Of a DNA stretch of 64,000 bases, positions 1 through 64,000 are shown one piece after another. The notes beneath the pieces are model-generated. The model was not told the origin of the DNA. It did no database searches and worked only from the letters and a program-made list of their open reading frames with translations. Origin of the DNA: Bacillus sp. KH172YL63 (GTDB lineage: Bacteria; Bacillota; Bacilli; Bacillales; Bacillaceae_B); the NCBI RefSeq assembly GCF_011398925.1, contig NZ_AP022842.1, forward strand, positions 3,594,001 through 3,658,000, in the 5' to 3' direction. A program made the position numbers and the translations under genes. Positions within the stretch are counted from its first letter, which is position 1. The number at the start of each line of letters is the position of its first letter.

Positions 1-1112
1 GCAGAAAGGAGCACCACAAAGAATACGACATTGAAAATGACTTCATTGTTCTCAATATTTGCAACCATTGGGTATGTTGCTAAAACAATTGGTACAGCTC
101 CCTTTAATCCTGCCCAGGAGATAAAGAACTTCTCTTTCAGTGTAAAACCTTTCACCAGTGCCAAACTTAAATAAACACCGAGGGGCCTCGCTACAAGAAT
201 CAATAGAATCGATAAGATGACTCCCTGCCATGCAATGCCTGGCAAGTGCTGTGGAAAGACCAATAAGCCCAATAAGATGAACATGACGATCTGCATCATC
301 CATGCAAACCCTTCATTAAACCTGATAATCGAATGCCTGTAAGTCAGTTCCTGATTCCCTACAACGATGGCCATGATATAAACGGCTAACAATCCACTGG
401 CCCCCAGTATACTCGTGAACGCATAGGTGAAAATGGCAAGGGAAACGGATAATACCGGGTATAGTCCTGATGAATCAAGGTTAATTCGATTGATAATGAA
501 AACAGATGTCCATCCCAGTGCGAGTCCAATCACCAAGCCCAACCCCATTTGCCAAAAAAAGCTTGCAATCAAACTTGCAGGATTAAGTGCAGGGAATTGG
601 ATTAACTGTAGGAACGCTACAGTTAAAAAGATAGCCATCGGATCGTTACTTCCCGACTCCGCTTCTAATGTAGATGTAATTTTCCCTTTAATATTTTTGT
701 TCCCCAGTACAGAGAAAACCGCTGCAGCGTCAGTTGATCCAACAATCGCTCCAAAGAGCATCCCTTCCAGCCAAGTAAGATCCAGAATATATTTCGCAGC
801 CATTCCAATCGAGACCGTTGTGACCACCACCCCTATTGTGGCCAACGATAAAGCAGGTTTATAAACCCCCTTTATGCTTTCCCACTTTGTCTGCAGACCA
901 CCTTCAAACAAGATAATGATGAGTGCCAGGGTTCCGATAAATTGTGTAAGAGGTGCATTGTCAAAGAAGAAATATGTATTTAAGACCATACCAACAAGGA
1001 TGAAGAAGATTAGTGAGGGCACGCCTAATCGAGCGGAGAATTTAGCAGTTATCACCCCGATCAATAGCAACAGACCCAGCAGTAAAGTCAAATTATTTAT
1101 CGTGATTTCCAT
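1..1112 (-). CDS. CPA1-family K+(Na+)/H+ antiporter, 3' part missing (left edge)
   Basis: Reading the minus strand from the ATG at 1112 gives an open frame of 370 codons to the window edge, preceded by a GGGGAGAT ribosome site. The protein begins MEITINNLTLLLGLLLLIGV and is a chain of hydrophobic helices. It contains GGLQTKWESIKGVYKPALSLA, the charged-helix stretch GAIVGSTDAAAVFSV, EAESGSNDPMAIFLT, and WAGLKGAVPIVLATYP near the edge. These motifs are typical of NhaP/CvrA-type cation-proton antiporters, which exchange cytoplasmic K+ or Na+ for protons. Full-length relatives usually carry a cytosolic TrkA-C-type domain after the membrane part, so that end would lie to the left of base 1. Ion specificity cannot be read from the sequence. 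Confidence in the family is high. Confidence 0.88.
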   Translation of the reverse strand, partial: MEITINNLTLLLGLLLLIGVITAKFSARLGVPSLIFFILVGMVLNTYFFFDNAPLTQFIGTLALIIILFEGGLQTKWESIKGVYKPALSLATIGVVVTTVSIGMAAKYILDLTWLEGMLFGAIVGSTDAAAVFSVLGNKNIKGKITSTLEAESGSNDPMAIFLTVAFLQLIQFPALNPASLIASFFWQMGLGLVIGLALGWTSVFIINRINLDSSGLYPVLSVSLAIFTYAFTSILGASGLLAVYIMAIVVGNQELTYRHSIIRFNEGFAWMMQIVMFILLGLLVFPQHLPGIAWQGVILSILLILVARPLGVYLSLALVKGFTLKEKFFISWAGLKGAVPIVLATYPMVANIENNEVIFNVVFFVVLLS

Positions 1113-1523
1113 CCTATCTCCCCAAATGTCATGATGAGTATATTATATGATATTGTGAAGGGCCAAACCATTTTCACGCTTTAAGGACTGAGGCTGACAC
1201 TTTCGGTTTGAAAGGTATGAGAATATATACGTACCATACACAAGCTATGCCGGACCTGCTTTTATTGAAAGTGATTAACTGTGGCATGTTTTGATCGAGG
1301 ATTTGGCTTCAATCATTCTCTCCATCTCTTCACATGTATTGGATTCACCTTTGTATACCCCTTCTGGCGCTGACCGGCAACAGAAGGGGGCACTCTTCCC
1401 TCAAGGGGTATCAACAATGATTAGGGGGATGTCCGGTCCAACAAGGAACTTAGGATGTCATGAGCTCGGCCATAAAATGAAGGAGTACCGTCTCTCTATT
1501 CATTTCCTCCCTGCTCCCTTACA
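1113..1523. other. Intergenic region with no supported gene
   Basis: About 410 bases between the antiporter start and the stop of the acetyltransferase gene. A 79-codon open frame at 1291-1530 on the plus strand has no ribosome site, a low-complexity translation and runs into the neighbouring gene, so I do not call it. A short inverted pair (ACCCCTT / AAGGGGT, around 1355-1411) is the only structure seen. The antiporter promoter is expected on the right-hand side of the antiporter start but is not obvious. Confidence 0.4.
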
Positions 1524-2021
1524 TTACTGAAGCTCCTTCCCCATGATGATATACTCCTCTCTAACATTCGGATAAAAACCGTCACGAAGCGTCCGAAAAC
1601 CCTGGTTTTCATAAAAAGTGACCGCACCCTCATTATCTTTCCGGGTCGTGAGCACCACCTTTTCTTCTCGACGGTTATGAATCAATCGTGCAACGAGCTG
1701 CCTCGCAATTCCCTTCCCCCTGTAGCGGGGATCGACGCCAAGTTCCACGAGTTCCATGGTGGTCTTCATCCAGCCGGGATCCGCATATAAGTGCCTGGCG
1801 AGTAGATCATGATAGTACTGACCTTTACGAGAGGAATAGCCATATATATATCCGGCGACTCTCTCATCGATGATGGCCAGATACCCTTCAAATCCCGGAT
1901 ACTGTGAATGACGTAAGAACTGGCTTTGCATCGCCCCCGGGTCGACTGCAAAGAGCTGACAATAGAGCCGCATCATGCCCTTGAAGTACTTACCTTCCAT
2001 TTCAAAAGGGACAATCTTCAT
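1524..2021 (-). CDS. GNAT-family N-acetyltransferase
   Basis: A 165-residue protein with the acetyl-CoA binding motif A of GNAT enzymes, ELGVDPRYRGKGIARQLVARL (R/Q-x-x-G-x-G/A), in the middle third. It is followed by NEGAVTFYENQGFRTLRDGF, the usual FYE-x-x-GF motif B. It should transfer an acetyl group from acetyl-CoA to an amine on a small molecule or protein; the substrate cannot be inferred. The gene is transcribed alone, downstream of the proline dehydrogenase gene and separated from it by a hairpin terminator. Length is normal for the family. The start ATG is followed by MKIVPFEMEGKYF; no better start is visible. Confidence 0.85.
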   Translation of the reverse strand: MKIVPFEMEGKYFKGMMRLYCQLFAVDPGAMQSQFLRHSQYPGFEGYLAIIDERVAGYIYGYSSRKGQYYHDLLARHLYADPGWMKTTMELVELGVDPRYRGKGIARQLVARLIHNRREEKVVLTTRKDNEGAVTFYENQGFRTLRDGFYPNVREEYIIMGKELQ

Positions 2022-2054
2022 TTTCAGGACCCCCCATTCTCTTCACTGCAGTAA

Positions 2055-2090
2055 AACAAACAAGACCCTATGAAGAATCATAGAGTCTTG
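2055..2090 (-). terminator. Rho-independent terminator after proline dehydrogenase
   Basis: CAAGACcCTATG / CATAGaGTCTTG forms a stem at 2061-2090. On the minus strand it is followed by TTTGTTTTAC, 9 bases beyond the proline dehydrogenase stop. Confidence 0.75.
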
Positions 2091-2098
2091 TTACATGA

Positions 2099-3016
2099 TT
2101 ATTTTTTCATGACGCCTTTTAGAACAAAGGCAACGTTGGCAGGTCTTTCGGCAAGCCTTCTCATGAAGTAGCCGTACCAGTCCGTCCCGTATGGAACATA
2201 GACGCGCATTGTGTATCCTTCTTTCACAAGCTCATGCTGTCGCTCGACACGGATGCCAAAGAGCATTTGGAACTCGAATTGATCACGTGGGATATTATGT
2301 TCTTCCACGAGCCGTTTCGTATATTCGATCATCTCATCATCATGGGTGGCAATCGCTGTATAATTGCCGTTCAGTAAATGAGTCTTGATGATTTTCTTAA
2401 AATTGTCATCTACATCTTTCTTATCTGGAAAAGCCACTTCAGGTGATTCTTTATATGCCCCTTTCACCAAACGGAGGTTCGGCGAATACGCATTCAAATC
2501 ATCGATGTCCTTTTCTGTTCTATATAAATAGGCCTGGATGACCGTACCGATATTATCGTATTCAGCCTTCAAGCGGGTGAAAATATCGATTGTCTTTCCA
2601 CAGCGGGAATAGTCTTCCATGTCAATCGTGACAAAAATGCCCTGTTTGGTCGCTTCCTCAAGGATCAGCCGCATATTTTTCATGACAACTTCTTCAGAAA
2701 TATCCAATCCCATCGATGTCATCTTAAGGGAAAGTTGAGAATTCAGGTTTTCTTTCCCGATGGCACGGATCGCCTCCACGCATTCAAGGGCCATTTCATT
2801 CGCTTCACGCTCGTTATCCACGAATTCTCCTAAATAGTCGATCGTCACAACCAGGTTTTGCTTATTCAGCTCTCGGATGACTTCAACAGCCTGCTGGATC
2901 GAGGACCCGGCAACGAACCTTCCTGCTCCGAAACGCAGACCATACTTTTTAGCCAGCTTCGTCATAGGTTTATTTTTTGAAAGGAATAAAAAGAAATTAC
3001 GCATTGCTTGCTCCAT
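2099..3016 (-). CDS. Proline dehydrogenase (PRODH, FAD-dependent)
   Basis: A 305-residue beta/alpha-barrel flavoenzyme that oxidises L-proline to delta-1-pyrroline-5-carboxylate and feeds electrons to the quinone pool. The barrel shows VVTIDYLGEFV, FVTIDMEDYSRCGKTI, LRLVKGAYKES, IATHDDEMIEY and FQMLFGIR. The C-terminal YGYFMRRLAERPANVAFVLKG matches the substrate-binding Y-x-x-RR-x-x-E signature. The frame is open 11 codons further upstream, but I chose the ATG at 3016 (MEQAMRNFF) because a GGGGG ribosome site lies just before it. B. subtilis has two such enzymes, PutB and FadM (YusM). The neighbouring coat protein, DUF2573 and yusV genes make FadM/YusM the better match by gene order. No P5C dehydrogenase gene is adjacent. 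Confidence 0.92.
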   Translation of the reverse strand: MEQAMRNFFLFLSKNKPMTKLAKKYGLRFGAGRFVAGSSIQQAVEVIRELNKQNLVVTIDYLGEFVDNEREANEMALECVEAIRAIGKENLNSQLSLKMTSMGLDISEEVVMKNMRLILEEATKQGIFVTIDMEDYSRCGKTIDIFTRLKAEYDNIGTVIQAYLYRTEKDIDDLNAYSPNLRLVKGAYKESPEVAFPDKKDVDDNFKKIIKTHLLNGNYTAIATHDDEMIEYTKRLVEEHNIPRDQFEFQMLFGIRVERQHELVKEGYTMRVYVPYGTDWYGYFMRRLAERPANVAFVLKGVMKK

Positions 3017-3277
3017 GTTGCTTACCCCCTGAAAAAACATATATACCAACTCATGAAACCGCTTTCCTTATTGCTAAAAATGAAAAGGTTCAAACTATTA
3101 GTACATTTACCATCATCTTATCACCTTTTAAACGTTTTGAATACACTTTCATACACTTATTAGTAGATTATGACGAAATTTGTAAAGAATTGAATAAGGA
3201 TGTCTATAGTAAGGGAAAATAACCATTGTTTCTCGCCTGGGAGGCGATGAAAACCGACTGAGAAGGAGGAATTACAC

Positions 3278-3532
3278 ATGCAGCAGCAACCTCAACAGGG
3301 CCAGCAGCAGCCCTACACACAACCGCCGCAAATGCTGACGACAAAGGATTCTCTATACTTAAATGACATGCTTGCCTGGAACTTGAACGCCATGAAAAAA
3401 TGTCACTTTGCCGCAGCGCACTGTCAGGATGCCGACATTAAAGCAGAGCTGGATAAATGCGGACAGATGCATCAGCGCCACTATCAGCAACTCCTGACCC
3501 ATTTAAATATGACGAACCAAACCATGATGTAG
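3278..3532 (+). CDS. CotF/YusN-like spore coat protein
   Basis: An 84-residue protein with a Gln/Pro-rich start (MQQQPQQGQQQPYTQPPQ), then a helical ferritin-like segment: LYLNDMLAWNLNAMKKCHFA, HCQDADIKAELDKCGQMHQRHY. This is the pattern of the small CotF-domain coat proteins, where a helical hairpin follows a disordered Gln-rich leader. An AAGGAGG ribosome site precedes the ATG. It is the first of two tandem, similar genes and lies next to proline dehydrogenase as yusN does in B. subtilis. It is probably made in the mother cell late in sporulation, but no sigma-E or sigma-K promoter could be assigned with confidence. Confidence 0.75.
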   Translation: MQQQPQQGQQQPYTQPPQMLTTKDSLYLNDMLAWNLNAMKKCHFAAAHCQDADIKAELDKCGQMHQRHYQQLLTHLNMTNQTMM

Positions 3533-3549
3533 ATAGGAGCTGTTTACAA

Positions 3550-3897
3550 TTGAACCAGCAGAACCAGCAAAAAATCCAAAACCCACAGACACAGGTACCG
3601 GAGACGCCTCAGATGAATGACCGGGACTTTATCACGGATATTCTTTCACAGGAAAAATATATGACGGCTTCGTACTGTACAGCTTTGAACGAAGCGAGCC
3701 ACCAATCTTTATTTCAGGATCTACTCACGATCTTCAATGAAACGCAAAATGCCCAAAGGGAATTGTATAATGAAATGTTCCGGAAGGGCTGGTACAAACT
3801 GGAGGCTGCAGACAGCCAAAAAATCCAGCAATCCTACCAGCAGCATCAGCAGTATGCTTCCCAATTTCCTTATGGATATGGCGGGCATGTTCAGTAG
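3550..3897 (+). CDS. CotF-domain spore coat protein (TTG start)
   Basis: A 115-residue Gln-rich helical protein: LNQQNQQKIQNPQ leader, then DRDFITDILSQEKYMTASYC, AQRELYNEMFRKGWYKLEA and a QSYQQHQQYASQF tail. The LLTDLLSQEK-like phrase and the YNEMFRKGWY phrase are typical of CotF/YraF-family coat proteins. The open frame extends back to 3457 inside the preceding gene. I chose the TTG at 3550 because GATAGGAGC lies 10 bases before it and the translation becomes family-like there. It forms a two-gene unit with 3278-3532 (17-base gap) and is followed by a terminator. Confidence 0.75.
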   Translation: MNQQNQQKIQNPQTQVPETPQMNDRDFITDILSQEKYMTASYCTALNEASHQSLFQDLLTIFNETQNAQRELYNEMFRKGWYKLEAADSQKIQQSYQQHQQYASQFPYGYGGHVQ

Positions 3898-3904
3898 AAG
3901 GGAT

Positions 3905-3934
3905 GGCAGACGATGGTCTGCCGTTTTCCTTTTT
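3905..3934 (+). terminator. Terminator of the coat-protein pair
   Basis: Perfect 7-bp stem GGCAGAC-GATG-GTCTGCC (3905-3922) followed by GTTTTCCTTTTT. Confidence 0.8.
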
Positions 3935-3998
3935 AAGGGGAGGTTTATGGGGGGGTTATGGGACGGGGCGATGGTATTTTGGGTCAGATGGACTGGAG

Positions 3999-4122
3999 TT
4001 GATAATAAATCCGGGAAAGTCGATAATATCTTGCCCGAACTCGATAATATATCCAGAAAGTCGATAATATCCATTCCAAACTCGATAATATCTTATCCAA
4101 ACCTGATAATATCCCATCCAAA
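3999..4122. repeat. Helically phased tandem array, six units of 20-21 bp
   Basis: The core GATAATA(T/A) begins at 4001, 4022, 4043, 4063, 4084 and 4105. The spacing is 21, 21, 20, 21 and 21 bases, about two helical turns. Most units read TCGATAATAT followed by a C/A-rich 11-mer such as CTTATCCAAAC. The array fills the spacer between two converging transcription units and overlaps no credible gene. The same style of array occurs at 35396-35510 with a different core. Confidence 0.85.
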
Positions 4123-4180
4123 CCCCTTCATTCCCCATATGAAATCAATTAAATCCCCCTCTTTTCTCCATCACATCAGC

Positions 4181-4220
4181 AAAAAAAAGACCCTCTCTAC
4201 CAAAAGGGCATCTGAAGGTC
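4181..4220 (-). terminator. Probable terminator of the siderophore transport operon
   Basis: Nested GACC...GGTC and CCCT...AGGG pairing at 4189-4220. On the minus strand it is followed by eight T residues, immediately after the yusU stop. The stem is imperfect. Confidence 0.5.
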
Positions 4221-4222
4221 CA

Positions 4223-4486
4223 TCATTCCTCGTTCTTTTTATCGTTCATTTCTGCGCGATGGGCTTCGTTCATTTGTTTGATTTCGCCTACGATCCGTTT
4301 CATCTCTTCCTTGCCTTCCGGGTATAGACCGTTCCAGTGTTTGACGAGTGCAGGCATATTCTTTGCGATGAATGAGTAAAGGGCATATTGTGTGACCATT
4401 TCTTTCTTGTCTGGGTCAGAGTCCCCGACTAGCAGCTCTGTGTACTTTTCCAGCAGGGCGTCAAATTGGTCGTTAAATTCGCTCAT
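4223..4486 (-). CDS. yusU: DUF2573 family protein (YusU-like)
   Basis: An 87-residue acidic, wholly helical protein (MSEFNDQFDALLEKYTELLVG ... HRAEMNDKKNEE) without signal peptide or membrane segment. Size, composition and position next to yusV match B. subtilis YusU, a DUF2573 protein of unknown function. An AAGGAGG site precedes the ATG. It is the last gene of the iron-siderophore operon and starts 26 bases after the FhuF-like gene, so it should be made under iron starvation. No catalytic residues are recognisable. Confidence rests on gene order as much as on sequence. Confidence 0.7.
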   Translation of the reverse strand: MSEFNDQFDALLEKYTELLVGDSDPDKKEMVTQYALYSFIAKNMPALVKHWNGLYPEGKEEMKRIVGEIKQMNEAHRAEMNDKKNEE

Positions 4487-4512
4487 TTTTCATACCTCCT
4501 TGTTGATTGTCA

Positions 4513-5250
4513 TCATTTCCGGCAGAGAGTTTGCGGACAGGTTTTACAGCGATACTGTTCTCCGTCTTCCACCATATATGACAGGCAGCATGTTTTTCTT
4601 ACTCGCACTTCTTCTTTTGCTTTACTGGTGTGGTACCGTGCCAGGGGATTTTTTTTGAAGCGGCCGAACCAGGTACTGTTTTGATGTGAAAGGAGCTCGG
4701 AGAATTGTTCATCCCTCTCTTTTCTCGTACGATCATCCCCTAGAAAATCATCGTTTTCGTATATCCAGAAAACATATACGGCGATATTTTCCCACAGGAT
4801 CGCATCGGACATACCGGTTGCCTTTTTCAATACCTGCACAAGTGGCGTGAGGTGACCCTGAAAGATCGATTGGATGTAATCGACTTTGTCTTGATGGGAT
4901 ACACATTCAGTCACGGTTGAGTTTTTCAGGTGAAAAAAGGGCATCCATTTTCCGTTTTTCTCCCCGTCAGTGAGGAGCAGATGATCAGGGGATAGATTGA
5001 TTCTTTTATTCCAATAGGTCATCGCCATCAGGCCGAGTGCGACTGTGAAGGCATAACGTTTGAGGAAAAGGGACGCGGCCACTTTAAGGTCATCTGTACC
5101 GATGAGTGGCATCCGGTCGGAAAGATAAGAAATCATCCCCTCCTCGCTCATGAGTGAACGGGGAGTCACCCCTTTCGCTTCCCCGCTCAAGTCATGATAT
5201 AAGCGGTAGCCCCTTAGGAATCCCCACTGTTCTTCGGTGAGGCTGGTCAT
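4513..5250 (-). CDS. FhuF-like ferric-siderophore reductase (IucA/IucC C-terminal-like)
   Basis: A 245-residue cytoplasmic protein ending in a C-C-x12-C-x2-C cluster (Cys221, Cys222, Cys235, Cys238: TCCLSYMVEDGEQYRCKTCP). This resembles the [2Fe-2S] ligand pattern of FhuF-type reductases, which reduce Fe(III) in imported siderophores and release the metal. The upstream region (LFLKRYAFTVALGLMAMTYWNKRINLSPDHLL) fits the helical FhuF/IucA-C fold. The ATG at 5250 overlaps the yusV stop as ATGA and follows GGTGGGTACGGG. An earlier in-frame start at 5304 would sit deep inside yusV. Placement directly behind the ATPase links uptake to iron release. Confidence 0.75.
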   Translation of the reverse strand: MTSLTEEQWGFLRGYRLYHDLSGEAKGVTPRSLMSEEGMISYLSDRMPLIGTDDLKVAASLFLKRYAFTVALGLMAMTYWNKRINLSPDHLLLTDGEKNGKWMPFFHLKNSTVTECVSHQDKVDYIQSIFQGHLTPLVQVLKKATGMSDAILWENIAVYVFWIYENDDFLGDDRTRKERDEQFSELLSHQNSTWFGRFKKNPLARYHTSKAKEEVRVRKTCCLSYMVEDGEQYRCKTCPQTLCRK

Positions 5251-6065
5251 CCCGTACCCACCGTGGAATCCATGATACAGCGGCCTTTTCCAAACGGGAT
5301 GCATAATGGTGTACCAAAGAGAGGATCACGTGAAACCTGGCAGTCCATGTCAAATACGTTTTTCACGAGCTCACAGCTGATGACGTCTTCCGGTTTCCCC
5401 TGGGCATAGATCTTTTTATCACGTATCGCCACGATATTATGGGCATATCGGCACGCCAAGTTCAGATCGTGGAGGACCATGACGATCGTCCGCTCTTCTT
5501 GTTCATTGAGTTCGAACAATAAATCCAGGATTTCAATTTGATGGGTCAAATCAAGATAGGTTGTCGGCTCATCCAGTAAGATGATGTCTGTGTCCTGGGC
5601 GAGTGTCAACGCGATCCATGCACGCTGCCTCTGACCGCCTGAAAGTTCGTCGACTTTCCTATGTTGTAGTTCTTCCATCTTCGTTGCCTTCAGGGCATTT
5701 TGAACAATTTCCTCGTCTTTATGTGACCACGTATTTAGCCAAGTCTGATGAGGATACCGCCCCTGTTTGACGAGCTGCAGGACTGTTAATCCTTCAGGAG
5801 CAGTCGGTGATTGGGGAAGGATGGCCATTTTTCGAGCGACTTCTTTCGTGGATAAACGGGCGATCGCCTCCGCATCGAGCATGACTGATCCCTGTGCCGG
5901 TTTAAGCAGTCTTGCCATGGAGCGGAGAAGGGTCGATTTGCCGCACCCGTTTCCACCGATGAACACCGTGATTTCCCCTTTTGGGATACTGATATCCAGT
6001 TCTTCGATGATCGTCCGTTCCCCGTAAGATAACGTTAATTCCTTTGTTGTTAGTACATCACTCAT
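5247..6065 (-). CDS. yusV: Iron-siderophore ABC transporter ATP-binding protein (YusV)
   Basis: A 272-residue ATPase with Walker A GGNGCGKST (37-45), the Q-loop at AILPQSP, ABC signature LSGGQRQR (141-148), Walker B IILLDEPT (161-168) and the switch histidine in VLHDLN. The DEPTTYLD phrase is typical of FecE/FhuC-type siderophore ATPases. It would energise the two FecCD permeases encoded just upstream. In B. subtilis, YusV serves several siderophore systems, so this copy may also be shared. It lies 15 bases after the permease gene and overlaps the FhuF-like gene by four bases. Confidence 0.93.
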   Translation of the reverse strand: MSDVLTTKELTLSYGERTIIEELDISIPKGEITVFIGGNGCGKSTLLRSMARLLKPAQGSVMLDAEAIARLSTKEVARKMAILPQSPTAPEGLTVLQLVKQGRYPHQTWLNTWSHKDEEIVQNALKATKMEELQHRKVDELSGGQRQRAWIALTLAQDTDIILLDEPTTYLDLTHQIEILDLLFELNEQEERTIVMVLHDLNLACRYAHNIVAIRDKKIYAQGKPEDVISCELVKNVFDMDCQVSRDPLFGTPLCIPFGKGRCIMDSTVGTG

Positions 6066-6080
6066 ATATGGCCAACCCCT

Positions 6081-7136
6081 TTAAGAATTTCTGGTTTTAA
6101 ATAGTAAATAGATAAAGTATGGTGCACCGATCGCTGCAGTGAATACGCCTGCCGGCACTTCGAGAGGCAGGAATAATGTACGGCCGATCAAGTCTGCCAC
6201 CATCACGAGAATCCCCCCGATGAGGGCAGCAGTCGGAAGGAGGACACCGAATGACGAGCCAACCATCCGTCTTGCCATATGCGGTGCCATCAAGCCGACA
6301 AATCCGATCCCGCCTGCGAACGCGACGGCCCCGCCCACCAGTGCCGTCGCCATCAGGAGAAGGATAAAGCGCTGCCGCTCAACATTCCCTCCGACACTTG
6401 TCGCGATTTCTTCGCCTAGTTCCTGTATATTCAGCTGCCGCGTAATAAAGAAGCTTAACAGGATAAAGACCAGGCTCCATGGCAGAAGCATCCACACATC
6501 CTGCCAATCGGATCCGTTCACTGTGCCCGTGATCCATATATTTGCCTGACTCGCCCTGTAGATTGGACCAAGTATCATCAATAGTGTCGTCAAAGCCTGG
6601 GTCAAAGCGGAAATCCCGATCCCGATTAGGACGAGTCTAACAGGAGACACCCCTTTTCGCCAAGCGAGAAAGTATACGAGAAATGCAATGACGGTCGCAC
6701 CGGCGAATGCCGCGACCGGAAGCCATTTGATACTGACCGTAAGTGAATTGTCATCATTGCTGAACAGGGTCAGGAAGCCGACGACCGCAGCTCCTGCTCC
6801 CCCTGTGATCCCGATGATGTCAGGAGAAGCCAGCGGATTGCGGATCATCCCTTGAAGGATTCCACCCGCAACGGCTAAAGCCATTCCTGCAAGCAGGGCG
6901 ATGAGAATCCGTGGCAGTCGGAAAGACGTCACTACGAGCTGTTCCAGGCTTGTCCCCCCGCCGAAAAAGACACTGATCACTTTCCATGGCGCAATTTTCA
7001 TATCACCGATTCCGGTGCTCATGATCAGGACGATCAGGGCGAGCACACCCAGGATGGTCACCTTTTTCAATGCCGATACATCAACAAGGAGAGAGACACG
7101 GTCCTGAAGCCAACGTTTTCCAATAAACCGATTCAT
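6081..7136 (-). CDS. FecCD-family iron-siderophore permease (second subunit)
   Basis: A 351-residue integral membrane protein with about ten hydrophobic segments. It has a short cytoplasmic N-terminus (MNRFIGKRWLQDRVSLL) and the FecCD signatures LPRILIALLAGMALAVAGGILQ, NPLASPDIIGITGGAGAAV, GGAVAFAGGIGFVGLMAPH and LIGRTLFLPLEVPAGV. It pairs with the neighbouring permease to form the channel for an Fe(III)-siderophore complex. Only three bases separate it from the upstream permease gene, which implies translational coupling. Transcription starts from the Fur-controlled divergent region near 8.2 kb. Confidence 0.93.
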   Translation of the reverse strand: MNRFIGKRWLQDRVSLLVDVSALKKVTILGVLALIVLIMSTGIGDMKIAPWKVISVFFGGGTSLEQLVVTSFRLPRILIALLAGMALAVAGGILQGMIRNPLASPDIIGITGGAGAAVVGFLTLFSNDDNSLTVSIKWLPVAAFAGATVIAFLVYFLAWRKGVSPVRLVLIGIGISALTQALTTLLMILGPIYRASQANIWITGTVNGSDWQDVWMLLPWSLVFILLSFFITRQLNIQELGEEIATSVGGNVERQRFILLLMATALVGGAVAFAGGIGFVGLMAPHMARRMVGSSFGVLLPTAALIGGILVMVADLIGRTLFLPLEVPAGVFTAAIGAPYFIYLLFKTRNS

Positions 7137-7139
7137 CTG

Positions 7140-8126
7140 CTAAAACCCCTTCCTTGCCACATACACGAAGAATGGGGCACCGATGATTGCAGTCATGACC
7201 CCTACCGGTACTTCCTGCGGCATGATAATGTAACGGGCCCCGATGTCTGCTGCCAATAATAAAATCGCACCTAAGAGCCCTGAATAAGGAATGAGCCAAC
7301 GGTGATCAACGCCGATGATCTTTCGCGCGAGATGTGGGATGACGATTCCGACGAAGCCGATCGGACCGGCTACTGCCACCGATCCGCCTGCCATCAGTAC
7401 TACAATCACCAGGGCGATGAATTTGATCAAGGCTGTTTTCAGACCTAGACCTTTGGCAACATCTTCACCCATGGCAAGTATATTCATTTTGCCGGCGATC
7501 ACGAGTGCCAGCATCCAGCCGCCTGCCATATAAGGGAAAACAGCGCCTAACTGTTCGATGCTTCTCCCCTGAACCGAACCCGCGAGCCAGAACAATACCT
7601 GCTCAAGTGCCGCTTCGTTCAGAACGAGCAAGCCCTGGGTAAAGGAAGAAAACATCGCTGTGATCGCAGCCCCTGCCAAAGTAAGCTTCATAGGTGTCAG
7701 GCCTTTATTCCCGACTGAGCTGATGACATAGACGCCGACTGCTGCTATACCGGCACCTGTAAACGCAAGCCAAGTGAAAGATTGGAGGCTCGAAACGCCG
7801 AACAGCGTGACGGCCACTACGACCATGAATGCACCACCTGCATTGATTCCGAATATACCCGGAGAAGCGAGAGGATTTTTTGTCAATGTCTGCATGATGA
7901 CACCTGAAATTGCAAGGGAAGCCCCCACCGCTGCTGCAATCAGTGCCCTCGGAAGCCGGATCGTCTGCAGCACAATATGCTCCGTCGAACCGTCCGGATC
8001 TGTAAATGCGTTGAAAGCTGCCTTCCAGGATGTATCCGTATAACCATAAACAATACTTATTCCCATGCACACTATAAGGAACAGGAATGTCACCATAAAT
8101 AAAATAAATTGTTTTTGAGTTTTCAT
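7140..8126 (-). CDS. FecCD-family iron-siderophore permease (first subunit)
   Basis: A 328-residue membrane protein with the same FecCD landmarks: LPRALIAAAVGASLAISGVIMQ, NPLASPGIFGINAGGAFMV, GSVAVAGPIGFVGIVIPHLAR and ADIGARYIIMPQEVPVGV. It is the first gene of the five-gene operon permease - permease - yusV - FhuF-like - yusU. Its start is about 90 bases from the nearest Fur box. The binding lipoprotein is encoded divergently on the other side of the same control region, so uptake genes on both strands should respond to iron together. Confidence 0.93.
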   Translation of the reverse strand: MKTQKQFILFMVTFLFLIVCMGISIVYGYTDTSWKAAFNAFTDPDGSTEHIVLQTIRLPRALIAAAVGASLAISGVIMQTLTKNPLASPGIFGINAGGAFMVVVAVTLFGVSSLQSFTWLAFTGAGIAAVGVYVISSVGNKGLTPMKLTLAGAAITAMFSSFTQGLLVLNEAALEQVLFWLAGSVQGRSIEQLGAVFPYMAGGWMLALVIAGKMNILAMGEDVAKGLGLKTALIKFIALVIVVLMAGGSVAVAGPIGFVGIVIPHLARKIIGVDHRWLIPYSGLLGAILLLAADIGARYIIMPQEVPVGVMTAIIGAPFFVYVARKGF

Positions 8127-8215
8127 TATGTGAACCTTTCTATTAGGAAAAAAGATTTCATTTCGGTCTATTCTTCCCTTTCTAGTTTAAAGAAGAGACG
8201 TACAAGCGTCAATGA

Positions 8216-8300
8216 CTTTGAAAATCATTATCAATTAACTGTTGACAATGAAAACCTTCTCATCTACTATTATGAATGTAAATGATAACGATTATCAATC
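8216..8300. promoter_or_regulatory. Divergent Fur-controlled promoter region
   Basis: Two Fur boxes close to GATAATGATAATCATTATC: GAAAATCATTATCAATTAA (about 8218-8236) and AAATGATAACGATTATCAATC (8280-8300). For the plus strand, TTGACA (8242-8247), a 17-base spacer and TACTAT (8265-8270) form a sigma-A promoter that the second box directly follows. The first box is placed to control the leftward permease operon. Confidence 0.85.
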
Positions 8301-8328
8301 GATAAAAAAGATTCAGGGGGACCTACAT

Positions 8329-9285
8329 ATGAAATTAAAAAGTTTATTATCTTTTCTGCTCATCACAACTCTCCTCTTTCTAGCCGCTTGCGGTAATAAA
8401 GAGGAAAAGGAAGAATCAGCAGATAAAGATGCGAAAGAAGAAACATATACAGTCGATCACGCAATGGGGACGACTGAAATCAAAGGAACACCAAAGAAGG
8501 TCGTGATCTTAACGAATGAAGGAACGGAAGCACTCCTTTCAATGGATGTAACGCCTGTTGGAGCCGTACAATCTTGGACAGGAGATCCTTGGTATGATCA
8601 TATCTCCGAGCAAATGAAGGATGCTGAAGTTGTCGGTACTGAAAGTGAATTGAACATCGAAGCGATCGCGAAGCTTCAGCCTGATCTGATCATCGGGAAC
8701 AAAATGCGTCAGGAAGAACAGTATAACCAACTGAAGGATATCGCTCCTACAGTCATGGCGGAAACCCTTCGCGGTAACTGGAAAGAGAACTTTGAACTGT
8801 ATGCAAAAGCGTTGAATAAAGAAGAAAAAGGCCAGGAAGTTCTTGCTGCCTATGAGCAGCGCATGGAAGACCTTAAAGGCGAACTTGGTGATAAACTGAA
8901 CCAGGAAGTGTCCATGGTCCGTTTCATGGCTGGGGATGTCCGTATTTATCATAAAGATTCATTCTCTGGTGTTATTCTTGATCAGTTAGGGTTTGCACGT
9001 CCGGAAGGCCAGGATGTTGATGACTTTGCTGAAAAAGGTGTAACGAAAGAACGCATTCCTGCAATGGACGGGGATGTTCTATTCTACTTCACATACGAAA
9101 CAGGTGATGGTGAAGCGAATAAACTGGCGGAAGAATGGATCAACGACCCACTGTTCCAAAACCTTGAAGTCGCAAAGCAAAATCAAGTCCACGAAGTAAA
9201 CGATGCAATCTGGAATACTGCAGGTGGTGTCATTGCAGCGAATAAAATGCTTGATGATATAGAAAAGATTTTCTTAAATCAATAA
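8329..9285 (+). CDS. Iron-siderophore ABC transporter substrate-binding lipoprotein
   Basis: A 318-residue lipoprotein with a lipobox (LLFLAACGN, lipidated Cys21) and an acidic linker (KEEKEESADKDAKEE). A class III periplasmic-binding fold follows: TPKKVVILTNEGTEALLSMDVTPVGAV, LQPDLIIGNKMRQEEQ, FMAGDVRIYHKDSFSGVIL and NDAIWNTAGG near the end. It would capture an Fe(III)-siderophore outside the membrane and deliver it to the FecCD pair encoded divergently. I chose the ATG at 8329 because CAGGGGGACC precedes it; an earlier TTG at 8242 lies within the promoter. No catecholate or hydroxamate preference can be read. Confidence 0.93.
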   Translation: MKLKSLLSFLLITTLLFLAACGNKEEKEESADKDAKEETYTVDHAMGTTEIKGTPKKVVILTNEGTEALLSMDVTPVGAVQSWTGDPWYDHISEQMKDAEVVGTESELNIEAIAKLQPDLIIGNKMRQEEQYNQLKDIAPTVMAETLRGNWKENFELYAKALNKEEKGQEVLAAYEQRMEDLKGELGDKLNQEVSMVRFMAGDVRIYHKDSFSGVILDQLGFARPEGQDVDDFAEKGVTKERIPAMDGDVLFYFTYETGDGEANKLAEEWINDPLFQNLEVAKQNQVHEVNDAIWNTAGGVIAANKMLDDIEKIFLNQ

Positions 9286-9300
9286 TCATATCTCTCACAA

Positions 9301-9341
9301 CATGCCTGGAAGGGTGCCCATCCTTCCAGGCATGTTTTTTT
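9301..9341 (+). terminator. Terminator of the siderophore-binding gene
   Basis: Thirteen-bp stem CATGCCTGGAAGG / CCTTCCAGGCATG (9301-9334) followed by seven T. Confidence 0.9.
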
Positions 9342-9357
9342 ATGTGCACAATGCTTT

Positions 9358-9387
9358 TTCATAATTCTTCTATTTTCGGAAACACTA
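9358..9387 (+). promoter_or_regulatory. Possible sigma-G promoter of the ger operon
   Basis: TTCATA (9358-9363), 17 bases, AACACTA (9381-9387). This resembles the forespore sigma-G pattern TGnATA / CATACTA. An AACACTA box also precedes the spore-protein genes at 16.46 kb. Forespore expression is expected for germinant receptors. Confidence 0.4.
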
Positions 9388-9422
9388 CAGGATAGACTAC
9401 ACATCGAATATGAGGGGTTAGT

Positions 9423-10919
9423 ATGTTGTCATTTTTCAAAAACAAGAAAAGTACAGATAAAAAGCAATCATATGAAAGCATTATAAAGAGTGCGGAGAAA
9501 TCTGATGATTTTAAGGAAGCCTTTTACCAAAACCCTCATACCGGGGCCAAATTCAGCCTGCATTTCATTACGACCCTGATCGATGGAAAGATCCTGCAGG
9601 AGGATGTCCTTCCCTCTTTGCTTTCGAAGGATTTTCATTCATTTGATGATTTAAAGAAGCTCGTCCCCGTTCTGGATATCCAAGTGTCGAAAGATGAATC
9701 GAAAATTGAACAGAAGCTCTATAACGGATACACGGTCCTGACGATGGATGCCTCTAGTAAAGAGTTTGCATTCATCGCCACAAAGAATGAAATGGGAAGG
9801 AAAGTGTCCCAGCCCGAAGTGGAATTCAGCGTTGTCGGTCCAAAAGAAGCCTTTGTCGAGTCTCTCAGTGACAACTTGAATCTGATCCGGAAGCGGCTGC
9901 CGATTAAAGAATTATTAGTCGAAGAATTCAATATCGGAAAAATGACCCATACGAGAGTCGTCCTTGTCTACCTTGACGGCCTTGCCAATGAAGCGAATGT
10001 GAACACAATGAGACAGAGGCTGCAGGCCATAGATTTCGATCAGATCATGGACAGCTCGTTCATTGAGCAGCTCATTGCCGACAACAGCTACTCCCCTTTC
10101 CCCCAGCTTCTCGACTCGGAAAGGCCTGACAGGATTGCATCGGTCCTTGTGGAGGGAAAGGTTGTTGTCATGTCAGACGGATCGCCTCATGCCTTGATCG
10201 GACCGACGACATTGACCGAGTTTTTCAATGCGTACGAGGATTATTTCCTGAACTTCTCCATTGCCTCTTTCTTCCGTCTCGTACGGGTATTTTCTGTTGC
10301 CTTTTCAGTATTGATTACACCAATTTATGTAGCAGCATTAACCTATCATTACGAATTGATTCCAAAGGATCTTATGGCTACCTTGATCACTTCACGGCAG
10401 GAGATCCCCCTCCCTCCTATATTGGAGGCGTTGTTTCTCGAGTTGACGATTGAACTACTCCGGGAAGCAGGGGCAAGGTTGCCTACCAAGGTCGGTCAGA
10501 CGATCGGTATCGTTGGCGGGATCGTGATCGGGACGGCTTCGGTCGAGGCGAGCTTAACGAGTAACGTTCTGCTCATACTCGTTGCGCTCTCTGCCCTTGC
10601 CTCCTTTACGACACCGGTTTACCGGATGAGTAATACTATCCGTATCTTACGGTTTCCTTTCCTGTTGTTCGCACAGCTTTGGGGACTTGTCGGTATCGTC
10701 TTCTGTTTCTGTCTGCTCATGGGTCACCTGTTACAGTTAACATCACTCGGAAGACCGATACTCGAGCCTCTCTATCCTCCTCGTCTGAAGGACCTGAAGG
10801 ATGCCCTGATCCGGTTTCCATTCAATAAGCAGGCGGGCAGACCGGAATTTCTGCGCACTAAGATTCCCTTCAGATTCCGTCCTTCTGAAGGAAAACGAAA
10901 GGTTGATATTGACGAATGA
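9423..10919 (+). CDS. GerA-family spore germination receptor, A subunit
   Basis: A 498-residue protein with a large soluble N-terminal part containing DESKIEQKLYNGYTVLTMD and SFIEQLIADNSYSPFPQLLDSERPDRIASVLVEGKVVVMSDGSP-like GerA landmarks. About four to five membrane helices follow (SIASFFRLVRVFSVAFSVLI, RLPTKVGQTIGIVGGIVIGTA, NVLLILVALSALASFTTPVY). With the B and C subunits it forms the nutrient-sensing complex in the spore inner membrane that triggers germination. GAGGGG precedes the ATG. First gene of a tightly packed A-B-C operon. The germinant cannot be predicted from sequence. Confidence 0.95.
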   Translation: MLSFFKNKKSTDKKQSYESIIKSAEKSDDFKEAFYQNPHTGAKFSLHFITTLIDGKILQEDVLPSLLSKDFHSFDDLKKLVPVLDIQVSKDESKIEQKLYNGYTVLTMDASSKEFAFIATKNEMGRKVSQPEVEFSVVGPKEAFVESLSDNLNLIRKRLPIKELLVEEFNIGKMTHTRVVLVYLDGLANEANVNTMRQRLQAIDFDQIMDSSFIEQLIADNSYSPFPQLLDSERPDRIASVLVEGKVVVMSDGSPHALIGPTTLTEFFNAYEDYFLNFSIASFFRLVRVFSVAFSVLITPIYVAALTYHYELIPKDLMATLITSRQEIPLPPILEALFLELTIELLREAGARLPTKVGQTIGIVGGIVIGTASVEASLTSNVLLILVALSALASFTTPVYRMSNTIRILRFPFLLFAQLWGLVGIVFCFCLLMGHLLQLTSLGRPILEPLYPPRLKDLKDALIRFPFNKQAGRPEFLRTKIPFRFRPSEGKRKVDIDE

Positions 10920-10936
10920 AGCTTGGAGGTGATGAC

Positions 10937-12025
10937 ATGCAGCCAATTCCAGATAGAAGAAAAATATCCCCATTTCTCGTCTTTTTCCTCGTTCACTCGA
11001 TCCAGGTCGGGGCAGGTGTGCTTGGATTTCAACGCATCATTGCTATGAATGCAGGATATGATGGCTGGGTTGCAGTCATTTTAGCCGGGATCATCACCCA
11101 TGTCTTGATGATATGTATGTATATCATCCTCGATAAATCAGGCGGTGACCTGGTGTCGGCCCATACCCTCGCCTTCGGGAAGTGGATCGGGAAGCTATTC
11201 AGCCTGCTGTTTGCCATCTATTTCAGCCTGCTGGTCGTCACGATCCTCCGTACGTATATCGAGGTGCTGCAGGTGTGGATGTATCCGGAGCTGAGCACCT
11301 TCATGTTCGGATTTTTTTTCATGTTCTTGGTGTACTATATTGTAAATGGTGGAGTCAGAACATTGACCGGTACGGCCTTTTTCGGGACAATCCTGCCGAG
11401 CTATCTGCTCCTGACATTCATGTTCACCTTTAGATACGCCGACTTCCGGAATTTACTGCCTGTCTTTGATCATTCTATAAAAGATATTTTGATATCTACG
11501 AAAAATATGTCTCTCACTTTTCTTGGATACGAATCGATTTTAATGATCTACCCGTTTATCAAAGACGCAAAGAAGTCCCAGAAATATGCGCACTGGGCCC
11601 TTTTCACAACGACGACGGTCTACACACTCATCGCCCTTATATCATTCGCTTTTTTCAGCCAAAAACAATTGGAGAAAACGGTGTGGGCCACATTATCCAT
11701 GTGGAAAATCGTCGAAATGCCCTTTGTGGAGAGATTTGAGTATATCGGCATCGCAAACTGGTGCCTGGTTATCCTGCCGAACGTGTGCATTTCGATCTGG
11801 TGCGCTAGCCGGACGCTAAAACGGATCACCCCGGTCAAGCATAAATACACGCTGATGATCGTTTGTATCCTATGTCTCGGTTCCCTGACATTTATCTCAG
11901 ACCGGGAACAAGTCAATTTGTTAAATGATATTTCTGGGAAGATTGGATACTATTTTAATTTCTTCTATATTCCCATCCTCCTGATACTGGTGATCATCAT
12001 GAAGAAGGTGAAACATAAACCATGA
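10937..12025 (+). CDS. GerB-family germination receptor, B subunit (APC-type permease fold)
   Basis: A 362-residue integral membrane protein with about ten helices (FLVFFLVHSIQVGAGVLGF, YDGWVAVILAGIITHVLMI, WCLVILPNVCISIWCASRTL). It belongs to the spore germination branch of the APC superfamily and is thought to form the germinant-binding membrane subunit. The frame is open from an ATG at 10916 that overlaps the gerA stop. I chose the ATG at 10937 because GGAGGTGAT lies exactly before it. Confidence 0.94.
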   Translation: MQPIPDRRKISPFLVFFLVHSIQVGAGVLGFQRIIAMNAGYDGWVAVILAGIITHVLMICMYIILDKSGGDLVSAHTLAFGKWIGKLFSLLFAIYFSLLVVTILRTYIEVLQVWMYPELSTFMFGFFFMFLVYYIVNGGVRTLTGTAFFGTILPSYLLLTFMFTFRYADFRNLLPVFDHSIKDILISTKNMSLTFLGYESILMIYPFIKDAKKSQKYAHWALFTTTTVYTLIALISFAFFSQKQLEKTVWATLSMWKIVEMPFVERFEYIGIANWCLVILPNVCISIWCASRTLKRITPVKHKYTLMIVCILCLGSLTFISDREQVNLLNDISGKIGYYFNFFYIPILLILVIIMKKVKHKP

Positions 12026-13119
12026 AGAGGTTCATACTATTATTCACGATATGCCTCCTGTTCCTAAGTGGCTGTGTGGAAAGGGAAATCATTGACGATC
12101 TCTATATCGAAACCGGAAAAGCATTTGATTACGCCGGGGAAAATAAGATCAGGGGAACCTCCCTTTTCCCGATTTATGCCGCTGATAAAACCATCCAAAA
12201 TGGAACCTTGTCTGCAGAAGCAGACTCTACCCGTGAGGTACTCGAAAAGCTGGAAAGGCGCTCTCAGCAGCCTTTGGTCCGGGGAAGCCTGGATGTTGTC
12301 GTGATCGGTGAAAAGCTCGCAAAGAAAGGGATCATCGATATCGGAGACTCCCTGCAACGGGATGCAAGTGTTGGGGCAAGATTATACCTTACCATTGCTG
12401 AAGGGGAAGCGGGTGAACTCTTAAAGGGAAACTACGGACAAAGAGGAAACGGTACCTACCTTTCAAACCTCATCTATCACAACATCAACAAAAGGGAACT
12501 TCCTGAAACAAATCTCCATTTATTTCTGTTTGATTATTTTCAGGACGGACAAACACCTTATCTGCCCTTGGTAAAGCAACTCAATAAAGAAAGTGTCGCC
12601 ATCACAGGAATCGCCCTGTTCAACAAAGATAAGATGGTAAAGAAAATCCCCGCAAACGATTTATTCTTCTTCAAAATATTGGTCGATAAACTGGCAGAGG
12701 GAAGTCATGTAGTGAAAATGGAAGGAGAGGAGGCATCGGAAACAGAAAAATCAGTAGAAGCTTCGGTCACTAGCTTGAGCGCCAAACACAAAATCATCGT
12801 AAAACATAAGACCGATCCTGTCGAAGTGACCATAAAAATAAAAATCAGGGGAATCGTCAGGGAATATACCGGAAAGAAATTAACGTCTAAAAAAGTGGAT
12901 ACAGTAGAAAAAAAGATGAAAAAAGATATAGAAAAAAAGTGTATAGCCATGCTGAAGGAGTTTCAGGAATTAGGGATCGACCCCATAGGGATCGGTCAGA
13001 ACCAAAAGCACGGTGTACGGGGATTCGATATTAAAGAATGGGAAGAAAAAATCTATCCCGAGGTGAAATTCGATGTGAAAGCGGATGTTCAGATCCTGGA
13101 AGCTGGTACGGTTGAATAA
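12022..13119 (+). CDS. GerC-family germination lipoprotein, C subunit
   Basis: A 365-residue lipoprotein with a lipobox (LLFLSGCVE, Cys near residue 17). Mature Ger(x)C domains follow, including STREVLEKLERRSQQPLVRG, LDVVVIGEKLAKKGI, GIALFNKDKMVKKI and EEKIYPEVKFDVKADVQILEAG at the C-terminus. It anchors to the outer face of the spore inner membrane and is needed for receptor function. The ATG overlaps the B-subunit stop as ATGA, so translation is coupled. Directly downstream lies a copy of a dispersed repeat ending in a terminator hairpin. Confidence 0.95.
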   Translation: MKRFILLFTICLLFLSGCVEREIIDDLYIETGKAFDYAGENKIRGTSLFPIYAADKTIQNGTLSAEADSTREVLEKLERRSQQPLVRGSLDVVVIGEKLAKKGIIDIGDSLQRDASVGARLYLTIAEGEAGELLKGNYGQRGNGTYLSNLIYHNINKRELPETNLHLFLFDYFQDGQTPYLPLVKQLNKESVAITGIALFNKDKMVKKIPANDLFFFKILVDKLAEGSHVVKMEGEEASETEKSVEASVTSLSAKHKIIVKHKTDPVEVTIKIKIRGIVREYTGKKLTSKKVDTVEKKMKKDIEKKCIAMLKEFQELGIDPIGIGQNQKHGVRGFDIKEWEEKIYPEVKFDVKADVQILEAGTVE

Positions 13120-13138
13120 AAGAAAGTAAAGGGATGAG

Positions 13139-13294
13139 ACATAACGATGCCCTCATCCTCAAAACACGAACTTCTCTGAAATGCAATTCACTTTGGTACT
13201 CCACTGCTGATTTCCGTACAGGGCTTACTACATGTATGAAGTGATAGCACAAAAAATCCGAACGAAGCAGATTTTCGACTTCGTTCGGATTTTT
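13139..13294 (+). repeat. Dispersed intergenic element, copy A (ends in terminator hairpin)
   Basis: Read on the plus strand it runs CATAACGATGCC, then GAACT, AAATGCA, CTG-TGATTTCCGTAC and GGCTT. It ends in the hairpin AAAAAATCCGAACGAAG / CTTCGTTCGGATTTTT (13251-13294). The same ordered blocks occur on the minus strand at 28741-28573. In both places the element begins at or just after the 3' end of a gene and its hairpin serves as terminator. Confidence 0.8.
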
Positions 13295-13335
13295 ATTTAG
13301 CAGGCACTTTTTGTGATAAAAGTGATTTGAGTGAT

Positions 13336-13381
13336 CGGCGAAATATTAATTTAATTGGTGATATCGATTTTTACCGACGAA
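13336..13381. repeat. Degenerate phased CGGCGA units
   Basis: ATCGGCGAAATATTAATT, TTGGTGATATCGATTT and CCGACGAAAC follow one another at about 20-base spacing (cores near 13336, 13356, 13375). They look like a decayed short version of the six-unit array at 35396-35510. Confidence 0.5.
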
Positions 13382-13427
13382 ACCACCATATACCATTTTC
13401 ATAATCGAGCCGAATAACCCCACAATC

Positions 13428-14471
13428 TTATTTCCCCAAATAAACAACCCGCTTTTCATCCGAACTTTGCTTGCAGGCTTCGATTACTTCAATCACCTCT
13501 AACGCGTCTTCAGGGGAAACAGGCAGAGGTTCGTTCCCTGTGATGGCACGGTGGATCCCAAGATAATAACGGGTGTAGTCTCCTTTTTCAGACGGGATGA
13601 CTTCTGATATGATGTCGTCACCATTCACTGTCGTAAGGACGCCCCAGTTCTCTTCCTCTTCCATCCCCCACTCGGCGGATAATGGATTTTTCCCGGCCTT
13701 CAAGTCTTCCTCCTGGCGGTCCATCCCGTGTTTGACGTAGCTGCCGTTACGGCCATGAACCTGATAGCGAGGTCCTGGATCCAATACGATTGAACGTGAG
13801 TAGAGCTGGACTCTCAACACGTCATATCCAAGGGTGATCACGAAATAGTCCTCCGCTTTCTCCGGGTTGCGCTGCGGGAACACATCTGCCTGCACCCACT
13901 CGGGGGTACCGAACAGGGTGAGTGCCTGATCGATCAGATGGGAACCGAGATCGTACAGAACGCCTGCCCCTTCAATTTGGTTCTCTTTCCAGCGGTCCTT
14001 TATTTCCGGACGGAAACGGTCGAAATGGGCTTCGTATGTATAGATTTTTCCAAGTGTTTCTTCCTTGACCAATTGCTGGACGGTCAAAAAGTCCGCATCA
14101 AAGCGGCGGTTATGAAAGACGGAAAGATGGAGGCCCCGCTCTTTCGCCAGTGAAAGAAGCTCTTTTCCGTCCTTGCTGTTCGTCACGAACGGTTTCTCGA
14201 CAATCACATGTTTATCTGCCAGCAAGGCTTGTTTGATCATCGGATAATGAAGATGGTTCGGTGTTGTGATGACAACCAGTTCGATGTCCTGCTGAAGCAG
14301 CTCTTCCATGGACGATACGACGGTGGTGCCTTTCAGGTCCTTTTGAACTTTTTCTTCATTGGAAGACAGTACCGATTCAATATGAAACTCTTCTAAATGA
14401 GAAAGCAGCGGACGATGAAAGCTTTGTCCTGAAAAACCGTATCCTGCCAAACCTACTTTGATTGTTTGCAT
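13428..14471 (-). CDS. Gfo/Idh/MocA-family NAD(P)-dependent oxidoreductase
   Basis: A 347-residue enzyme starting with a Rossmann nucleotide-binding motif (VGLAGYGFSGQSFHRPLL). The family signature VIVEKPFVTNSKDGKELL (EKP motif) and GVLYDLGSHLIDQAL, with the usual catalytic-site G-x-x-x-D-x-G-x-H, follow. These enzymes oxidise or reduce sugar and inositol derivatives or similar alpha-hydroxy compounds; the substrate is not evident. It resembles the YvaA/YfiI type of bacillar oxidoreductase by length. Transcribed divergently from a thioredoxin-like gene and not in an operon. Confidence 0.88.
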   Translation of the reverse strand: MQTIKVGLAGYGFSGQSFHRPLLSHLEEFHIESVLSSNEEKVQKDLKGTTVVSSMEELLQQDIELVVITTPNHLHYPMIKQALLADKHVIVEKPFVTNSKDGKELLSLAKERGLHLSVFHNRRFDADFLTVQQLVKEETLGKIYTYEAHFDRFRPEIKDRWKENQIEGAGVLYDLGSHLIDQALTLFGTPEWVQADVFPQRNPEKAEDYFVITLGYDVLRVQLYSRSIVLDPGPRYQVHGRNGSYVKHGMDRQEEDLKAGKNPLSAEWGMEEEENWGVLTTVNGDDIISEVIPSEKGDYTRYYLGIHRAITGNEPLPVSPEDALEVIEVIEACKQSSDEKRVVYLGK

Positions 14472-14594
14472 AATGTCACCTTTTTCCTCAAAAATGTATT
14501 CTCATCGTATCATGGACGGGTTGCGGAAAGAAATGATTCGTTTTACACACTGCATCGTTTTGTATAAAATAGGGGGACAAGGGAGGTTAACAAC

Positions 14595-14909
14595 TTGCAA
14601 TCAATCAAAAACAAAGAAACCTTTGACGACTTAATCGCGTCAGCTCAACCTGTTATCGTTAAATTCCATGCAGACTGGTGCCCGGACTGCCGCCGCATGG
14701 ACATGTTCATCGATGAGATCATGGAAACGTTCAATCAATATAAATGGTATGACATCAATAAGGACGAATTCCCGGAAATCGCCGAAAAGTATGATGTTAT
14801 GGGAATCCCAAGCCTGCTTGTGTACAAGGACGGCGAAAAAATCGCCCACCTTCACAGCGCACATGCCAAAACACCGGAACAGGTCACAGACTTCCTGAAC
14901 AGCCTGTAA
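14595..14909 (+). CDS. Thioredoxin-family protein (WCPDC active site, TTG start)
   Basis: A 104-residue single-domain thioredoxin fold with active site DWCPDCRRMD (Cys29, Cys32) and the cis-proline phrase MGIPSLLVYKDGE. The CPDC pair differs from the CGPC of classical thioredoxin. It is seen in several bacillar thioredoxin-like proteins and would alter redox potential. It probably reduces or oxidises disulfides in the cytosol. The start is TTG at 14595, chosen because GGGAGG lies 8 bases before it and the next Met is well inside the fold. Monocistronic, with its own strong terminator. Confidence 0.88.
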   Translation: MQSIKNKETFDDLIASAQPVIVKFHADWCPDCRRMDMFIDEIMETFNQYKWYDINKDEFPEIAEKYDVMGIPSLLVYKDGEKIAHLHSAHAKTPEQVTDFLNSL

Positions 14910-14912
14910 GCT

Positions 14913-14946
14913 AAAGGTCCGTCCCTCGATCGAGGGACGGACCTTT
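14913..14946 (+). terminator. Terminator of the thioredoxin-like gene
   Basis: Perfect 17-bp palindrome AAAGGTCCGTCCCTCGA / TCGAGGGACGGACCTTT followed by GTTGTT. The GGTCCGTCCCTC stem recurs at 35222-35254, so it belongs to a family of reused terminator sequences. Confidence 0.8.
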
Positions 14947-14964
14947 GTTGTTCAGATGATCTTC

Positions 14965-16323
14965 TCAGCGAATATTCCCTTTCCCATCAACATACACGGT
15001 CTGGACGATCGTTCGCTGATAGGGATTTCCCATCCCTGTGTACCCTTCGATGTCGAGGGTGATATTATGGATCCCTTCTTCAAAGTCTGCAAGGGGCAAT
15101 GAAGATATTTCCCCTGCGGTTGTGACTGTGGAAGGGTTTGAATCAGGATTGAACGGCAGGTGATGGATCGTGTAAGTCTTCTTTCTCCCTGTATCAGGCC
15201 CACTTAAGGCACTGATCATTCCAGCTTGATGATGGAAAAATGCGGTCATCAAATAATGCTCTTTTCCTCTTCCCCTTGCCCTTACTTCCCATTGACCAGG
15301 GACGGGGGCTGAAAGGGAGATGGCATGATGATGGGCTCCTGGGAAGAAACCTGTCCTATCGGCCTCCCTATCCCAGGCGGTATACCCTTTTCCGTCAGGG
15401 GCGACGAGCTCATACTCACAATCTTTCCTGTCGCTGACCCACACCACGGTGAGACGCCCAATCCCCTCTTCAACCGGGAACCTCTCGATTGCAGAACCTT
15501 CATATTCCCCGCCCCGATGAAGGACGGAGGTTTCATCTTCACCGGGCAATTCCTTGAATATTGAAACCTCACCAGGCAGTTCTTCACCTTTGAATACACG
15601 CTGCAGGTATTGAAAAATTTCGTTCCCTTCCTTGATCGTCCCGTGGGTCCAGTCACCGACAGCAACTTCAAGGCCAGACTGAAGCCTCGAACTTCTCACC
15701 AGGACGGCTCCATCATTTTGACCGAATCGGCTCAGGTACAATCCTCCCCAGAATAACGGAGAGCCTGCATTTCCCCAGCCCGTGCCACCGAACGTATAAA
15801 AAGGTACGACCGGTCCACCTTCGTCAGTGGAAGAACGAAACCTTTGCATATAGGCCGTTTGCAGAGAAAATACAGCCTGCGTCCTACTGCCTAATTTCCC
15901 GGTCAGCCAGCCGGCCCATTTACTGAAAGCAAGATCTGCAAGTTCGGAGCCATGATGTGGGGATGACAAGGTGATGACCTGCTCTACATATGGATGAGCC
16001 CCGTAATGGACAAGGGCTGCCTGGGCATCGATCCCTCCCTTGCTGTGTCCCACGATGATAAGCTTTTGTTGAAAATGGGCATACATCTCCCGAATCTTTT
16101 CAGCAAGGATTTCTCCATTTCTCCACATATCCTCATCGGGATGCAAATCGATCAATACCGACTGATGACCGGCATTCCTTGTGGATTCAAGCAGGTCTCC
16201 CTCTTCTATCCACGTTGATGAGGATGAATCGATCCCATGGATGAATAACACAGGTAGTCCGTTTACACTGCATGCTTCTTCGTCAATGAACCATCTGCCA
16301 GGATGGACTGTCCTTTTCTGCAC
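14965..16323 (-). CDS. Alpha/beta-hydrolase (lipase-like) with C-terminal beta region
   Basis: A 452-residue protein. The N-terminal half is an alpha/beta hydrolase: oxyanion region VLFIHGIDSSSSTW (25-38), nucleophile elbow VGHSKGG with Ser94, and ITLSSPHHGSELADLAF typical of triacylglycerol lipases. The acid and histidine probably lie around QNDGAVLVRSS and DWTHGTIKEG. The second half (about 270-452) is rich in beta strands and ends with an Ig-like phrase (GMGNPYQRTIVQTVYVDG). No signal peptide is visible, so the site of action is uncertain. The start is GTG at 16323, preceded by GGGAGGG. Confidence 0.82.
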   Translation of the reverse strand: MQKRTVHPGRWFIDEEACSVNGLPVLFIHGIDSSSSTWIEEGDLLESTRNAGHQSVLIDLHPDEDMWRNGEILAEKIREMYAHFQQKLIIVGHSKGGIDAQAALVHYGAHPYVEQVITLSSPHHGSELADLAFSKWAGWLTGKLGSRTQAVFSLQTAYMQRFRSSTDEGGPVVPFYTFGGTGWGNAGSPLFWGGLYLSRFGQNDGAVLVRSSRLQSGLEVAVGDWTHGTIKEGNEIFQYLQRVFKGEELPGEVSIFKELPGEDETSVLHRGGEYEGSAIERFPVEEGIGRLTVVWVSDRKDCEYELVAPDGKGYTAWDREADRTGFFPGAHHHAISLSAPVPGQWEVRARGRGKEHYLMTAFFHHQAGMISALSGPDTGRKKTYTIHHLPFNPDSNPSTVTTAGEISSLPLADFEEGIHNITLDIEGYTGMGNPYQRTIVQTVYVDGKGNIR

Positions 16324-16434
16324 CAGCTTTCCCTCCCTTTTCGTATCTGATACTCTTCATTATCGTTCAGAGAGGATAAATATTCACCCTTCATTTCCAA
16401 AGACAGGAAAAAAGACATATATACTGTTAAACCT

Positions 16435-16465
16435 TGCATAACTCCGTTTCACTTATCAAACACTA
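16435..16465 (+). promoter_or_regulatory. Possible sigma-G promoter of the spore-protein pair
   Basis: TGCATA (16435-16440), 18 bases, AACACTA (16459-16465), ahead of two small acid-soluble spore protein genes. The -35 matches the sigma-G pattern TGnATA exactly. Confidence 0.45.
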
Positions 16466-16496
16466 CTCTTGAATACGTCTATGGGAGGAATGCAAG

Positions 16497-16637
16497 TTGA
16501 CGAAGAAGTATAACAAAGGCAGCGAAAATCAAAATTCACCAAAACGGGGCACAACCGAGTTTGCCTCAGAAATCACCCACGGAGATAACAGTAAAGGGAA
16601 TAAACATAATAAAGATCAGAGAAACAAGTCGAAGTGA
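16497..16637 (+). CDS. Small acid-soluble spore protein, gamma-type-like (TTG start)
   Basis: A 46-codon gene: TTG at 16497 with GGGAGG 8 bases upstream, stop TGA at 16635-16637. The product is very hydrophilic (MTKKYNKGSENQNSPKRG ... NKHNKDQRNKSK) and contains GTTEFASEI. This is close to the G-TEFASET repeat of gamma-type SASPs, which store amino acids in the spore core and are cleaved by Gpr during germination. Only one repeat unit is present, unlike the two or three in classical SspE. It is co-oriented with sspH 37 bases downstream and shares the proposed forespore promoter. Family membership is inferred from the motif and composition. Confidence 0.6.
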   Translation: MTKKYNKGSENQNSPKRGTTEFASEITHGDNSKGNKHNKDQRNKSK

Positions 16638-16674
16638 CAGATGTCTGTCCTGTGATGAGAAGGAGGAAATGAGA

Positions 16675-16854
16675 TTGGATTATAATCGTGCAAAGCAGAT
16701 ATTATCTTCATCAGCTGAGGTGGAAGTGAAGTATCGGGACGCTTCCGTGTGGATCGATTCGGTCAATGAAGATGGGAGAACAGCCGTTGTTCATCTCCGT
16801 GGTCCATTGGAAGAACGTTCGGAGGTAAGTATCGAAGACTTAGAGGAAGCATAA
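16675..16854 (+). CDS. sspH: SspH-type small acid-soluble spore protein (TTG start)
   Basis: A 59-residue protein, the same length as B. subtilis SspH: (M)DYNRAKQILSSSAEVEVKY, then WIDSVNEDGRTAVVHLRGP and EVSIEDLEEA. H-type SASPs begin with a similar N-x-x-RA-x-x-I helix. I placed the start at TTG 16675, not the ATG at 16669. The AAGGAGG site (16660-16666) is only two bases from that ATG but eight from the TTG, and the TTG gives the family's usual N-terminus. It should be a minor forespore-core protein. Confidence 0.8.
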   Translation: MDYNRAKQILSSSAEVEVKYRDASVWIDSVNEDGRTAVVHLRGPLEERSEVSIEDLEEA

Positions 16855-16895
16855 AAAAGAGACGATATGGCCCGGCCATATCGTCTTCTTTATTT
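16854..16895. terminator. Bidirectional terminator between sspH and alkaline phosphatase
   Basis: GACGATATGGC-CCG-GCCATATCGTC (16861-16885), flanked by AAAAAAGA on the left and TTCTTTATTT on the right. It can serve both converging genes. Confidence 0.85.
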
Positions 16896-16897
16896 GC

Positions 16898-18304
16898 TTA
16901 ATGTTTTTCACGGTCCTTGTCTTTATCATGATGTCCTTTATGCTTACCTTTGCCTTTCAGGATATCAAAGATCAGTTTCGCTTGATCCGTATTATCGATT
17001 CGTCCTGCAAAGCGTTCTTTTTCTGGACCGAATGCGTATACAGGAACGTCATCACCTGTGTGGCCGCCAGTCGTCCAACCAGTGCCGGAGCGCTTATCAA
17101 AGATTTTTTCAATTGCATCATCGATTTTCGTTTGGTCGCCGGTTTCGGCTGCTGTTTTGACAGAAGCGACTTCCTCTTCCGTCAGTTCCAGGTCGATGTT
17201 TTCTGCAAGTGTATCTTCCACTGAAGCACCGTTGACGATTTGCTCTGCCATGTAGTCAGGCGTATGCTTCGCCGCTTGGATCGGAGCCGGATCCCAGTTA
17301 TACTCACCGTCGGCACCGATAGAAATGCCGCCTGTGGAGTGGTCAGCTGTTACGATGACAAGCGTTTCACCATTTTCTTTCGCGAAGTCCCTTACTTTTT
17401 CAAAAGCCAGTTCGAAGTCCTTCATTTCACTCATGGCAGCAACAACGTCGTTGTCATGGCCTGCCCAGTCGATTTGACTTCCTTCCACCATCAGGAAGAA
17501 ACCTTTTTTATTGTTCTCCAAACGATCAAGGGCAGCTGTCGTCATATCAGCAAGGCTGGGCTGCTTCTCATCACGGTCGATCATCTTATCCATTCCCGAC
17601 TCTGCGAAAAGCCCAAGCACCTGCTCATTATCATCCTTGCCAAGTTCCTCTGCAGATTTCACATAGCTATAGCCATCATTCTTGAACTCATCGGCAAGAT
17701 TACGGTCTTCACGTTCGAAGAAATCCGTTCCTCCGCCAAGCATGACGTCAATTTTATGTTTTCCATTAATCATTTCATCATAGTAGTCATTTGCAATCGC
17801 ATCTTCACTTTTACGCTGCTCCTCATGTGCCCCGTAAGATGCAGGCGTCGCATGCGTGATCTGTGATGTAGAGACGATCCCTGTTGACATGCCATTTTCT
17901 TTCGCTTGTTCCAATACCGTTTTGACATCTGATTTATCATTATCAACGGCAATTGCATTATTGTACGTTTTCACACCGCCGCTCATCGCTGTCGCAGCAG
18001 CTGCAGAGTCGGTTACGTTCTCTTTTTCATCTTCTGGATACGTTGTTTGGAGGCCGACAAGATAAGGATCAAATGCGGTATTCTCCATCTCTGCCGTATC
18101 AGGGTTGTCATTCATATAACGAAGGCCGGTTGTATACGGTACACCCATACCATCACCGATCATGAAAATGACGTTCTTCGGTTTACCATGTTTGTAATCC
18201 TTCGCTTCTACTTCTGTGTTGTCCTGGTTCATTCCTATGAAACTCCCAAGAGCAAGTGTAGACACTACCGCTACAGGAAGGATCTTCTTCATTGATTTCT
18301 TCAT
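16898..18304 (-). CDS. Secreted alkaline phosphatase
   Basis: A 468-residue enzyme with a signal peptide (MKKSMKKILPVAVVSTLALGSFIG). Family metal and catalytic sites follow: VIFMIGDGMGVP with Asp51, nucleophile Ser100 in VTDSAAAATAMSGG, THATPASYGAH, VEGSQIDWAGHDND, VTADHSTGG, and GHTGDDVPVYAFGP. It hydrolyses phosphomonoesters outside the cell to release phosphate. Size and motifs match the PhoA/PhoB enzymes of bacilli. The C-terminus is a basic, His/Lys-rich tail (KGKHKGHHDKDKDREKH) that could hold it in the cell wall. A PhoP site upstream could not be assigned with confidence. Confidence 0.95.
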   Translation of the reverse strand: MKKSMKKILPVAVVSTLALGSFIGMNQDNTEVEAKDYKHGKPKNVIFMIGDGMGVPYTTGLRYMNDNPDTAEMENTAFDPYLVGLQTTYPEDEKENVTDSAAAATAMSGGVKTYNNAIAVDNDKSDVKTVLEQAKENGMSTGIVSTSQITHATPASYGAHEEQRKSEDAIANDYYDEMINGKHKIDVMLGGGTDFFEREDRNLADEFKNDGYSYVKSAEELGKDDNEQVLGLFAESGMDKMIDRDEKQPSLADMTTAALDRLENNKKGFFLMVEGSQIDWAGHDNDVVAAMSEMKDFELAFEKVRDFAKENGETLVIVTADHSTGGISIGADGEYNWDPAPIQAAKHTPDYMAEQIVNGASVEDTLAENIDLELTEEEVASVKTAAETGDQTKIDDAIEKIFDKRSGTGWTTGGHTGDDVPVYAFGPEKERFAGRIDNTDQAKLIFDILKGKGKHKGHHDKDKDREKH

Positions 18305-18403
18305 TTACCCTACCTCCTATTTTTTCGAGTACATGTAGAAGGATAAAGGGGAAATGTGAAGAACCATTTGCAAAACCAATACAGCAGTGTAAAGCTTCTG
18401 TAA

Positions 18404-18445
18404 ACACAGAAAAAACAGGAGAAAAGCCCCCTGTTTTTTCTGTGT
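18404..18445 (-). terminator. Terminator of the DDAH-like gene
   Basis: ACACAGAAAAAACAGG / CCTGTTTTTTCTGTGT stem at 18404-18445, about 60 bases past the stop at 18506. The T tract lies within the stem. It also sits upstream of the phosphatase gene on the same strand. Confidence 0.6.
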
Positions 18446-18505
18446 AGTCCATGAATTTGGTCACGTTTATTTTCTATATTTTTCTTTCACCATTCATATG
18501 GGGTG

Positions 18506-19363
18506 CTATTCCCTAATCAAAGGCAGGGTGCAGCAGCGGAATGAACCACCTGATTTAATGATTTCTGATAAATCCAGTTCAATGACTTCGAAGCCCTTGT
18601 CACGGATCCGTTCATTCATCGAATGATTTTGAACGAGGGAGATGATCTTGTTATCGCCGATCGCCAATACATTCGGTCCCATTTGGAATTGCTCATCATC
18701 TGACACGGTGATCACTTGATAGTGCTCCTTGATGAGTGCAAGATCTTCAGGGGAAAATGCCGGCGGATAGACAATCGCCCATTCACTTGAGATGATTGTG
18801 AAAACACAATCGAGATGCAGGATATCATCTTTCAAGGGGATTTCATGGACGGTGTATTCAGGCAGCTGGTTCCGCAGGGATTGGATGGCCAGTTGATTCG
18901 TGCGGCCGCTCACCCCGATCCAGATATTTTCCCCATCGACAAGTACATCTCCCCCTTCAATGGAATGAAGCAGTCCACGACTTGGCACTTCATTTGCCTT
19001 CAGCCAATTCTTCAACGTTTCCACTTCTCCACTGCGCACATCCGTGTTCATGGAAGCAACGAAGAAATGTTCATGGATCGTGAAGCCGATGTCCCTTGTA
19101 AAGACTTGTTCATTGAATGCTGGGGACGGCGTGAGGTGAATGACCTCTGAGCCGTGCTTTTCCAACGTCTCGACGAATGTTTTGTGCTGTTCGACCGCTT
19201 TATCTATATTGATATTCTCTTTAAGAAAATGCTTTTGTGTTTCATTTATGATTTCATTAATTCTCATATATTCCGGGGAAACCACCATAACCTTCTTTAA
19301 TTTCCCATACTCGTTAGCACAATATGTTTTATGGTTAGGTGCCATTGGGGAATTCAAACTCAT
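18506..19363 (-). CDS. Dimethylarginine dimethylaminohydrolase-like amidinohydrolase
   Basis: A 285-residue enzyme of the guanidino-modifying superfamily (beta/alpha propeller). Expected catalytic-site positions are visible: FTRD (Arg90, Asp91), EGGDV (Glu136, Asp139), HLDC (His183, Asp185) and the nucleophilic Cys277 in GGSFRCCTLPL. Such enzymes hydrolyse methylated arginine or arginine-like guanidines to citrulline plus an amine or ammonia. Exact substrate is unknown. I chose the ATG at 19363 because GGAGGG lies 7 bases before it; an ATG one codon earlier is possible. No other arginine-catabolism gene is adjacent. A second family member lies at 43637-44584. Confidence 0.85.
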   Translation of the reverse strand: MSLNSPMAPNHKTYCANEYGKLKKVMVVSPEYMRINEIINETQKHFLKENINIDKAVEQHKTFVETLEKHGSEVIHLTPSPAFNEQVFTRDIGFTIHEHFFVASMNTDVRSGEVETLKNWLKANEVPSRGLLHSIEGGDVLVDGENIWIGVSGRTNQLAIQSLRNQLPEYTVHEIPLKDDILHLDCVFTIISSEWAIVYPPAFSPEDLALIKEHYQVITVSDDEQFQMGPNVLAIGDNKIISLVQNHSMNERIRDKGFEVIELDLSEIIKSGGSFRCCTLPLIRE

Positions 19364-19539
19364 CATTATACCCTCCAAATATTTACTCTTCGGAACTGCT
19401 TTTCCCTATTATTATGATAATAAAACTTCCTTTTTATAAGTTATGCGGAAGCAGCATGAGCAGGGACAACGGAGGGCTGACATTGTGAAAATAGGGCTGT
19501 TGTCCTTGGGTGATTTTCTACCCTACAAAAAAAGCAGCA

Positions 19540-19570
19540 AAAAGAAGCTGACACATTACACGCCAGCTAC
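19540..19570 (-). terminator. Weak terminator after the acyl-CoA ligase remnant
   Basis: AGCTG ... CAGCT pairing (19546-19568) followed on the minus strand by TCTTTTTGCTGCTTTTTTT. Confidence 0.4.
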
Positions 19571-19591
19571 CTTCCCTGTTACGATTCTTCC

Positions 19592-21011
19592 TTAATGGAC
19601 CATCCGATCGTGGTCCTTCCAGTACGCTTTTCTGATGACCACCTTTTGGATTTTCCCTGAAGCGGTTTTCGGTAATTCAGCGGCGAAGCTGATGCTCTTC
19701 GGTGCTTTGAAGTGGGCAAGCTTTTCCCGGCAGAATGCAATGAGCTCCTCTTCGGTCAAGCTGCGCCCTTCCCTCAGGACCACAACGGCATGGGGCACTT
19801 CTCCCCAGCGTTCATGGGGGACGGCAACGACCGCTGCCTCAAGGACACTGTCATGTTCATACAGGGCCCCCTCGACTTCAATGGAAGAGATGTTTTCTCC
19901 GCCGCTGATGATGACATCTTTCATCCTGTCGACAATTTCGATGAACCCATCTCCATCAACCGTCGCCATATCACCGGTATGGAGCCACCCGTCCCTGATT
20001 GCCCGGTTTGTTGCGTCGGGATTTTTATAATAGCCTTCCATCACCGTATTCGTCCTTGTGATGATCTCACCGATTGCCTTGCCATCATGGGGGACTTCTT
20101 CCCCCGCTTCGTCCACTACTTTTACCCTGCTTCCAATCATGCTGTAGCCCGCTTTCGCTTTGAGGCGGTACTGCTCCTCTTTTGGCCGTCCCTTTTCCGT
20201 CGACCTTAGTACAGAAGTCGTAATCAGCGGGGAGATTTCTGTCATTCCGTACACCTGGATGAATTCCCAATTCAGATCTTCTTCCACCCTTCTGACAAAG
20301 GCAGGCGGAGGTGCTGATCCGGCAATGACCACCCTCACACTTTGATCAATTTCCCGGACCTTCTCCGGGAAGCGTTCAAGGACCATATTAAGTACAGTCG
20401 GCGCCATATGCATGACTGTTACGCCGTGAGCTTCCACTTTATCCAGTATCACCTCCGGATCCACCTTCCGAAGCATCACCTGGGTCGCGCCGTTGGCTGT
20501 ATAGTAAAAAGGCGACCCCCAACCGTTCACATGGAACATCGGCAGGACGTGAAGGAGTGTATCCTGATCCGATACCTTTAAATGATGCATCGATGATAAG
20601 GCATGCAAATAATTTGAGCGATGGGACAGAAGCACACCTTTCGGGTCTCCTGTCGTTCCGCTCGTATAAAGCAGGGAAGCGATATCCGTTTCTTCCAATG
20701 AAACCCGCTGGATAACCACTTGATTTTCACTTATAAAGATTCACTTTCAATGCCCTGCTTTCACACGGCTCGGCCAATCCCCGTAGAGACCCGTAGAAGC
20801 CCTCGAGCATTTCCGTTGTATTCGGGGCAAGATAAGCAACCTTATCCCCTTTCTTAATGCCCCATTCCTTCATTCCCCTAGACAGCTGGTTCACTCGTTC
20901 GGACAACTGCCTGTAAGTCAAACGCTTTTCATCATCGATGATCGCCACCTTATCACCGTACTGCTCCACGGCCCTGTCCAAAAAATCCGTCAACACTAAA
21001 GGTACATGCAT
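19592..21011 (-). pseudogene. Acyl-CoA ligase (AMP-binding family), broken by an internal deletion and frameshift
   Basis: Two minus-strand frames together make one adenylate-forming enzyme. 21011-20727 encodes the N-terminus (MHVPLVLTDFLDRAVEQYGD ... LAPNTTEMLEGFYG). 20719-19592 encodes the rest: P-loop SLLYTSGTTGDPKGVLLSH, core QVYGMTEISPL, DGWLHTGDMATVDGDGF, and C-terminal KTASGKIQK with its catalytic Lys. After EGFYG the sequence stops resembling the family and the frame ends. The second frame resumes 292 bases from the first start, out of phase. Intact relatives carry roughly 100 residues between those points, but only about 90 bases remain. The gene is therefore a deletion derivative, unlikely to make an active fatty-acid-CoA ligase. 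Confidence 0.8.
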
Positions 21012-21148
21012 ATGTAACGCCAGCCTTTCCCGATAAAATATTTATGTGATATATGGAGTATTTTAACAGATACCGGTTACATTTTGCGAATATTCTGATA
21101 TATACTTTTTCACTGGAACTCATCTTTCCCTTCATCATTCAATATAAA

Positions 21149-21187
21149 AAAGCAGCATGATGACACAAATGGTCATCATGCTGCTTT
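21149..21187 (-). terminator. Terminator of the helicase gene
   Basis: AAAAGCAGCATGATGAC / GTCATCATGCTGCTTTT, followed on the minus strand by TTTATATT, just after the helicase stop. Confidence 0.85.
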
Positions 21188-21190
21188 TGG

Positions 21191-22624
21191 TCAGCGTCCT
21201 CTTTTAGCCGTATTCGATGATCTTGAATTTCCGTTGCGGAGGTGTGAACCGCTTTTCCCGGGTTTGTTGCTGGTATTCCGCTTAGACTGCCTTCCCCTTG
21301 ATGAGCCTTCACCACTCTGTCGGGACGGTCTGTCTTCGCTTTTGCCGCGGCGGCCACGGGAGGATTCCCTTTCCTCTCCGCTCCGGGCCCTTCCTCCCCG
21401 GCTGGACTTTGCTTTTCGGTCTTTGTTTGCCTGGATGTGTTTTTCCCGGCGGTCTTTTGCGCTTTCTTCTGATCCCTTCTTGACAGGTGCAGATGATGAA
21501 AGAGGGACTTCTACGATACGGCGGGGTAACGTACGGTCGATTCCTTTCTCAATTGCAGCCAGATCCTGCTTGTCCTTTAATGCAACAAAGGTGATCGCCA
21601 GTCCGTCATGACCGGCACGGCCTGTGCGCCCGATTCTGTGTATATACGATTCAAGGTCCTGTGGGATGTCGTAGTTGAACACATGTGTGACACCTTCCAC
21701 GTCAAGTCCACGGGCAGCTACATCGGTTGCGATCAGCAGCTGGAGTTTCGCATCCCTGAACTTCTTCATCACGGCTTCCCTTTTTGCCTGGGATAAGTCA
21801 CCGTGAAGTTCGTCGACCAGAAAGCCCCTCGCTTTCAAGTCACCGAGCAGCTTGCTGACCCTTCTTTTCGTACGGCAGAAAATGATGCCTAAAAACGGCT
21901 GTACGTCCTGGATCGTTTGACTGAGGGCATCCAGTTTCTGACGATCCGTCGTTTCCACGATTTCCTGTTGGATTTCCTGAACAATTTTCTCTTTCTCACG
22001 AATCTGCACATTCAGCGGCTGCTTCATATATCGCTTGCCAATCTTGCGTATATCCTTGGACATCGTCGCTGAAAACAGTGCTGTCTGACGGGTAAACGGC
22101 GTCTCACGAATGATCGTTTCCACCTCATCGAAGAAACCGATGTGAAGCATTTGATCCGCTTCATCGAGGACAAGGAACGATACGTTCGAGAAGTCGACCG
22201 TTTCCCTGCGTACATGATCAAGGATACGGCCAGGTGTCCCGATCACGATATGGATCGCTTTATTTCTCAGCCTTTTAATCTGTTTATCGACATCCTGGCC
22301 TCCGTATACGGCCAGAACATGTATATCATCTTCTGCTGAAGACAGCAGCTGATTTAATTCAGCCGTCACCTGGATCGCAAGCTCCCTTGTAGGTGTGACA
22401 ATCAGGGATTGAATCTCGTCCCGCTCCGGATCGATCTTCTCAAGCATCGGCAGGAGAAACGCCATCGTCTTTCCGGTTCCTGTCTGTGCTTGTCCGATCA
22501 CGTCTTTCCCATCGAGTAAAGCCGGGATCGTTTCGCTCTGGATCGGTGTCGGTTCTGTGATTGATTGTTCTTTTAATGCATTAACGTACTTAGTTTGAAT
22601 TCCTAAACTAGTAAAATCTTTCAT
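21191..22624 (-). CDS. DEAD-box ATP-dependent RNA helicase with RG-rich tail
   Basis: A 477-residue helicase. The Q motif (FTSLGIQ ... EPTPIQ), motif I AQTGTGKT, Ia [35 protein letters not shown] and [10 protein letters not shown] are in order over residues 1-350. The last ~100 residues are a low-complexity Arg/Gly/Ser-rich basic tail ([19 protein letters not shown]) that should bind RNA non-specifically. It unwinds or remodels RNA during ribosome assembly, decay or cold adaptation. Several bacillar paralogues exist (CshA, CshB, DeaD, YfmL); I did not assign one. The reverse-strand frames over the tail are artefacts of its composition. Divergent from the gene at 22723. Confidence 0.93.
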
Positions 22625-22722
22625 GGGGTCACCTCTTTGTACCCCATTATACCTGTAATCTCCTTTAGAAAATAGGGCACTATGTTATAATGGGGAAATC
22701 GTGAAATGAAAAGAGGAATAGA

Positions 22723-23178
22723 ATGTTATCATTTGAAGATAAATTATCCATTGTCGAAGAGTTCAGTGAATTATCCCGTAAAGATGTTTCATTAAACAGG
22801 GTGAATTTTCACTTTGAAGAAAGTCTGTATGAAAAAACGACCGTGGTGTATCATCTGCATCCGAACGGCAACGGATTTGTTTATACCGGCAGCCTTCCAG
22901 ATTATGAAGCCGACAAAAAAGGGCTCGTCAACATCCGTGACTTTGACCGGGAAGAGCTGAAAAGCATCATCCGCGCGTCCATCGATCTGCTGGCTACCGA
23001 AGAAGAAACCGTACCTCCAGTCGAAGAGCGCTGGAAAGATACTGAAGGTCACACCCTCCTGCTCATTGAAGAGGACGACCGCTGGAGTATTTATGCCGGT
23101 GATAACCTTGAGGACAGCTTTGGCGGATACGATGAAGCCGCCCTGTACCTTCGGGAGGAAGGCTTCCGCCGGAGATAA
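22723..23178 (+). CDS. Conserved hypothetical protein
   Basis: A 151-residue acidic soluble protein (MLSFEDKLSIVEEFSELSRKDVSLNRVNFHFEESLYEKTTVVYHLHPNGNGFVYTG is its N-terminal third in outline). It contains the repeated aromatic phrases VVYHLHPNGNGFVY and WSIYAGDNLEDSFGGYDEA and has no membrane segment or recognised catalytic motif. Codon use matches the neighbourhood and the ATG begins within 100 bases of the divergent helicase start. It is a real gene of unknown function. Confidence 0.7.
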   Translation: MLSFEDKLSIVEEFSELSRKDVSLNRVNFHFEESLYEKTTVVYHLHPNGNGFVYTGSLPDYEADKKGLVNIRDFDREELKSIIRASIDLLATEEETVPPVEERWKDTEGHTLLLIEEDDRWSIYAGDNLEDSFGGYDEAALYLREEGFRRR

Positions 23179-23181
23179 TAT

Positions 23182-23215
23182 GAAAGGCCGAATCGGATGT
23201 CCGGTTCGGCCTTTC
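23182..23215. terminator. Hairpin between convergent genes
   Basis: GAAAGGCCGAAtC / GgTTCGGCCTTTC (23182-23215). The T tract is short on both sides, so termination is plausible but not certain. Confidence 0.55.
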
Positions 23216-23230
23216 GTGTATAGTCCATTC

Positions 23231-24394
23231 TTATAGTGAACGCGTCAAAATATCCCTTACGCTTTCAGCGTCCATTTCTTTATACGTCCCGACTCCCGGC
23301 TTGATGAACGTTTTCTCAACGATCGCATCGAATTCGCTGTCATCGATTTCATAATCGGCGAGGCGTTCAGGCGCACCTAAGGAATTCCAGAAGTCACGGA
23401 GCGCTTTGGCCCCTTCCCGCGCCACTTCGATATCCTCTTTCCCTTTCGATTCTATGCCGAAGACATTGACCGCTAGCTGCTTCACTCTTGATAGGTCTTC
23501 TTCCAATACATGCTCCAGCCAATTCGGGAATAATATCGCAAGACCCCCGCCGTGGGGGATATCATATACGGCTGAAATCGCATGCTCGATCCGGTGCGTC
23601 GCCCAATCCCCTCCGTCTGTTCCGTTAGATAACGTTCCGTTGAACGCCGTCGTACTGACATACATCATCGTTTCCCGATGCTCGAAGGATTGCATGTCTT
23701 CCAGCAATTTAGGACCGGTGGCGATCGCGGTTCTCAGCAGGGACTCGATGAAACCGTCAATCATCGGAGTGTTTTCCGTGCGATGGAAGTAATGCTCCAG
23801 TGCGTGTGACATGCTGTCCACGATTCCGTAGACCGTTTGATCCCGGGGCACGGAGAATGTGTACGATGGATCAAGGATTGATAACTTCGGAAATACATGG
23901 GGTGACGACCAGCCAAGCTTATCGTTCGTTTCCCAATTGGTGATCACGGATACAGGGTTCATTTCAGAGCCGGTCGCAGCAAGCGTCAGAACCGTTCCAA
24001 ATGGCAACGCTTCTGTGATCGGCGATTTTCCTGTGATAAGATCCCAGGCATCCCCATCATATGTGGCACCGGCCGCGATCGCTTTCGTGCAATCGATCAC
24101 GCTCCCTCCACCTGCAGCAAGGATGAAGTCGATTCCTTCTTCACGGCAGATTTCTACCCCTTTCCGTACAGTCGTCAGACGAGGGTTGGGTTCGACACCG
24201 CTCAATTCGAAAATCTTTGCGTCGATCTTCTTCAATTCGGCCGTCACATCATCATAAACACCATTCTTTTTAATGCTCCCTCCCCCGTACACGAGTAACA
24301 CGTTCACACCTTTTTCGAGAGTGGTGGATAATTGCTTCACTTCACCTCTTCCGAAGTAAAGCTTTGTAGGATTATATTGTAAAAATGTATTCAT
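23231..24394 (-). CDS. Iron-containing alcohol dehydrogenase (butanol dehydrogenase type)
   Basis: A 387-residue group III alcohol dehydrogenase. NAD(P)-binding GGGSIKKNG and [18 protein letters not shown] occur in the first third. The metal-ligand region is [11 protein letters not shown] (His) and [21 protein letters not shown] (two His, plus Asp upstream at VDSMSH). It closely follows the YugJ/BdhA pattern of NAD(P)H-dependent butanol dehydrogenases that reduce aldehydes to alcohols. [21 protein letters not shown] is typical of this branch. Transcribed alone. The LysR gene lies immediately upstream on the same strand but with its own start region. Confidence 0.9.
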
Positions 24395-24493
24395 TTCTGC
24401 ACCTCATTTTGTTTTTATATCTTCATTCTAGCAAAGAGTCAGCTCAATGAGATATTGAACCTTTTTCATCCCTTTCATCAAAATATTTGATAG

Positions 24494-25369
24494 TTAAGAT
24501 GTCAGGGAAGCGATCAACTGGGTCAACGGAGGAGTCAGCCATTTCTTATTTTGATAGATGATTTGAGTATAAACCTTTACATCCCCATGATTGAAAGGAA
24601 GCATCACAAGCTTCCCGCTTTGAAGTTCTTTCTTCACTGAGATCTCCGGCAGGATTGCAATTCCCAGTTCATCAGCCACACACTGCTTGATTGCCTCTAG
24701 ACTGCTAAAGGAAATGACTGATTTAGGCTGAATTCCTCCCTCATTCAGCACCTGCTCCAGCAGCACCCTGTACGAGCAGCCTTCTTCAGTCAAAATCAGT
24801 GTTTCCGATGCAAGCTCATTCAATTCGATTGCATCAAGGCCCGTCAACCGGTGGCCGGGAGATCCGATCATGACGAGCTGTTCCTGCCTGATCGGGATGG
24901 TCGTCAACTCCGGATGCTCCACATAACGGTCCATGAGGATGGATAGATCGAACTTCCCCTCAAGTGTCCCTTCTTTCAGATTGGGACAAAGCCCCGATGC
25001 AAGCAGGATCTTGAGCTCCGGGTGCTGTTCTTTCAGCTGTTTGATGAATGGGGTGATGAAGTAGGCAGCAAGTGATTCGACCGTCCCGACCCGGAGCGTT
25101 CCACGGAGATTGCTTTCCTTCGAGAGCCTCTCCTCCGCCTCATCCAGCAGGGAGAGTATTTGATCCACATAGTAATACAGCTCTTCACCTGATTGGGTCA
25201 AGCGCATCTTCCTGCCCGACCTTTCAAATAATTTGGTCCCGTAATGCTCCTCGAGCTTCTTTATTTGAGTGGTCACACTGGATTGTGCGTAGCCCAGCTC
25301 TTCGCCTGTCTTTGTATAACTTCCCCATTTGGCCACTTCTTTAAAGGTGTAGTAATAATTCACATCCAT
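24494..25369 (-). CDS. LysR-family transcriptional regulator
   Basis: A 291-residue regulator. The winged helix-turn-helix is at residues 1-60 (KEVAKWGSYTKTGEELGYAQSSVTTQIKKLEEHYG). The effector domain from about residue 90 begins LRVGTVESLAAYFITPFIKQL and includes EGCSYRVLLEQVL and SSLEAIKQCVADELGIAILPE. It is divergent from the flavin-dependent oxidoreductase at 25574, the standard arrangement for a LysR protein and its target. The ~200-base spacer has the dyad AGTT...AACT around 25393-25423. The inducer is unknown. The alcohol dehydrogenase gene downstream could also be controlled. Confidence 0.9.
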   Translation of the reverse strand: MDVNYYYTFKEVAKWGSYTKTGEELGYAQSSVTTQIKKLEEHYGTKLFERSGRKMRLTQSGEELYYYVDQILSLLDEAEERLSKESNLRGTLRVGTVESLAAYFITPFIKQLKEQHPELKILLASGLCPNLKEGTLEGKFDLSILMDRYVEHPELTTIPIRQEQLVMIGSPGHRLTGLDAIELNELASETLILTEEGCSYRVLLEQVLNEGGIQPKSVISFSSLEAIKQCVADELGIAILPEISVKKELQSGKLVMLPFNHGDVKVYTQIIYQNKKWLTPPLTQLIASLTS

Positions 25370-25573
25370 AGAGATCCTCCATCATTTATTCCGATAGTTG
25401 GTATCGATTATTATAGATAACTCCCATCCTTCAATCAATGATATACTCCTATCCAATGAAAAAAGCGTGGGTCTACGGGACAAAATATGGCGCCCACACG
25501 GTCCGGTGCGGTACACTTAGACGACCAAAGCGCTTATGACAGATCATTTGATTTATAGAGGAGTGTTGAATTC

Positions 25574-26110
25574 TTGAAAATACTTACCCTGTTAGGAAGT
25601 ACGCGAAAAAACGGCAATTCCGAGTATATAGCGAGAAAAATCGTAGAAGGGACCGATCATACCATCGTCTCCCTGGCCGATATGCATATTGAAGCGATCG
25701 AGGACTTACGGCATGCAGAAGGCGGTTTCGTACCGGTCGACGATGATTATGAACAGCTTGTCCGATTAATCGAAGAGCACGACGTACTGCTTTTCGCCAC
25801 ACCTCTTTATTGGTACGGGATGAGCGGCCCCATGAAGAATTTCTTCGACCGATGGAGTCAGTACCTAAGGGATCAGCGCTTTCACCTGAAGGAAGAACTC
25901 ATGAAGAAGAAAGCATATGTCGTCATCACCGGTGGAAGTTCAGCCAAAATCAAAGCCCTTCCCCTTGTACAGCAGTTCGATTACATTTTCCAATTCGTCA
26001 ATATGGAATTTGCCGATTACATCATCGGCGCCGGCGTCAAACCGGGAGAAGTCCAACATGATATCGCTGCCCTCGAAAAAGCGGCCCGTTGGAATGCATC
26101 ATTTAAATAA
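25574..26110 (+). CDS. NADPH-dependent FMN reductase / flavodoxin-fold oxidoreductase (TTG start)
   Basis: A 178-residue flavodoxin-like protein. The FMN phosphate loop is LGSTRKNGNSEYIA near the N-terminus. LLFATPLYWYGMSGPMKNFFDRWSQ is the characteristic isoalloxazine-contacting P-x-Y-x-x-x-x-x-P-K-x-F-x-D-R motif of the NADPH-dependent FMN reductase family. It should reduce quinones, azo or nitro compounds, or flavin. TTG at 25574 is chosen because GAGGAG lies about 10 bases upstream and an earlier in-frame TTG is too close to that site. Divergent from a LysR gene that probably regulates it. Confidence 0.85.
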   Translation: MKILTLLGSTRKNGNSEYIARKIVEGTDHTIVSLADMHIEAIEDLRHAEGGFVPVDDDYEQLVRLIEEHDVLLFATPLYWYGMSGPMKNFFDRWSQYLRDQRFHLKEELMKKKAYVVITGGSSAKIKALPLVQQFDYIFQFVNMEFADYIIGAGVKPGEVQHDIAALEKAARWNASFK

Positions 26111-26288
26111 TGGACGTCATATCCGAATGGCTTTCCGGAATTCTTATATAGAATTTCGGAGGTTGTTTGGATTTTTTTATTACCATTTTAATGTGTCAGG
26201 GGCCGGAACAGCCCACTTAAGGAAAACAATGTGCTAATCACAGCCCCTTCTGGACATAGTAAGGACAAAACCCCATTGGAGGTGCTTT

Positions 26289-26570
26289 ATGGATTTCCCG
26301 ACGATCCACACAAACTTCTGGGATGCTGTGATGGCGATCCCCATCATCATGGCAGTCACTCAGCTGATCAAGCTCTTCTTCAAGCCGCCTGCCTTTCTCA
26401 TCCCGAATATCGCGGTCACTCTCGGGCTCCTCATCTCTATTTTCATCAGCCATAAAGGACATCTTCCGACCGGGGTTTTCATGGGCTTTTTTTACGGATA
26501 TGCCGCAATAGGAAACTACGCTTCGTTAAAAACAACCCTGTTAACGCTCAGGGGGGAGAAAAAACAGTAG
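26289..26570 (+). CDS. Small membrane protein of unknown function
   Basis: A 93-residue protein with three hydrophobic segments (AVMAIPIIMAVTQLIKLFF, LIPNIAVTLGLLISIFI, GVFMGFFYGYAAIGNYAS) and a short charged C-terminus. The ATG follows TTGGAGGTGCTTT, a strong ribosome site. The size and topology recall holin-like or small stress membrane proteins, but no family motif is recognisable. The ~180 bases before it contain an imperfect hairpin (CCGGAATTC ... GAATTTCGG, 26134-26159) that may end the preceding gene. Confidence 0.6.
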   Translation: MDFPTIHTNFWDAVMAIPIIMAVTQLIKLFFKPPAFLIPNIAVTLGLLISIFISHKGHLPTGVFMGFFYGYAAIGNYASLKTTLLTLRGEKKQ

Positions 26571-26591
26571 TGAAGTAACTTAGTAAAAAAA

Positions 26592-26635
26592 CGAACAAGC
26601 GTTCTTGTTTTTAGCATGACTTTTGTTTTATAATA
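26592..26635 (+). promoter_or_regulatory. Sigma-A-like promoter overlapped by a LexA-like box (or weak terminator)
   Basis: CGAACAAGCGTTCT (26592-26605) matches the Bacillus LexA/DinR consensus CGAACRNRYGTTYC at all but the last base. It overlaps the -35 of TTGTTT (26605-26610), 18 bases, TATAAT (26629-26634). The same bases also form AACAAG-CGTT-CTTGTT plus TTTTT, so a weak terminator of the preceding gene is an alternative reading. Confidence 0.45.
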
Positions 26636-26673
26636 AAAGAGTACTTAAATACAAGCGAATTGGAGTGGAAATG

Positions 26674-27084
26674 ATGAAGCATCAAGCTACACCTTATTTT
26701 AGTTTCAATGGTCAGGCAAAAGAAGCATTGGCGTATTACAAAGATGTGTTTGACGGGGAGATCCTCAGCGTCATGACTTTCGGAGAAGCCGATTTCCCCA
26801 GTCCACCTGAAATGTCAGAACATATCATGCATGCCCAGTTTAAAAAAGGAGAGCTGTTCTTCATGATGTCAGACAGTTTCCCCGGTCAGGAAACGACGGC
26901 AGGAAATCACATTTCACTCGTACTGGAGCTTGAAAGCGAAGAAGAAATCCAGCATTATTACCGCCGTTTAACCGAAAAAGGGACGGTTGTGATGGAACTG
27001 CAAGACACGTTCTGGGGCGCTGTTTATGCAAAGGTGAAAGACCCATACGGCATTCATTGGGACTTGAACTATACGAAGAAATAA
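26674..27084 (+). CDS. VOC-family (PhnB/glyoxalase-like) protein
   Basis: A 136-residue beta-alpha-beta-beta-beta protein: TPYFSFNGQAKEALAYYKDVFDGE at the start, HIMHAQFKKGELFFMMSDSFPG in the middle, and WGAVYAKVKDPYGIHWDLNY at the end. These are the hallmarks of the PhnB-like branch of the vicinal-oxygen-chelate superfamily (N-terminal Y-x-x-F, C-terminal D-P-x-G-x-x-W). Substrate and metal dependence are unknown. GGAG at 26662 favours ATG 26674 over the adjacent ATG 26671. Monocistronic with a long terminator hairpin. A LexA-like box lies in its promoter. Confidence 0.85.
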   Translation: MKHQATPYFSFNGQAKEALAYYKDVFDGEILSVMTFGEADFPSPPEMSEHIMHAQFKKGELFFMMSDSFPGQETTAGNHISLVLELESEEEIQHYYRRLTEKGTVVMELQDTFWGAVYAKVKDPYGIHWDLNYTKK

Positions 27085-27150
27085 CATCTGTGGGCGCTGT
27101 ACATAACTCACCACCCGCTGAACAAGCATTGTACGCTGTTTGAACCAATC

Positions 27151-27204
27151 AATCCGGACGCATTCGATTTCCAACCATACAGATCGAATCATCGTCCGGA
27201 TTTT
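27151..27204 (+). terminator. Long two-part hairpin terminator
   Basis: Outer stem AATCCGGACG / CGTCCGGATT and inner stem ATTCGAT / ATCGAAT, followed by TTCCTTTCCTTT. Confidence 0.75.
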
Positions 27205-27310
27205 CCTTTCCTTTGAAATCATCTGTTTCAGTTACTTTCATCCCCCTCTCTCCCCTTGATATTTTTGTCCCGAATGAGGTTTTAACCCCCGCTATTTTAG
27301 GGAATGGAAT

Positions 27311-27327
27311 ATGAACATTATGTTCAT
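27311..27327. promoter_or_regulatory. 17-bp palindrome upstream of the FAD oxidoreductase gene
   Basis: ATGAACATTATGTTCAT, a perfect dyad around its central base, 27 bases before the ATG at 27354. It is well placed for an operator. The half-site spacing (GAAC-5-GTTC) differs from the LexA consensus. Confidence 0.45.
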
Positions 27328-27353
27328 TTACCTTAATCATTGGAGGCTCTCTT

Positions 27354-28538
27354 ATGGAATTACACAACGGCAGTTTGTTCTGGCCAACTACATTAAACAA
27401 CGAACGGTTTGAAAATCATTACGATGTCGCCATCATCGGAGGCGGGATGTCAGGCATTTTATGTGCCTATGTCCTGACAGAAGCCGGATTGAAAGTGGCT
27501 GTCATTGAAAAGAGAAAGATCGCCGCCGGCAGCTCTTCTGCGAACACAGGACTGCTCCAATTTTCGAACGATATCATGCTCCATGAGCTGATCGATCAAA
27601 TCGGTGAAGAGAAAGCAGTGCGATTTTATAAGCTTTGTCTGGAGGCTGTGGAAAACCTGGAGCAAGTGGCGATGAAGTGCACATTGTCACCTGAATTCTC
27701 AAGGAGGAAAAGCATCTATTACGCCAGTACCCCACGTCACGTCCCGAAACTGAAAAAAGAATATAAAACGTTGAAGGCTCACGGGTTTCCTGTTGAGTAC
27801 TGGACGAGAAAAGACATAAAGGAACGCCTGCCGTTCTCAAAGTCCGGCGCCCTGATCACCCACGGAGACGCCGAGGTGAATCCATACCGGTTCGTAAAGG
27901 GGATATTTGATTATTTACAGGAAGAAAATAAGACGACGTTCTTCGAAAATCTTGAGGCCGTAGAGATTGAAGAATGTCCTGATTCGGTAAATATCCATAC
28001 GCCTGAAGGAATCATCCATGCATCTCAGATCGTACATGCAACCGGCTATGAAACACCGCCGATCGGGAAGAAGATCGGGACCGAAATCAACCGTTCATAC
28101 GCAATCGCCACCAAGCCGATCGACGACTTGTCTCAATGGGATGAACGGGCACTCATATGGGAAACCAAGCGACCTTATCTTTATATGCGCACAACCGCAG
28201 ACAACCGGATCATTGCAGGCGGCCTCGATGAGGATCACCATGAAGCCCCTCAAAGTAAAAAGAAAATAAAAAAACGTGGGAAGCGGATCGAAAAAGCTAT
28301 TCAAAAGCTCTTCCCCGACCTGGACATCAAAATGGACTACGCCTGGGGGGCAAGCTTCGGGGAATCGGTGGATAACCTTCCCTTCATCGGCAAGCATCCG
28401 GAAAAAGAGAATATCTATTACCTGCTGGGCTATGGAGGTAACGGAACCGTCTACAGCATGCTCGGTTCCCAAATACTCCGCGACCTCATCTTGAAACGAC
28501 CAAATCCGGATGCAGAGATTGTAAAGTTAGACAGGTGA
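27354..28538 (+). CDS. FAD-dependent oxidoreductase (DAO family)
   Basis: A 394-residue flavoprotein. The dinucleotide-binding fold is at residues 25-55 (VAIIGGGMSGILCAYVLTEAGLKVAVIEK). SSSANTGLLQFSNDIMLHEL typifies the D-amino-acid oxidase / gamma-glutamylputrescine oxidase branch, QIVHATGYETP lies in the middle, and the second FAD contact is WGASFGESVDNLPFIGKHP ... LLGYGGNGTVYS. It oxidises an amine or amino acid with FAD; the substrate is unknown. GGAGGCTCTCTT precedes the ATG. Single gene, ending at a shared hairpin. Confidence 0.88.
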   Translation: MELHNGSLFWPTTLNNERFENHYDVAIIGGGMSGILCAYVLTEAGLKVAVIEKRKIAAGSSSANTGLLQFSNDIMLHELIDQIGEEKAVRFYKLCLEAVENLEQVAMKCTLSPEFSRRKSIYYASTPRHVPKLKKEYKTLKAHGFPVEYWTRKDIKERLPFSKSGALITHGDAEVNPYRFVKGIFDYLQEENKTTFFENLEAVEIEECPDSVNIHTPEGIIHASQIVHATGYETPPIGKKIGTEINRSYAIATKPIDDLSQWDERALIWETKRPYLYMRTTADNRIIAGGLDEDHHEAPQSKKKIKKRGKRIEKAIQKLFPDLDIKMDYAWGASFGESVDNLPFIGKHPEKENIYYLLGYGGNGTVYSMLGSQILRDLILKRPNPDAEIVKLDR

Positions 28539-28572
28539 AAATAGAGGTTGGGACAAAAGGATCCCCGCCAAT

Positions 28573-28741
28573 AAAAAATCCGAACGAAGATTTATCAACA
28601 TCTACTTCGTTCGGATTTTTTGACGAAAACCCACCGCCGCCCGAGGAAAGCGAAGCCTTGTACGGAAATCAACAGCGGGACAAAATGAGGTGCATTTTAT
28701 AGTAGTTCTTCGTATTTTTTAGAGGGAAGGCATCGTTATGA
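28573..28741 (-). repeat. Dispersed intergenic element, copy B (ends in terminator hairpin)
   Basis: On the minus strand it reads CATAACGATGCC, GAACT, AAATGCA, CTG-TGATTTCCGTAC, GGCTT. It ends in AAAAAATCCGAACGAAG / CTTCGTTCGGATTTTTT (28573-28621), the same block order as copy A at 13139-13294. It starts inside the stop region of the Crp/Fnr gene and its hairpin ends both converging transcripts. A GGTTGGGACAAAA motif sits just outside at about 28548-28560, with a related GGGACAAAA inside. Confidence 0.8.
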
Positions 28742-29368
28742 ACCAGCCTCTAATAACATATGATAATGCTTATCGATTTTTTTGAGGGTTCCTTCTGTGA
28801 TCAGTTCTTTCGTAAGTGAGGTGACCGTTTCCCGGGTCGATCCGATGAAGCTTGCGATGTCTTGGTGGGTAAGGGGGACATGGATTTTGATCAGCTTTCC
28901 TTCACTTTCTCCAAAGCTTTTCATCAAAAAAGACATGAGGTGGAGGATTCTTTCTTTCACAGGCACGTACATGATCCGCTCGAGGAACATGTTTCTCTCC
29001 TTCATATGCCTGTGGAGAACCAAATAAAGTTCAGTGAGCACCGCTGGATGGGTGACATGCAAGCTGTCGACCTGTTTTTGTGAGAGGACGCGCACGTTAG
29101 TCGGTTCGATCGCCTGCGCAAACACCCCTTCATCATCAAGGCTGAAGCGTTCAATATTACTGAAGAAGTCTCCTTCCCCAAGGACAGCAAGGATGGTGCT
29201 CCGGCCGTCATCACTGTTTTTAAAAAGCTTGATTTTCCCGGATTCGATCATATAAAGATTCTTCCCGAAAGAATATGGTTGAAAGATGATATCCTTCTTC
29301 CCGTATGTCATGAGTTTCGCCGGCAGTTCTTCGACTGCGGAAACCTGATATTGGGTTGCTGAATTCAT
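28736..29368 (-). CDS. Crp/Fnr-family transcriptional regulator
   Basis: A 210-residue regulator. The N-terminal cyclic-nucleotide-binding-like barrel includes [47 protein letters not shown] long dimer helix follows, then a C-terminal winged helix-turn-helix ([33 protein letters not shown]). No N-terminal or central cysteine cluster is present, so it is not an Fe-S FNR, and the effector is unknown. The ATG overlaps the msrAB stop as ATGA, making it the last gene of the DM13 - two-component - MsrAB operon. Confidence 0.9.
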
Positions 29369-30507
29369 GAAGCTCCCTCCCCATCACTTTCAAACTGATC
29401 CAGAAACTTGCCATACCCCTCTTCTTCGAGCTTATCTTTCGGTACGAAACGAAGGGCTGCAGAGTTCATGCAATAGCGTAAGCCGGTTGGCTTCGGCCCG
29501 TCCTTGAACACATGACCGAGATGGGAGTCTGCGTGCCTGCTCCTCACTTCCGTCCGCACCATGAACAAGCCTCGATCTTCCAGTTCTACAATATTCTCTT
29601 CCACAAGCGGCTTTGTGAAACTCGGCCATCCTGTTCCACTTTTGTATTTATCCTTCGAGCTGAACAGCGGTTCCCCTGACACAACATCCACATAAATACC
29701 TTCATCTTTATTATCCCAGTACGCGTTGTTAAAAGCTTCCTCCGTACCATCTTCCTGTGTGACCTTGTATTGGATGTCTGTCAGCTTTTCTTTTAACTCC
29801 TCATCCGTAAAGGTTGGATAGAGGGAATTGGTTTCAAGCTTGATATGCCGATCCTCTCCCCAGGCTTCATCGAGAAAGTCATCCCTGCCTGAGTTGTTTC
29901 GATAAAACTTGTAACTCAATTTATTTTTTTTGTAATAATCCTGGTGATAATCTTCTGCTTTGTAAAACGTTTTAGCCGGTTTGATTTCCGTCACGATTTC
30001 TTCATCAAAGCGGCCTGAGTCCGCTAGTTCCTGTTTGGACGCCTCGGCAAGCTTCTTCTGCTGTTCGTCATGATAGAAGATCCCGCTCACATACTGTGGA
30101 CCCCGGTCGACAAATTGTCCGCCTGCATCGGTCGGGTCGATTTGTCTCCAAAACACTTGCAATAACTGCTCATAAGTGATCACTTCGGGGTTGTATTCCA
30201 CCTGGACAGCTTCCACGTGTCCCGTCTGTTTCGAAGATACTTCATCATAAGTCGGATTTTTTTCATCCCCGCCTGTGTAGCCTGATACGACCGCATATAC
30301 TCCGTCCAGTTTTTCAAACGGTGGCTCCATGCACCAGAAGCAGCCTCCTGCAAACGTGGCGACGGCATGTTCTTCATCGAGCATATCCGTGTTCACCGCT
30401 TCGCTCCCCAATGACTTCTGGGTCAGGCTTGCATATAACTTCGGTCCGAAAAAAGCGGCAAGACCCACGATAAATAAAAGTCCGATACCGATCATCACTT
30501 TTTTCAT
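29365..30507 (-). CDS. msrAB: Membrane-anchored fused methionine sulfoxide reductase MsrA-MsrB
   Basis: A 380-residue fusion. Residues 1-25 are a signal anchor ([17 protein letters not shown]). The MsrA domain (about 48-205) has the catalytic GCFWC (Cys56, Cys59) and YTGG. The MsrB domain (about 235-365) has SGTGWPSF and the nucleophile Cys346 in RYCMNSAAL. The zinc CxxC pairs of some MsrBs are absent. It reduces both S and R methionine sulfoxide in proteins outside the membrane. The electron donor would have to be an extracytoplasmic thiol carrier, which is not encoded here. It overlaps both neighbours by ATGA junctions, so it is coupled to a histidine kinase and a Crp/Fnr regulator. Confidence 0.94.
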
Positions 30508-31556
30508 CCTCTCTCCTCCTTGTTGTTCTCTAAAGGCAGTCGAAACCAGAAGGTGCTTCCAGTCTTGCCGTCACTTTCCACACCGATTTCCCCGCCGTGA
30601 AGCTGTATGATTTCCTTACTTATGGAGAGTCCGAGTCCGGATCCTCCACCTGCTTTGTTCCGTGATTTTTCAACACGGTAGAATCGTTCAAAGATTGAAT
30701 CCTGCTCGTCAAGATGGATGCCCTTTCCATGATCCGTCACAGAAAACTCCATTGCCCCCTCCCTTTTCACTGCAGAGATGACAAGGTTCGTACCGTCCGG
30801 TGAGAAGGATAGGGCATTTTGAATCAGATTTGTCATCACTCTTTTGACTTGTACCGGCATGAGGGGGACATGGGGAAGTGTTTCATCGTATTCCACATGT
30901 ACCTCCATCTCTTTTTCTTCGAAACTCCGCTCGAATTGCTGCATCGTTTCAACGAGAAGCTGATCCATCGGGGTGAATTCAGGGTTCCATGGGAGCTTTC
31001 GATTTTCAAGCTGGGAGAACGCCAACACCTCTTCAATCAGGTCACTTAATTTTTCCGTTTCCGTCAGTATCGTTTCATAATACCGTTTCCGTGTTTCCCG
31101 GTCTTCGATGATTTCATCATTCAAAGCCGCCACGAACGAATGAATCGACGATAAAGGGGTCCTCAAATCATGGGATACATTCGCAATCAGTTCACTTTTG
31201 AACTTTTCCGACTCCTTTAATTCCTCGAACATCCCCTCGATCCTGGAGGACATATGATTGAAATTGGCAGCCAGCTCCTTAATTTCCTTAGGTCCTGCCT
31301 CTGTCACCTTCACATCGAAATCACCGCCAGCCATCCTTTCCGCTTCCTTGCTCATCTGCTTCACAGAGGTCAGCAGCGGGGAAGTGATCATCAAATTAAC
31401 GGCGAAGGACAGGATCCCCGCCCCCATCGTGATCAGCGAAAGGAGGATGATGATATCTGTTGAAAGGAACATCTGCACATAAGAAATGGTCAGAAAGACG
31501 AGAATCACGACAAGCGAGATGGTATTGGCCAAGATGAGCAGTGTCCTAATCTTCAT
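30504..31556 (-). CDS. Sensor histidine kinase, intramembrane-sensing type
   Basis: A 350-residue kinase. Two membrane helices ([20 protein letters not shown] and [17 protein letters not shown]) are separated by only a few residues, so there is almost no extracellular sensor. HAMP, HisKA ([17 protein letters not shown], phosphorylated His), then HATPase boxes ([37 protein letters not shown]) follow. Kinases of this build sense the membrane itself or a partner protein. I chose the ATG at 31556 because GAAGGG precedes it and it overlaps the response regulator stop by 11 bases. Confidence 0.92.
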
Positions 31557-32253
31557 ATGATCGTTTCCCTTCGAATTTATATCCGATTCCCCAAACGGTC
31601 TTGATCCATCGAGGCTCGGATGGATCATCCTCGATCTTTTCCCTCAATCTCCGTATATGTACATTGATGGTATTGGCATCCCCTAAATATTCGTATCCCC
31701 ACAGTTTTTCAATCAGTTGGGATTTGGAGAATACCTGGGAAGGGTGTTGGGCAAGAAGGGATAACAGCTCAAACTCTTTCACCGTCATGTCCACGTCCTT
31801 GCCGCCTGCGGTCACCTTCCGCTTGGACCGGTCGATCATAAGACCCTGCCATGAAAGGACCTCTTCTTCCTCGGCTTTTGCCGGGGAAGAATAAGTCCTT
31901 CGCAGCACATTTTTCACTCGCAGCAGCAACTCACGGGGGCTGAACGGTTTCGTGACATAATCATCCGCTCCTATCGTGAGCCCGTAAATCCGGTCCTTCT
32001 CCTGTCCAAGTGCCGTCAGCATGATGATGGGCGTATCATGATTTTCCCGTATCTTTTCAGCCACCTGCCATCCATCGATTTCAGGCATCATGATATCGAG
32101 TACCACAATGTCCGGACGAAAGGCTTCATAAAGCTCGATCGCTTCTCTCCCATTGGAGGCGGTACTCACTTCATAGCCTTCCCGCACCAGATACCGGGAA
32201 CATACATCTACAATATTTTCTTCATCATCTACCAACAGCACTTTGTTTGCCAT
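31546..32253 (-). CDS. OmpR-family response regulator
   Basis: A 235-residue regulator: receiver domain with acidic pocket VDDEEN, phosphoacceptor Asp53 (VVLDIMMPEIDGW), Thr at MLTALG and Lys at VTKPFSPREL. A winged helix of OmpR type follows (DVDMTVKEFELLSLLAQHPSQVFSKSQLIEKLWG, NTINVHIRRLREKIE). Cognate of the adjacent kinase. A direct repeat of AATTCTTAA with 11-base period upstream of the operon is the likely binding site, giving autoregulation. It follows the DM13 gene by 12 bases. Confidence 0.93.
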   Translation of the reverse strand: MANKVLLVDDEENIVDVCSRYLVREGYEVSTASNGREAIELYEAFRPDIVVLDIMMPEIDGWQVAEKIRENHDTPIIMLTALGQEKDRIYGLTIGADDYVTKPFSPRELLLRVKNVLRRTYSSPAKAEEEEVLSWQGLMIDRSKRKVTAGGKDVDMTVKEFELLSLLAQHPSQVFSKSQLIEKLWGYEYLGDANTINVHIRRLREKIEDDPSEPRWIKTVWGIGYKFEGKRSYED

Positions 32254-32265
32254 GTGAACGCTCCT

Positions 32266-32862
32266 TTACATCTCTGAACCTAATTTGGCCCTTCCAAAAT
32301 CTTCGTTGAATTTCTTACACCATATCACGATTTCCATCCCGGCAGCAGCAGAGGCACCTTCAGGAATTTCATAGCTTTGACTGCCCATGTTTTGTTTTAA
32401 TTTTCCAAGGGACACGCCGTCTTTAGTATCTTGTCCTTCCTTCACTAAGTAAACGTAAAGATCAGGTCCATCTGTCACTTCAAAATCTTCCAACTGGACA
32501 TTCTGTGCCGACACCATCACTTTTCCTTTTGCTTCATGATCAGCATCCGCTCCTTTGAATGTACCATTTAAAGCTTCTGCTTCCATTGTATCCTTTGTCA
32601 TGTCATCTGACGAAGATGAATCGGCTCCTTCCATCATATCGTGTTCTTTCATAGAATCGTCCATCTTCCCATCGTCTTCTTTCATGCCGTCACTGCTTTC
32701 TTCCATGGAATCTTCCATCATAGCATCTTCCCCGTCCATGTCTCCATGATCGGACATCACAGACTCATCATGGCCCATTTCATCCATGAATAACGGGGAA
32801 ACAAGCCACCATCCCATGCCTAATACACCTACTGCAAGTAAACCCAACAACCATTTTTTCAT
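32266..32862 (-). CDS. DM13-domain membrane-anchored protein with Met/Asp-rich linker
   Basis: A 198-residue protein: N-terminal anchor (KKWLLGLLAVGVLGMGWWLV), then a striking acidic, methionine-rich linker at about residues 26-95 with 14 Met among Asp/Glu/Ser. A C-terminal DM13 domain follows (LNGTFKGADADHEAKGKVMV, DLYVYLVKEG, GMEIVIWCKKFNEDFGRAKL) with the conserved Cys182. DM13 domains are proposed to act in redox or electron transfer, and Met-rich acidic linkers often bind copper or scavenge oxidants. First gene of an operon encoding a two-component system and MsrAB, so the linker may be the sacrificial methionine pool that MsrAB repairs. That last point is inference. Confidence 0.85.
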   Translation of the reverse strand: MKKWLLGLLAVGVLGMGWWLVSPLFMDEMGHDESVMSDHGDMDGEDAMMEDSMEESSDGMKEDDGKMDDSMKEHDMMEGADSSSSDDMTKDTMEAEALNGTFKGADADHEAKGKVMVSAQNVQLEDFEVTDGPDLYVYLVKEGQDTKDGVSLGKLKQNMGSQSYEIPEGASAAAGMEIVIWCKKFNEDFGRAKLGSEM

Positions 32863-32895
32863 AATCTTTATTCCTCCTTTATAGCGATTAACGTC

Positions 32896-32949
32896 AGTAT
32901 AAAAAACAAACCTTATCGATTCATAACGGAATTCTTAATTAATTCTTAA
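32896..32949 (-). promoter_or_regulatory. Promoter and probable response-regulator site of the DM13-msrAB operon
   Basis: Minus strand: -10 TATACT (32901-32896), 17 bases, and a poor -35 ATGAAT. Just upstream is the direct repeat AATTCTTAA at 32930-32938 and 32941-32949 (11-base period). OmpR-family regulators bind such repeats next to weak -35 boxes to activate transcription. Confidence 0.6.
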
Positions 32950-33026
32950 ATGTAGATGGCATTCATCTTGGACAGCTTCCTCTCAATCTGAGATAGTAAA
33001 GGAAATTGTACAAAAAGGAGTATCCC

Positions 33027-34103
33027 ATGATCATTTCTCTGTTTATCCTGCTTATCATCGTTGTCACAGGCTGGATTGTCATCCGCCCCCCACTTGGAAA
33101 GAAAGCTTCCAGGGAAAGGGTTCATTTGTCTCCCCGGCAGTCAGAAGGGGTGTTTCAAAACGAGCTTCCCACTTCCATGGATACAAGCTTTTCGGGCACC
33201 GTTTCCATGGTCCGGGACCTGATTAAGAGAGATCCGGGCAGAAAGCCGCCTGGCGATCTGCCGAGAGTGGATTTCCCATCCCTCCGCCACCCCCATCCTG
33301 TCCCGAATGTGACCTGGTTCGGCCATTCAGCATCTATGATTGAATTGGAAGATAAAAGGCTGTTGCTTGATCCCATGTTCGGTCCTTCCCCTTCGCCGCT
33401 TCCATGGTTAGGCGGAAAGCGTTACAGCAAAGAGCTTCCGTTCAGCATGGATGATCTGCCTGATATTGATGCCGTAATTTTTTCACATGACCATTATGAT
33501 CATCTTGACTACTCTACGATCCAGAAACTCCGGGGGAAGGTACAGCAATTTTTCGTCCCGATCGGAGTCGGCAGCCATCTGGAACATTGGGGCATCGATC
33601 GGGGGCATATCACGGAACTTGACTGGTGGGATGAGCTTGAATGGAGCGGTCTTACTTTGGTTTGTACCCCTGCCAGGCATTTTTCCGGCAGGAGCCTGAA
33701 TGACCGCAATGCTTCTTTATGGTGTTCGTGGTGCATCATCGGTCCTTCCACTTCCATTTTCTTTAGCGGGGACAGCGGGTATGGCCCCCATTTCGAAAAA
33801 ATCGGCCGTAAGTACGGTCCCTTTGATCTGACCATGATGGAGTGCGGTCAATATGACCCACGGTGGGCCCCGATTCATATGACCCCTGAAGAAACGGTCC
33901 AGGCCCACCGGGACGTACAGGGCAAGTGGCTCCTCCCGATACATTGGGGTGCATTCACATTATCCTTCCATGCCTGGACAGACCCGGTCGAGCGGGTGAC
34001 GAAAAAGGCGGAGGAAATCGGAGTCCCTGTGGCAACGCCTCGTATCGGGGAAACCTTTCTATTGAAGGAAGGCTCCCTCCCTGATTCAAAATGGTGGAGA
34101 TGA
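33027..34103 (+). CDS. Metallo-beta-lactamase-fold hydrolase, NAPE-PLD-like, N-terminal membrane anchor
   Basis: A 358-residue protein with an N-terminal helix (IISLFILLIIVVTGWIVI) and then a metallo-beta-lactamase fold: WFGHSASMIELEDKRLLLDP, metal motif FSHDHYDHLDY (HxHxDH as H-D-H-Y-D-H), TPARHFSGR, FFSGDSGYG and LPIHWGAFTLS. The order and the TPARHFSGR phrase match NAPE-phospholipase-D-like and UlaG-like hydrolases, which cleave phosphodiester or lactone bonds. The substrate is unknown. AAGGAGTATCCC precedes the ATG at 33027; the frame extends a few codons upstream without a site. Confidence 0.88.
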   Translation: MIISLFILLIIVVTGWIVIRPPLGKKASRERVHLSPRQSEGVFQNELPTSMDTSFSGTVSMVRDLIKRDPGRKPPGDLPRVDFPSLRHPHPVPNVTWFGHSASMIELEDKRLLLDPMFGPSPSPLPWLGGKRYSKELPFSMDDLPDIDAVIFSHDHYDHLDYSTIQKLRGKVQQFFVPIGVGSHLEHWGIDRGHITELDWWDELEWSGLTLVCTPARHFSGRSLNDRNASLWCSWCIIGPSTSIFFSGDSGYGPHFEKIGRKYGPFDLTMMECGQYDPRWAPIHMTPEETVQAHRDVQGKWLLPIHWGAFTLSFHAWTDPVERVTKKAEEIGVPVATPRIGETFLLKEGSLPDSKWWR

Positions 34104-34109
34104 ACATAC

Positions 34110-34156
34110 AATCGCCTAGTTGTATACAATATCTAAGACCATCAAAGTAGGCGATT
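34110..34156 (+). promoter_or_regulatory. Inverted repeat that could mask the next gene's ribosome site
   Basis: AATCGCCTA (34110-34118) pairs perfectly with TAGGCGATT (34148-34156). The second arm contains the only Shine-Dalgarno-like bases (TAGGCG) in front of the ATG at 34162, so folding would hide it. Confidence 0.45.
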
Positions 34157-34161
34157 ATACT

Positions 34162-34704
34162 ATGAGCAATAAGCAGAAAGCCACATTCGGAGCCTGGGTG
34201 GCCGCCATCGGGACCGTCCTCGCCGCGATCGGCAGCACCCCGATCAAGAGGATTCCCGAGGATACTCTTGAGGCGTTCTCACTCATAGGAAATGAAATGC
34301 AGGGAACCGGAAATGCCTTACAGGCAGATGCCATTGACGGATTCTCTTTAACGAAAGCGGGAAATCAAATTCAGGCCATCGGGAATTCCACCGTCATCGC
34401 AGGACTTCTCATCGATTTCAATGTAATCGTGAAGCAGGAGCTGAATATCAAGGGGAACCTCATGCAGGCATTGGGTGGGGGCGCAGCCCTTGGTGAATCT
34501 TTCAGTAAAGAACATACGACGGAAGAACTGTTTTCAATTTACGGGAACCTCCTCCAGATCATCGGAAACTCCCTTCAAGCCATTTCAGGAATTCTGGAAT
34601 TAAACGGGAAAGACAGCGGTAAACTTGATGTGGTCGGAAGCTGGATCCAGGCGATCGGGGCGATCATCTCTGCCCTTGTCCAAACGGAAGCCTCCATGAC
34701 GTAA
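34162..34704 (+). CDS. Repetitive protein with G-N-x-x-Q-x-x-G repeats
   Basis: A 180-residue protein built from at least five copies of a short amphipathic unit, (A/G)GNxhQxhGN: GNEMQGTGNALQA, GNQIQAIGNSTV, GNLMQALGGG, GNLLQIIGNSLQA and GSWIQAIGAIIS. Hydrophobic stretches (AAIGTVLAAIGS, VIAGLLIDFNVIV) lie between them. It has no signal peptide and no catalytic motif. I recall similar repetitive bacillar proteins of unknown function (possibly DUF6944) but cannot confirm. The start is uncertain: the ATG at 34162 (MSNKQKATFG) was preferred over one at 34120. It follows the hydrolase gene by 58 bases on the same strand. Confidence 0.7.
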   Translation: MSNKQKATFGAWVAAIGTVLAAIGSTPIKRIPEDTLEAFSLIGNEMQGTGNALQADAIDGFSLTKAGNQIQAIGNSTVIAGLLIDFNVIVKQELNIKGNLMQALGGGAALGESFSKEHTTEELFSIYGNLLQIIGNSLQAISGILELNGKDSGKLDVVGSWIQAIGAIISALVQTEASMT

Positions 34705-34888
34705 GGTTGTTTTACATACTCAGTGTGACGGGTTTGTAGGGCAACTTTATACAGCTGCCCAGCCTGATTGCACCTTTTGAAATGTGACAGGGGACCATTT
34801 TTAAAAATCATGAGAACTGGGCAAGTGCCCATACCATTCCTCCTTGTATCGAATACTCATAACCATAGAGAGAGAGGAGGATTTGGCT

Positions 34889-35155
34889 ATGAATGATTTT
34901 CAACCTGTTCACCATGATTCGTTTATAAATATGTATGATGTCCGCCGCCCGGTCGGCAGGCCTGGATTCGGCAGACCCGGATTTGGATACGGAGGATTTG
35001 GCAGAAGGCCATTTGGATTCGGCTTTCCGTTCCTCGGCGGCCTTGCCGGAGGCCTGATCGGCGCCAGCCTGCTCAGTCCGTATGGATATGGCTACGGATA
35101 CGGTTATCCACCGCCTTACTACGGCTACCCGCCCTATCCCTACCCATACTACTAA
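34889..35155 (+). CDS. Gly/Tyr/Pro-rich small protein, possibly spore-surface
   Basis: An 88-residue low-complexity protein. A short ordered start (MNDFQPVHHDSFINMYDVRRP) is followed by GRPGFGRPGFGYGGFGRRPFGFG, a small hydrophobic patch (FLGGLAGGLIGASLL), and a tail of GYGYGYG and PPYYGYPPYPYPYY. Tyr-rich tails of this kind occur in bacillar coat or crust proteins and can be cross-linked. GAGAGGAGG lies 8 bases before the ATG, and a strong terminator follows. Function assignment is by composition only. Confidence 0.65.
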   Translation: MNDFQPVHHDSFINMYDVRRPVGRPGFGRPGFGYGGFGRRPFGFGFPFLGGLAGGLIGASLLSPYGYGYGYGYPPPYYGYPPYPYPYY

Positions 35156-35164
35156 TCAAAAAAA

Positions 35165-35206
35165 GAGCCGATCTTCCTCCAAGGTGGAGGAAGATCGGCT
35201 CCTTTT
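35165..35206 (+). terminator. Terminator of the Gly/Tyr-rich gene
   Basis: GAGCCGATCTTCCTCC / GGAGGAAGATCGGCTC perfect stem, then CTTTTAC. Confidence 0.88.
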
Positions 35207-35221
35207 ACTTGGTAAAGCGGT

Positions 35222-35259
35222 GAGGGACGGACCTCCATTGGAGGTCCGTCCCTCTTTTT
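35222..35259 (+). terminator. Second hairpin terminator (GGTCCGTCCCTC family)
   Basis: GAGGGACGGACCTCC / GGAGGTCCGTCCCTC (35222-35254) followed by TTTTT. It shares its stem with the terminator at 14913. Confidence 0.75.
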
Positions 35260-35395
35260 GGGTTGGGGTGAGATGCAGGGGATTCCGGTGTATAATTAAT
35301 CGATTTTTTTACGATTTGGGGATTTGAAGACGATATTTCACTTCAGATGTGATCTGTTAGAGAAAAATATCTATTTAGAAAGACCTCAAATTTTT

Positions 35396-35510
35396 TTATC
35401 GGCGAAATATTTCATTTAACGGCGATATTCTGGATATAACGGCGAAATTTTGGTTTTATCGGCGAAATCCCAAATATAACGGCGATATCTCTATTTTATC
35501 GGCGAACGCT
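35396..35510. repeat. Exactly 20-bp phased CGGCGA array, six units
   Basis: CGGCGA begins at 35400, 35420, 35440, 35460, 35480 and 35500 without deviation. Units read T-W-A-W-CGGCGA-W-AT followed by seven or eight variable bases. The regular flank (TTAT or ATAA) alternates. No open frame uses the region. It lies in a ~490-base spacer between two terminators and the DUF1540 gene. Confidence 0.9.
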
Positions 35511-35574
35511 TCCCTCACACCATCCTCGCCCCCAGGCCACCATCCCCATCCCGCCACAAACATATCCCCTGTAT

Positions 35575-35597
35575 AATAATGAGAATTATTATCAATA
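35575..35597. promoter_or_regulatory. Isolated Fur box
   Basis: AATAATGAGAATTATTATCAATA resembles GATAATGATAATCATTATC. No gene begins next to it: the DUF1540 gene on its right ends here, and the next plus-strand gene starts at 35942. Its role is unclear. Confidence 0.5.
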
Positions 35598-35608
35598 CTA
35601 TACATTAA

Positions 35609-35638
35609 AGAAGACAACCACGCCTATGGTTGCCTTCT
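35609..35638 (-). terminator. Terminator of the DUF1540 gene
   Basis: AGAAGGCAACCA / TGGTTGTCTTCT on the minus strand, followed by TTTAATG, six bases after the stop. Confidence 0.7.
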
Positions 35639-35644
35639 GATTGC

Positions 35645-35800
35645 TTACATACCCGGTTCAAAAGTTTTACAGTCGGTTTCTTCACTATTGTGGGCTTTGT
35701 CCCCTTTGTGACTGACAACGAAGATTTGGTCAGCAGAGCACATCTTGCCTTCACGGTTATATTTACAGTTTCTCACTTCACACATCACGTCTTGAGCCAT
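35645..35800 (-). CDS. DUF1540 Cys-rich mini-protein
   Basis: A 51-residue gene. The minus-strand ATG at 35800 is preceded by GGGAGGTGTTTAAAC; the stop is at 35645. The product carries the DUF1540 pattern: VMCEVRNCKYNREGKMCSA, then IFVVSHKGDKAHNSEETDCKTF. Its Cys residues (C7, C12, C21, C43) are spaced like a small metal-binding knuckle, and the S-x-x-TDC-x-TF ending is diagnostic. The function of the family is unknown; zinc binding is likely. It is monocistronic with its own hairpin. Confidence 0.85.
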   Translation of the reverse strand: MAQDVMCEVRNCKYNREGKMCSADQIFVVSHKGDKAHNSEETDCKTFEPGM

Positions 35801-35941
35801 GTTTAAACACCTCCCTTATAATCTTTAGCGTGTACGTTTCGAGCACGATTCATACCTGAATTGAAAGAGTGGTTTTCATATTTCCGGGTGCGCCCCCATA
35901 TAATCAAAGAGAATGTTTGATATGAAGGGAGAGCCTCTATC

Positions 35942-36217
35942 ATGGAACAAAGACGTTTGTACCACGTTCAGAATCTGGCCTTTGAAATCATGGATCAAAT
36001 GAATACTGAAACCGAATTGAAAGAGACGGATCATCTAAAGCATGTCATTGACAACTTATCCCGTGCCATCGGAAATCTGGCCGATCCATCTGGGACGTTT
36101 TCACTTGAGTATGTGGAAGAAAAAATTGCGATCGCCCATTACTTACTATTCAATAACGAAAAGAAGGTGTCCCGGATATCGTTCGATAAACAATCGGTCC
36201 CTTTCCAGCCAAAATGA
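35942..36217 (+). CDS. Conserved hypothetical protein
   Basis: A 91-residue soluble, mainly helical protein (MEQRRLYHVQNLAFEIMDQM, HLKHVIDNLSRAIGNLAD, YVEEKIAIAHYLLF) with a basic C-terminus. AAGGGAGAGCCTCTATC precedes the ATG and a strong terminator follows. No motif, signal peptide or membrane segment is present. The size and helices suggest a small regulatory or structural protein; I recognise no family. Confidence 0.65.
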   Translation: MEQRRLYHVQNLAFEIMDQMNTETELKETDHLKHVIDNLSRAIGNLADPSGTFSLEYVEEKIAIAHYLLFNNEKKVSRISFDKQSVPFQPK

Positions 36218-36223
36218 AAAAAA

Positions 36224-36262
36224 GCAAGAATGCTGCGAGGTCAGCATTCTTGCCTTTTCAAT
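36224..36262. terminator. Bidirectional terminator
   Basis: GCAAGAATGCTG / CAGCATTCTTGC (36224-36253) with CTTTTCAATTTTTT to the right and AAAAAAA to the left. It can end both the 35942 gene and the flavodoxin operon. Confidence 0.88.
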
Positions 36263-36281
36263 TTTTTAGAGGTCCGTCCCC

Positions 36282-37043
36282 CTAATGTTTAATCGGATTG
36301 ATCTCGCCCACCCAATCGCTTGCGCAGATGTCTTTGAAGGGACAGCTTGTACATACTTCCCCGTTCGGCTTGGTGCTTGAGGTGAGAGGTCCAAACAGTT
36401 TGTCTTTAAGTGTTTCGATGTAGAGTAGGCCTTTTTCCATCTCAGATTGGGTTGGGGAATGAACGAATTCTTCGCCGCTTAACAGCGAGACGATACGGAC
36501 AGCAGCTGGCAGCTTTCCGAACGATCTCCCGCAGAAAACCACCGTCAAATAATAATACAGTGTGATCATTTCCGGGTTCGAATCGACAAGGTATTTGGTG
36601 ACTGTGAACGAATCCTTTTCCCACTCTGCTACTTCAATTGTGAGGGATAGGTGGGTTTCGAGCTCTTCAAAATATTGGCGGAACTTTTCATTCACGAAAA
36701 GCGGCGGCAGGCTTCCATAGTTTTGTGTAAGATCCTGCATCAAGTAATCGGTCACCTTTGCCACAGCTAAATAATACTGAATTTTGGAATCGAAGAACGT
36801 TGTTTTCAATGAACCTAGGTGTTTTTGAATGATTTCAAGGGCATTGAAGGGTGTTCTCATCTTGGCTGGCATCAGAAAGAAATCTTTCACAACCTGGTTC
36901 ACAATGAACTGCATCACCTTTTTCCATTCAACTTCCCTCGCTTCTTCCCGCTGTATGTAGTGGTAATAAAATTTATGGGGGCAGTTGATGAATTCTTTCA
37001 AATGTACGTCAGACAATGTTTTGATTGAAAGCGAATAGTTCAT
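36282..37043 (-). CDS. RecB-nuclease-fold protein with AddB-like Fe-S cysteines, catalytic acids not found
   Basis: A 253-residue protein. It opens like PD-(D/E)XK RecB-family nucleases (SDVHLKEFINCPHKFYYHYI, Cys21) and ends with C231-TS-C234-PFKDI-C240. The N-terminal Cys plus the CxxCx5C cluster matches the iron-staple of AddB and Cas4 nuclease domains. Between them I cannot find the expected G-x-x-D or (D/E)-x-K motifs; the best-placed stretch is DSFTVTKYLVD. It may be an inactive or much diverged nuclease that binds DNA. The ATG at 37043 follows GGAGCCTGGCAC. It starts 14 bases after the flavodoxin gene, so it should be co-expressed under iron limitation. Confidence 0.65.
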   Translation of the reverse strand: MNYSLSIKTLSDVHLKEFINCPHKFYYHYIQREEAREVEWKKVMQFIVNQVVKDFFLMPAKMRTPFNALEIIQKHLGSLKTTFFDSKIQYYLAVAKVTDYLMQDLTQNYGSLPPLFVNEKFRQYFEELETHLSLTIEVAEWEKDSFTVTKYLVDSNPEMITLYYYLTVVFCGRSFGKLPAAVRIVSLLSGEEFVHSPTQSEMEKGLLYIETLKDKLFGPLTSSTKPNGEVCTSCPFKDICASDWVGEINPIKH

Positions 37044-37057
37044 GTGCCAGGCTCCTT

Positions 37058-37525
37058 TCATTTATTCTGTTTACTGAACAACAGCTCATTTGCAAATCTT
37101 CTGCCAAATTCTTTGCAGGATTCCACATCGTCATCCTCCGGGGTCAATTCCACTTTCAGGCCTTCATGGATCAAGCGTGCCCCTCTTTCAGTGAGCTTCT
37201 CATTCAACAGATCCACTGCTGCCCCGTATTTGGGATAGAATGAGTCACAAGACCCGAAACTTGCCGCTGCCTTGGCGGCCAGATCCACTTTATCCATGTC
37301 GTCATAAAATTCTTCAAACTCATACGGCAGTTCTCCGTCCCCCCAAGTGTACGCACCGAGCAGAATGCCGGCATAATTCTCAAGGACGGCTGGATCCGGG
37401 CAGTCATTCACATCCATCACATCTATTTCGGCACCGGTTTCCCTGATACCGTTCTCAATGGCCGTGGCCATTTCTTCTGTATTTCCACTCATACTTGCAT
37501 AAATCATCACGATCTTATTACTCAC
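37058..37525 (-). CDS. Flavodoxin (YkuN/YkuP-type), Fur-regulated (GTG start)
   Basis: A 155-residue short-chain flavodoxin. The FMN phosphate loop is MIYASMSGNTEEMATAIENGI. The 50s and 90s loops are ILLGAYTWGDGELP and SFGSCDSFYPKYG. It replaces ferredoxin as an electron carrier when iron is short, as YkuN and YkuP do in B. subtilis. The start is GTG at 37525, preceded by TGGAGG; the frame's upstream TTG at 37543 lies before that site. Two Fur boxes occupy the upstream region. Confidence 0.92.
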   Translation of the reverse strand: MSNKIVMIYASMSGNTEEMATAIENGIRETGAEIDVMDVNDCPDPAVLENYAGILLGAYTWGDGELPYEFEEFYDDMDKVDLAAKAAASFGSCDSFYPKYGAAVDLLNEKLTERGARLIHEGLKVELTPEDDDVESCKEFGRRFANELLFSKQNK

Positions 37526-37547
37526 GATAAACCTCCATACCAATTCA

Positions 37548-37640
37548 ATTGATAATAATTATCATTCTCATTATAAATTTAACATTACAAACTTTATTCT
37601 CCTTTGTCAACATTTAATTGATAGTTATTCTCAATTAAAC
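37548..37640 (-). promoter_or_regulatory. Fur boxes upstream of the flavodoxin operon
   Basis: TTGATAATAATTATCATTCTCATTAT (written in part; about 37548-37573) contains overlapping Fur half-sites just before the gene. ATTGATAGTTATTCTCAATTA (about 37617-37637) is a second box. Tight iron repression is expected. Confidence 0.85.
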
Positions 37641-37644
37641 TCTT

Positions 37645-37677
37645 AAAAAAGCATCCCTCACATGAGAGATGCTTTTT
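37645..37677 (-). terminator. Terminator of the MFS gene
   Basis: AAAAAGCATCcCTC / GAGaGATGCTTTTT. The hairpin spans the stop codon at 37658 and continues into AAAAAA (T tract on the minus strand). Confidence 0.75.
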
Positions 37678-38860
37678 GGTCCAACTTTTTTGAAGGAAGG
37701 CTGCGGTGGTTCCTGACTGCTTTATAAACGATCAGCGTCACAAAGACCACTCCACTGCACAAGAGGTACAATGCAGGAAAGCCAAAGCGGTCGGAAAGAA
37801 GACCTAATAAGAAGGAACCTGCTCCAATCCCAAAATCATAGAAAATAAAGAATGTTGCCGTTGCATGACCGGTCCTTCCCTTTGGTGATGCCTGGATCGC
37901 CATCGTCTGAAAGCTCGGTAGCAGGGCACCGTATCCTAAGCCGATGAGTGTCCCGGCGATGATTAAGACAACCAGGGAACCAGTGGCGCTGAGCAGTATC
38001 AGCCCGGCGGCGAATATAAAGAGAGACGGATAGATGACCGCGTCCGGACCTGAGCTGTCGAACCGACGTCCTGTATACGGCCTTGATAGCAGCATGGCCG
38101 CTGCGAAGACGACGAAGAACACGCTGACCCATTCAAATAAACCGATGGATTTCGCATATACGGAAATAAACGACATGATGCCTGAATAAGCAAACGATGT
38201 GAGAAATCCCACCGTGGCAATCGGCACCGCTTTTTTCTCAAACAAATCTTTTAAAGAAATCGGCCTTGAATGATTCACTGCCGCCTCTTCATTCACCACA
38301 ATGCCGAATGAACACAATAAGCCAATGACGATGACCATTGCAAGACCCATGAAGAGCGTTGTATACGGGATCCAGCGGATGAGATACAGTGACAGGAACG
38401 GGCCTGCGACGACGGCCAGGTTCATCGACATGGCGAAATACCCCAGCCCTTCTCCTTTTCTGGAAGCGGGGATCATATCTGCCGCAATGGCAACAAGTAC
38501 TGTCGTGACAATACTGAACCAAATGCCATGGAAAAAGCGCAGCCCCATCAACAGATAAAAGTCATGAATCCAGTAGTAAAGGAATGACGAAGCCCCAAAC
38601 ATCATCACACTCATGATCAAGGTCTTCTTCTTCCCCACCTGTTCCATGATCCTCCCCGAAAACGGCCGGACAAGTATGGCCGACAATAAGAAAATCGTGG
38701 TCGCCAATCCTGCCTCGCCTTCCGTCCCTCCCAGTTCATCGATGATATAAAGGGGCAGCACTGTCAATAACGAATAAAACACGAAAAAGATAAAGAAATT
38801 ATTCACCAGCGCCATAAAAAATGGACGTGTCCATATCGCTGATTGTTTCGAGGAGTCCAT
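37658..38860 (-). CDS. MFS transporter (DHA-type exporter)
   Basis: A 400-residue protein with twelve predicted helices. The loop 2-3 motif is RPFSGRIMEQVGKKKTLIM, a variant of the G-x-x-x-D-R-x-G-R-R signature, repeated in the second half as RPYTGRRFDSSGPDAV. The central loop is short and carries FEKKAVPI. It is probably a drug or metabolite exporter driven by protons. It is divergent from a MarR repressor gene, with repeated operator-like sequences between them, so it is likely induced by its substrate through that repressor. Confidence 0.88.
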   Translation of the reverse strand: MDSSKQSAIWTRPFFMALVNNFFIFFVFYSLLTVLPLYIIDELGGTEGEAGLATTIFLLSAILVRPFSGRIMEQVGKKKTLIMSVMMFGASSFLYYWIHDFYLLMGLRFFHGIWFSIVTTVLVAIAADMIPASRKGEGLGYFAMSMNLAVVAGPFLSLYLIRWIPYTTLFMGLAMVIVIGLLCSFGIVVNEEAAVNHSRPISLKDLFEKKAVPIATVGFLTSFAYSGIMSFISVYAKSIGLFEWVSVFFVVFAAAMLLSRPYTGRRFDSSGPDAVIYPSLFIFAAGLILLSATGSLVVLIIAGTLIGLGYGALLPSFQTMAIQASPKGRTGHATATFFIFYDFGIGAGSFLLGLLSDRFGFPALYLLCSGVVFVTLIVYKAVRNHRSLPSKKLDQKASLM

Positions 38861-38879
38861 AAAACCCTTCTTTCTAAAA

Positions 38880-38942
38880 TTAGTTGTTATGCTAATTATA
38901 TCTATAACATGTATATATGTAAATCTAATTGTTATGACAAGA
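38880..38942. promoter_or_regulatory. Putative MarR operators between MFS and marR-type genes
   Basis: TTAGTTGTTATGCTAA (38880-38895) and CTAATTGTTATGACAA (about 38925-38940) share the core AATTGTTATG/AGTTGTTATG. CATAACA-like bases in between (TATAACATG) add an inverted half-site. The region is A+T-rich and lies between the divergent start codons. Confidence 0.55.
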
Positions 38943-39012
38943 ATTTGTTTTATACGCTCAACTCACACTCAATTTCATGTATGATAAAGAAAAAGAATGA
39001 AGCAGGTGATAA

Positions 39013-39450
39013 ATGATGAAAATGTCACGTGATGAATCCATCGGGTTGTACACAAGTCATACCGTAAAAAATATCATCCGTTTCCTCACGCTTCATATGA
39101 AGGATTTTGACGTGACGCCGGAACAATGGACAGTCCTTCGGAGACTCTCGGAACAAGATGGCATCAGCCAAAAACAGCTGGCGCTAAAGTCAGAAAAAGA
39201 TCAGCCTACCCTGACAAGAATCCTCGACATTTTAGAGAGGAAAGAATTGATTTTGAAACAAAAAAATCAGGAAGACAGGCGGTCATTCCTGATTTCCATC
39301 ACAGATAAAGGCTCGAGGGCAAATAAAGAATTATCCCCTTTTATTGAAGAATTATATGAAAATACGATACTTGAAGGGATCTCCGAGGAGGACTTAGAAG
39401 TATACAAAAGCGTTCTTTCTCAAATCAATGAAAACATGTCAAAAGGATAG
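39013..39450 (+). CDS. MarR-family transcriptional regulator
   Basis: A 145-residue winged-helix repressor. Dimer helices flank FDVTPEQWTVLRRLSEQDGISQKQLALKSEKDQPTLTRILDILERKELI, and the wing has DRRSFLISITDKG (the conserved D-x-R of MarR wings). It should repress itself and the divergent MFS exporter. GCAGGTG precedes two adjacent ATGs (39013 and 39016); either may be used. The isomerase-like gene begins 11 bases downstream and is probably in the same transcript. Confidence 0.9.
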   Translation: MMKMSRDESIGLYTSHTVKNIIRFLTLHMKDFDVTPEQWTVLRRLSEQDGISQKQLALKSEKDQPTLTRILDILERKELILKQKNQEDRRSFLISITDKGSRANKELSPFIEELYENTILEGISEEDLEVYKSVLSQINENMSKG

Positions 39451-39461
39451 GAGTGGTTTGG

Positions 39462-40211
39462 ATGGAGCATATTCCAATGGCTTTACAAATGTATACGCTT
39501 CGGAATGAAAGGGACTTTACAGCTACACTTCATAAAGTAGCGGAGCTTGGATATGACGGGGTGGAGCTCGCAGGCTACGGGGGATTGACGCCTGAACAGC
39601 TCAAGAAAACGCTTGACTCTGTAGGACTTGTGGCCGCTTCGAGTCATATACCGTTAGCCGACTTAAGAAGAGATGTTGATAAAGTGATCCATGAAACGCT
39701 TGCGCTTGGAAGCAGTTATATTGTCTGTCCGTATCTTTCACCGGAGGAACGGTCGGAAGCCGATTATCATCAATTGATTGATGATTTGAACAAAGTTGGA
39801 GAAAAGTGCTTTCAAGAAGGAATCACGCTTTGTTACCATAACCACGAATTTGAACTGACCACCTTGTCAAACGGGAAAACTGCTCTCGATACGATTCTTT
39901 CAGAAACCAATCCCCATTGGGTCAAAGCGGAATTTGATATTTATTGGCTGACATATGCCGGCGAAAATCCCGTCGAATGGCTGAAACGATATCAGGGACG
40001 GACACCCCTTGTCCATCTGAAAGATATGACGACAGACGGGGAGAAATATTTTGCAGAGCTTGGTGCCGGCGGTGTCGATCTTGCCCCGGTCCTTGAATAT
40101 GGGCTGCACAGTGATGTAGCGTGGTGGATTGTTGAACAGGATGAGTCAAGAATCCCTCCGCTTGAAAGCGTCAGGATGAGCCTGGATTATTTGCGTCACA
40201 ATCGGATATGA
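39462..40211 (+). CDS. Sugar phosphate isomerase/epimerase (xylose-isomerase-like TIM barrel)
   Basis: A 249-residue AP-endonuclease-2-fold protein: ALQMYTLRNE, LGYDGVELAGYGGLTPEQL, SHIPLADL, CYHNHEFELTTL (metal ligands), AEFDIYWLTYAG, PLVHLKDM and a late Glu in WWIVEQDES. These enzymes isomerise or epimerise keto sugars or inositol derivatives using a divalent metal. The substrate is unknown. I chose the ATG at 39462 (MEHIPMALQ) because GGAG lies 8 bases before it; the GTG at 39453 overlaps that site. It follows the marR-type gene closely. Confidence 0.87.
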   Translation: MEHIPMALQMYTLRNERDFTATLHKVAELGYDGVELAGYGGLTPEQLKKTLDSVGLVAASSHIPLADLRRDVDKVIHETLALGSSYIVCPYLSPEERSEADYHQLIDDLNKVGEKCFQEGITLCYHNHEFELTTLSNGKTALDTILSETNPHWVKAEFDIYWLTYAGENPVEWLKRYQGRTPLVHLKDMTTDGEKYFAELGAGGVDLAPVLEYGLHSDVAWWIVEQDESRIPPLESVRMSLDYLRHNRI

Positions 40212-40221
40212 GGTTACCAAG

Positions 40222-40256
40222 GACTTGCCATCTGTTTGCAAGTCTTTTTCTTTTTA
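40222..40256 (+). terminator. Terminator of the MarR-isomerase unit
   Basis: GACTTGC / GCAAGTC (40222-40244) followed by TTTTTCTTTTT. Confidence 0.8.
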
Positions 40257-40488
40257 CCTTTAAAGAAAATTAGTCATGCCTTGCAGATTGTATAGTAATG
40301 AAGGTGTATCCTGAAACCTCCCCGTCACCATGCTTTCCCCTCCACAAATCCCCAAGTAAAATATGCCTAGAAAAATAATTTTCAACAAAAGGGGCAGGAA
40401 ATTGCAGATATTCCCGTTCAGATTGTTTCATACGGAAATTCATATACACTAAATATTTCAAATTTACTGATAATTTCCATAATTTTCA

Positions 40489-40517
40489 TTGTCAAACTAT
40501 CTTTTTTTTACTAGACT
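40489..40517 (+). promoter_or_regulatory. Probable promoter of the M4 protease gene
   Basis: TTGTCA (40489-40494), 17 bases, TAGACT (40512-40517), about 70 bases ahead of the start codon. The 330-base spacer 40257-40589 holds nothing else I can support. It is A+T-rich, and a 63-codon minus-strand frame in it has no ribosome site. Confidence 0.4.
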
Positions 40518-40589
40518 ACTAATTAGCCGCCGGGGCCAAAAGAAATAGCTATTTCCAAAAATCTAAGATCAAAAGGGGAAATTGTAATT

Positions 40590-42233
40590 ATGTCGAAAAA
40601 GAAATTAGTCAGTTTAGCACTAGGTACTTCTCTCGTATTCAGCGCCTCATTTACGGGTGCATCCGCATTTGCTCAGTCTTCTGATTCAATCACTTCGAAA
40701 ATGGACATCCATCAAAAGGTCATGAATATAGATAAAAAAGGACCTAGCTTCTTATCTGGCAAACTATCAAAAGGTTTTGTAAAGAACGATAAAGACGTCA
40801 AACAATTCCTGAAAGACAATAAAGAGCTTTTCGCTGTCGATCCTCATTCTGAGTTGACATTACTTGAAAAGACGACGGATGACCTGGGGATGTCCCACTA
40901 CAAGTTCACCCAATCGGTCAACGGCGTGCCTGTTGACGGTGCCATCTTCATCGTTCATACCAATAAGCAGAATGAAGTGACGGCTACGACCGGTCAACTT
41001 TATAAAGAAGCTTCCAAAAAAGTAACGAAGACAAAATCAAAAATCAATCAAAAGTCAGCCACGGATCTGGCGTGGAAGCATATCGGTGTATCGAAGGCAG
41101 ATACAGTGGCAGGTTCTCATGATGACCATGCCATCGATGCCCCTAAAGACAGCAAGGTAGAAAGCACGACGGAAAAGAATGAACTCGTGGTCCACCAAAA
41201 AGATGGAAAGTTCTCACTTGCTTATAAAGTGCAGCTTCAATTCATCGAACCTTATGGTGCCAACTGGCAAATTTACGTAGATGCGAAGGACGGTTCTATC
41301 CTGGAATCTTATAATGCGGTCACTGAGGGAGCGACTACCGGTTACGGTTATGGGGTTTTAGATGACTATAAAGATCTTAATACTTATTATTCAAACGGTA
41401 CTTATTACTTATATGATGTGACGAAACCAATGAATGGCGTCATCGAAACCCGTACCGCTCAAAATGGTTCGAGCCTGCCTGGCAGCTATACCGTTGACAG
41501 CAACAACGCATGGACTGCTTATTCCCAAGCGGCTGAAGTAGACGCACATGCATATGCCGGTCAAGTGTATGACTACTATAAAAACACGCATAACCGCAAC
41601 AGTTATGACAATAACGGTGCAACGATCCGTTCGACCGTCCACTACGGATCGAATTACAACAACGCGTTCTGGAATGGTTCACAGATGGTTTATGGTGACG
41701 GGGACGGTACTACTTTCACTTCCCTTTCAGGCGCATTGGACGTTGTCGCTCATGAATTGACTCATGCTGTTACAGAGCGTACGGCTGGATTACAGTACCA
41801 AAATCAATCCGGGGCATTGAATGAATCATTCTCAGATGTATTCGGATACTTCCTTGATCCGACAGATTATTTATTAGGTGAAGATATTTATACGCCAGGC
41901 GTTTCCGGAGATGCGCTTCGCAGTCTTTCCAACCCTACTCAATATGGACAGCCTGCCCATATGAGTAACTATGTGAACACCACTTCCGATAACGGAGGCG
42001 TTCATACGAATTCAGGTATCCCGAACAAAGCGGCTTATAATACGATCTCAAGCATTGGTAAAGCAAAAGCCGAAAAAATTTACTACCGTGCACTGACTGT
42101 TTACTTAACTCCGACAAGTAACTTCAGCTATGCCCGTGCAGCCCTTCTTCAATCAGCCGCAGATCTTTACGGCAGCGGCAGTGCGACATATAACTCCGTA
42201 AAATCAGCTTGGGATGCTGTTGGAGTGTATTAA
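40590..42233 (+). CDS. Secreted M4 neutral metalloprotease (bacillolysin/thermolysin type)
   Basis: A 547-residue prepro-enzyme. The signal peptide ends around ASAFAQ. A propeptide of FTP and PepSY type occupies about 30-240 ([42 protein letters not shown]). The mature enzyme carries zinc site His388-Glu389-x-x-His392, third ligand Glu412 (24 residues after the first His, as in thermolysin), and [15 protein letters not shown] with the catalytic His. It digests extracellular protein and is usually made in transition phase. Single gene with promoter and terminator. Confidence 0.96.
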
Positions 42234-42253
42234 AACAAACGTATCATCCAGAT

Positions 42254-42284
42254 AAAAGTCGTCCTTTACGGGACGGCTTTTTTG
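42254..42284 (+). terminator. Terminator of the protease gene
   Basis: AAAGTCGTCC / GGACGGCTTT stem followed by TTTTG. Confidence 0.85.
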
Positions 42285-42403
42285 TCTCCTGACTAATATT
42301 TTGAAAATTCTTTCATAAAACCTAACCAAAACTTCCATTTAACCGATATAATAAATATAGGTACAATGTCACACTGCCGATCCTTTATGAAGGAGGGATG
42401 TTC

Positions 42404-43492
42404 ATGTTGGAGCCTTTATTCATAAATGTGTGTATTTTCATCACATTCCTTTATTTCGCTGGTATCATCATGAGGAATCACCGCAAGATCCCCGTTCCCC
42501 TCTCTTTATTAATGGGAATGTTCTCGGGTGTGCTTGGGCTTATCATCATGAACTTCTCCATCCCTTTGAACGACAATACGATCGTTGATTTAAGGCATCT
42601 GGCAACTGTCGCATCGGCCATTTACATTGGATGGATCCCGGCCCTGATTTCAGCCATCATCATCTCTGCAGGGCGGATAATCATGTTTGGCGTAACGCCT
42701 CAGGCAATCGTTGCCGGGGTAGGAATGCTGTTGATCGGCATTCTGACAAGCTTCATGACAAAGCTTTCGTTTCAGAACCTCTACAGGATGCAAAGTATGA
42801 ACATTGTCAGCCTGATCATCATATTTTTTGCTCTATGGATCAATGTCGGACTGAGCGTCACAATGATGATCATCCCTTTTCATGCAGCGACTTCCATCAT
42901 TGCAGGGTTTATCTTCTACTCCATAGCAGAACAGATCAAGCGCTCAAATGAGCAATATCAAATGCTGAAACAAAGCGCGACAAAAGATTTCCTGACGAGC
43001 CTTAACAACGTGCGACAGTTCGACGTCAGCTATAATCAGGCGTTAAAGGATGCGAAGGAAAGACAGGAAAAACTCTCCTTCCTCTTGATCGATATAGATA
43101 ACTTTAAGTCGGTAAATGATACGTACGGTCACCAAGCCGGCGATGACGTATTGAAGGAGCTCGGCAAAGTACTTCCCCTCCACTCCAGGACATTTGATAT
43201 CGTATCAAGAAACGGTGGGGAGGAATTCAGTATCCTGCTGCTCGATTGTCCACATAAACATGCCATGGTGATTGCAGAAAGAATCAGGAAAGCCGTGGAG
43301 GGGCATGAATTCCCTATCCATTCTCAGGAAGTACTTCATATCACCGTATCGATTGGTGTTTCAACCTTCCCTGATACGGTTGCACCTGAAAATGAAGAGA
43401 TATTTGAGCAAGCAGATAAAGCGCTCTACCTAGCTAAACGGACCGGACGAAATAAAGTATGTGACTTCCAGATGGTCCAGGCTACAACTTGA
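42404..43492 (+). CDS. Membrane diguanylate cyclase (5TMR-LYT + GGDEF, DgcK-like)
   Basis: A 362-residue protein. Residues 1-185 form a six-helix membrane sensor of the 5TMR-LYT type (PVPLSLLMGMFSGVLGLIIMNF, VDLRHLATVASAIYIGW). The GGDEF domain starts at DFLTSLNNVRQFD, with LLIDIDNFKSVNDTYGHQAGDDVL and active site RNGGEEFSIL. An RTFD I-site lies five residues before GGEEF, so product inhibition by c-di-GMP is likely. The architecture and length match B. subtilis DgcK (YhcK). AAGGAGGG precedes the ATG at 42404; the ATG at 42398 is directly against that site. Synthesises c-di-GMP from two GTP. Confidence 0.92.
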   Translation: MLEPLFINVCIFITFLYFAGIIMRNHRKIPVPLSLLMGMFSGVLGLIIMNFSIPLNDNTIVDLRHLATVASAIYIGWIPALISAIIISAGRIIMFGVTPQAIVAGVGMLLIGILTSFMTKLSFQNLYRMQSMNIVSLIIIFFALWINVGLSVTMMIIPFHAATSIIAGFIFYSIAEQIKRSNEQYQMLKQSATKDFLTSLNNVRQFDVSYNQALKDAKERQEKLSFLLIDIDNFKSVNDTYGHQAGDDVLKELGKVLPLHSRTFDIVSRNGGEEFSILLLDCPHKHAMVIAERIRKAVEGHEFPIHSQEVLHITVSIGVSTFPDTVAPENEEIFEQADKALYLAKRTGRNKVCDFQMVQATT

Positions 43493-43547
43493 TATCAACC
43501 GACAGCATTCAGCAGCTTTTCCCAGGAAATGATGGTGAATGTTGTCT

Positions 43548-43610
43548 AAAATCAAAAAATCCGTACACATTCGAATCTCTTCAATGAATGTGTACGGATT
43601 TTTTGATTTT
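43548..43610. terminator. Very strong bidirectional terminator
   Basis: A 25-bp perfect stem AAAATCAAAAAATCCGTACA... / ...TGTACGGATTTTTTGATTTT between converging genes. The inner ATCCG/CGGAT with A/T tracts resembles the TCCGAACG hairpins at 13.25, 28.6 and 52.8 kb. Confidence 0.92.
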
Positions 43611-43636
43611 CCAGCAGTGCAACGCGTGGCAACAGC

Positions 43637-44584
43637 TTAGGACTGCCGCACAAAGGGGAGCGTCATGCACCTGATTCCTCCCCCGCCCTTCTCAAGTTCA
43701 TTCACATTGACTTCGATCAACTTCTTCCCTTTCAACTTCGGATGGTCATTCAAGATATTTTTATTCGCTTTCGTACTGATCAGAAGGGTTTCCGGATCAA
43801 TGTTCAGGAAGTTGATGTCAGCGACCGTATGCTTGATTTTATCCGTCCATAGCAGGTCGAAGCCGTGTCGGCGGATGAATTCTTCCATCATCGTGTATCT
43901 TCCCCCACTTTCAGTGATGACCTGTACAGGGAACAGTCTCATATAGCTCTTTGCGATCAGAAGCTCCGGCCCGGCTACATTGCAGTTCATGTCCAGGTGC
44001 ATCGTTTCGCCTGTCCGGGGCAGATCGATGATGCCGATCTCGGAAAATCCAGCCTCGAATATGCTCTTTTTTAATTTCTCCACGCTTTCTATACTGGTCC
44101 TGAGGCCTGTATTGATGAAGACCACATCTCTGCTCAGAATGAATACATCCCCATTCTCCAACGCTTTCAATGAATTGTTGTTCCTGATGGAAAACGTATC
44201 TTCTTTAAACCAGCTTTGAAACAGTTCATGGCTTTGAATATATTCCGGCGCCCTCATCGTGATCCCGGCCTCTCCCGGTATCACCTTATTGCCATAGACG
44301 CAGGCCAGATCCCTGACAAATACCCGGTTGATCAGCTGTGTGCTCAACTCTGCCTCTTCCCCTTGAAGGAAATCGGCATAATCGATCACTTCCACGCCTG
44401 CATCTTTCATCGCCTTTTTCATTTCTTCATGATTTTCCTTCGCTTTTTCCTGTTTCACAGGCTTTTCCCAGCCTACATAATCTGCGGTCCGCTGATCGGG
44501 GATATCATTTGAAGAGGGGGAGCAGACGAGTACCGTCTTTAATTCCCCGTGTTCACTCCAGCAGTTCGGATTGATTTTCACCAT
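43637..44584 (-). CDS. Arginine-deiminase/DDAH-family amidinohydrolase
   Basis: A 315-residue guanidino-group hydrolase or transferase fold. FVRD (Arg91, Asp92), ENGDV (Glu143, Asp146), MHLDM (His196, Asp198) and the nucleophile Cys306 in GGGGIRCMTLPF mark an intact active site. It differs from the 18506 gene by length and many surface segments (for example the PDQRTADYVGWEKPVKQ insertion), so the two are distinct paralogues. It is not in an arc operon. An APC amino-acid permease gene is divergent from it, and the pair may take up and convert an arginine-like compound. The substrate is unknown. Confidence 0.85.
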   Translation of the reverse strand: MVKINPNCWSEHGELKTVLVCSPSSNDIPDQRTADYVGWEKPVKQEKAKENHEEMKKAMKDAGVEVIDYADFLQGEEAELSTQLINRVFVRDLACVYGNKVIPGEAGITMRAPEYIQSHELFQSWFKEDTFSIRNNNSLKALENGDVFILSRDVVFINTGLRTSIESVEKLKKSIFEAGFSEIGIIDLPRTGETMHLDMNCNVAGPELLIAKSYMRLFPVQVITESGGRYTMMEEFIRRHGFDLLWTDKIKHTVADINFLNIDPETLLISTKANKNILNDHPKLKGKKLIEVNVNELEKGGGGIRCMTLPFVRQS

Positions 44585-44700
44585 CGGAAAGCCTCCTTGT
44601 ATTCTCTCCCCATTACTTTCTCCTTTCCTATCGTAATCAATCCATCAACCTTCACATAATTCGCCGGTTGCCGCGCAAGACTATGGAGGGAAAAGGTCAG

Positions 44701-46017
44701 GTGAAAATGATGAGCAAATGTACAAACGAAACAAATCTTACATGGTGGAAGCTTTCCTTCATCGGTGTGGGCTGCATCATCGGGACAGGCTATTTCCTCG
44801 GTTCCGCCATCCCGATCCAGCGGGCAGGATCCCCGGTCATGATTGCCTATTTAGTGGCCGGTATCGGTACATGGATGGTATTCCAGGCACTGGCCAAAAT
44901 GACAGCAGATCATCCTGAAAAAGGCTCGTTCCGCACTTATTCAAAGAATGCCTATGGAAGATGGGCCGGATTTTGTACCGGGTGGGTGTATTGGTCTGCA
45001 GAAATGCTGATCATGGGAAGCCAGTTGACCGCCCTCGGGCTCTTTGCACGATTCTGGTATCCAGGGATTCCCCTCTGGGTTTTCACTGCCGGCTTTGCCT
45101 GCCTTGGATTGTTGATCATCCTGATGGGCGTTCAGAAAGTGGAACAGATGGAGAATCTGTTTGGGATGATGAAGCTGTCTGCGATTGTGATGTTCGTCAT
45201 CATCGCCATTGCCGGCCTCTTCGGCTTGCTTGGGGAAGGGTCTGCCGGCGGAATCACGTCCCCTGTGACCGAATGGTTTCCAAAGGGGGGCAAAGGATTA
45301 TGGCTTGCGCTTTTGTTTGCGTTTTACGGCTTCGGTGGGATTGAGGTGATGGGACTGATGGCAAGGGAACTGAAAGATCCACATGATGCACCGAAATCAG
45401 GCAATATCATGCTTTTGGTTCTCACGGTTCTTTATCTTCTTTCGTTTTATTTTGTTCTGAAGCTTGTGCCTGTGAGCAAGGTCACGGCCGATGAAAGTCC
45501 ATTCCTTACCGCACTGAAACAGTATGATCTTCCCTGGGTGCCCCATATATTCAACTCGATTTTGATCATTGCCGGGTTTTCTACCATGGTAGCTTCCCTC
45601 TATGCGGTCACAACGATGCTCGTGGCCCTTGCAGAGGAAGGGGATGCGCCTTTTGTGTTTGCGAAAAAAGGCAGGATGAGCGTCCCGCTTCCTGCCTTCG
45701 GTTTAACCACCCTGGTTGTTTTTGTATCCATCGTGGTCGCGATGCTGCTGCCGGAGAGGCTTTTTGAATATATCACGACTGCGGCGGGACTTATGCTCTT
45801 GTACACATGGCTTTTTATCCTCGCTTCTTTCCATAAGCTTCTATGTCATTCAGTCTGGGATACTACAAAGGCAGTACTCCCGGCCCTTCTCATATTGGTC
45901 GCCATCAGCGGCACCCTCCTCGAACCGGTAAGCCGGATCGCCTTCATCGTCAGCATTGGGATGCTCCTGTTGATTGGTGTTGCAGCCTTCATAAAAGGAA
46001 AAAGAGCTAAAGCATGA
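44701..46017 (+). CDS. APC-superfamily amino acid permease
   Basis: A ~438-residue transporter with twelve helices. The helix 1 signature is FIGVGCIIGTGYFLGSAIPIQ, followed by GSPVMIAYLVAGIGTWMVFQALA and the helix 6-7 phrase AFYGFGGIEVMGLMARELKDPH, typical of amino acid-polyamine-organocation carriers of the AAT family. Substrate unassigned. Start uncertain: GTG 44701 has GGAGGG 10 bases upstream, while ATG 44707 and 44710 follow an AGGTG. It is divergent from the amidinohydrolase gene, suggesting a guanidino compound or arginine as substrate. Confidence 0.85.
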   Translation: MKMMSKCTNETNLTWWKLSFIGVGCIIGTGYFLGSAIPIQRAGSPVMIAYLVAGIGTWMVFQALAKMTADHPEKGSFRTYSKNAYGRWAGFCTGWVYWSAEMLIMGSQLTALGLFARFWYPGIPLWVFTAGFACLGLLIILMGVQKVEQMENLFGMMKLSAIVMFVIIAIAGLFGLLGEGSAGGITSPVTEWFPKGGKGLWLALLFAFYGFGGIEVMGLMARELKDPHDAPKSGNIMLLVLTVLYLLSFYFVLKLVPVSKVTADESPFLTALKQYDLPWVPHIFNSILIIAGFSTMVASLYAVTTMLVALAEEGDAPFVFAKKGRMSVPLPAFGLTTLVVFVSIVVAMLLPERLFEYITTAAGLMLLYTWLFILASFHKLLCHSVWDTTKAVLPALLILVAISGTLLEPVSRIAFIVSIGMLLLIGVAAFIKGKRAKA

Positions 46018-46038
46018 ACCCTTTAGCTCTTGATTTTT
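46002..46038. terminator. Bidirectional terminator around the permease stop codon
   Basis: AAGAGCTAAAG / CTTTAGCTCTT (46002-46031) plus GATTTTTTT. The permease stop codon lies in the loop. Confidence 0.85.
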
Positions 46039-46763
46039 TTATGCTTATTCATAAATGGACATTTGCTCATAGAGGACTCATCATCACTGAGATAATATTG
46101 TTTCCACTCGTGATTATCCTCCTGACCGTACCACTTCAGGCTCGGATGCGGTTCCTGTTCATCAAACTCATGAAGCCGCTTGCGGATGACCTTCTTTAAC
46201 TTTTGGCCGAATGAAGTGGAAGCATTGATTTCATCAAATACCCAGCGGGGCTGGAACGCCAACAGGAAATAAGGGAAATGGCGGCTCTTGCGCAGCGTAT
46301 GGGCAGGGGTTGCACAGAAGGCAAAATACGGTTCACCATCAAAGCAAAATTCCCATGTGTGATCATGGGGATCAAGGGCGATATCATCCGGCCAGGGCCC
46401 TTCGTCAAGTTCATGGACCCGGTTTAACAGCTCCCAAAATACATGTTGATAAGATTCAACTGAGTCCCCATCCATTTCACGGGAATCGAAGAATACGACA
46501 AGTGATGCATAATGACCTGTATCCCTCGATACTTCTCCATATTGTTTAAGGATGGACGCCACCGCTTGCGACGCTTCTTCCTGTCTCGGATCTCCTGCGA
46601 AACCGTATCGCAATGTATCAGTCTGATAGCCCTGTTTTCCAGGTACGCATGGATAAGGATGCGCTTCATCCAACATCAATGCGGAAAAATGGTGAAAGGC
46701 CGATTGCTGCCATGGGGTGAGTTCTTTCATATGTTGCTCAATCCAGCTTTTTGAACATAACAT
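46023..46763 (-). CDS. FPC/CPF-motif protein of the YqcI/YcgG family
   Basis: A 246-residue soluble protein. HPYPCVPGKQG near residue 37 is the FPC-like motif, and KCPFMNKHKK at the C-terminus is the CPF motif that names the family. Between them are FFDSREMDGDSVESYQHVFWELLNRVHELD and FFAFQPRW-like aromatic segments (FLLAFQPRWVFDEIN). B. subtilis YqcI and YcgG are members; the function is unknown. The two separated Cys-Pro motifs may meet in space to bind a metal or haem (inference). Converges on the APC permease gene with a shared terminator. Confidence 0.85.
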   Translation of the reverse strand: MLCSKSWIEQHMKELTPWQQSAFHHFSALMLDEAHPYPCVPGKQGYQTDTLRYGFAGDPRQEEASQAVASILKQYGEVSRDTGHYASLVVFFDSREMDGDSVESYQHVFWELLNRVHELDEGPWPDDIALDPHDHTWEFCFDGEPYFAFCATPAHTLRKSRHFPYFLLAFQPRWVFDEINASTSFGQKLKKVIRKRLHEFDEQEPHPSLKWYGQEDNHEWKQYYLSDDESSMSKCPFMNKHKKIKS

Positions 46764-46825
46764 AGTCGATCCCTCCTAAGGATTACTCATTTATCCTATT
46801 AGGAGGGTGGAGGCCGGGTGTCTGT

Positions 46826-47455
46826 CTAGCCGAAGATTACCAGGCAGGCCTGGACACCGAAGTAGATGCCGAACCCCATTAAGATGAGGCCAGAGATGAT
46901 GGATATAACACGAAGGATCCTGGGACTGACGAGTTTCCTCGCACCTGTTGCCACGCCCGCCATCGTCACATCCCATATCGTGATGCCGAGGAAGATCCCC
47001 ATGCTGTATAGAAACAGTTGACCGGTCTGATAAGAGCTTGCTGAATGTGCCAGTATCGATCCGTATATCCCGAGCCAGAATATGATGCTGAGCGGGTTGG
47101 AAATCGCCATGAAGAATCCTGTCCGAAATGCCTTACCCTTCGTTTCACTTTCATGGTGATCAGATTTGGTGGTGATGCCCCCGGCGTTTTGGATACTTTC
47201 AATTCCCGTGTACGTCAGGATCAAGAAGCCAAAAGTCCACAGCAATAACTTTATCGCCGGTGTATCGATGAACTGGGCGACACCGAAATAGATGAGGAGC
47301 ATGAAAATGCCGTCGGCAACCATTCCTCCCACTCCAACCAGCCATGCATGAAAGAATCCAAAGCGGATTCCCTTGTCCAACTGTGCGGCATTGATCGGTC
47401 CCATCGGCGCAGACAGGGATAAACCTAACACGATATAGCTGATGAATATACTCAT
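46826..47455 (-). CDS. LysE/RhtB-family amino acid exporter
   Basis: A 209-residue protein with six helices. The family start is YIVLGLSLSAPMGPINAAQLDKGIRFGFFHAWLVGVGGMVADG, followed by NPLSIIFWLGIYGSILA. It exports basic or neutral amino acids, or similar metabolites, by proton antiport. It carries its own start region 62 bases downstream of the FPC/CPF gene's start on the same strand, so the two may be separate transcripts. Substrate not assignable. Confidence 0.9.
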   Translation of the reverse strand: MSIFISYIVLGLSLSAPMGPINAAQLDKGIRFGFFHAWLVGVGGMVADGIFMLLIYFGVAQFIDTPAIKLLLWTFGFLILTYTGIESIQNAGGITTKSDHHESETKGKAFRTGFFMAISNPLSIIFWLGIYGSILAHSASSYQTGQLFLYSMGIFLGITIWDVTMAGVATGARKLVSPRILRVISIISGLILMGFGIYFGVQACLVIFG

Positions 47456-47600
47456 TTCAAACCACCTTCACATTGACTTCTCCCTATTGTATTCGGACAG
47501 GCCGGGAAGTAGTAGACCCCTGTACGGGAAATCATACATATTTTCACCCTTTAAGGTTAATCTAATCATCGATGCCACACCCAAACAAGGAGGAACACCT

Positions 47601-48233
47601 ATGCTCAACCAAAATCAACCGAATGGAGCGCCCGGAACTCAACCGCCGCCTGATATGATGACTGCAACAAGCAGGGATCACGGCGGCCATGAGCTTTACG
47701 ATGCCCATGAAGTCATCGCCGGTATCATCAGTTTGCTGGACCAATATCAAATGTACAACCAATACATCCAAGATCCGGAATTAAAAGATATTTCCATGCG
47801 CCAGTCTGCATTTGTGACGACGATGTACAACTCGATCGTCGAAAGCTTTTCGACCGGACATGACCCCAAGGTCCCGACACAAACCTACTGTATGACTCAG
47901 GATCACACCACAACTTACGGCATCAAGCCCGGACCGCCAAAAAAACCGAACGCATCGGTCAGCGAGCTGTCTGATAAAGGATTGTCGGCGTATATGCTTG
48001 GTCAGACAAAATCCCTTGCATCACTACTTGCCATGACTGCCCTTGAAATGACCAATCCGGTACTCCGCCGTGTCGTCGCAGACAGTGTACCGAACTTCAT
48101 AGAGATGAGTTATGAAATTTTCCTGTATCAAAATAAGCACGGATATTATCAGGTCCCTCAGTTAAATGCCCAGGATATGAACCTGATGCTCCAGAGTTAT
48201 ACACCGGTACCGATTCAACATCCGCCTCAGTGA
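47601..48233 (+). CDS. CotF-domain spore coat protein
   Basis: A 210-residue protein. After a Pro/Gln leader (LNQNQPNGAPGTQPPPDMM) come HELYDAHEVIAGIISLLDQYQMY, KDISMRQSAFVTTMYNSIVESF and LMTALEMTNPVLRRVVADSVPNFIEMSYEIFLYQNKHGYYQVPQL. These are the doubled CotF-type helical hairpins of a ferritin-like coat protein. AAGGAGGAACACCT precedes the ATG at 47601; the open frame upstream lacks a site. Expected in the outer spore layers. Confidence 0.82.
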   Translation: MLNQNQPNGAPGTQPPPDMMTATSRDHGGHELYDAHEVIAGIISLLDQYQMYNQYIQDPELKDISMRQSAFVTTMYNSIVESFSTGHDPKVPTQTYCMTQDHTTTYGIKPGPPKKPNASVSELSDKGLSAYMLGQTKSLASLLAMTALEMTNPVLRRVVADSVPNFIEMSYEIFLYQNKHGYYQVPQLNAQDMNLMLQSYTPVPIQHPPQ

Positions 48234-48238
48234 CACCA

Positions 48239-48270
48239 GAACGCCTGCATGTCCTATATGCAGGCGTTCA
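48239..48270 (+). terminator. Terminator of the CotF-family gene
   Basis: GAACGCCTGCAT / ATGCAGGCGTTC stem with a short T tract (ATCTT). Confidence 0.65.
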
Positions 48271-48305
48271 TCTTGAAAGAAAAGCGTATAGAGGTACTGT
48301 ACGCT

Positions 48306-49502
48306 TTATAAGACTGCTCTTTTAGGTTCGATATAATCCAACCCGAAGTGCATATGAAGGATCCTCGCCGCCTTTTCAACAGCCTGCCGGTCGACCAGGG
48401 CACTCAAGCCGACTGGAGACTCCCAGACCGATACCTTGTCGATATGATAATCATGAAACACATTGGTCACTTTCTCCTGTATTTCAGGCGGAGATTGGAT
48501 GCGTCCGATCACGCAGACCTTTGACAAGTCATGGCATACTTCCACATGGGTGTAGCTCCGGCTGTATTGCTTTATGATGGTTTGGACTTCACGGATATCC
48601 TCATCCTTCACAATTAAAACAATCGTTCCACCGCGTTTGATCAGATCCGTCTCTATATGGTGGGAATCAAGATCATAAAGGATCAATGACTCGCCTCCAT
48701 CACAGCCATGGATGGTGAGCACCGATACACTCTCCTGATGTGCGACCCCTACGATCGCTTCCTGTCTCTGTGCACGGCCACTGATGACGGTTCCCCTGCT
48801 TTCTTTCAGACTGGAACGAACAACGACCGGCACATCGTATTCCCGTGCATGCTTGATTGCCCTCGGATGAAGGACGGTTGCCCCCATCGTAGCGAACGTG
48901 AGCATTTCATTATAGGATAAGCGTTCAATCTTTGCTGCATGGGGCACCACCCTCGGATCAGCCGTATAAACCCCATCTACATCCGTATATATATCACATC
49001 TTTCCGCTTTCAGGGCTGAAGCGAGAGCAGCCGCCGTCGTATCCGATCCTCCCCTTCCCAATGTCGTCAGTTCTCCCGCTGCCGTTACACCCTGGAAACC
49101 TGCCACAATGACGATCCTTCCCTCTGCTAACTCTCCCCGGACCCTGCTTGTATCGATGGAAGTAATCTTGGCGTTGCCGTGCACATCATCCGTTACAATG
49201 CCCGCCTGACGGCCAGTCAGGGATACGGCTTGCTGCCCTTTTTGCTGCAGGGCCATTGCGAGCAAGGATATCGTCACTTGTTCACCTGTTGCAAGGAGCA
49301 TATCCATCTCCCTTTTCCCCGGATCGTTAGAGAGTTCCCCGGCGAGCTTTACGAGGGTATCGGTCGTTTTTGCCATGGCGGAAACGACGACGACCACATC
49401 ATGACCCTTTTGTCTTTCTTTCAACACAAGACCTGCGACCCGTTTTATGCGATCAGCCGAACCTACAGAAGTCCCGCCGTATTTCTGAACAATGATACTC
49501 AA
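48306..49502 (-). CDS. lysC: Aspartate kinase, LysC type
   Basis: A 398-residue kinase that phosphorylates L-aspartate, the first step to lysine, threonine and methionine. The N-terminal kinase domain is IIVQKYGGTSVGSADRIKRVA, REMDMLLATGEQVTISLLAMAL, GFQGVTAAGELTTLGRGGSDTTA, with DIYTDVDGVYTADPRVV. Two C-terminal ACT domains follow for feedback by an end-product amino acid (VAHQESVSVLTIHG, KVCVIGRIQSPPE). The build matches B. subtilis LysC and not DapG. Here it sits 40 bases downstream of hom, behind the S-box leader. Methionine supply (SAM), not lysine, therefore seems to set its transcription. Confidence 0.88.
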   Translation of the reverse strand: MSIIVQKYGGTSVGSADRIKRVAGLVLKERQKGHDVVVVVSAMAKTTDTLVKLAGELSNDPGKREMDMLLATGEQVTISLLAMALQQKGQQAVSLTGRQAGIVTDDVHGNAKITSIDTSRVRGELAEGRIVIVAGFQGVTAAGELTTLGRGGSDTTAAALASALKAERCDIYTDVDGVYTADPRVVPHAAKIERLSYNEMLTFATMGATVLHPRAIKHAREYDVPVVVRSSLKESRGTVISGRAQRQEAIVGVAHQESVSVLTIHGCDGGESLILYDLDSHHIETDLIKRGGTIVLIVKDEDIREVQTIIKQYSRSYTHVEVCHDLSKVCVIGRIQSPPEIQEKVTNVFHDYHIDKVSVWESPVGLSALVDRQAVEKAARILHMHFGLDYIEPKRAVL

Positions 49503-49542
49503 TGCTACCCCTACCTTCCATCAGATCTATTTTTATTTAAAA

Positions 49543-50793
49543 TCAGGGAACCAATACGCCCTTTTTCACTTCGTTTTCCAAAGGGATACCCTGAAGGATA
49601 GCGACAGCCTGGATGCCTTCATTTGTCCGAAGAAGGGTTCCAATATCCCTTCTCTTTCCTTCTATGAACACATACAGGTGACTGCCGAGCTGGATGCGGT
49701 CTTTTAAGTTGAATCGGGAAAGTTTGCTTTGATGGTCCCACTGTTCAGGAAGTCTTAACACCCATTCAAGCACTTCCTGATCCCTTTGAATGTCGACGGG
49801 ACCGACCATGCTGTCTGCAGCTGCGGTATACTTCCCTTCCATCAGGGAGAGAAAGTCCTCTACCATGGCACTGCCCGTCGGCCGCTTACCTGCTCCCGGC
49901 CCTGACAGGGTGATTCTCCCCACGAGGCTGCCCTGTAAAGATACTGCATTTTCTACATCTTCCACACCGTAGAAGGGATGGGTATCATGAACAAGGCGCG
50001 GAGCCACCTCTCCCCTGATGCGCCCCTCATCATCCCGTTCAAGCGTTCCCACATGTTTGAACCGGAGCCTGAAGGATTCTGCCGCCTGTAGCCACTCTGC
50101 TGTCAGATGTGAGATTCCTTTACGGGAGACTTCACCCACAACAGGCTGCCTGCCGAATGCCGTCTGACTTAAGATCAGAAGCTTATTAAGAGCATCCTGA
50201 CCTTCAATGTCACTGGTTGGGTCTGCTTCAGCGTACCCCTTTTCCTGGGCCTGCTTCAGTGCTGATTCAAAGGAAATTCCCTTTTTCCTCATTTGGGAAA
50301 GAATGAAGTTGGAGGTTCCATTCAGGATCCCCTGAATCCGTTTGATTTCATTGACCTTCAATAATTGCCGGATGCTTCCGATGACCGGGACCCCTCCTGC
50401 CGTGGTCGCTTCAAATCCAACACTTACATCATGCTGTTCCGCTTTTGTTAAGAGCGCCGGACCATGTTTAGCAAACAGCGCCTTATTGGCGGTGATGATA
50501 TGAATCCCCATCTCGATTGCCTGGGTCAAATACCCACGGCCGGGCTCTTCCCCTACGATTGCCTCGAAAATGACGTCAAGGTCCGGAATCGCCAGTATGT
50601 CTTCAAAATCCGTCGTGACCGGAATGGATGGCTCGATATTCCTTTGCTTTCCCCCATCCTTGACGAGGATTCCCTTTACCTTCACTTCTTTTCCAAGTAC
50701 TTCCTTCAATCTTTCCTGATGGGTTTCAATGGCTTCCCACACACCTTGACCGACGGTTCCAAATCCCAGAATCGCCACGTTAATCTTTGACAT
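49543..50793 (-). CDS. hom: Homoserine dehydrogenase
   Basis: A 416-residue enzyme. NAD(P) binding is VAILGFGTVGQGVWEAI. The catalytic core includes ITANKALFAKHG, FEATTAGGVPVIGSIRQLL, GILNGTSNFILSQM and YAEADPTSDIEGQDALNKL (Lys and Asp of the active site). A short regulatory region follows, shorter than a full ACT domain. It reduces aspartate semialdehyde to homoserine, the branch to methionine and threonine. First gene of the hom-lysC operon. The leader carries a SAM riboswitch and terminator. Confidence 0.93.
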   Translation of the reverse strand: MSKINVAILGFGTVGQGVWEAIETHQERLKEVLGKEVKVKGILVKDGGKQRNIEPSIPVTTDFEDILAIPDLDVIFEAIVGEEPGRGYLTQAIEMGIHIITANKALFAKHGPALLTKAEQHDVSVGFEATTAGGVPVIGSIRQLLKVNEIKRIQGILNGTSNFILSQMRKKGISFESALKQAQEKGYAEADPTSDIEGQDALNKLLILSQTAFGRQPVVGEVSRKGISHLTAEWLQAAESFRLRFKHVGTLERDDEGRIRGEVAPRLVHDTHPFYGVEDVENAVSLQGSLVGRITLSGPGAGKRPTGSAMVEDFLSLMEGKYTAAADSMVGPVDIQRDQEVLEWVLRLPEQWDHQSKLSRFNLKDRIQLGSHLYVFIEGKRRDIGTLLRTNEGIQAVAILQGIPLENEVKKGVLVP

Positions 50794-50868
50794 CTGACTG
50801 CCTCCTTTAATCGATGATAGTCTCTGTAGAAGATTCCTGCGATGGAAAGAATGAAGGTATAAAGAAAA

Positions 50869-51019
50869 ACCCTCTTCTTAAGAAGAGGGCTTGATGAGCA
50901 TGCTCCTCCCCTTATCTTCCAGATTCCTAATGAACCTGTAGGAATTGGCACCTTTACAGATTGTTCCTGTAGGTTGCCGGGCTTCATCGGGCCTATCCCT
51001 CCGCCGCTCTTGATAAGAG
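50869..51019 (-). promoter_or_regulatory. SAM-I (S-box) riboswitch with terminator, leader of hom-lysC
   Basis: Minus strand from about 51019: CTTATCAAGAGCGGCGGAGG, GGCCCGATGAAGCCCGGCAACC, then the P3/P4 segments and GGTGCCAATTCC. The aptamer closes with GATAAG (about 50916-50911), pairing with CTTATC. These are the S-box core motifs. A hairpin CCCTCTTCTTAAGAAGAGGG plus TTTTTC follows (about 50890-50866), so SAM binding would end transcription before hom. Confidence 0.93.
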
Positions 51020-51061
51020 ATATAATGTTTGTTTCGGATCTCGATTTTGAATATGAATTGG

Positions 51062-51090
51062 ATTATATAGTGGATTTCTCTCACCGTCAA
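51062..51090 (-). promoter_or_regulatory. Sigma-A promoter of the hom-lysC leader
   Basis: TTGACG (51090-51085), 17-base spacer, TATAAT (51067-51062) on the minus strand, about 45 bases ahead of the aptamer. Confidence 0.8.
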
Positions 51091-51251
51091 TACCATTTTC
51101 GGTATTTTCTAAAAATTATTACAGGCGTGCACCCTTGGACATACTGTAATAAGATGCTTCCTGATTCTATATTTTTCTTTCTCCAAAAGGTTTTAACTGT
51201 TCTTTGGAGGGAAATGGATTCATAATATCATTACCGGAAAGGATCACAATC

Positions 51252-52616
51252 ATGCTTAAAAGACTGCTCCCATTATCTATGAAAAAATATATACTGATGT
51301 CAAAACGTCAGCGGAAGAGAGAAATCCGGCTGAATATCTGGTATATGCCCTTCTTTTATATTTGTCTTTCTCTATTATTTGTAGCACTGACGTTATTTTT
51401 CGACCTCCACCTGGAGATTTCCAGATTTACATGGAGCTTTCTTCATATGGATGCCCCCGTCACGCGGACACTGGTTAGTACGCTCATCGGGGCTGTCCTT
51501 ACGCTCAGCGCCTTCACCCTGAATTCACTGCTCGTCGTACTGACCATGTTCAGCGGGCAATTCTCTCCAAGAATGCTGCTTGATTTCATTTCGGATAAAC
51601 AAACCCAGCATGCACTCGGCATCTTCAACGGCAGCTTTGTATATGTCCTCTTGGTCTTTTTATTTATTGGAAATTCGGATAAAGAGATCTTCGTGGCTGC
51701 ACCAGTTATGACGATCGGTCTTGCCTTCCTTTGTGCCGTAACGTTCATCTTTTTCATCAACCACGCCTCTACTTGGATGCAGGTTCACAATATCACGTTC
51801 AATATGAAGCAGGTATCAGAGGTGATGATCCATCAAACCCTGAAGAACGACCTGGAAGCACACCGGACGACGGAACGTGGAGACATCATGGAGGAAGAAA
51901 AGAAACATGCCCTCCACGTCACGTCAAAATGGTCTGGTTATATCCAACTTGTCGACTTTCAAGGCATGATCCTCCGTGCACAGGAGGAGAATCTTGTCAT
52001 ACAGCTCCATTATAAGGTGGGGGATTTCGTCTTGGCAGGAAATGAACTGTTGAGCATATGGGGACCTGATACAGAGGCGGTATCAACCGACGCTTATCTT
52101 GCATTTATCGAAATCGGCCATAAAGAAACCGAGATCCAGGACCTGCAGATGGGGATCCATAAACTTGCAGAAGTCGCAATCAAAGCATTGGGGAATGACG
52201 ATCCTAAAACCGCATCCAACACAATCGATCAAATGGCTGACTTGATGCGTACAGTGGAAGACCAATTATCGTTCACCCCTTATTTGATCGATGAAGAGGA
52301 CAGGGTCCGGGTTATCCTTCAGTCAGAAGCTTTCGACTATTACCTGTATCGGGGGTTCGGCTATATCCGTCATTATGCGAAAGATAATCACTTGATTATT
52401 ACGGAAATTGTCCGGGCACTGGCGTTGATCGCAGAAACCATCCCAAAGTCCAAGCACAGGGATCTGTGGGAATTCGCCTGCAATACGATCGATCACATTG
52501 AAAGGGAAGTCATCTATGAGCTGGATAAAACCTTCCTCCTTCAAGAACTCCATAAACTGGCCCGGCTCACCAGACATCTTGAAGCTTATCAAGAGGTTGA
52601 AAAGAAATTCTATTAA
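51252..52616 (+). CDS. DUF2254 membrane protein
   Basis: A 454-residue protein. The N-terminus has a basic juxtamembrane patch (SKRQRKREIRLNIW) and four helices: MPFFYICLSLLFVALTLFF, VSTLIGAVLTLSAFTLNSLLVVLTMFSGQFSPRML (a DUF2254 hallmark), LGIFNGSFVYVLLVFLFI and VMTIGLAFLCAVTFIFF. A soluble region with GYIQLVDFQGMILRAQEENL and a helical C-terminus follows. The family is of unknown function. GAAAGGAT precedes the ATG at 51252; earlier in-frame starts lie in a region without a good site. It is transcribed alone from between the hom leader and a strong terminator. Confidence 0.87.
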   Translation: MLKRLLPLSMKKYILMSKRQRKREIRLNIWYMPFFYICLSLLFVALTLFFDLHLEISRFTWSFLHMDAPVTRTLVSTLIGAVLTLSAFTLNSLLVVLTMFSGQFSPRMLLDFISDKQTQHALGIFNGSFVYVLLVFLFIGNSDKEIFVAAPVMTIGLAFLCAVTFIFFINHASTWMQVHNITFNMKQVSEVMIHQTLKNDLEAHRTTERGDIMEEEKKHALHVTSKWSGYIQLVDFQGMILRAQEENLVIQLHYKVGDFVLAGNELLSIWGPDTEAVSTDAYLAFIEIGHKETEIQDLQMGIHKLAEVAIKALGNDDPKTASNTIDQMADLMRTVEDQLSFTPYLIDEEDRVRVILQSEAFDYYLYRGFGYIRHYAKDNHLIITEIVRALALIAETIPKSKHRDLWEFACNTIDHIEREVIYELDKTFLLQELHKLARLTRHLEAYQEVEKKFY

Positions 52617-52631
52617 AGAATCGGCAGTAAT

Positions 52632-52763
52632 ATGACAAGGAAATCCCGAAATCGTCAACCATCATCGAATGTGTTAAATTACTTTTATGAAGGAAGGTTC
52701 CCTTGGTGGAATCCGTCCTTATTTAAGGGAGGGAGTAATAACCCTTCACGAAGAGGACTTTAA
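52632..52763 (+). CDS. Possible 43-residue small protein
   Basis: An ATG at 52632 opens 43 codons: MTRKSRNRQPSSNVLNYFYE ... FPWWNPSLFKGG ... SRRGL, basic with a Trp pair. There is no clear ribosome site (only GGCAGT) and no family match, so it may be chance. The 290-base spacer 52617-52906 otherwise holds only the hairpin at 52806-52866. Confidence 0.25.
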   Translation: MTRKSRNRQPSSNVLNYFYEGRFPWWNPSLFKGGSNNPSRRGL

Positions 52764-52805
52764 TTAGGATGTCTGTATAAAGAGATGGAGCACCGTTTTT
52801 CAAGT

Positions 52806-52866
52806 AAAAAAATCCGAACGTTCAATCGAAATTCTTTGTAGAAAATCGACTGCGTTCGGATTTTTT
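52806..52866. terminator. TCCGAACG-family bidirectional terminator
   Basis: AAAAAAATCCGAACG (52806-52820) pairs with CGTTCGGATTTTTT (52853-52866) across a 32-base loop containing further partial pairing. It has the same stem as the dispersed elements at 13.25 and 28.6 kb, but their CATAACGATGCC and TGATTTCCGTAC blocks are absent here. Confidence 0.8.
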
Positions 52867-52906
52867 AGTTTGAACTCATATATTATAGGCCATCGTGTCC
52901 ACTCAC

Positions 52907-54337
52907 TTAAGAACGATCAAACAGCGCCTTCCCTGCAATTCCCGGGTTTGTCATTTCATACGGATTGAGGATCAAATCAAGCTCTTCTTCCGTCAGGACA
53001 TCGTAATCAAGGCAGAGTTCTCTCACCGATTTCCCTTTCAGGATCGCTTCCCTGGCGATTCTTGAAACCACTTCATATCCTAAGTGGGGATTGACTGCTG
53101 TGATGATGCCCACGCTGTTTTCCACATATTCCTTCATGCGGTCTTCATTCGCTTCGATTCCTGCGAGACAATGATCGGTAAAGCTTCTGAACGCATTGTT
53201 CATGATGCTGATCGATTGAAGAAGATTGAATACGAGTACTGGCTCCATGACATTCAATTCAAGCTGCCCGGCTTCAGAAGCGAGCGAAATCGTCTGATCA
53301 TTCCCCATGACCTGGAACGCCACCTGATTGATCAATTCAGGCATGACAGGATTCACTTTCCCCGGCATGATGGATGATCCTGGCTGTCTTGCAGGAAGGG
53401 AAATTTCGCCTAATCCGGCACGTGGGCCAGACGCCATGAGGCGGAGATCATTGGCGATTTTGGACATATTGATCATGCATACTTTCAGCGCTGCCGACAC
53501 TTCTGTATACGCATCGGTATTCTGGGTGGCATCGACAAGATGCTCAGCCCCTGTCAGCGGCAAGCCGCTGATATCTGCAAGATGTTTCACGACGCTTGTG
53601 ATGTAGGAAGGATCTGCGTTCAAGCCTGTCCCTACAGCGGTCGCCCCCATATTCACTTCATAAAGATGTTCACGTGTGCGGCTGATCCGTTTTATATCCC
53701 GTTCCACAACCCTGCTGTACGCTTCGAATTCCTGACCAAGTCGGACCGGCACCGCGTCTTGCAGATGGGTCCGGCCCATTTTGATGACGTGGTCGAACTC
53801 CTGTGCTTTCTGTTTCAAGACGCTGTGCATATGTTCCATCGTGTTCAGAAGTTTTTCTATCAGCTTTAGCGTGGAGATATGGATGACCGTCGGGAATACG
53901 TCATTGGTAGACTGGGACATATTTACATGGCTGTTCGGGCTCACCTTCCCATATTCCCCTTTTTGATGGGACATGATTTCGAGGGCCCGGTTGGCAATGA
54001 CTTCGTTGGCGTTCATATTGATGGAAGTGCCTGCCCCTCCCTGGATCGGATCCACGATGAAATATTCATGAAGCTTCCCTTCCAGAATTTCATCCGCTGC
54101 CTGTACGATCGCTTGACCAATTCCGTCATAAAGGCGCGTCGTTTCCATGTTGGCAAGCGCTGCCGCCTTCTTTACGGTGGCGAGGGCATCGATCATCTCT
54201 TTATGGATTTTATACCCGGTTACCGGAAAGTTCTCAACTGCCCGTAAAGTCTGGATACCGTAATAGACATCTTCAGGTACTTCTTTTTCTCCGAGGAAAT
54301 CTTTTTCGATTCTATATCTTGCTGCAACATTTATCAT
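52907..54337 (-). CDS. aspA: Aspartate ammonia-lyase (aspartase)
   Basis: A 476-residue fumarase/aspartase-superfamily enzyme converting L-aspartate to fumarate and ammonia. Landmarks: EKDFLGEKEVPEDVYYGIQTLRA, QGGAGTSINMNANEVIANRA, SQSTNDVFPTVIHIS, GRTHLQDAVPVRLGQE and the superfamily signature GSSIMPGKVNPVMPEL with the catalytic Ser loop. Length equals B. subtilis AnsB. No asparaginase gene is linked, unlike the ansAB operon. It has its own start region and a shared hairpin behind it. Confidence 0.94.
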   Translation of the reverse strand: MINVAARYRIEKDFLGEKEVPEDVYYGIQTLRAVENFPVTGYKIHKEMIDALATVKKAAALANMETTRLYDGIGQAIVQAADEILEGKLHEYFIVDPIQGGAGTSINMNANEVIANRALEIMSHQKGEYGKVSPNSHVNMSQSTNDVFPTVIHISTLKLIEKLLNTMEHMHSVLKQKAQEFDHVIKMGRTHLQDAVPVRLGQEFEAYSRVVERDIKRISRTREHLYEVNMGATAVGTGLNADPSYITSVVKHLADISGLPLTGAEHLVDATQNTDAYTEVSAALKVCMINMSKIANDLRLMASGPRAGLGEISLPARQPGSSIMPGKVNPVMPELINQVAFQVMGNDQTISLASEAGQLELNVMEPVLVFNLLQSISIMNNAFRSFTDHCLAGIEANEDRMKEYVENSVGIITAVNPHLGYEVVSRIAREAILKGKSVRELCLDYDVLTEEELDLILNPYEMTNPGIAGKALFDRS

Positions 54338-54459
54338 GATGATTCTCCCTATTCTGATTTACTGTTTCCAAATGATGATTTTATCAATTCCGGGGATGAC
54401 AGGCAACGATTTTGCCGTTTCCCCACTGCTTCTGCTGATAGAATCAAACCCTGAATCTC

Positions 54460-55089
54460 TTAATCTCTTTTCACCTGTGCCCGGAGTTCTTCAAGCTCGC
54501 CAACAAGCTTCATGATCAGTTCGTCGCTTTTTCTCAGCTGCTCATTCAGCAGCCGGAGCGTCTCTTCTTCCCATTGAAAAGGATTTCCGTGATCAGGTGT
54601 ATAGCGTAAGTCTTCGTAAACATCCCCGTCCTCTGCTTCTGTTTCTCGGAAATAGACGGCCACTTCACAGCCCGGATCCCCGAGTGCGATCCTCTTTCTC
54701 AAAACCACCTTAGAGTAGCCGAATTTCCGTGCCGCGATGCCGCCGAACACACTGGATGTCATATTGCAAAGGTGGGGGGCATCTTGTACCGCCTCCCCAA
54801 ATGGACAGGCTGTTGACTTGACGACAATATGATCAGGGTGCACCTCTGAAAGATAGAAATGACCTCCGATTGAATTTTTCAAATCGACGATGACCTCAAC
54901 ATACCGGTCAACCGACCAATCCTCTTCTTTATCTCCGTATAGACCCTCAACCCATTCTCCTGTCCGGAGACCGAGCTGACGGATATATTCATCTGCGGTT
55001 TTACCTACTGTTTTTTGATGGATATAGGCGTATTGAGTGATCAATTTGCTTAAGAAAACCGTCCCTGTTAATGATGTCCTCGTTTCCAC
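54460..55089 (-). CDS. Methanogen-output-domain-1-like protein (V4R-related)
   Basis: A 209-residue protein resembling the metOD1/4-vinyl-reductase type ligand-binding fold. LSKLITQYAYIHQKTVGKTADEYIRQLGLRTGEW occurs early, KSTACPFGEAVQDAPHLCNMTSSVFGGIAARKFGYSKVVL in the middle, RIALGDPGCEVAVYF next, and a helical tail (LRLLNEQLRKSDELIMKLVGELEELRAQV) that is probably a coiled coil. Three Cys in the fold could bind a metal or tetrapyrrole. Function unknown, perhaps a sensor. I chose GTG 55089 because AAGGAAAGGG lies 8 bases before it, over the GTG at 55119. A TGTCCATTTTGGACA palindrome lies about 115 bases upstream. Confidence 0.65.
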   Translation of the reverse strand: METRTSLTGTVFLSKLITQYAYIHQKTVGKTADEYIRQLGLRTGEWVEGLYGDKEEDWSVDRYVEVIVDLKNSIGGHFYLSEVHPDHIVVKSTACPFGEAVQDAPHLCNMTSSVFGGIAARKFGYSKVVLRKRIALGDPGCEVAVYFRETEAEDGDVYEDLRYTPDHGNPFQWEEETLRLLNEQLRKSDELIMKLVGELEELRAQVKRD

Positions 55090-55204
55090 CTTATCAACCC
55101 TTTCCTTGCACGTATGCACTGTAATCTATCTGTTCCATATTATTCTATATCTACTTTTAGGCTAATGCTGATTTCTTTCAGTATACCATCTCTTAAACCC
55201 CTGC

Positions 55205-55219
55205 TGTCCATTTTGGACA
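55205..55219. promoter_or_regulatory. 15-bp palindrome TGTCCA-TTT-TGGACA
   Basis: A perfect 6-bp dyad in the ~360-base spacer 55120-55483, upstream of the metOD1-like gene and downstream of qoxD. It may be an operator. The rest of the spacer holds the qox terminator and no supported gene. Confidence 0.4.
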
Positions 55220-55441
55220 ATCTGTCTTCTATATAAGGTTAACAATCGATGGGCGTCCTGTCATCTTTTCCAAACCTTTTTTAAAAGATCATATCACGCT
55301 TGCGTTGCTGCGCAGCGATATGGAAGTGCCCGTCCCTCCATCTTTCATAGATAGGTAGTTATGGAACTGCCGGAGCAAGCTTTACGGTCCGGTCGGTATA
55401 CAGCGGTACTCCAATGGTATGCGTAACAAAAAATGAATATA

Positions 55442-55476
55442 AAAAAAGGCTGCTGGAATGTCCAACAGCCTTTTTC
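55442..55476 (-). terminator. Terminator of qoxABCD
   Basis: AAAAAGGCTGtTGG / CCAgCAGCCTTTTT on the minus strand with a T run, directly behind qoxD. Confidence 0.88.
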
Positions 55477-55483
55477 CTTATGA

Positions 55484-55783
55484 TTAATGCATACTGCTTA
55501 GTACCCAAACGGACCCTGCCACGATGACAATCGCGATGAAGCCAGCCGACAGCATTTTACCTACTTGCCATTTGCCTTCCCCTTCAGTTACGTGCATGAA
55601 CATGAAGAGCTGGATTGCAGCCTGGATGAATGCCAGTACGAATACAATCGCTACAATCAGTTGGTAGGATAGATTCGTATATAGCCCGAACCAAACGGCT
55701 AAGAACGTTAACGCAATCGACAAGATGAAGCCGATGATCTGAGTCCAAGGCAGTCCACTGTGATTCGATGTGTTATGTCCCAT
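55484..55783 (-). CDS. qoxD: Cytochrome aa3 quinol oxidase subunit IV
   Basis: A 99-residue protein with three helices (QIIGFILSIALTFLAVWFGLY, LIVAIVFVLAFIQAAIQLFMFMHV, MLSAGFIAIVIVAGSVWVL). It is the small accessory subunit of the menaquinol oxidase, needed for assembly. Its start overlaps the qoxC stop by one base, so it is translated together with it. It is last in the qoxABCD operon. Confidence 0.93.
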   Translation of the reverse strand: MGHNTSNHSGLPWTQIIGFILSIALTFLAVWFGLYTNLSYQLIVAIVFVLAFIQAAIQLFMFMHVTEGEGKWQVGKMLSAGFIAIVIVAGSVWVLSSMH

Positions 55784-56400
55784 TATTCCACCATCCCTAA
55801 TAAGTACACGCTTGTGAACACGAAGATCCAGACGAAGTCCAGGAAGTGCCAGTACAAGCTTGATACAAATAGTTTTTTAGCGGTATCAGGATTCAAGCCC
55901 CGATTTTTCACCTGGAACATGACGAGAATGATCCATAGAATCCCCACCGATACGTGGAGACCGTGCGTCCCTGTCAGCAGATAGAAGGAAGACCAGTATG
56001 CGTTGGTCCCCATCGCTGCCCCTTCATGGACGAGATGGATGAATTCCGTGATTTCCATGTAAAGGAATCCTAATCCGAATAATAATGTGATGATCAGCCA
56101 AATCATCATTGATTTGACGTTTCTTGCCCTTAATGCATTGATCGATAAACCGGATGTGAAACTACTGATCAATAACAGGAGCGTCATAATGATCGTATTC
56201 TTCATATCGAATACTTCACTTGGAAGCGGACCGCCCATCGTGCCTGCCTTCAAAGCGAAGAACGTTGCGAAGATCGTGGCAAACAATGCGATTTCCGCTC
56301 CAAGGAAAACCCAGAATCCGAAAATATTCAGTCGGCCGATATCTGATTGATATTCTAATGGCGTGTTTGGATCTATATTCGTACTATGTGCCATACTCAC
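55783..56400 (-). CDS. qoxC: Cytochrome aa3 quinol oxidase subunit III
   Basis: A 205-residue protein of the haem-copper oxidase subunit III family with five helices ([92 protein letters not shown]). Its conserved Glu in FLGAEIALF and His in GTHGLHV are typical. It overlaps the qoxB stop as ATGA. Confidence 0.95.
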
Positions 56401-58358
56401 GCCTCCCTCTTAAACGGATTTTCGTTCTTTTCTATTTCTTCTACACTTACGTAGTATCCTTCATCCTGCTTGTGGGACGTCATTGAGCGATGTGCCATGC
56501 ATCCGAAGATACCGACTAATGCCAGAATCGCCATCCACCACAGTTCAAACACCAGTCCGAATCCTCCTACGAAGAAGAGCGCAGACATGATGAACGGTGT
56601 CCCTGCGTTGCTCGGCATGTGAATCGGTTGATATTCAAAGTTATCAGGAACCATCTTTCTTCCTGTTTGTTTCATTTCATAGAATGCATCATGGCTTTTC
56701 ACTTCAGCCACATGTGCAAAGTTGTAGTGAGGAGGGATCGCTGAACTTGTCGCCCATTCAAGCGTACGTCCATCCCATGCATCACCTGTTGTTTCTCTTT
56801 TTGCAAAACGGTAGCTGTAGTAGATTCCATAAACAAGAACCATGAATCCTACACCCATTCCGAACGCCCCGACGGAAGAAATCACATTCAATGCCGTCCA
56901 GCCGTCTTCAGGTCCATACGTGTACACACGTCTTGGCATTCCTGCAAATCCTAATACGAATTGAGGTAAGAAACATAGGTTGAATCCGATCGAAAAGAGC
57001 CAGAAAGCCCATCTTCCGATCCGTTCATCCATCTTGTGTCCGAACATTTTCGGATACCAGTACGCAAGTCCCGCGAAGCAGGCAAATACGACACCGGCAA
57101 TCAGTGTATAGTGGAAGTGAGCAACCAGGAAGTAGTTATTGTGATATTGGAAATCGGCTGCCGCCATTCCAAGCATAACCCCTGTAACCCCGCCGATCAG
57201 GAATGTCGGGATGAACGCGACAGACCACATCATCGGCACTGTGAACTCAATCTTCCCTTTATAAAGGGTACCCAGCCAGTTGAATATCTTAATCCCGGTC
57301 GGTATCGCGATCGCCATCGTCGAAATGGAGAATACGCTGTTGACTGCCGCGCTTCCACCCATCGTGAAGAAGTGATGGACCCAAACGACGAAGCTGAGAC
57401 CTGAGATTGCCACCAGTGAGATAATCATAGATTTATATCCAAATAGTGTTTTTCTAGCAAATGTTGCAATGATTTCTGAGAAGATACCGAAAGCAGGAAG
57501 AATGACGATATATACTTCCGGGTGTCCCCATAACCAGAACAGGTTTGACCAAAGCATCGGATTACCACCGTCTGTCAATGTGAAGAAGTGGGAACCAAAT
57601 AAGCGGTCGAAAGTCATCAGTGCCAGCGTCACCGTTAGAATCGGGAATGCAAACACGATGATGAAAGCCGTGATCAATGTCGTCCATGTGAACATCGGCA
57701 TGCGAAGAAGCGTCATGCCCGGCGCGCGCATCTTGATGATGGTGACGACGAAGTTGATCCCGGTCAAGAGTGTACCGATACCTGATATCTGTAAGCCCAG
57801 CAGGTAATAGTTGATACCCGGTCCAGGACTTCCCTCAATCGCAAGAGGTGCATAGTTCGTCCAACCTGCATTCGGTGATCCACCGAATACGAAGGAAATA
57901 TTGAAAAGGATTGCCCCGAACATGAATGCCCAGAAGCTCAGGTTATTCAAGTAAGGAAATGCAACGTCCCTGGCACCGATTTGCAAAGGTACGACAACGT
58001 TCATCAATCCAAGTAAGAACGGCATCGCCATGAATAAAATCATGATCGTACCGTGGGTCGTAAAGATTTCATTGTAATGCTCAGAAGTTAAAAATGAATT
58101 ATCCGGCACAGTCAATTGGGCCCTCATCAAGAGTGCATCAACTCCTCCGCGGAAGAGCATGACAAGTGCTGCAAGGATATACATAATCCCGATCTTTTTA
58201 TGGTCAACGCTTGTGATCCAGTCATTCCACAACCATTTCCATTTTTTGAAATAAGTGAGGACTGAGACGATTGCGATCACGGTGAAAACGATCGAAATGT
58301 TGGCTCCTAAAATCAACGGATCGTTGAGGATAAGATTATCCTTAATAAAATCAAACAT
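56397..58358 (-). CDS. qoxB: Cytochrome aa3 quinol oxidase subunit I (catalytic)
   Basis: A 653-residue haem-copper oxidase with 14-15 helices. Low-spin haem and CuB ligands are visible: [14 protein letters not shown] (His), [17 protein letters not shown] (His-Pro-Glu-Val-Tyr, CuB His cross-linked Tyr), VWVHHFFT (two CuB His) and [13 protein letters not shown] (both haem His). It oxidises menaquinol, reduces O2 to water and pumps protons. It lies 16 bases downstream of qoxA. Length and motifs match B. subtilis QoxB. Confidence 0.97.
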
Positions 58359-58374
58359 TTAAAGTCCTCCTTTC

Positions 58375-59385
58375 TTAGTGCTCATGTTTTTTATCTTCAT
58401 CTTTTTTCATTTCGTCATGGTCAGATTCTTTCATCTCACCGTGGCCTTCCATATCCATATGCCCATGAGAAGACTTCGCGTCTTTATCTGCACCGCCTAC
58501 CGTGGTATCAAGACCATATTTCTGGCGGATCGCCATGGCATATTCTGAATTCGTACCATGGTCGACGAAATCAAGATGGGTGGATGAGAACGTCATACGA
58601 TCGACCGTCTCGGGGAGCATCAGTTTTTCATATACGTGCTCTGTTAACTTCGGCTGGTTCGTTTGTGAATCTGTCACCCAGCTTTCGTACTTATCTTCTG
58701 TCAGCGCAACGAAATCGAACGTTTGATGGGTCATCCCTTCACCAGTGAAGTTGGAGTTCCGTCCATCATACGTTCCAGGTTCATCTGCCTGAAGATACAG
58801 GTCATTGACCATGCCAGGCATACCATAGATCTGGCCGCCAAGCTGCGGCACCCATAATGAAGCCATTGAATCAGCAGCCGTCACTTTAAAGAGAATCGGA
58901 TGATCCTCAGGAACATTCACATAATTTACCGTTTCGATTCCTTCTTCAGGGTAGCTGAAGATCCATTTCCAATCGACGGCAGTGGCATGGATCACGATCG
59001 GATCCTTATGGGAAGTCGCTTCAGGCGCTTCTTTTAATTCATATAGTGCCTTTGTATTTGGGATTGATAATGCAATGACGATCAGGACAGGAATCAGCGT
59101 CCAGATGATCTCAAGGAATGTACTCCCGTGCATATCCGGCTTATAGTCACTATCTTTCTTACTGCTTCGGTACTTTAATAGAATCATTGTAAAGAAACCT
59201 AATACGACAACCATAATCGCAAGCATATAGTAAATCGACAGCATGATCAGATCCTTTTGAACAACGCCTACAGGTCCTTTTGGATCCAGGATAATTAACT
59301 CGCTATCCGTGCTGAATATAATAATGAAAAATAAAGAAACCAGACTTATTAAAACAATTAAATAAGGTTTGAATTTATTAAACAA
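58375..59385 (-). CDS. qoxA: Cytochrome aa3 quinol oxidase subunit II (no lipobox, TTG start)
   Basis: A 336-residue subunit II. Two helices (YLIVLISLVSLFFIIIFS, LSIYYMLAIMVVVLGFFTMILL) are followed by a cupredoxin domain (VDWKWIFSYPEEGIETVNYVN, DSMASLWVPQLGGQIYGMPGM) that lacks the Cys ligands of a CuA site, as expected for a quinol oxidase. The first helix contains no Cys, whereas B. subtilis QoxA is a lipoprotein at this point, so anchoring here depends on the helix. The C-terminal tail is His/Met/Asp-rich (SHGHMDMEGHGEMKESDHDE). The start is TTG at 59385 after AAGGTGATTTCTT. First gene of qoxABCD; the promoter lies in 59386-59470 but is not assigned. Confidence 0.93.
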   Translation of the reverse strand: MFNKFKPYLIVLISLVSLFFIIIFSTDSELIILDPKGPVGVVQKDLIMLSIYYMLAIMVVVLGFFTMILLKYRSSKKDSDYKPDMHGSTFLEIIWTLIPVLIVIALSIPNTKALYELKEAPEATSHKDPIVIHATAVDWKWIFSYPEEGIETVNYVNVPEDHPILFKVTAADSMASLWVPQLGGQIYGMPGMVNDLYLQADEPGTYDGRNSNFTGEGMTHQTFDFVALTEDKYESWVTDSQTNQPKLTEHVYEKLMLPETVDRMTFSSTHLDFVDHGTNSEYAMAIRQKYGLDTTVGGADKDAKSSHGHMDMEGHGEMKESDHDEMKKDEDKKHEH

Positions 59386-59547
59386 AAGAAATCACCTTCC
59401 TTTATGTAGAATTTGCACTCGTAGACCTATACTATCAAAATTCTTTAAACAGGTACCCTAAGTAAGTGCAATTTCAAACAGATTTTCGAAATTTAGACGC
59501 ATTTTATTCACAGAACGGTAACAATGTTGGAAAGAATTTCAGGTTGG

Positions 59548-59592
59548 AGAAAAAAATAGCTCCCAAAGTTATAGGAACATAACGTTGAGAGC
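59548..59592 (-). terminator. Terminator of the HEPN-STAND gene
   Basis: Minus strand GCTCTCAACGTTAT / ATAACTTTGGGAGC with mismatches, loop GTTCCT, then TATTTTTTTC, 38 bases past the stop. Confidence 0.7.
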
Positions 59593-59629
59593 GTTTTATA
59601 GGTTGATTATTGTGAAAATAAAGTGTTAA

Positions 59630-62065
59630 CTAACTTTTAGAAATAACTGTTTTTTTGCCGTAGCCTATATACCTTTTTAAATCTCTTTTAAGGAAGCTTA
59701 TTTTAAATCCTCTTACGAATTGAGGATTTTGATTTATTTGGTCTTCTATGAGTAAAAGCGACTGAAAATAATCATTATTGTTTGTCTTTTTAAACATACT
59801 ATTATAACAGCGACATAATTCTGCAAGCATTTTATAATAATTTGCGTCCAAAATATTTAAAGCTTCAAAAATACTTTTAGATTCTTCAAGATATTTAATG
59901 GCATTCGGCTTATCTTGAAGGTTTTTACTTAGAAAAATTCCATAAATCCATAAAATTGCTGCATAGGATTTTGTGTTTCTAATATAATTATAATTAAATT
60001 GTACTGAGTAAATTGTTTGTTCAAAATAATCATTTACTACCTTTGTAGAATGCTCGGTCTCTACTCCACTGTCTAGAAATAGCTTAAAGATCCTTGCTTT
60101 TTGACATTTCACATAGGGATGAGAAGTTCTTATTTCAAATTCCTTAAACTTTAATTCCATATCTTTAACTTTTTCTTTTAATTCCTCTCCTTTGTACCTT
60201 CCAAGTGAATCTAGTGCTTGTCCGTATAGATTAAAAACCTCAGAAATAGCAATTTCATCTATATAATTTTTGGGTTTCCAATCGTCCATAATTTTATTTA
60301 ATAGTGCATTTTTAGCTTTAATCCCTTCCAGATTACTTAGGTTCCTTTTTATACTTTTTTTATGATTATATATTTTATCTTCTAAATTTATTAATTCTAT
60401 TCTATTAGGCATAAATTTAATAAATATAAATTTATTAGCAAACTCATTTAAACTATATAGCTCTTCGGTTTTATTAAGAATTAGTTTTGTGGATAGATAA
60501 TTACACATGTGTTCTATGTCTTTAATATTTATGTTAGAAATCTTACTTATTGAGAATATGTCTACGGGTTCATTGTATAAAGAAATTATTCTTAACATCT
60601 TAATAGGTTCATATCCCTTACTTGTAAGTTCATCTATTGTTTGATTAAAGCTGTTTTTGTACATAAAGTCCGCTATTATCTCTGCATTTTGCGATGAGAC
60701 ATCCTCTAATTCAGAAACTATTGTATTTATTGAAGTTTTACCTTCGTTTAATCTCTCTAGAGCTAAAACTAATATCAAAGTGTTTCCCTTAGTACCGTGT
60801 AGTAATTCTAGTTTTGACTCATTACTTAAATTTAAAGATAAGTTATTTTCATTAATATAATCATTAATGAAATTCACTCCATTATTTTTTTCATTAAAAC
60901 CCTCAATGTACAGCTTTTCTTCACATCTCTCTTCATTTCTAGAAGTAATTATATACTGCACACTTCTTGGACTTTTCTTAATAAAGTCAAGTGTTTTAAT
61001 TTTATCTTCTTCATCGAAAGTTTCGAAGTTATCAATAATGATTAAACCTTTATTATATTGTTTTTGAAAGGACTCTTCCCAATTCTTAATACCCAAGTAT
61101 TTATAAATATTGCGGTTTAATTCTTCAAAAGAATTTATCTGTTTACGTATATCACTTATATAAAGATTTCCCGTTGTTGTTGAAATTTTCAATAATTCCT
61201 CTTTACTTGTAAAAAACAACATAAAATCATAAGGTTCGCCTATGTTTTTATCAATTGTATCTTTTATAATTTCTTTCAAGAATTCAATAATTAGTGCTGT
61301 CTTACCTACGCCCCCATATCCATATACTACTACTGAACCCGCTTTCCTATAGTAACTCTCGTGACCTACAATTAAGTCTCGCAAACTCTGAAGTTCATTA
61401 TCTCTAAATAATAGCTTTTTATGGTCTAATGTAATTTCACTTAGATTGTGTGTTTTTATTGGATTATTTTTGTTATCTAAAAGAAGGTTATTTATTTTTT
61501 CTACTATTTGGCCTTTAGATACGAACCAAAAATATTTCTCATCCAATTTTTCGATCATTTTTCGAATAAAGGTTATAATTTCCTTGGCATCTTCGTAAGT
61601 AACTTTAGAGGATGCTGGATGCGAAAGAGAATTTCTAATCTTCTGGTAATTTATTGAGTAATAAACAAATTGTTCAATATTCTTAAATTCCTTACTTAGA
61701 ATAATAAAGTCTGTTGAAAAGTAAAATAAAGTAAAATCAATTATCTGACCTAAATATAAAACATCTTTTTGATTTTCATCAATATCATAATCTTTATTAC
61801 AATAACAGTTGTAACTATATTCTATGGCATTATAGATATCTTTTTGATTTTGTCTTATTTCCTTTATTTTTTGGTTAAACTTATTACTATGTACTAATGA
61901 ACTTTTAGAAATTTGAGACTGTAATAATGTGATACCTGAATAAAATTCTGTTTCGTTAATAAATTTTTTTTTAAGTTTATCTACAACCAGTGAACGGTAT
62001 GCTACTTCAAAGCTTTTTATAACCTTATCTAATTCAAAACACTTAGTAGTCGAAAGGTACATCAT
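59630..62065 (-). CDS. HEPN-STAND ATPase, candidate anti-phage defence protein
   Basis: An 811-residue protein. Residues 1-180 are helical and contain IRNSLSHPASSKVTYEDAKEII, with the HEPN RNase motif R144-N-S-L-S-H149. Residues 215-470 form a P-loop ATPase: FRDNEL lead-in, VVYGYGGVGKTALI (Walker A 249-256), GLIIIDNFE (Walker B 341-346), ITSRNEER (373-380) and GTKGNTLILVLALERL, the STAND/NB-ARC GLPLAL equivalent. The remainder is long and helical with TPR-like or winged-helix character, suited to sensing. This matches the effector - STAND - sensor plan of Avs-like defence proteins. AAAGGTGGTTAAAA precedes the ATG. The DNA is very A+T-rich (8 G/C in the 60 bases 60361-60420, against 31 in 57361-57420). 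It stands alone. Confidence 0.8.
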   Translation of the reverse strand: MMYLSTTKCFELDKVIKSFEVAYRSLVVDKLKKKFINETEFYSGITLLQSQISKSSLVHSNKFNQKIKEIRQNQKDIYNAIEYSYNCYCNKDYDIDENQKDVLYLGQIIDFTLFYFSTDFIILSKEFKNIEQFVYYSINYQKIRNSLSHPASSKVTYEDAKEIITFIRKMIEKLDEKYFWFVSKGQIVEKINNLLLDNKNNPIKTHNLSEITLDHKKLLFRDNELQSLRDLIVGHESYYRKAGSVVVYGYGGVGKTALIIEFLKEIIKDTIDKNIGEPYDFMLFFTSKEELLKISTTTGNLYISDIRKQINSFEELNRNIYKYLGIKNWEESFQKQYNKGLIIIDNFETFDEEDKIKTLDFIKKSPRSVQYIITSRNEERCEEKLYIEGFNEKNNGVNFINDYINENNLSLNLSNESKLELLHGTKGNTLILVLALERLNEGKTSINTIVSELEDVSSQNAEIIADFMYKNSFNQTIDELTSKGYEPIKMLRIISLYNEPVDIFSISKISNINIKDIEHMCNYLSTKLILNKTEELYSLNEFANKFIFIKFMPNRIELINLEDKIYNHKKSIKRNLSNLEGIKAKNALLNKIMDDWKPKNYIDEIAISEVFNLYGQALDSLGRYKGEELKEKVKDMELKFKEFEIRTSHPYVKCQKARIFKLFLDSGVETEHSTKVVNDYFEQTIYSVQFNYNYIRNTKSYAAILWIYGIFLSKNLQDKPNAIKYLEESKSIFEALNILDANYYKMLAELCRCYNSMFKKTNNNDYFQSLLLIEDQINQNPQFVRGFKISFLKRDLKRYIGYGKKTVISKS

Positions 62066-62465
62066 TTTTAACCACCTTTTTACAATATAGTTAATTTCTA
62101 TTATAATGAAATTCTGTTTATTATGTAATTAATATTTATTCAATATCACCAAACAAATTATAAATGTATTTAATAATAGGTTTCTGTAATTATTGGGTAA
62201 TTTAATTTAATGAGAAAAGGCAAAAAGCATTCATTCCGAAGTCCATCGTTATGAATGCTTAATTATTGTACATGATATCAATCCTATGTTACCCGTTTGT
62301 CACTTTTACCCTTTCAAAGTAGGAATATCATTTATTCCTTGCTAACACTAATTACATGATTTAACTTACAGACAAACAGGAGTAGGGACACTTGTATTTT
62401 TTCTACTAATTATGCTCCCTCTTTTAAGACCAACTAAGGGACGATTCAATCGCAACGGGCTCTTG
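62066..62465. other. A+T-rich flank of the STAND gene, no supported gene
   Basis: About 400 bases between the STAND start and the truncated glutaredoxin. It contains a hairpin AAGCATTCAT / ATGAATGCTT (62225-62260) and otherwise no long open frame on either strand. The sequence 62380-62470 shows no clear inverted or target-site repeat, so how the block arrived is unknown. The STAND promoter must lie at the left end but was not assigned. Confidence 0.5.
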
Positions 62466-62597
62466 TTACCTATTTTCCTCACAACCTACATCTTTAAGGA
62501 TATAATCCACCTTCTGTTCACTCAAGTACGTTTTCGCTGCTTGACAGTCTGAACAGGTCGGGCGGGTATAGAGCTCTAACTCCAAATTACGGCTCAT
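62466..62597 (-). pseudogene. Truncated glutaredoxin-family gene
   Basis: An ATG at 62597 with GGAGCTGGTGG upstream starts MSRNLELELYTRPTCSDCQA (Cys15, Cys18), then AAKTYLSEQKVDYILKDVG, clearly the first half of a glutaredoxin. The frame then diverges and stops at residue 43, where a full glutaredoxin of this kind is about 80 residues. The break coincides with the edge of the A+T-rich block. Situated 27 bases behind copA and on the same strand, it was probably a copA-linked thiol protein before the second half was lost. A short native form cannot be excluded. Confidence 0.7.
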
Positions 62598-62624
62598 CAA
62601 ACCACCAGCTCCTTTCATCATGAC

Positions 62625-64000
62625 CTACATACTTGACTTAAATCCTTTCAAACGCAGGGCGTTCAGCAATACAGATACAGAGCTGAAGCTCATCGCCGCC
62701 CCTGCAATCATCGGATTCAGCAATGGACCTCCGAACAGATAGAGGATGCCCATGGCAACCGGTATACCGAGGATATTATAGCCAAATGCCCAGAACAGGT
62801 TCTGCTTAATATTCCGGATCGTCGCTTTACTCAGTTCAACTGCAGCAGGTACATCTCTGAGGTCACTCCTCATCAGGACGATGTCTGCCGACTCCATGGC
62901 AACATCCGTTCCAGAGCCGATGGCAATCCCGATATCTGCCTGTGCAAGGGCAGGGGCATCATTGATTCCGTCTCCGACCATCGCCACTTTGCGTCCCTCT
63001 CCTTGAAGCTTCTTGACTTCATTCGCCTTATCTTCAGGCATGACTTCACTGAGCACCCGGTCTATGCCGACTTCCTTCGCAATCGCTTCAGCGGTGCGCT
63101 TGTTGTCCCCAGTGATCATCGCGACTTCAAGCCCCATGCTGTGAAGCTTTTCAATCGCTTTGTAACTTGTTTCTTTCACTGTATCGGCAACGGCGATGAT
63201 GCCGGCGATTTCCTCTTCAACCGCGATATACATCGGCGTCTTCCCTTCCGCTGCCAACCGGTCCGACACTTCTGCGAACTCCCCGACATCAACATCATTT
63301 TCATCCATGAGCTTCCGGTTTCCAAGGAGCAGATCGTCGCCTTCGACGGTCACTTCGATTCCTTGGCCGGTAATGGCATCAAAGAAGTCGGTTTTCCGCA
63401 GGGTGAGTCCCTTCTCTTCCGCCTCCCTGACAATCGCTTCGCCGAGGGGATGTTCAGAGCCTTTTTCGGCAGATGCCGCAAGGATCAGAAGTTCCTCTTC
63501 CGTTATGCCTTCAGACGTTACAATATCTGTCACGACAGGTTTTCCTTCTGTGATGGTACCCGTTTTATCCAACACGACGGTGTCGATTTTATGTGTTGTT
63601 TCGAGGGCACCTCCGCTTTTGATCAGGACGCCATTTTCCGCTCCCTTGCCTGTACCGACCATGATCGCTGTCGGAGTTGCAAGGCCGAGGGCACACGGAC
63701 AGGCGATGACGAGAATCGAAATCGAAATGGTAAAGGCAAAGAGACCGGATTCTCCCCCCATGTACCAGGCGAGCCCTGACAGGATGGCAAGGACGATGAC
63801 GATGGGCACGAAATACCCTGAAATGATATCCGCCATTTTCGCAATCGGTGCTTTTGATCCCTGCGCCTCTTCCACCAGCTTGATGATCTGCGATAATGCC
63901 GTATCCTTTCCGACCTTTGTCGCCTCATAACGGATTGTGCCGTTTTTATTGATACTTCCCCCGATCACCTGGGATCCGCTTATTTTCTCTACAGGGATGC
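62625..64000 (-). CDS. copA: Copper-exporting P1B-type ATPase, N-terminal part missing (right edge)
   Basis: The open frame continues past base 64000, so the N-terminal metal-binding domains and first helices are outside the window; 458 codons are visible. Motifs: membrane ion site [13 protein letters not shown] (CPC), phosphorylation site [14 protein letters not shown] (Asp), [10 protein letters not shown] (HP motif of P1B pumps), [11 protein letters not shown] and [22 protein letters not shown]. The C-terminal helices [21 protein letters not shown] and [21 protein letters not shown] match Cu+-specific CopA. It pumps Cu+ out of the cell. The internal GTG at 63968 is not the start. Confidence 0.95.

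Follow-up and report, generated by a model that had tools for sequence, protein, structure and literature searches.

What is a lone, strongly A+T-rich gene doing between copA and qoxA in a Bacillus chromosome? A preliminary description of the window studied here (the whole 64-kb stretch of DNA) had read it as a one-protein defence system of recent acquisition, consisting of an N-terminal HEPN RNase, a P-loop ATPase and a helical C-terminus. In this work, the gene was followed up through its insertion site, its homologues, its predicted structure and published phage-resistance data. The domains, the conserved motifs, the mobile homologues and the lysogen data of phage PfAC11 support that reading, and we consider it probable that this HEPN-STAND-TPR gene is a one-gene NLR-like antiphage system, acting by phage-triggered RNA cleavage and spread as mobile cargo.

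The gene and its insertion site

The start ATG of the gene (Table 1) lies downstream of AAAAAGGTGG. Its G+C content is 26.7%, against 46.4% for the 64-kb window minus the A+T-rich block, its GC3 is 22% (54% in qoxB and 58% in copA), and the block contains the G+C minimum of 616 overlapping 2.4-kb windows. The counts by which the gene had been called G+C-poor (8 of 60 at 60361-60420 against 31 of 60 at 57361-57420) proved exact on recount, and all motif positions given earlier were reproduced (RNSLSH at 144-149, GYGGVGKT at 249, LIIIDN at 341 and ITSRNEER at 373). The upstream region has an inverted repeat at 62225-62260, after which the minus strand is rich in T; the arrangement is terminator-like by eye only, being absent from the scan list. 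The top minus-strand promoter-like site upstream of the gene lies at 62129-62100, and such sites occur at chance level (21 observed, 19.6 expected).

Twenty same-genus stretches were compared, from which 16 had a copA-type match and qoxA in order; copA was not found in the other four, one of them ended by a contig end. In 14 of the 16 copA is orthologous (about 90% or more identical), while two match a different ATPase (38-39%). On the qoxA side, DNA similarity to the relatives ends at 59611-59628 in 15 of 16 matching relatives (59540 in one), that is, at the stop-codon end of the HEPN-STAND-TPR gene; on the copA side it returns at 62467-62485 in eight of nine (62512 in one), within a glutaredoxin-like gene present in full at this site in 9 of 14 relatives. 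No long repeat or mobile gene was found at the edges of the block. The copA-qoxA interval measures 371-642 bp in 7 of the 14 relatives and 2.73-2.76 kb in five, where the glutaredoxin-like gene is accompanied by a small gene, SHOCT-like by eye, and by one of 507-508 aa, multicopper-oxidase-like by eye. The two remaining intervals, of 5.2 kb and about 9.0 kb, contain other genes, and therefore the interval is variable in the genus; genes of the longer one resemble by eye PelF and PelG of the Pel polysaccharide cluster. The HEPN-STAND-TPR gene was present in none of the 16 intervals, in support of the acquisition proposed earlier. It would have arrived as mobile cargo, inserted between copA and qoxA once the genus had already diversified.

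Table 1. Coordinates of the features discussed, in the window unless another record is named.
Feature	Location	Strand	Basis or remark
HEPN-STAND-TPR protein gene	59630..62065	minus	open frame, ATG start, 811 aa; full-length homologues
N-terminal HEPN-type effector domain, residues 1-215	61421..62065	minus	E20-x3-R24 and R144-N-x3-H149 invariant
STAND/NLR ATPase core, residues about 216-553	60407..61420	minus	Walker motifs; Foldseek and Pfam matches
TPR-like helical array, residues about 554-811, proposed sensor	59633..60406	minus	
Foreign A+T-rich block, about 2.86 kb, 26.9% G+C	59620..62475		similarity breakpoints and G+C
Non-coding upstream region	62066..62465	minus	inverted repeat, T-rich stretch, promoter-like site
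Truncated glutaredoxin-like gene, 43 aa	62466..62597	minus	relatives' version 92-99 aa
PfAC11 ORF2, WVW75598.1 (Pseudomonas filamentous phage)	481-2841 of its locus (OR863245.1)		full-length homologue
Enterobacter EA-1 copy	7800-10100 of its locus		many stops and frame changes (decay or assembly error)

Homologues and their mobile setting

A tblastn search of 50,697 phage records yielded a single homologue, ORF2 of PfAC11 (99% of the query, 35-36% identity). A two-sequence profile of the window protein and PfAC11 then matched five loci in a collection of 84,980 species (Curvibacter, a Bacteroidetes metagenome bin, P. chlororaphis, P. caricapapayae and Enterobacter EA-1) and one viral contig in IMG/VR, a family count that is a lower bound because the profile scans use two short patterns. 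The Bacteroidetes assignment is less sure, being based on a 14.5-kb contig, and the Enterobacter copy was left out of the alignment because it is broken. The seven aligned full-length members are thus the window protein and its homologues from PfAC11, Curvibacter, the Bacteroidetes bin, both Pseudomonas species and the viral contig. Identity between the window protein and the other six ranges from 36 to 39%, and the homologues of PfAC11, the two Pseudomonas species and the viral contig are mutually 62-70% identical.

The family is patchily distributed. The starting genome alone matched among the window's own genome and 100 relatives (1/101), in a genus sample around P. chlororaphis (1/298), in a phylum sample around the Bacteroidetes bin (1/296) and in a family sample around Enterobacter EA-1 (1/246), and 398 genomes of the window's own phylum gave two matches, the own genome and one restricted to the NTPase, with no further member. 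A plasmid collection contained no match to the window protein at E 10 or to the PfAC11 protein at E 1, the E. coli genomes had no DNA match to the Enterobacter stretch, and the IMG/VR homologue was the sole family member found in five viral-contig scans. One short weak match within an apparent transposase (by eye) was rejected as a member. A gene at 526-2841 of its locus, from a genome of the Bacillota sample, was not counted either, because its N-terminus differs and the match lies in the NTPase only; it combines a related STAND core and a TPR-like end with an N-terminus that by eye is AlbA/Schlafen-like, hinting at effector swapping on a shared ATPase.

The homologues occur in a mobile setting. 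Gene G+C is below that of the surroundings in all seven homologue loci (e.g., 37% against 59% in PfAC11). The PfAC11 homologue lies inside a Pf phage genome, in a cargo position at one record end; that of the viral contig follows P2-type GpU and GpD tail genes by about 0.5 kb; the Curvibacter and P. caricapapayae loci each have an integrase gene above the Pfam cut-off nearby, the latter with a second one just below it; a tRNA-Sec gene adjoins the Enterobacter copy; and a C4 antisense phage-immunity RNA with its a1/b1 target (7118-7317) precedes the P. chlororaphis homologue by about 0.7 kb. No mobile feature was found at the Bacteroidetes locus, where the gene starts close to the contig edge. 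The P. caricapapayae neighbours at 10639-13301, namely a DUF4365 protein (12675-13301), a Pfam-less protein (11569-12705) and a frame at 10639-11451, are possibly further defence genes. No frame of at least 35 aa was common to the flanks of the eight loci (E 1e-4; up to 4 kb per flank, shorter for the window, PfAC11, the Bacteroidetes bin and the viral contig), and therefore no linked partner is evident.

Domain architecture and alternative readings

The HEPN superfamily is defined by R-x4-6-H with a polar residue after the R (available text of PMC3710099). The motif R144-N-S-L-S-H149, from which a HEPN domain had been claimed, has this form: R144, N145, L147, H149 and P150 are invariant in all seven full-length members, and RNxLxH is thus common to the family. 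The string per se is not rare (two occur in the window protein); when invariant positions are placed at random in the N-terminal domain, a cluster of five among seven consecutive positions is expected in ~1% of cases, in a test picked after the motif had been noticed. E-x3-[KR], a motif of many HEPN families, is likewise found in all seven as E20-V-A-x-R24, inside helix 6-34. In the predicted structure the domain forms a four-helix bundle with the RNxLxH motif at one helix end and the following loop, so that motif conservation and fold, both named in the preliminary description as possible grounds for refutation, spoke for the HEPN assignment. A second-look structure search with the predicted model gave PbAbiF with bound ncRNA (8vz6) as the nearest fold, only one HEPN fold match ranking above unrelated rows, and the N-terminal profile matched nothing among PDB sequences up to E 10. 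One member matched Pfam DUF4559 below cut-off (E 0.0012-0.0044), which we do not consider proof of HEPN. DUF4559 covers CXorf38, reportedly counted in PMC3710099 among the HEPN families and joined to NACHT in certain animals. From the fold and motifs, we infer RNase activity for this HEPN-like domain.

The ATPase core has the parts of a STAND NTPase, with Walker A (248-257), Walker B (LIIIDN, 341-346), the TSR sensor (374-376) and helical and winged-helix parts; Walker A, Walker B, TSR and KGN are retained in all seven members, conservative changes allowed. With the STAND/NLR matches of the predicted fold, this upholds the complete P-loop ATPase recognized earlier, and the helical C-terminus appears to be a TPR-like array, the structure matches of residues about 560-810 being mostly TPR proteins, as suits the C-terminal repeat sensor of STAND proteins. 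The suggested NB-ARC/NACHT profile search was positive for the family and fell short for the window protein itself: Pfam AAA_16, NACHT and NB-ARC were detected in five to seven of the seven members and were below cut-off for the latter. Foldseek searches with the whole-protein model (pLDDT 73.3, pTM 0.43) gave the STAND-TPR protein 6mfv as top match (E 8e-07), together with the tomato NRC2/3/4 resistosomes and, as regards the proposed comparison with Avs proteins, the Avs3-terminase complex 8dgc (E 1.2e-04); clamp-loader ATPases and SAMD9 were likewise below E 0.001. The BFVD fold search yielded an ankyrin-repeat protein and a clamp-loader subunit as its two matches below E 0.001, and the whole protein had 353 weak matches among PDB sequences, the best 60 of 353 being Ras-type GTPases. 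Mean all-pair identity was 39% in the N-terminal domain, 52% in the NBD, 50% in the HD/WHD and 40% in the TPR part; the highest variation, in effector and sensor, would fit a sensor that tracks changing targets.

The 8dgc match raises the possibility of a true Avs protein of Avs3 type, recognizing terminase or portal. PfAC11 ORF2, a full-length homologue with the same motifs and domain order, is labelled 'SeAvs3' in GenBank and was called Avs by its authors on the basis of an NLR-ATPase HHpred match (available text of PMC11878078, whose main text lacks the word HEPN). However, the window protein has no PADLOC match, no Avs model was matched, and among the seven members PADLOC gives only LmuB and C3a64, in one member each and both weak; its 811 aa also compare with about 2000 for the 8dgc chains. 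The Avs3 effector is a Cap4-type nuclease, and the N-terminal domain here is HEPN-like. Strict Avs3 membership was rejected on profile, size and N-terminal domain, an Avs identity is improbable, and the label of PfAC11 ORF2 looks wrong, judging by its HEPN motifs and the lack of an Avs model match.

A MalT-like STAND regulator of host genes, in which the N-terminal domain would bind RNA or a partner and cut no RNA, is likewise improbable. The top match 6mfv, which lacks its effector domain, is predicted to be a transcription factor of STAND-TPR type, and the prediction for the N-terminal domain covers a HEPN-like fold, not activity; but the best N-terminal matches include no DNA-binding domain, no member deviates at the R, N, H or E of the HEPN motifs, and the patchy distribution is atypical for a regulator, on which grounds this reading was rejected.

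The PbAbiF match and the inverted repeat within about 400 bp of upstream non-coding DNA would suit an AbiF-like toxin restrained by a non-coding RNA encoded next to it, the STAND part being an accessory. AbiF/Abi2 proteins (PbAbiF, C. difficile AbiF) share the R-N-x3-H motif, yet they are much shorter and have an RNA as antitoxin. The abiF RNA motif (RF03085; available text of PMC12373285) was found neither in 59300-62700, at E up to 1, nor at the gathering score in six homologue loci; the 600-bp upstream stretches share no similarity, and in PfAC11 the gap between ORF1 and the gene is only about 60 bp. An ncRNA-controlled AbiF was thus rejected and is very improbable.

Phage resistance and known relatives

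According to the available text of PMC11878078, lysogeny with PfAC11 made the spots on PAO1 more turbid and significantly lowered plaque numbers for two of the four lytic phages, with no difference for the other two, and patient-11 isolates with PfAC11 resisted all four phages, a non-carrier being sensitive. PfAC11 also encodes PfsE, a confounder for the lysogen resistance, annotated after PA0721, a PAO1 locus tag. The PAO1 recipient should presumably already carry PfsE, and PfsE is therefore a less likely cause. In C. difficile AbiF, changes of the HEPN-motif R and H abolish toxicity (available text of PMC12373285); taken with the lysogen data, this would point to abortive infection, with an RNase responding once a phage component is sensed. 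The phage resistance of the lysogens also speaks against a selfish cargo or maintenance toxin with no action on phages, a reading to which the carriage of homologues in or near mobile elements lends itself; the loci share no antitoxin-like partner, and we regard it as highly unlikely. A chance motif was rejected, RNxLxH and P150 being invariant in all seven members.

Bacterial receptors of NLR type that carry an RNase as effector have already been drawn from sequence. The available passages of PMC3710099 list bacterial HEPN domains fused to STAND ATPase, TPR and S1, including an N-terminal HEPN-STAND protein of B. cereus; as described, the Abi2/Swt1-group fusions (Npun_F6454, MED222_16016, Desac_1927 and B. 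cereus gi 229028907) resemble the window family in HEPN and STAND ATPase, with TPR listed; no S1 or cold-shock part was found in the window family. Inactive STAND proteins with GT4 or HEPN effectors, as described in part of PMC8195603, share the STAND module with a HEPN RNase effector, but their STAND is described as eroded, whereas all seven members here have intact Walker A and Walker B motifs. Avs and the TIR-, SIR2- and nuclease (Mrr)-STAND proteins of P4 hotspots (PMC9122126, available text) share an N-terminal effector, a STAND switch, C-terminal repeats and carriage by phages or satellites, and differ in that the effector here is HEPN-type and PADLOC matches include no Avs model. DefensePredictor validated four HEPN and seven P-loop NTPase systems (PMC13092281, available text). 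No phage test of a HEPN-STAND protein was found among the literature matches listed, subscription journals being largely outside the search.

For the preferred reading, a one-gene NLR-like antiphage system, the defence role is likely and the mechanism is one that we infer. TPR-STAND proteins have a closed state in which arm and sensor contact the nucleotide-binding core, and form multimers on inducer binding (PMC6468293, available text). By analogy, the window protein would rest with ADP in its STAND core, closed by the TPR array; a phage component, most likely a protein, would bind the array, ADP would be exchanged for ATP and the ATPase cores would oligomerize. N-terminal HEPN domains paired as dimers would then form composite R144/H149 active sites and cut cellular RNA, phage RNA or both, stopping growth before phage release.

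We give even chances to the broader proposal that these proteins constitute a distinct family, as yet without a name, of NLR-like immune receptors that are each encoded by one gene and have a HEPN RNase as effector, that they are compact enough for a filamentous phage of 12 kb and have reached three phyla on mobile elements, and that this family is the cargo by which PfAC11 protects P. aeruginosa lysogens, cleaving RNA when a 250-residue TPR array senses a phage protein. The family offers a compact single-gene case, for which Pf phage lysogens resisting two lytic phages are a published natural experiment. If the proposal is true, the PfAC11 gene would be relabelled from Avs3 to HEPN-STAND-TPR and its expected mechanism would become RNA cleavage, and the carriers of NLR-type genes would come to include a filamentous phage as well as a viral contig of P2 type.
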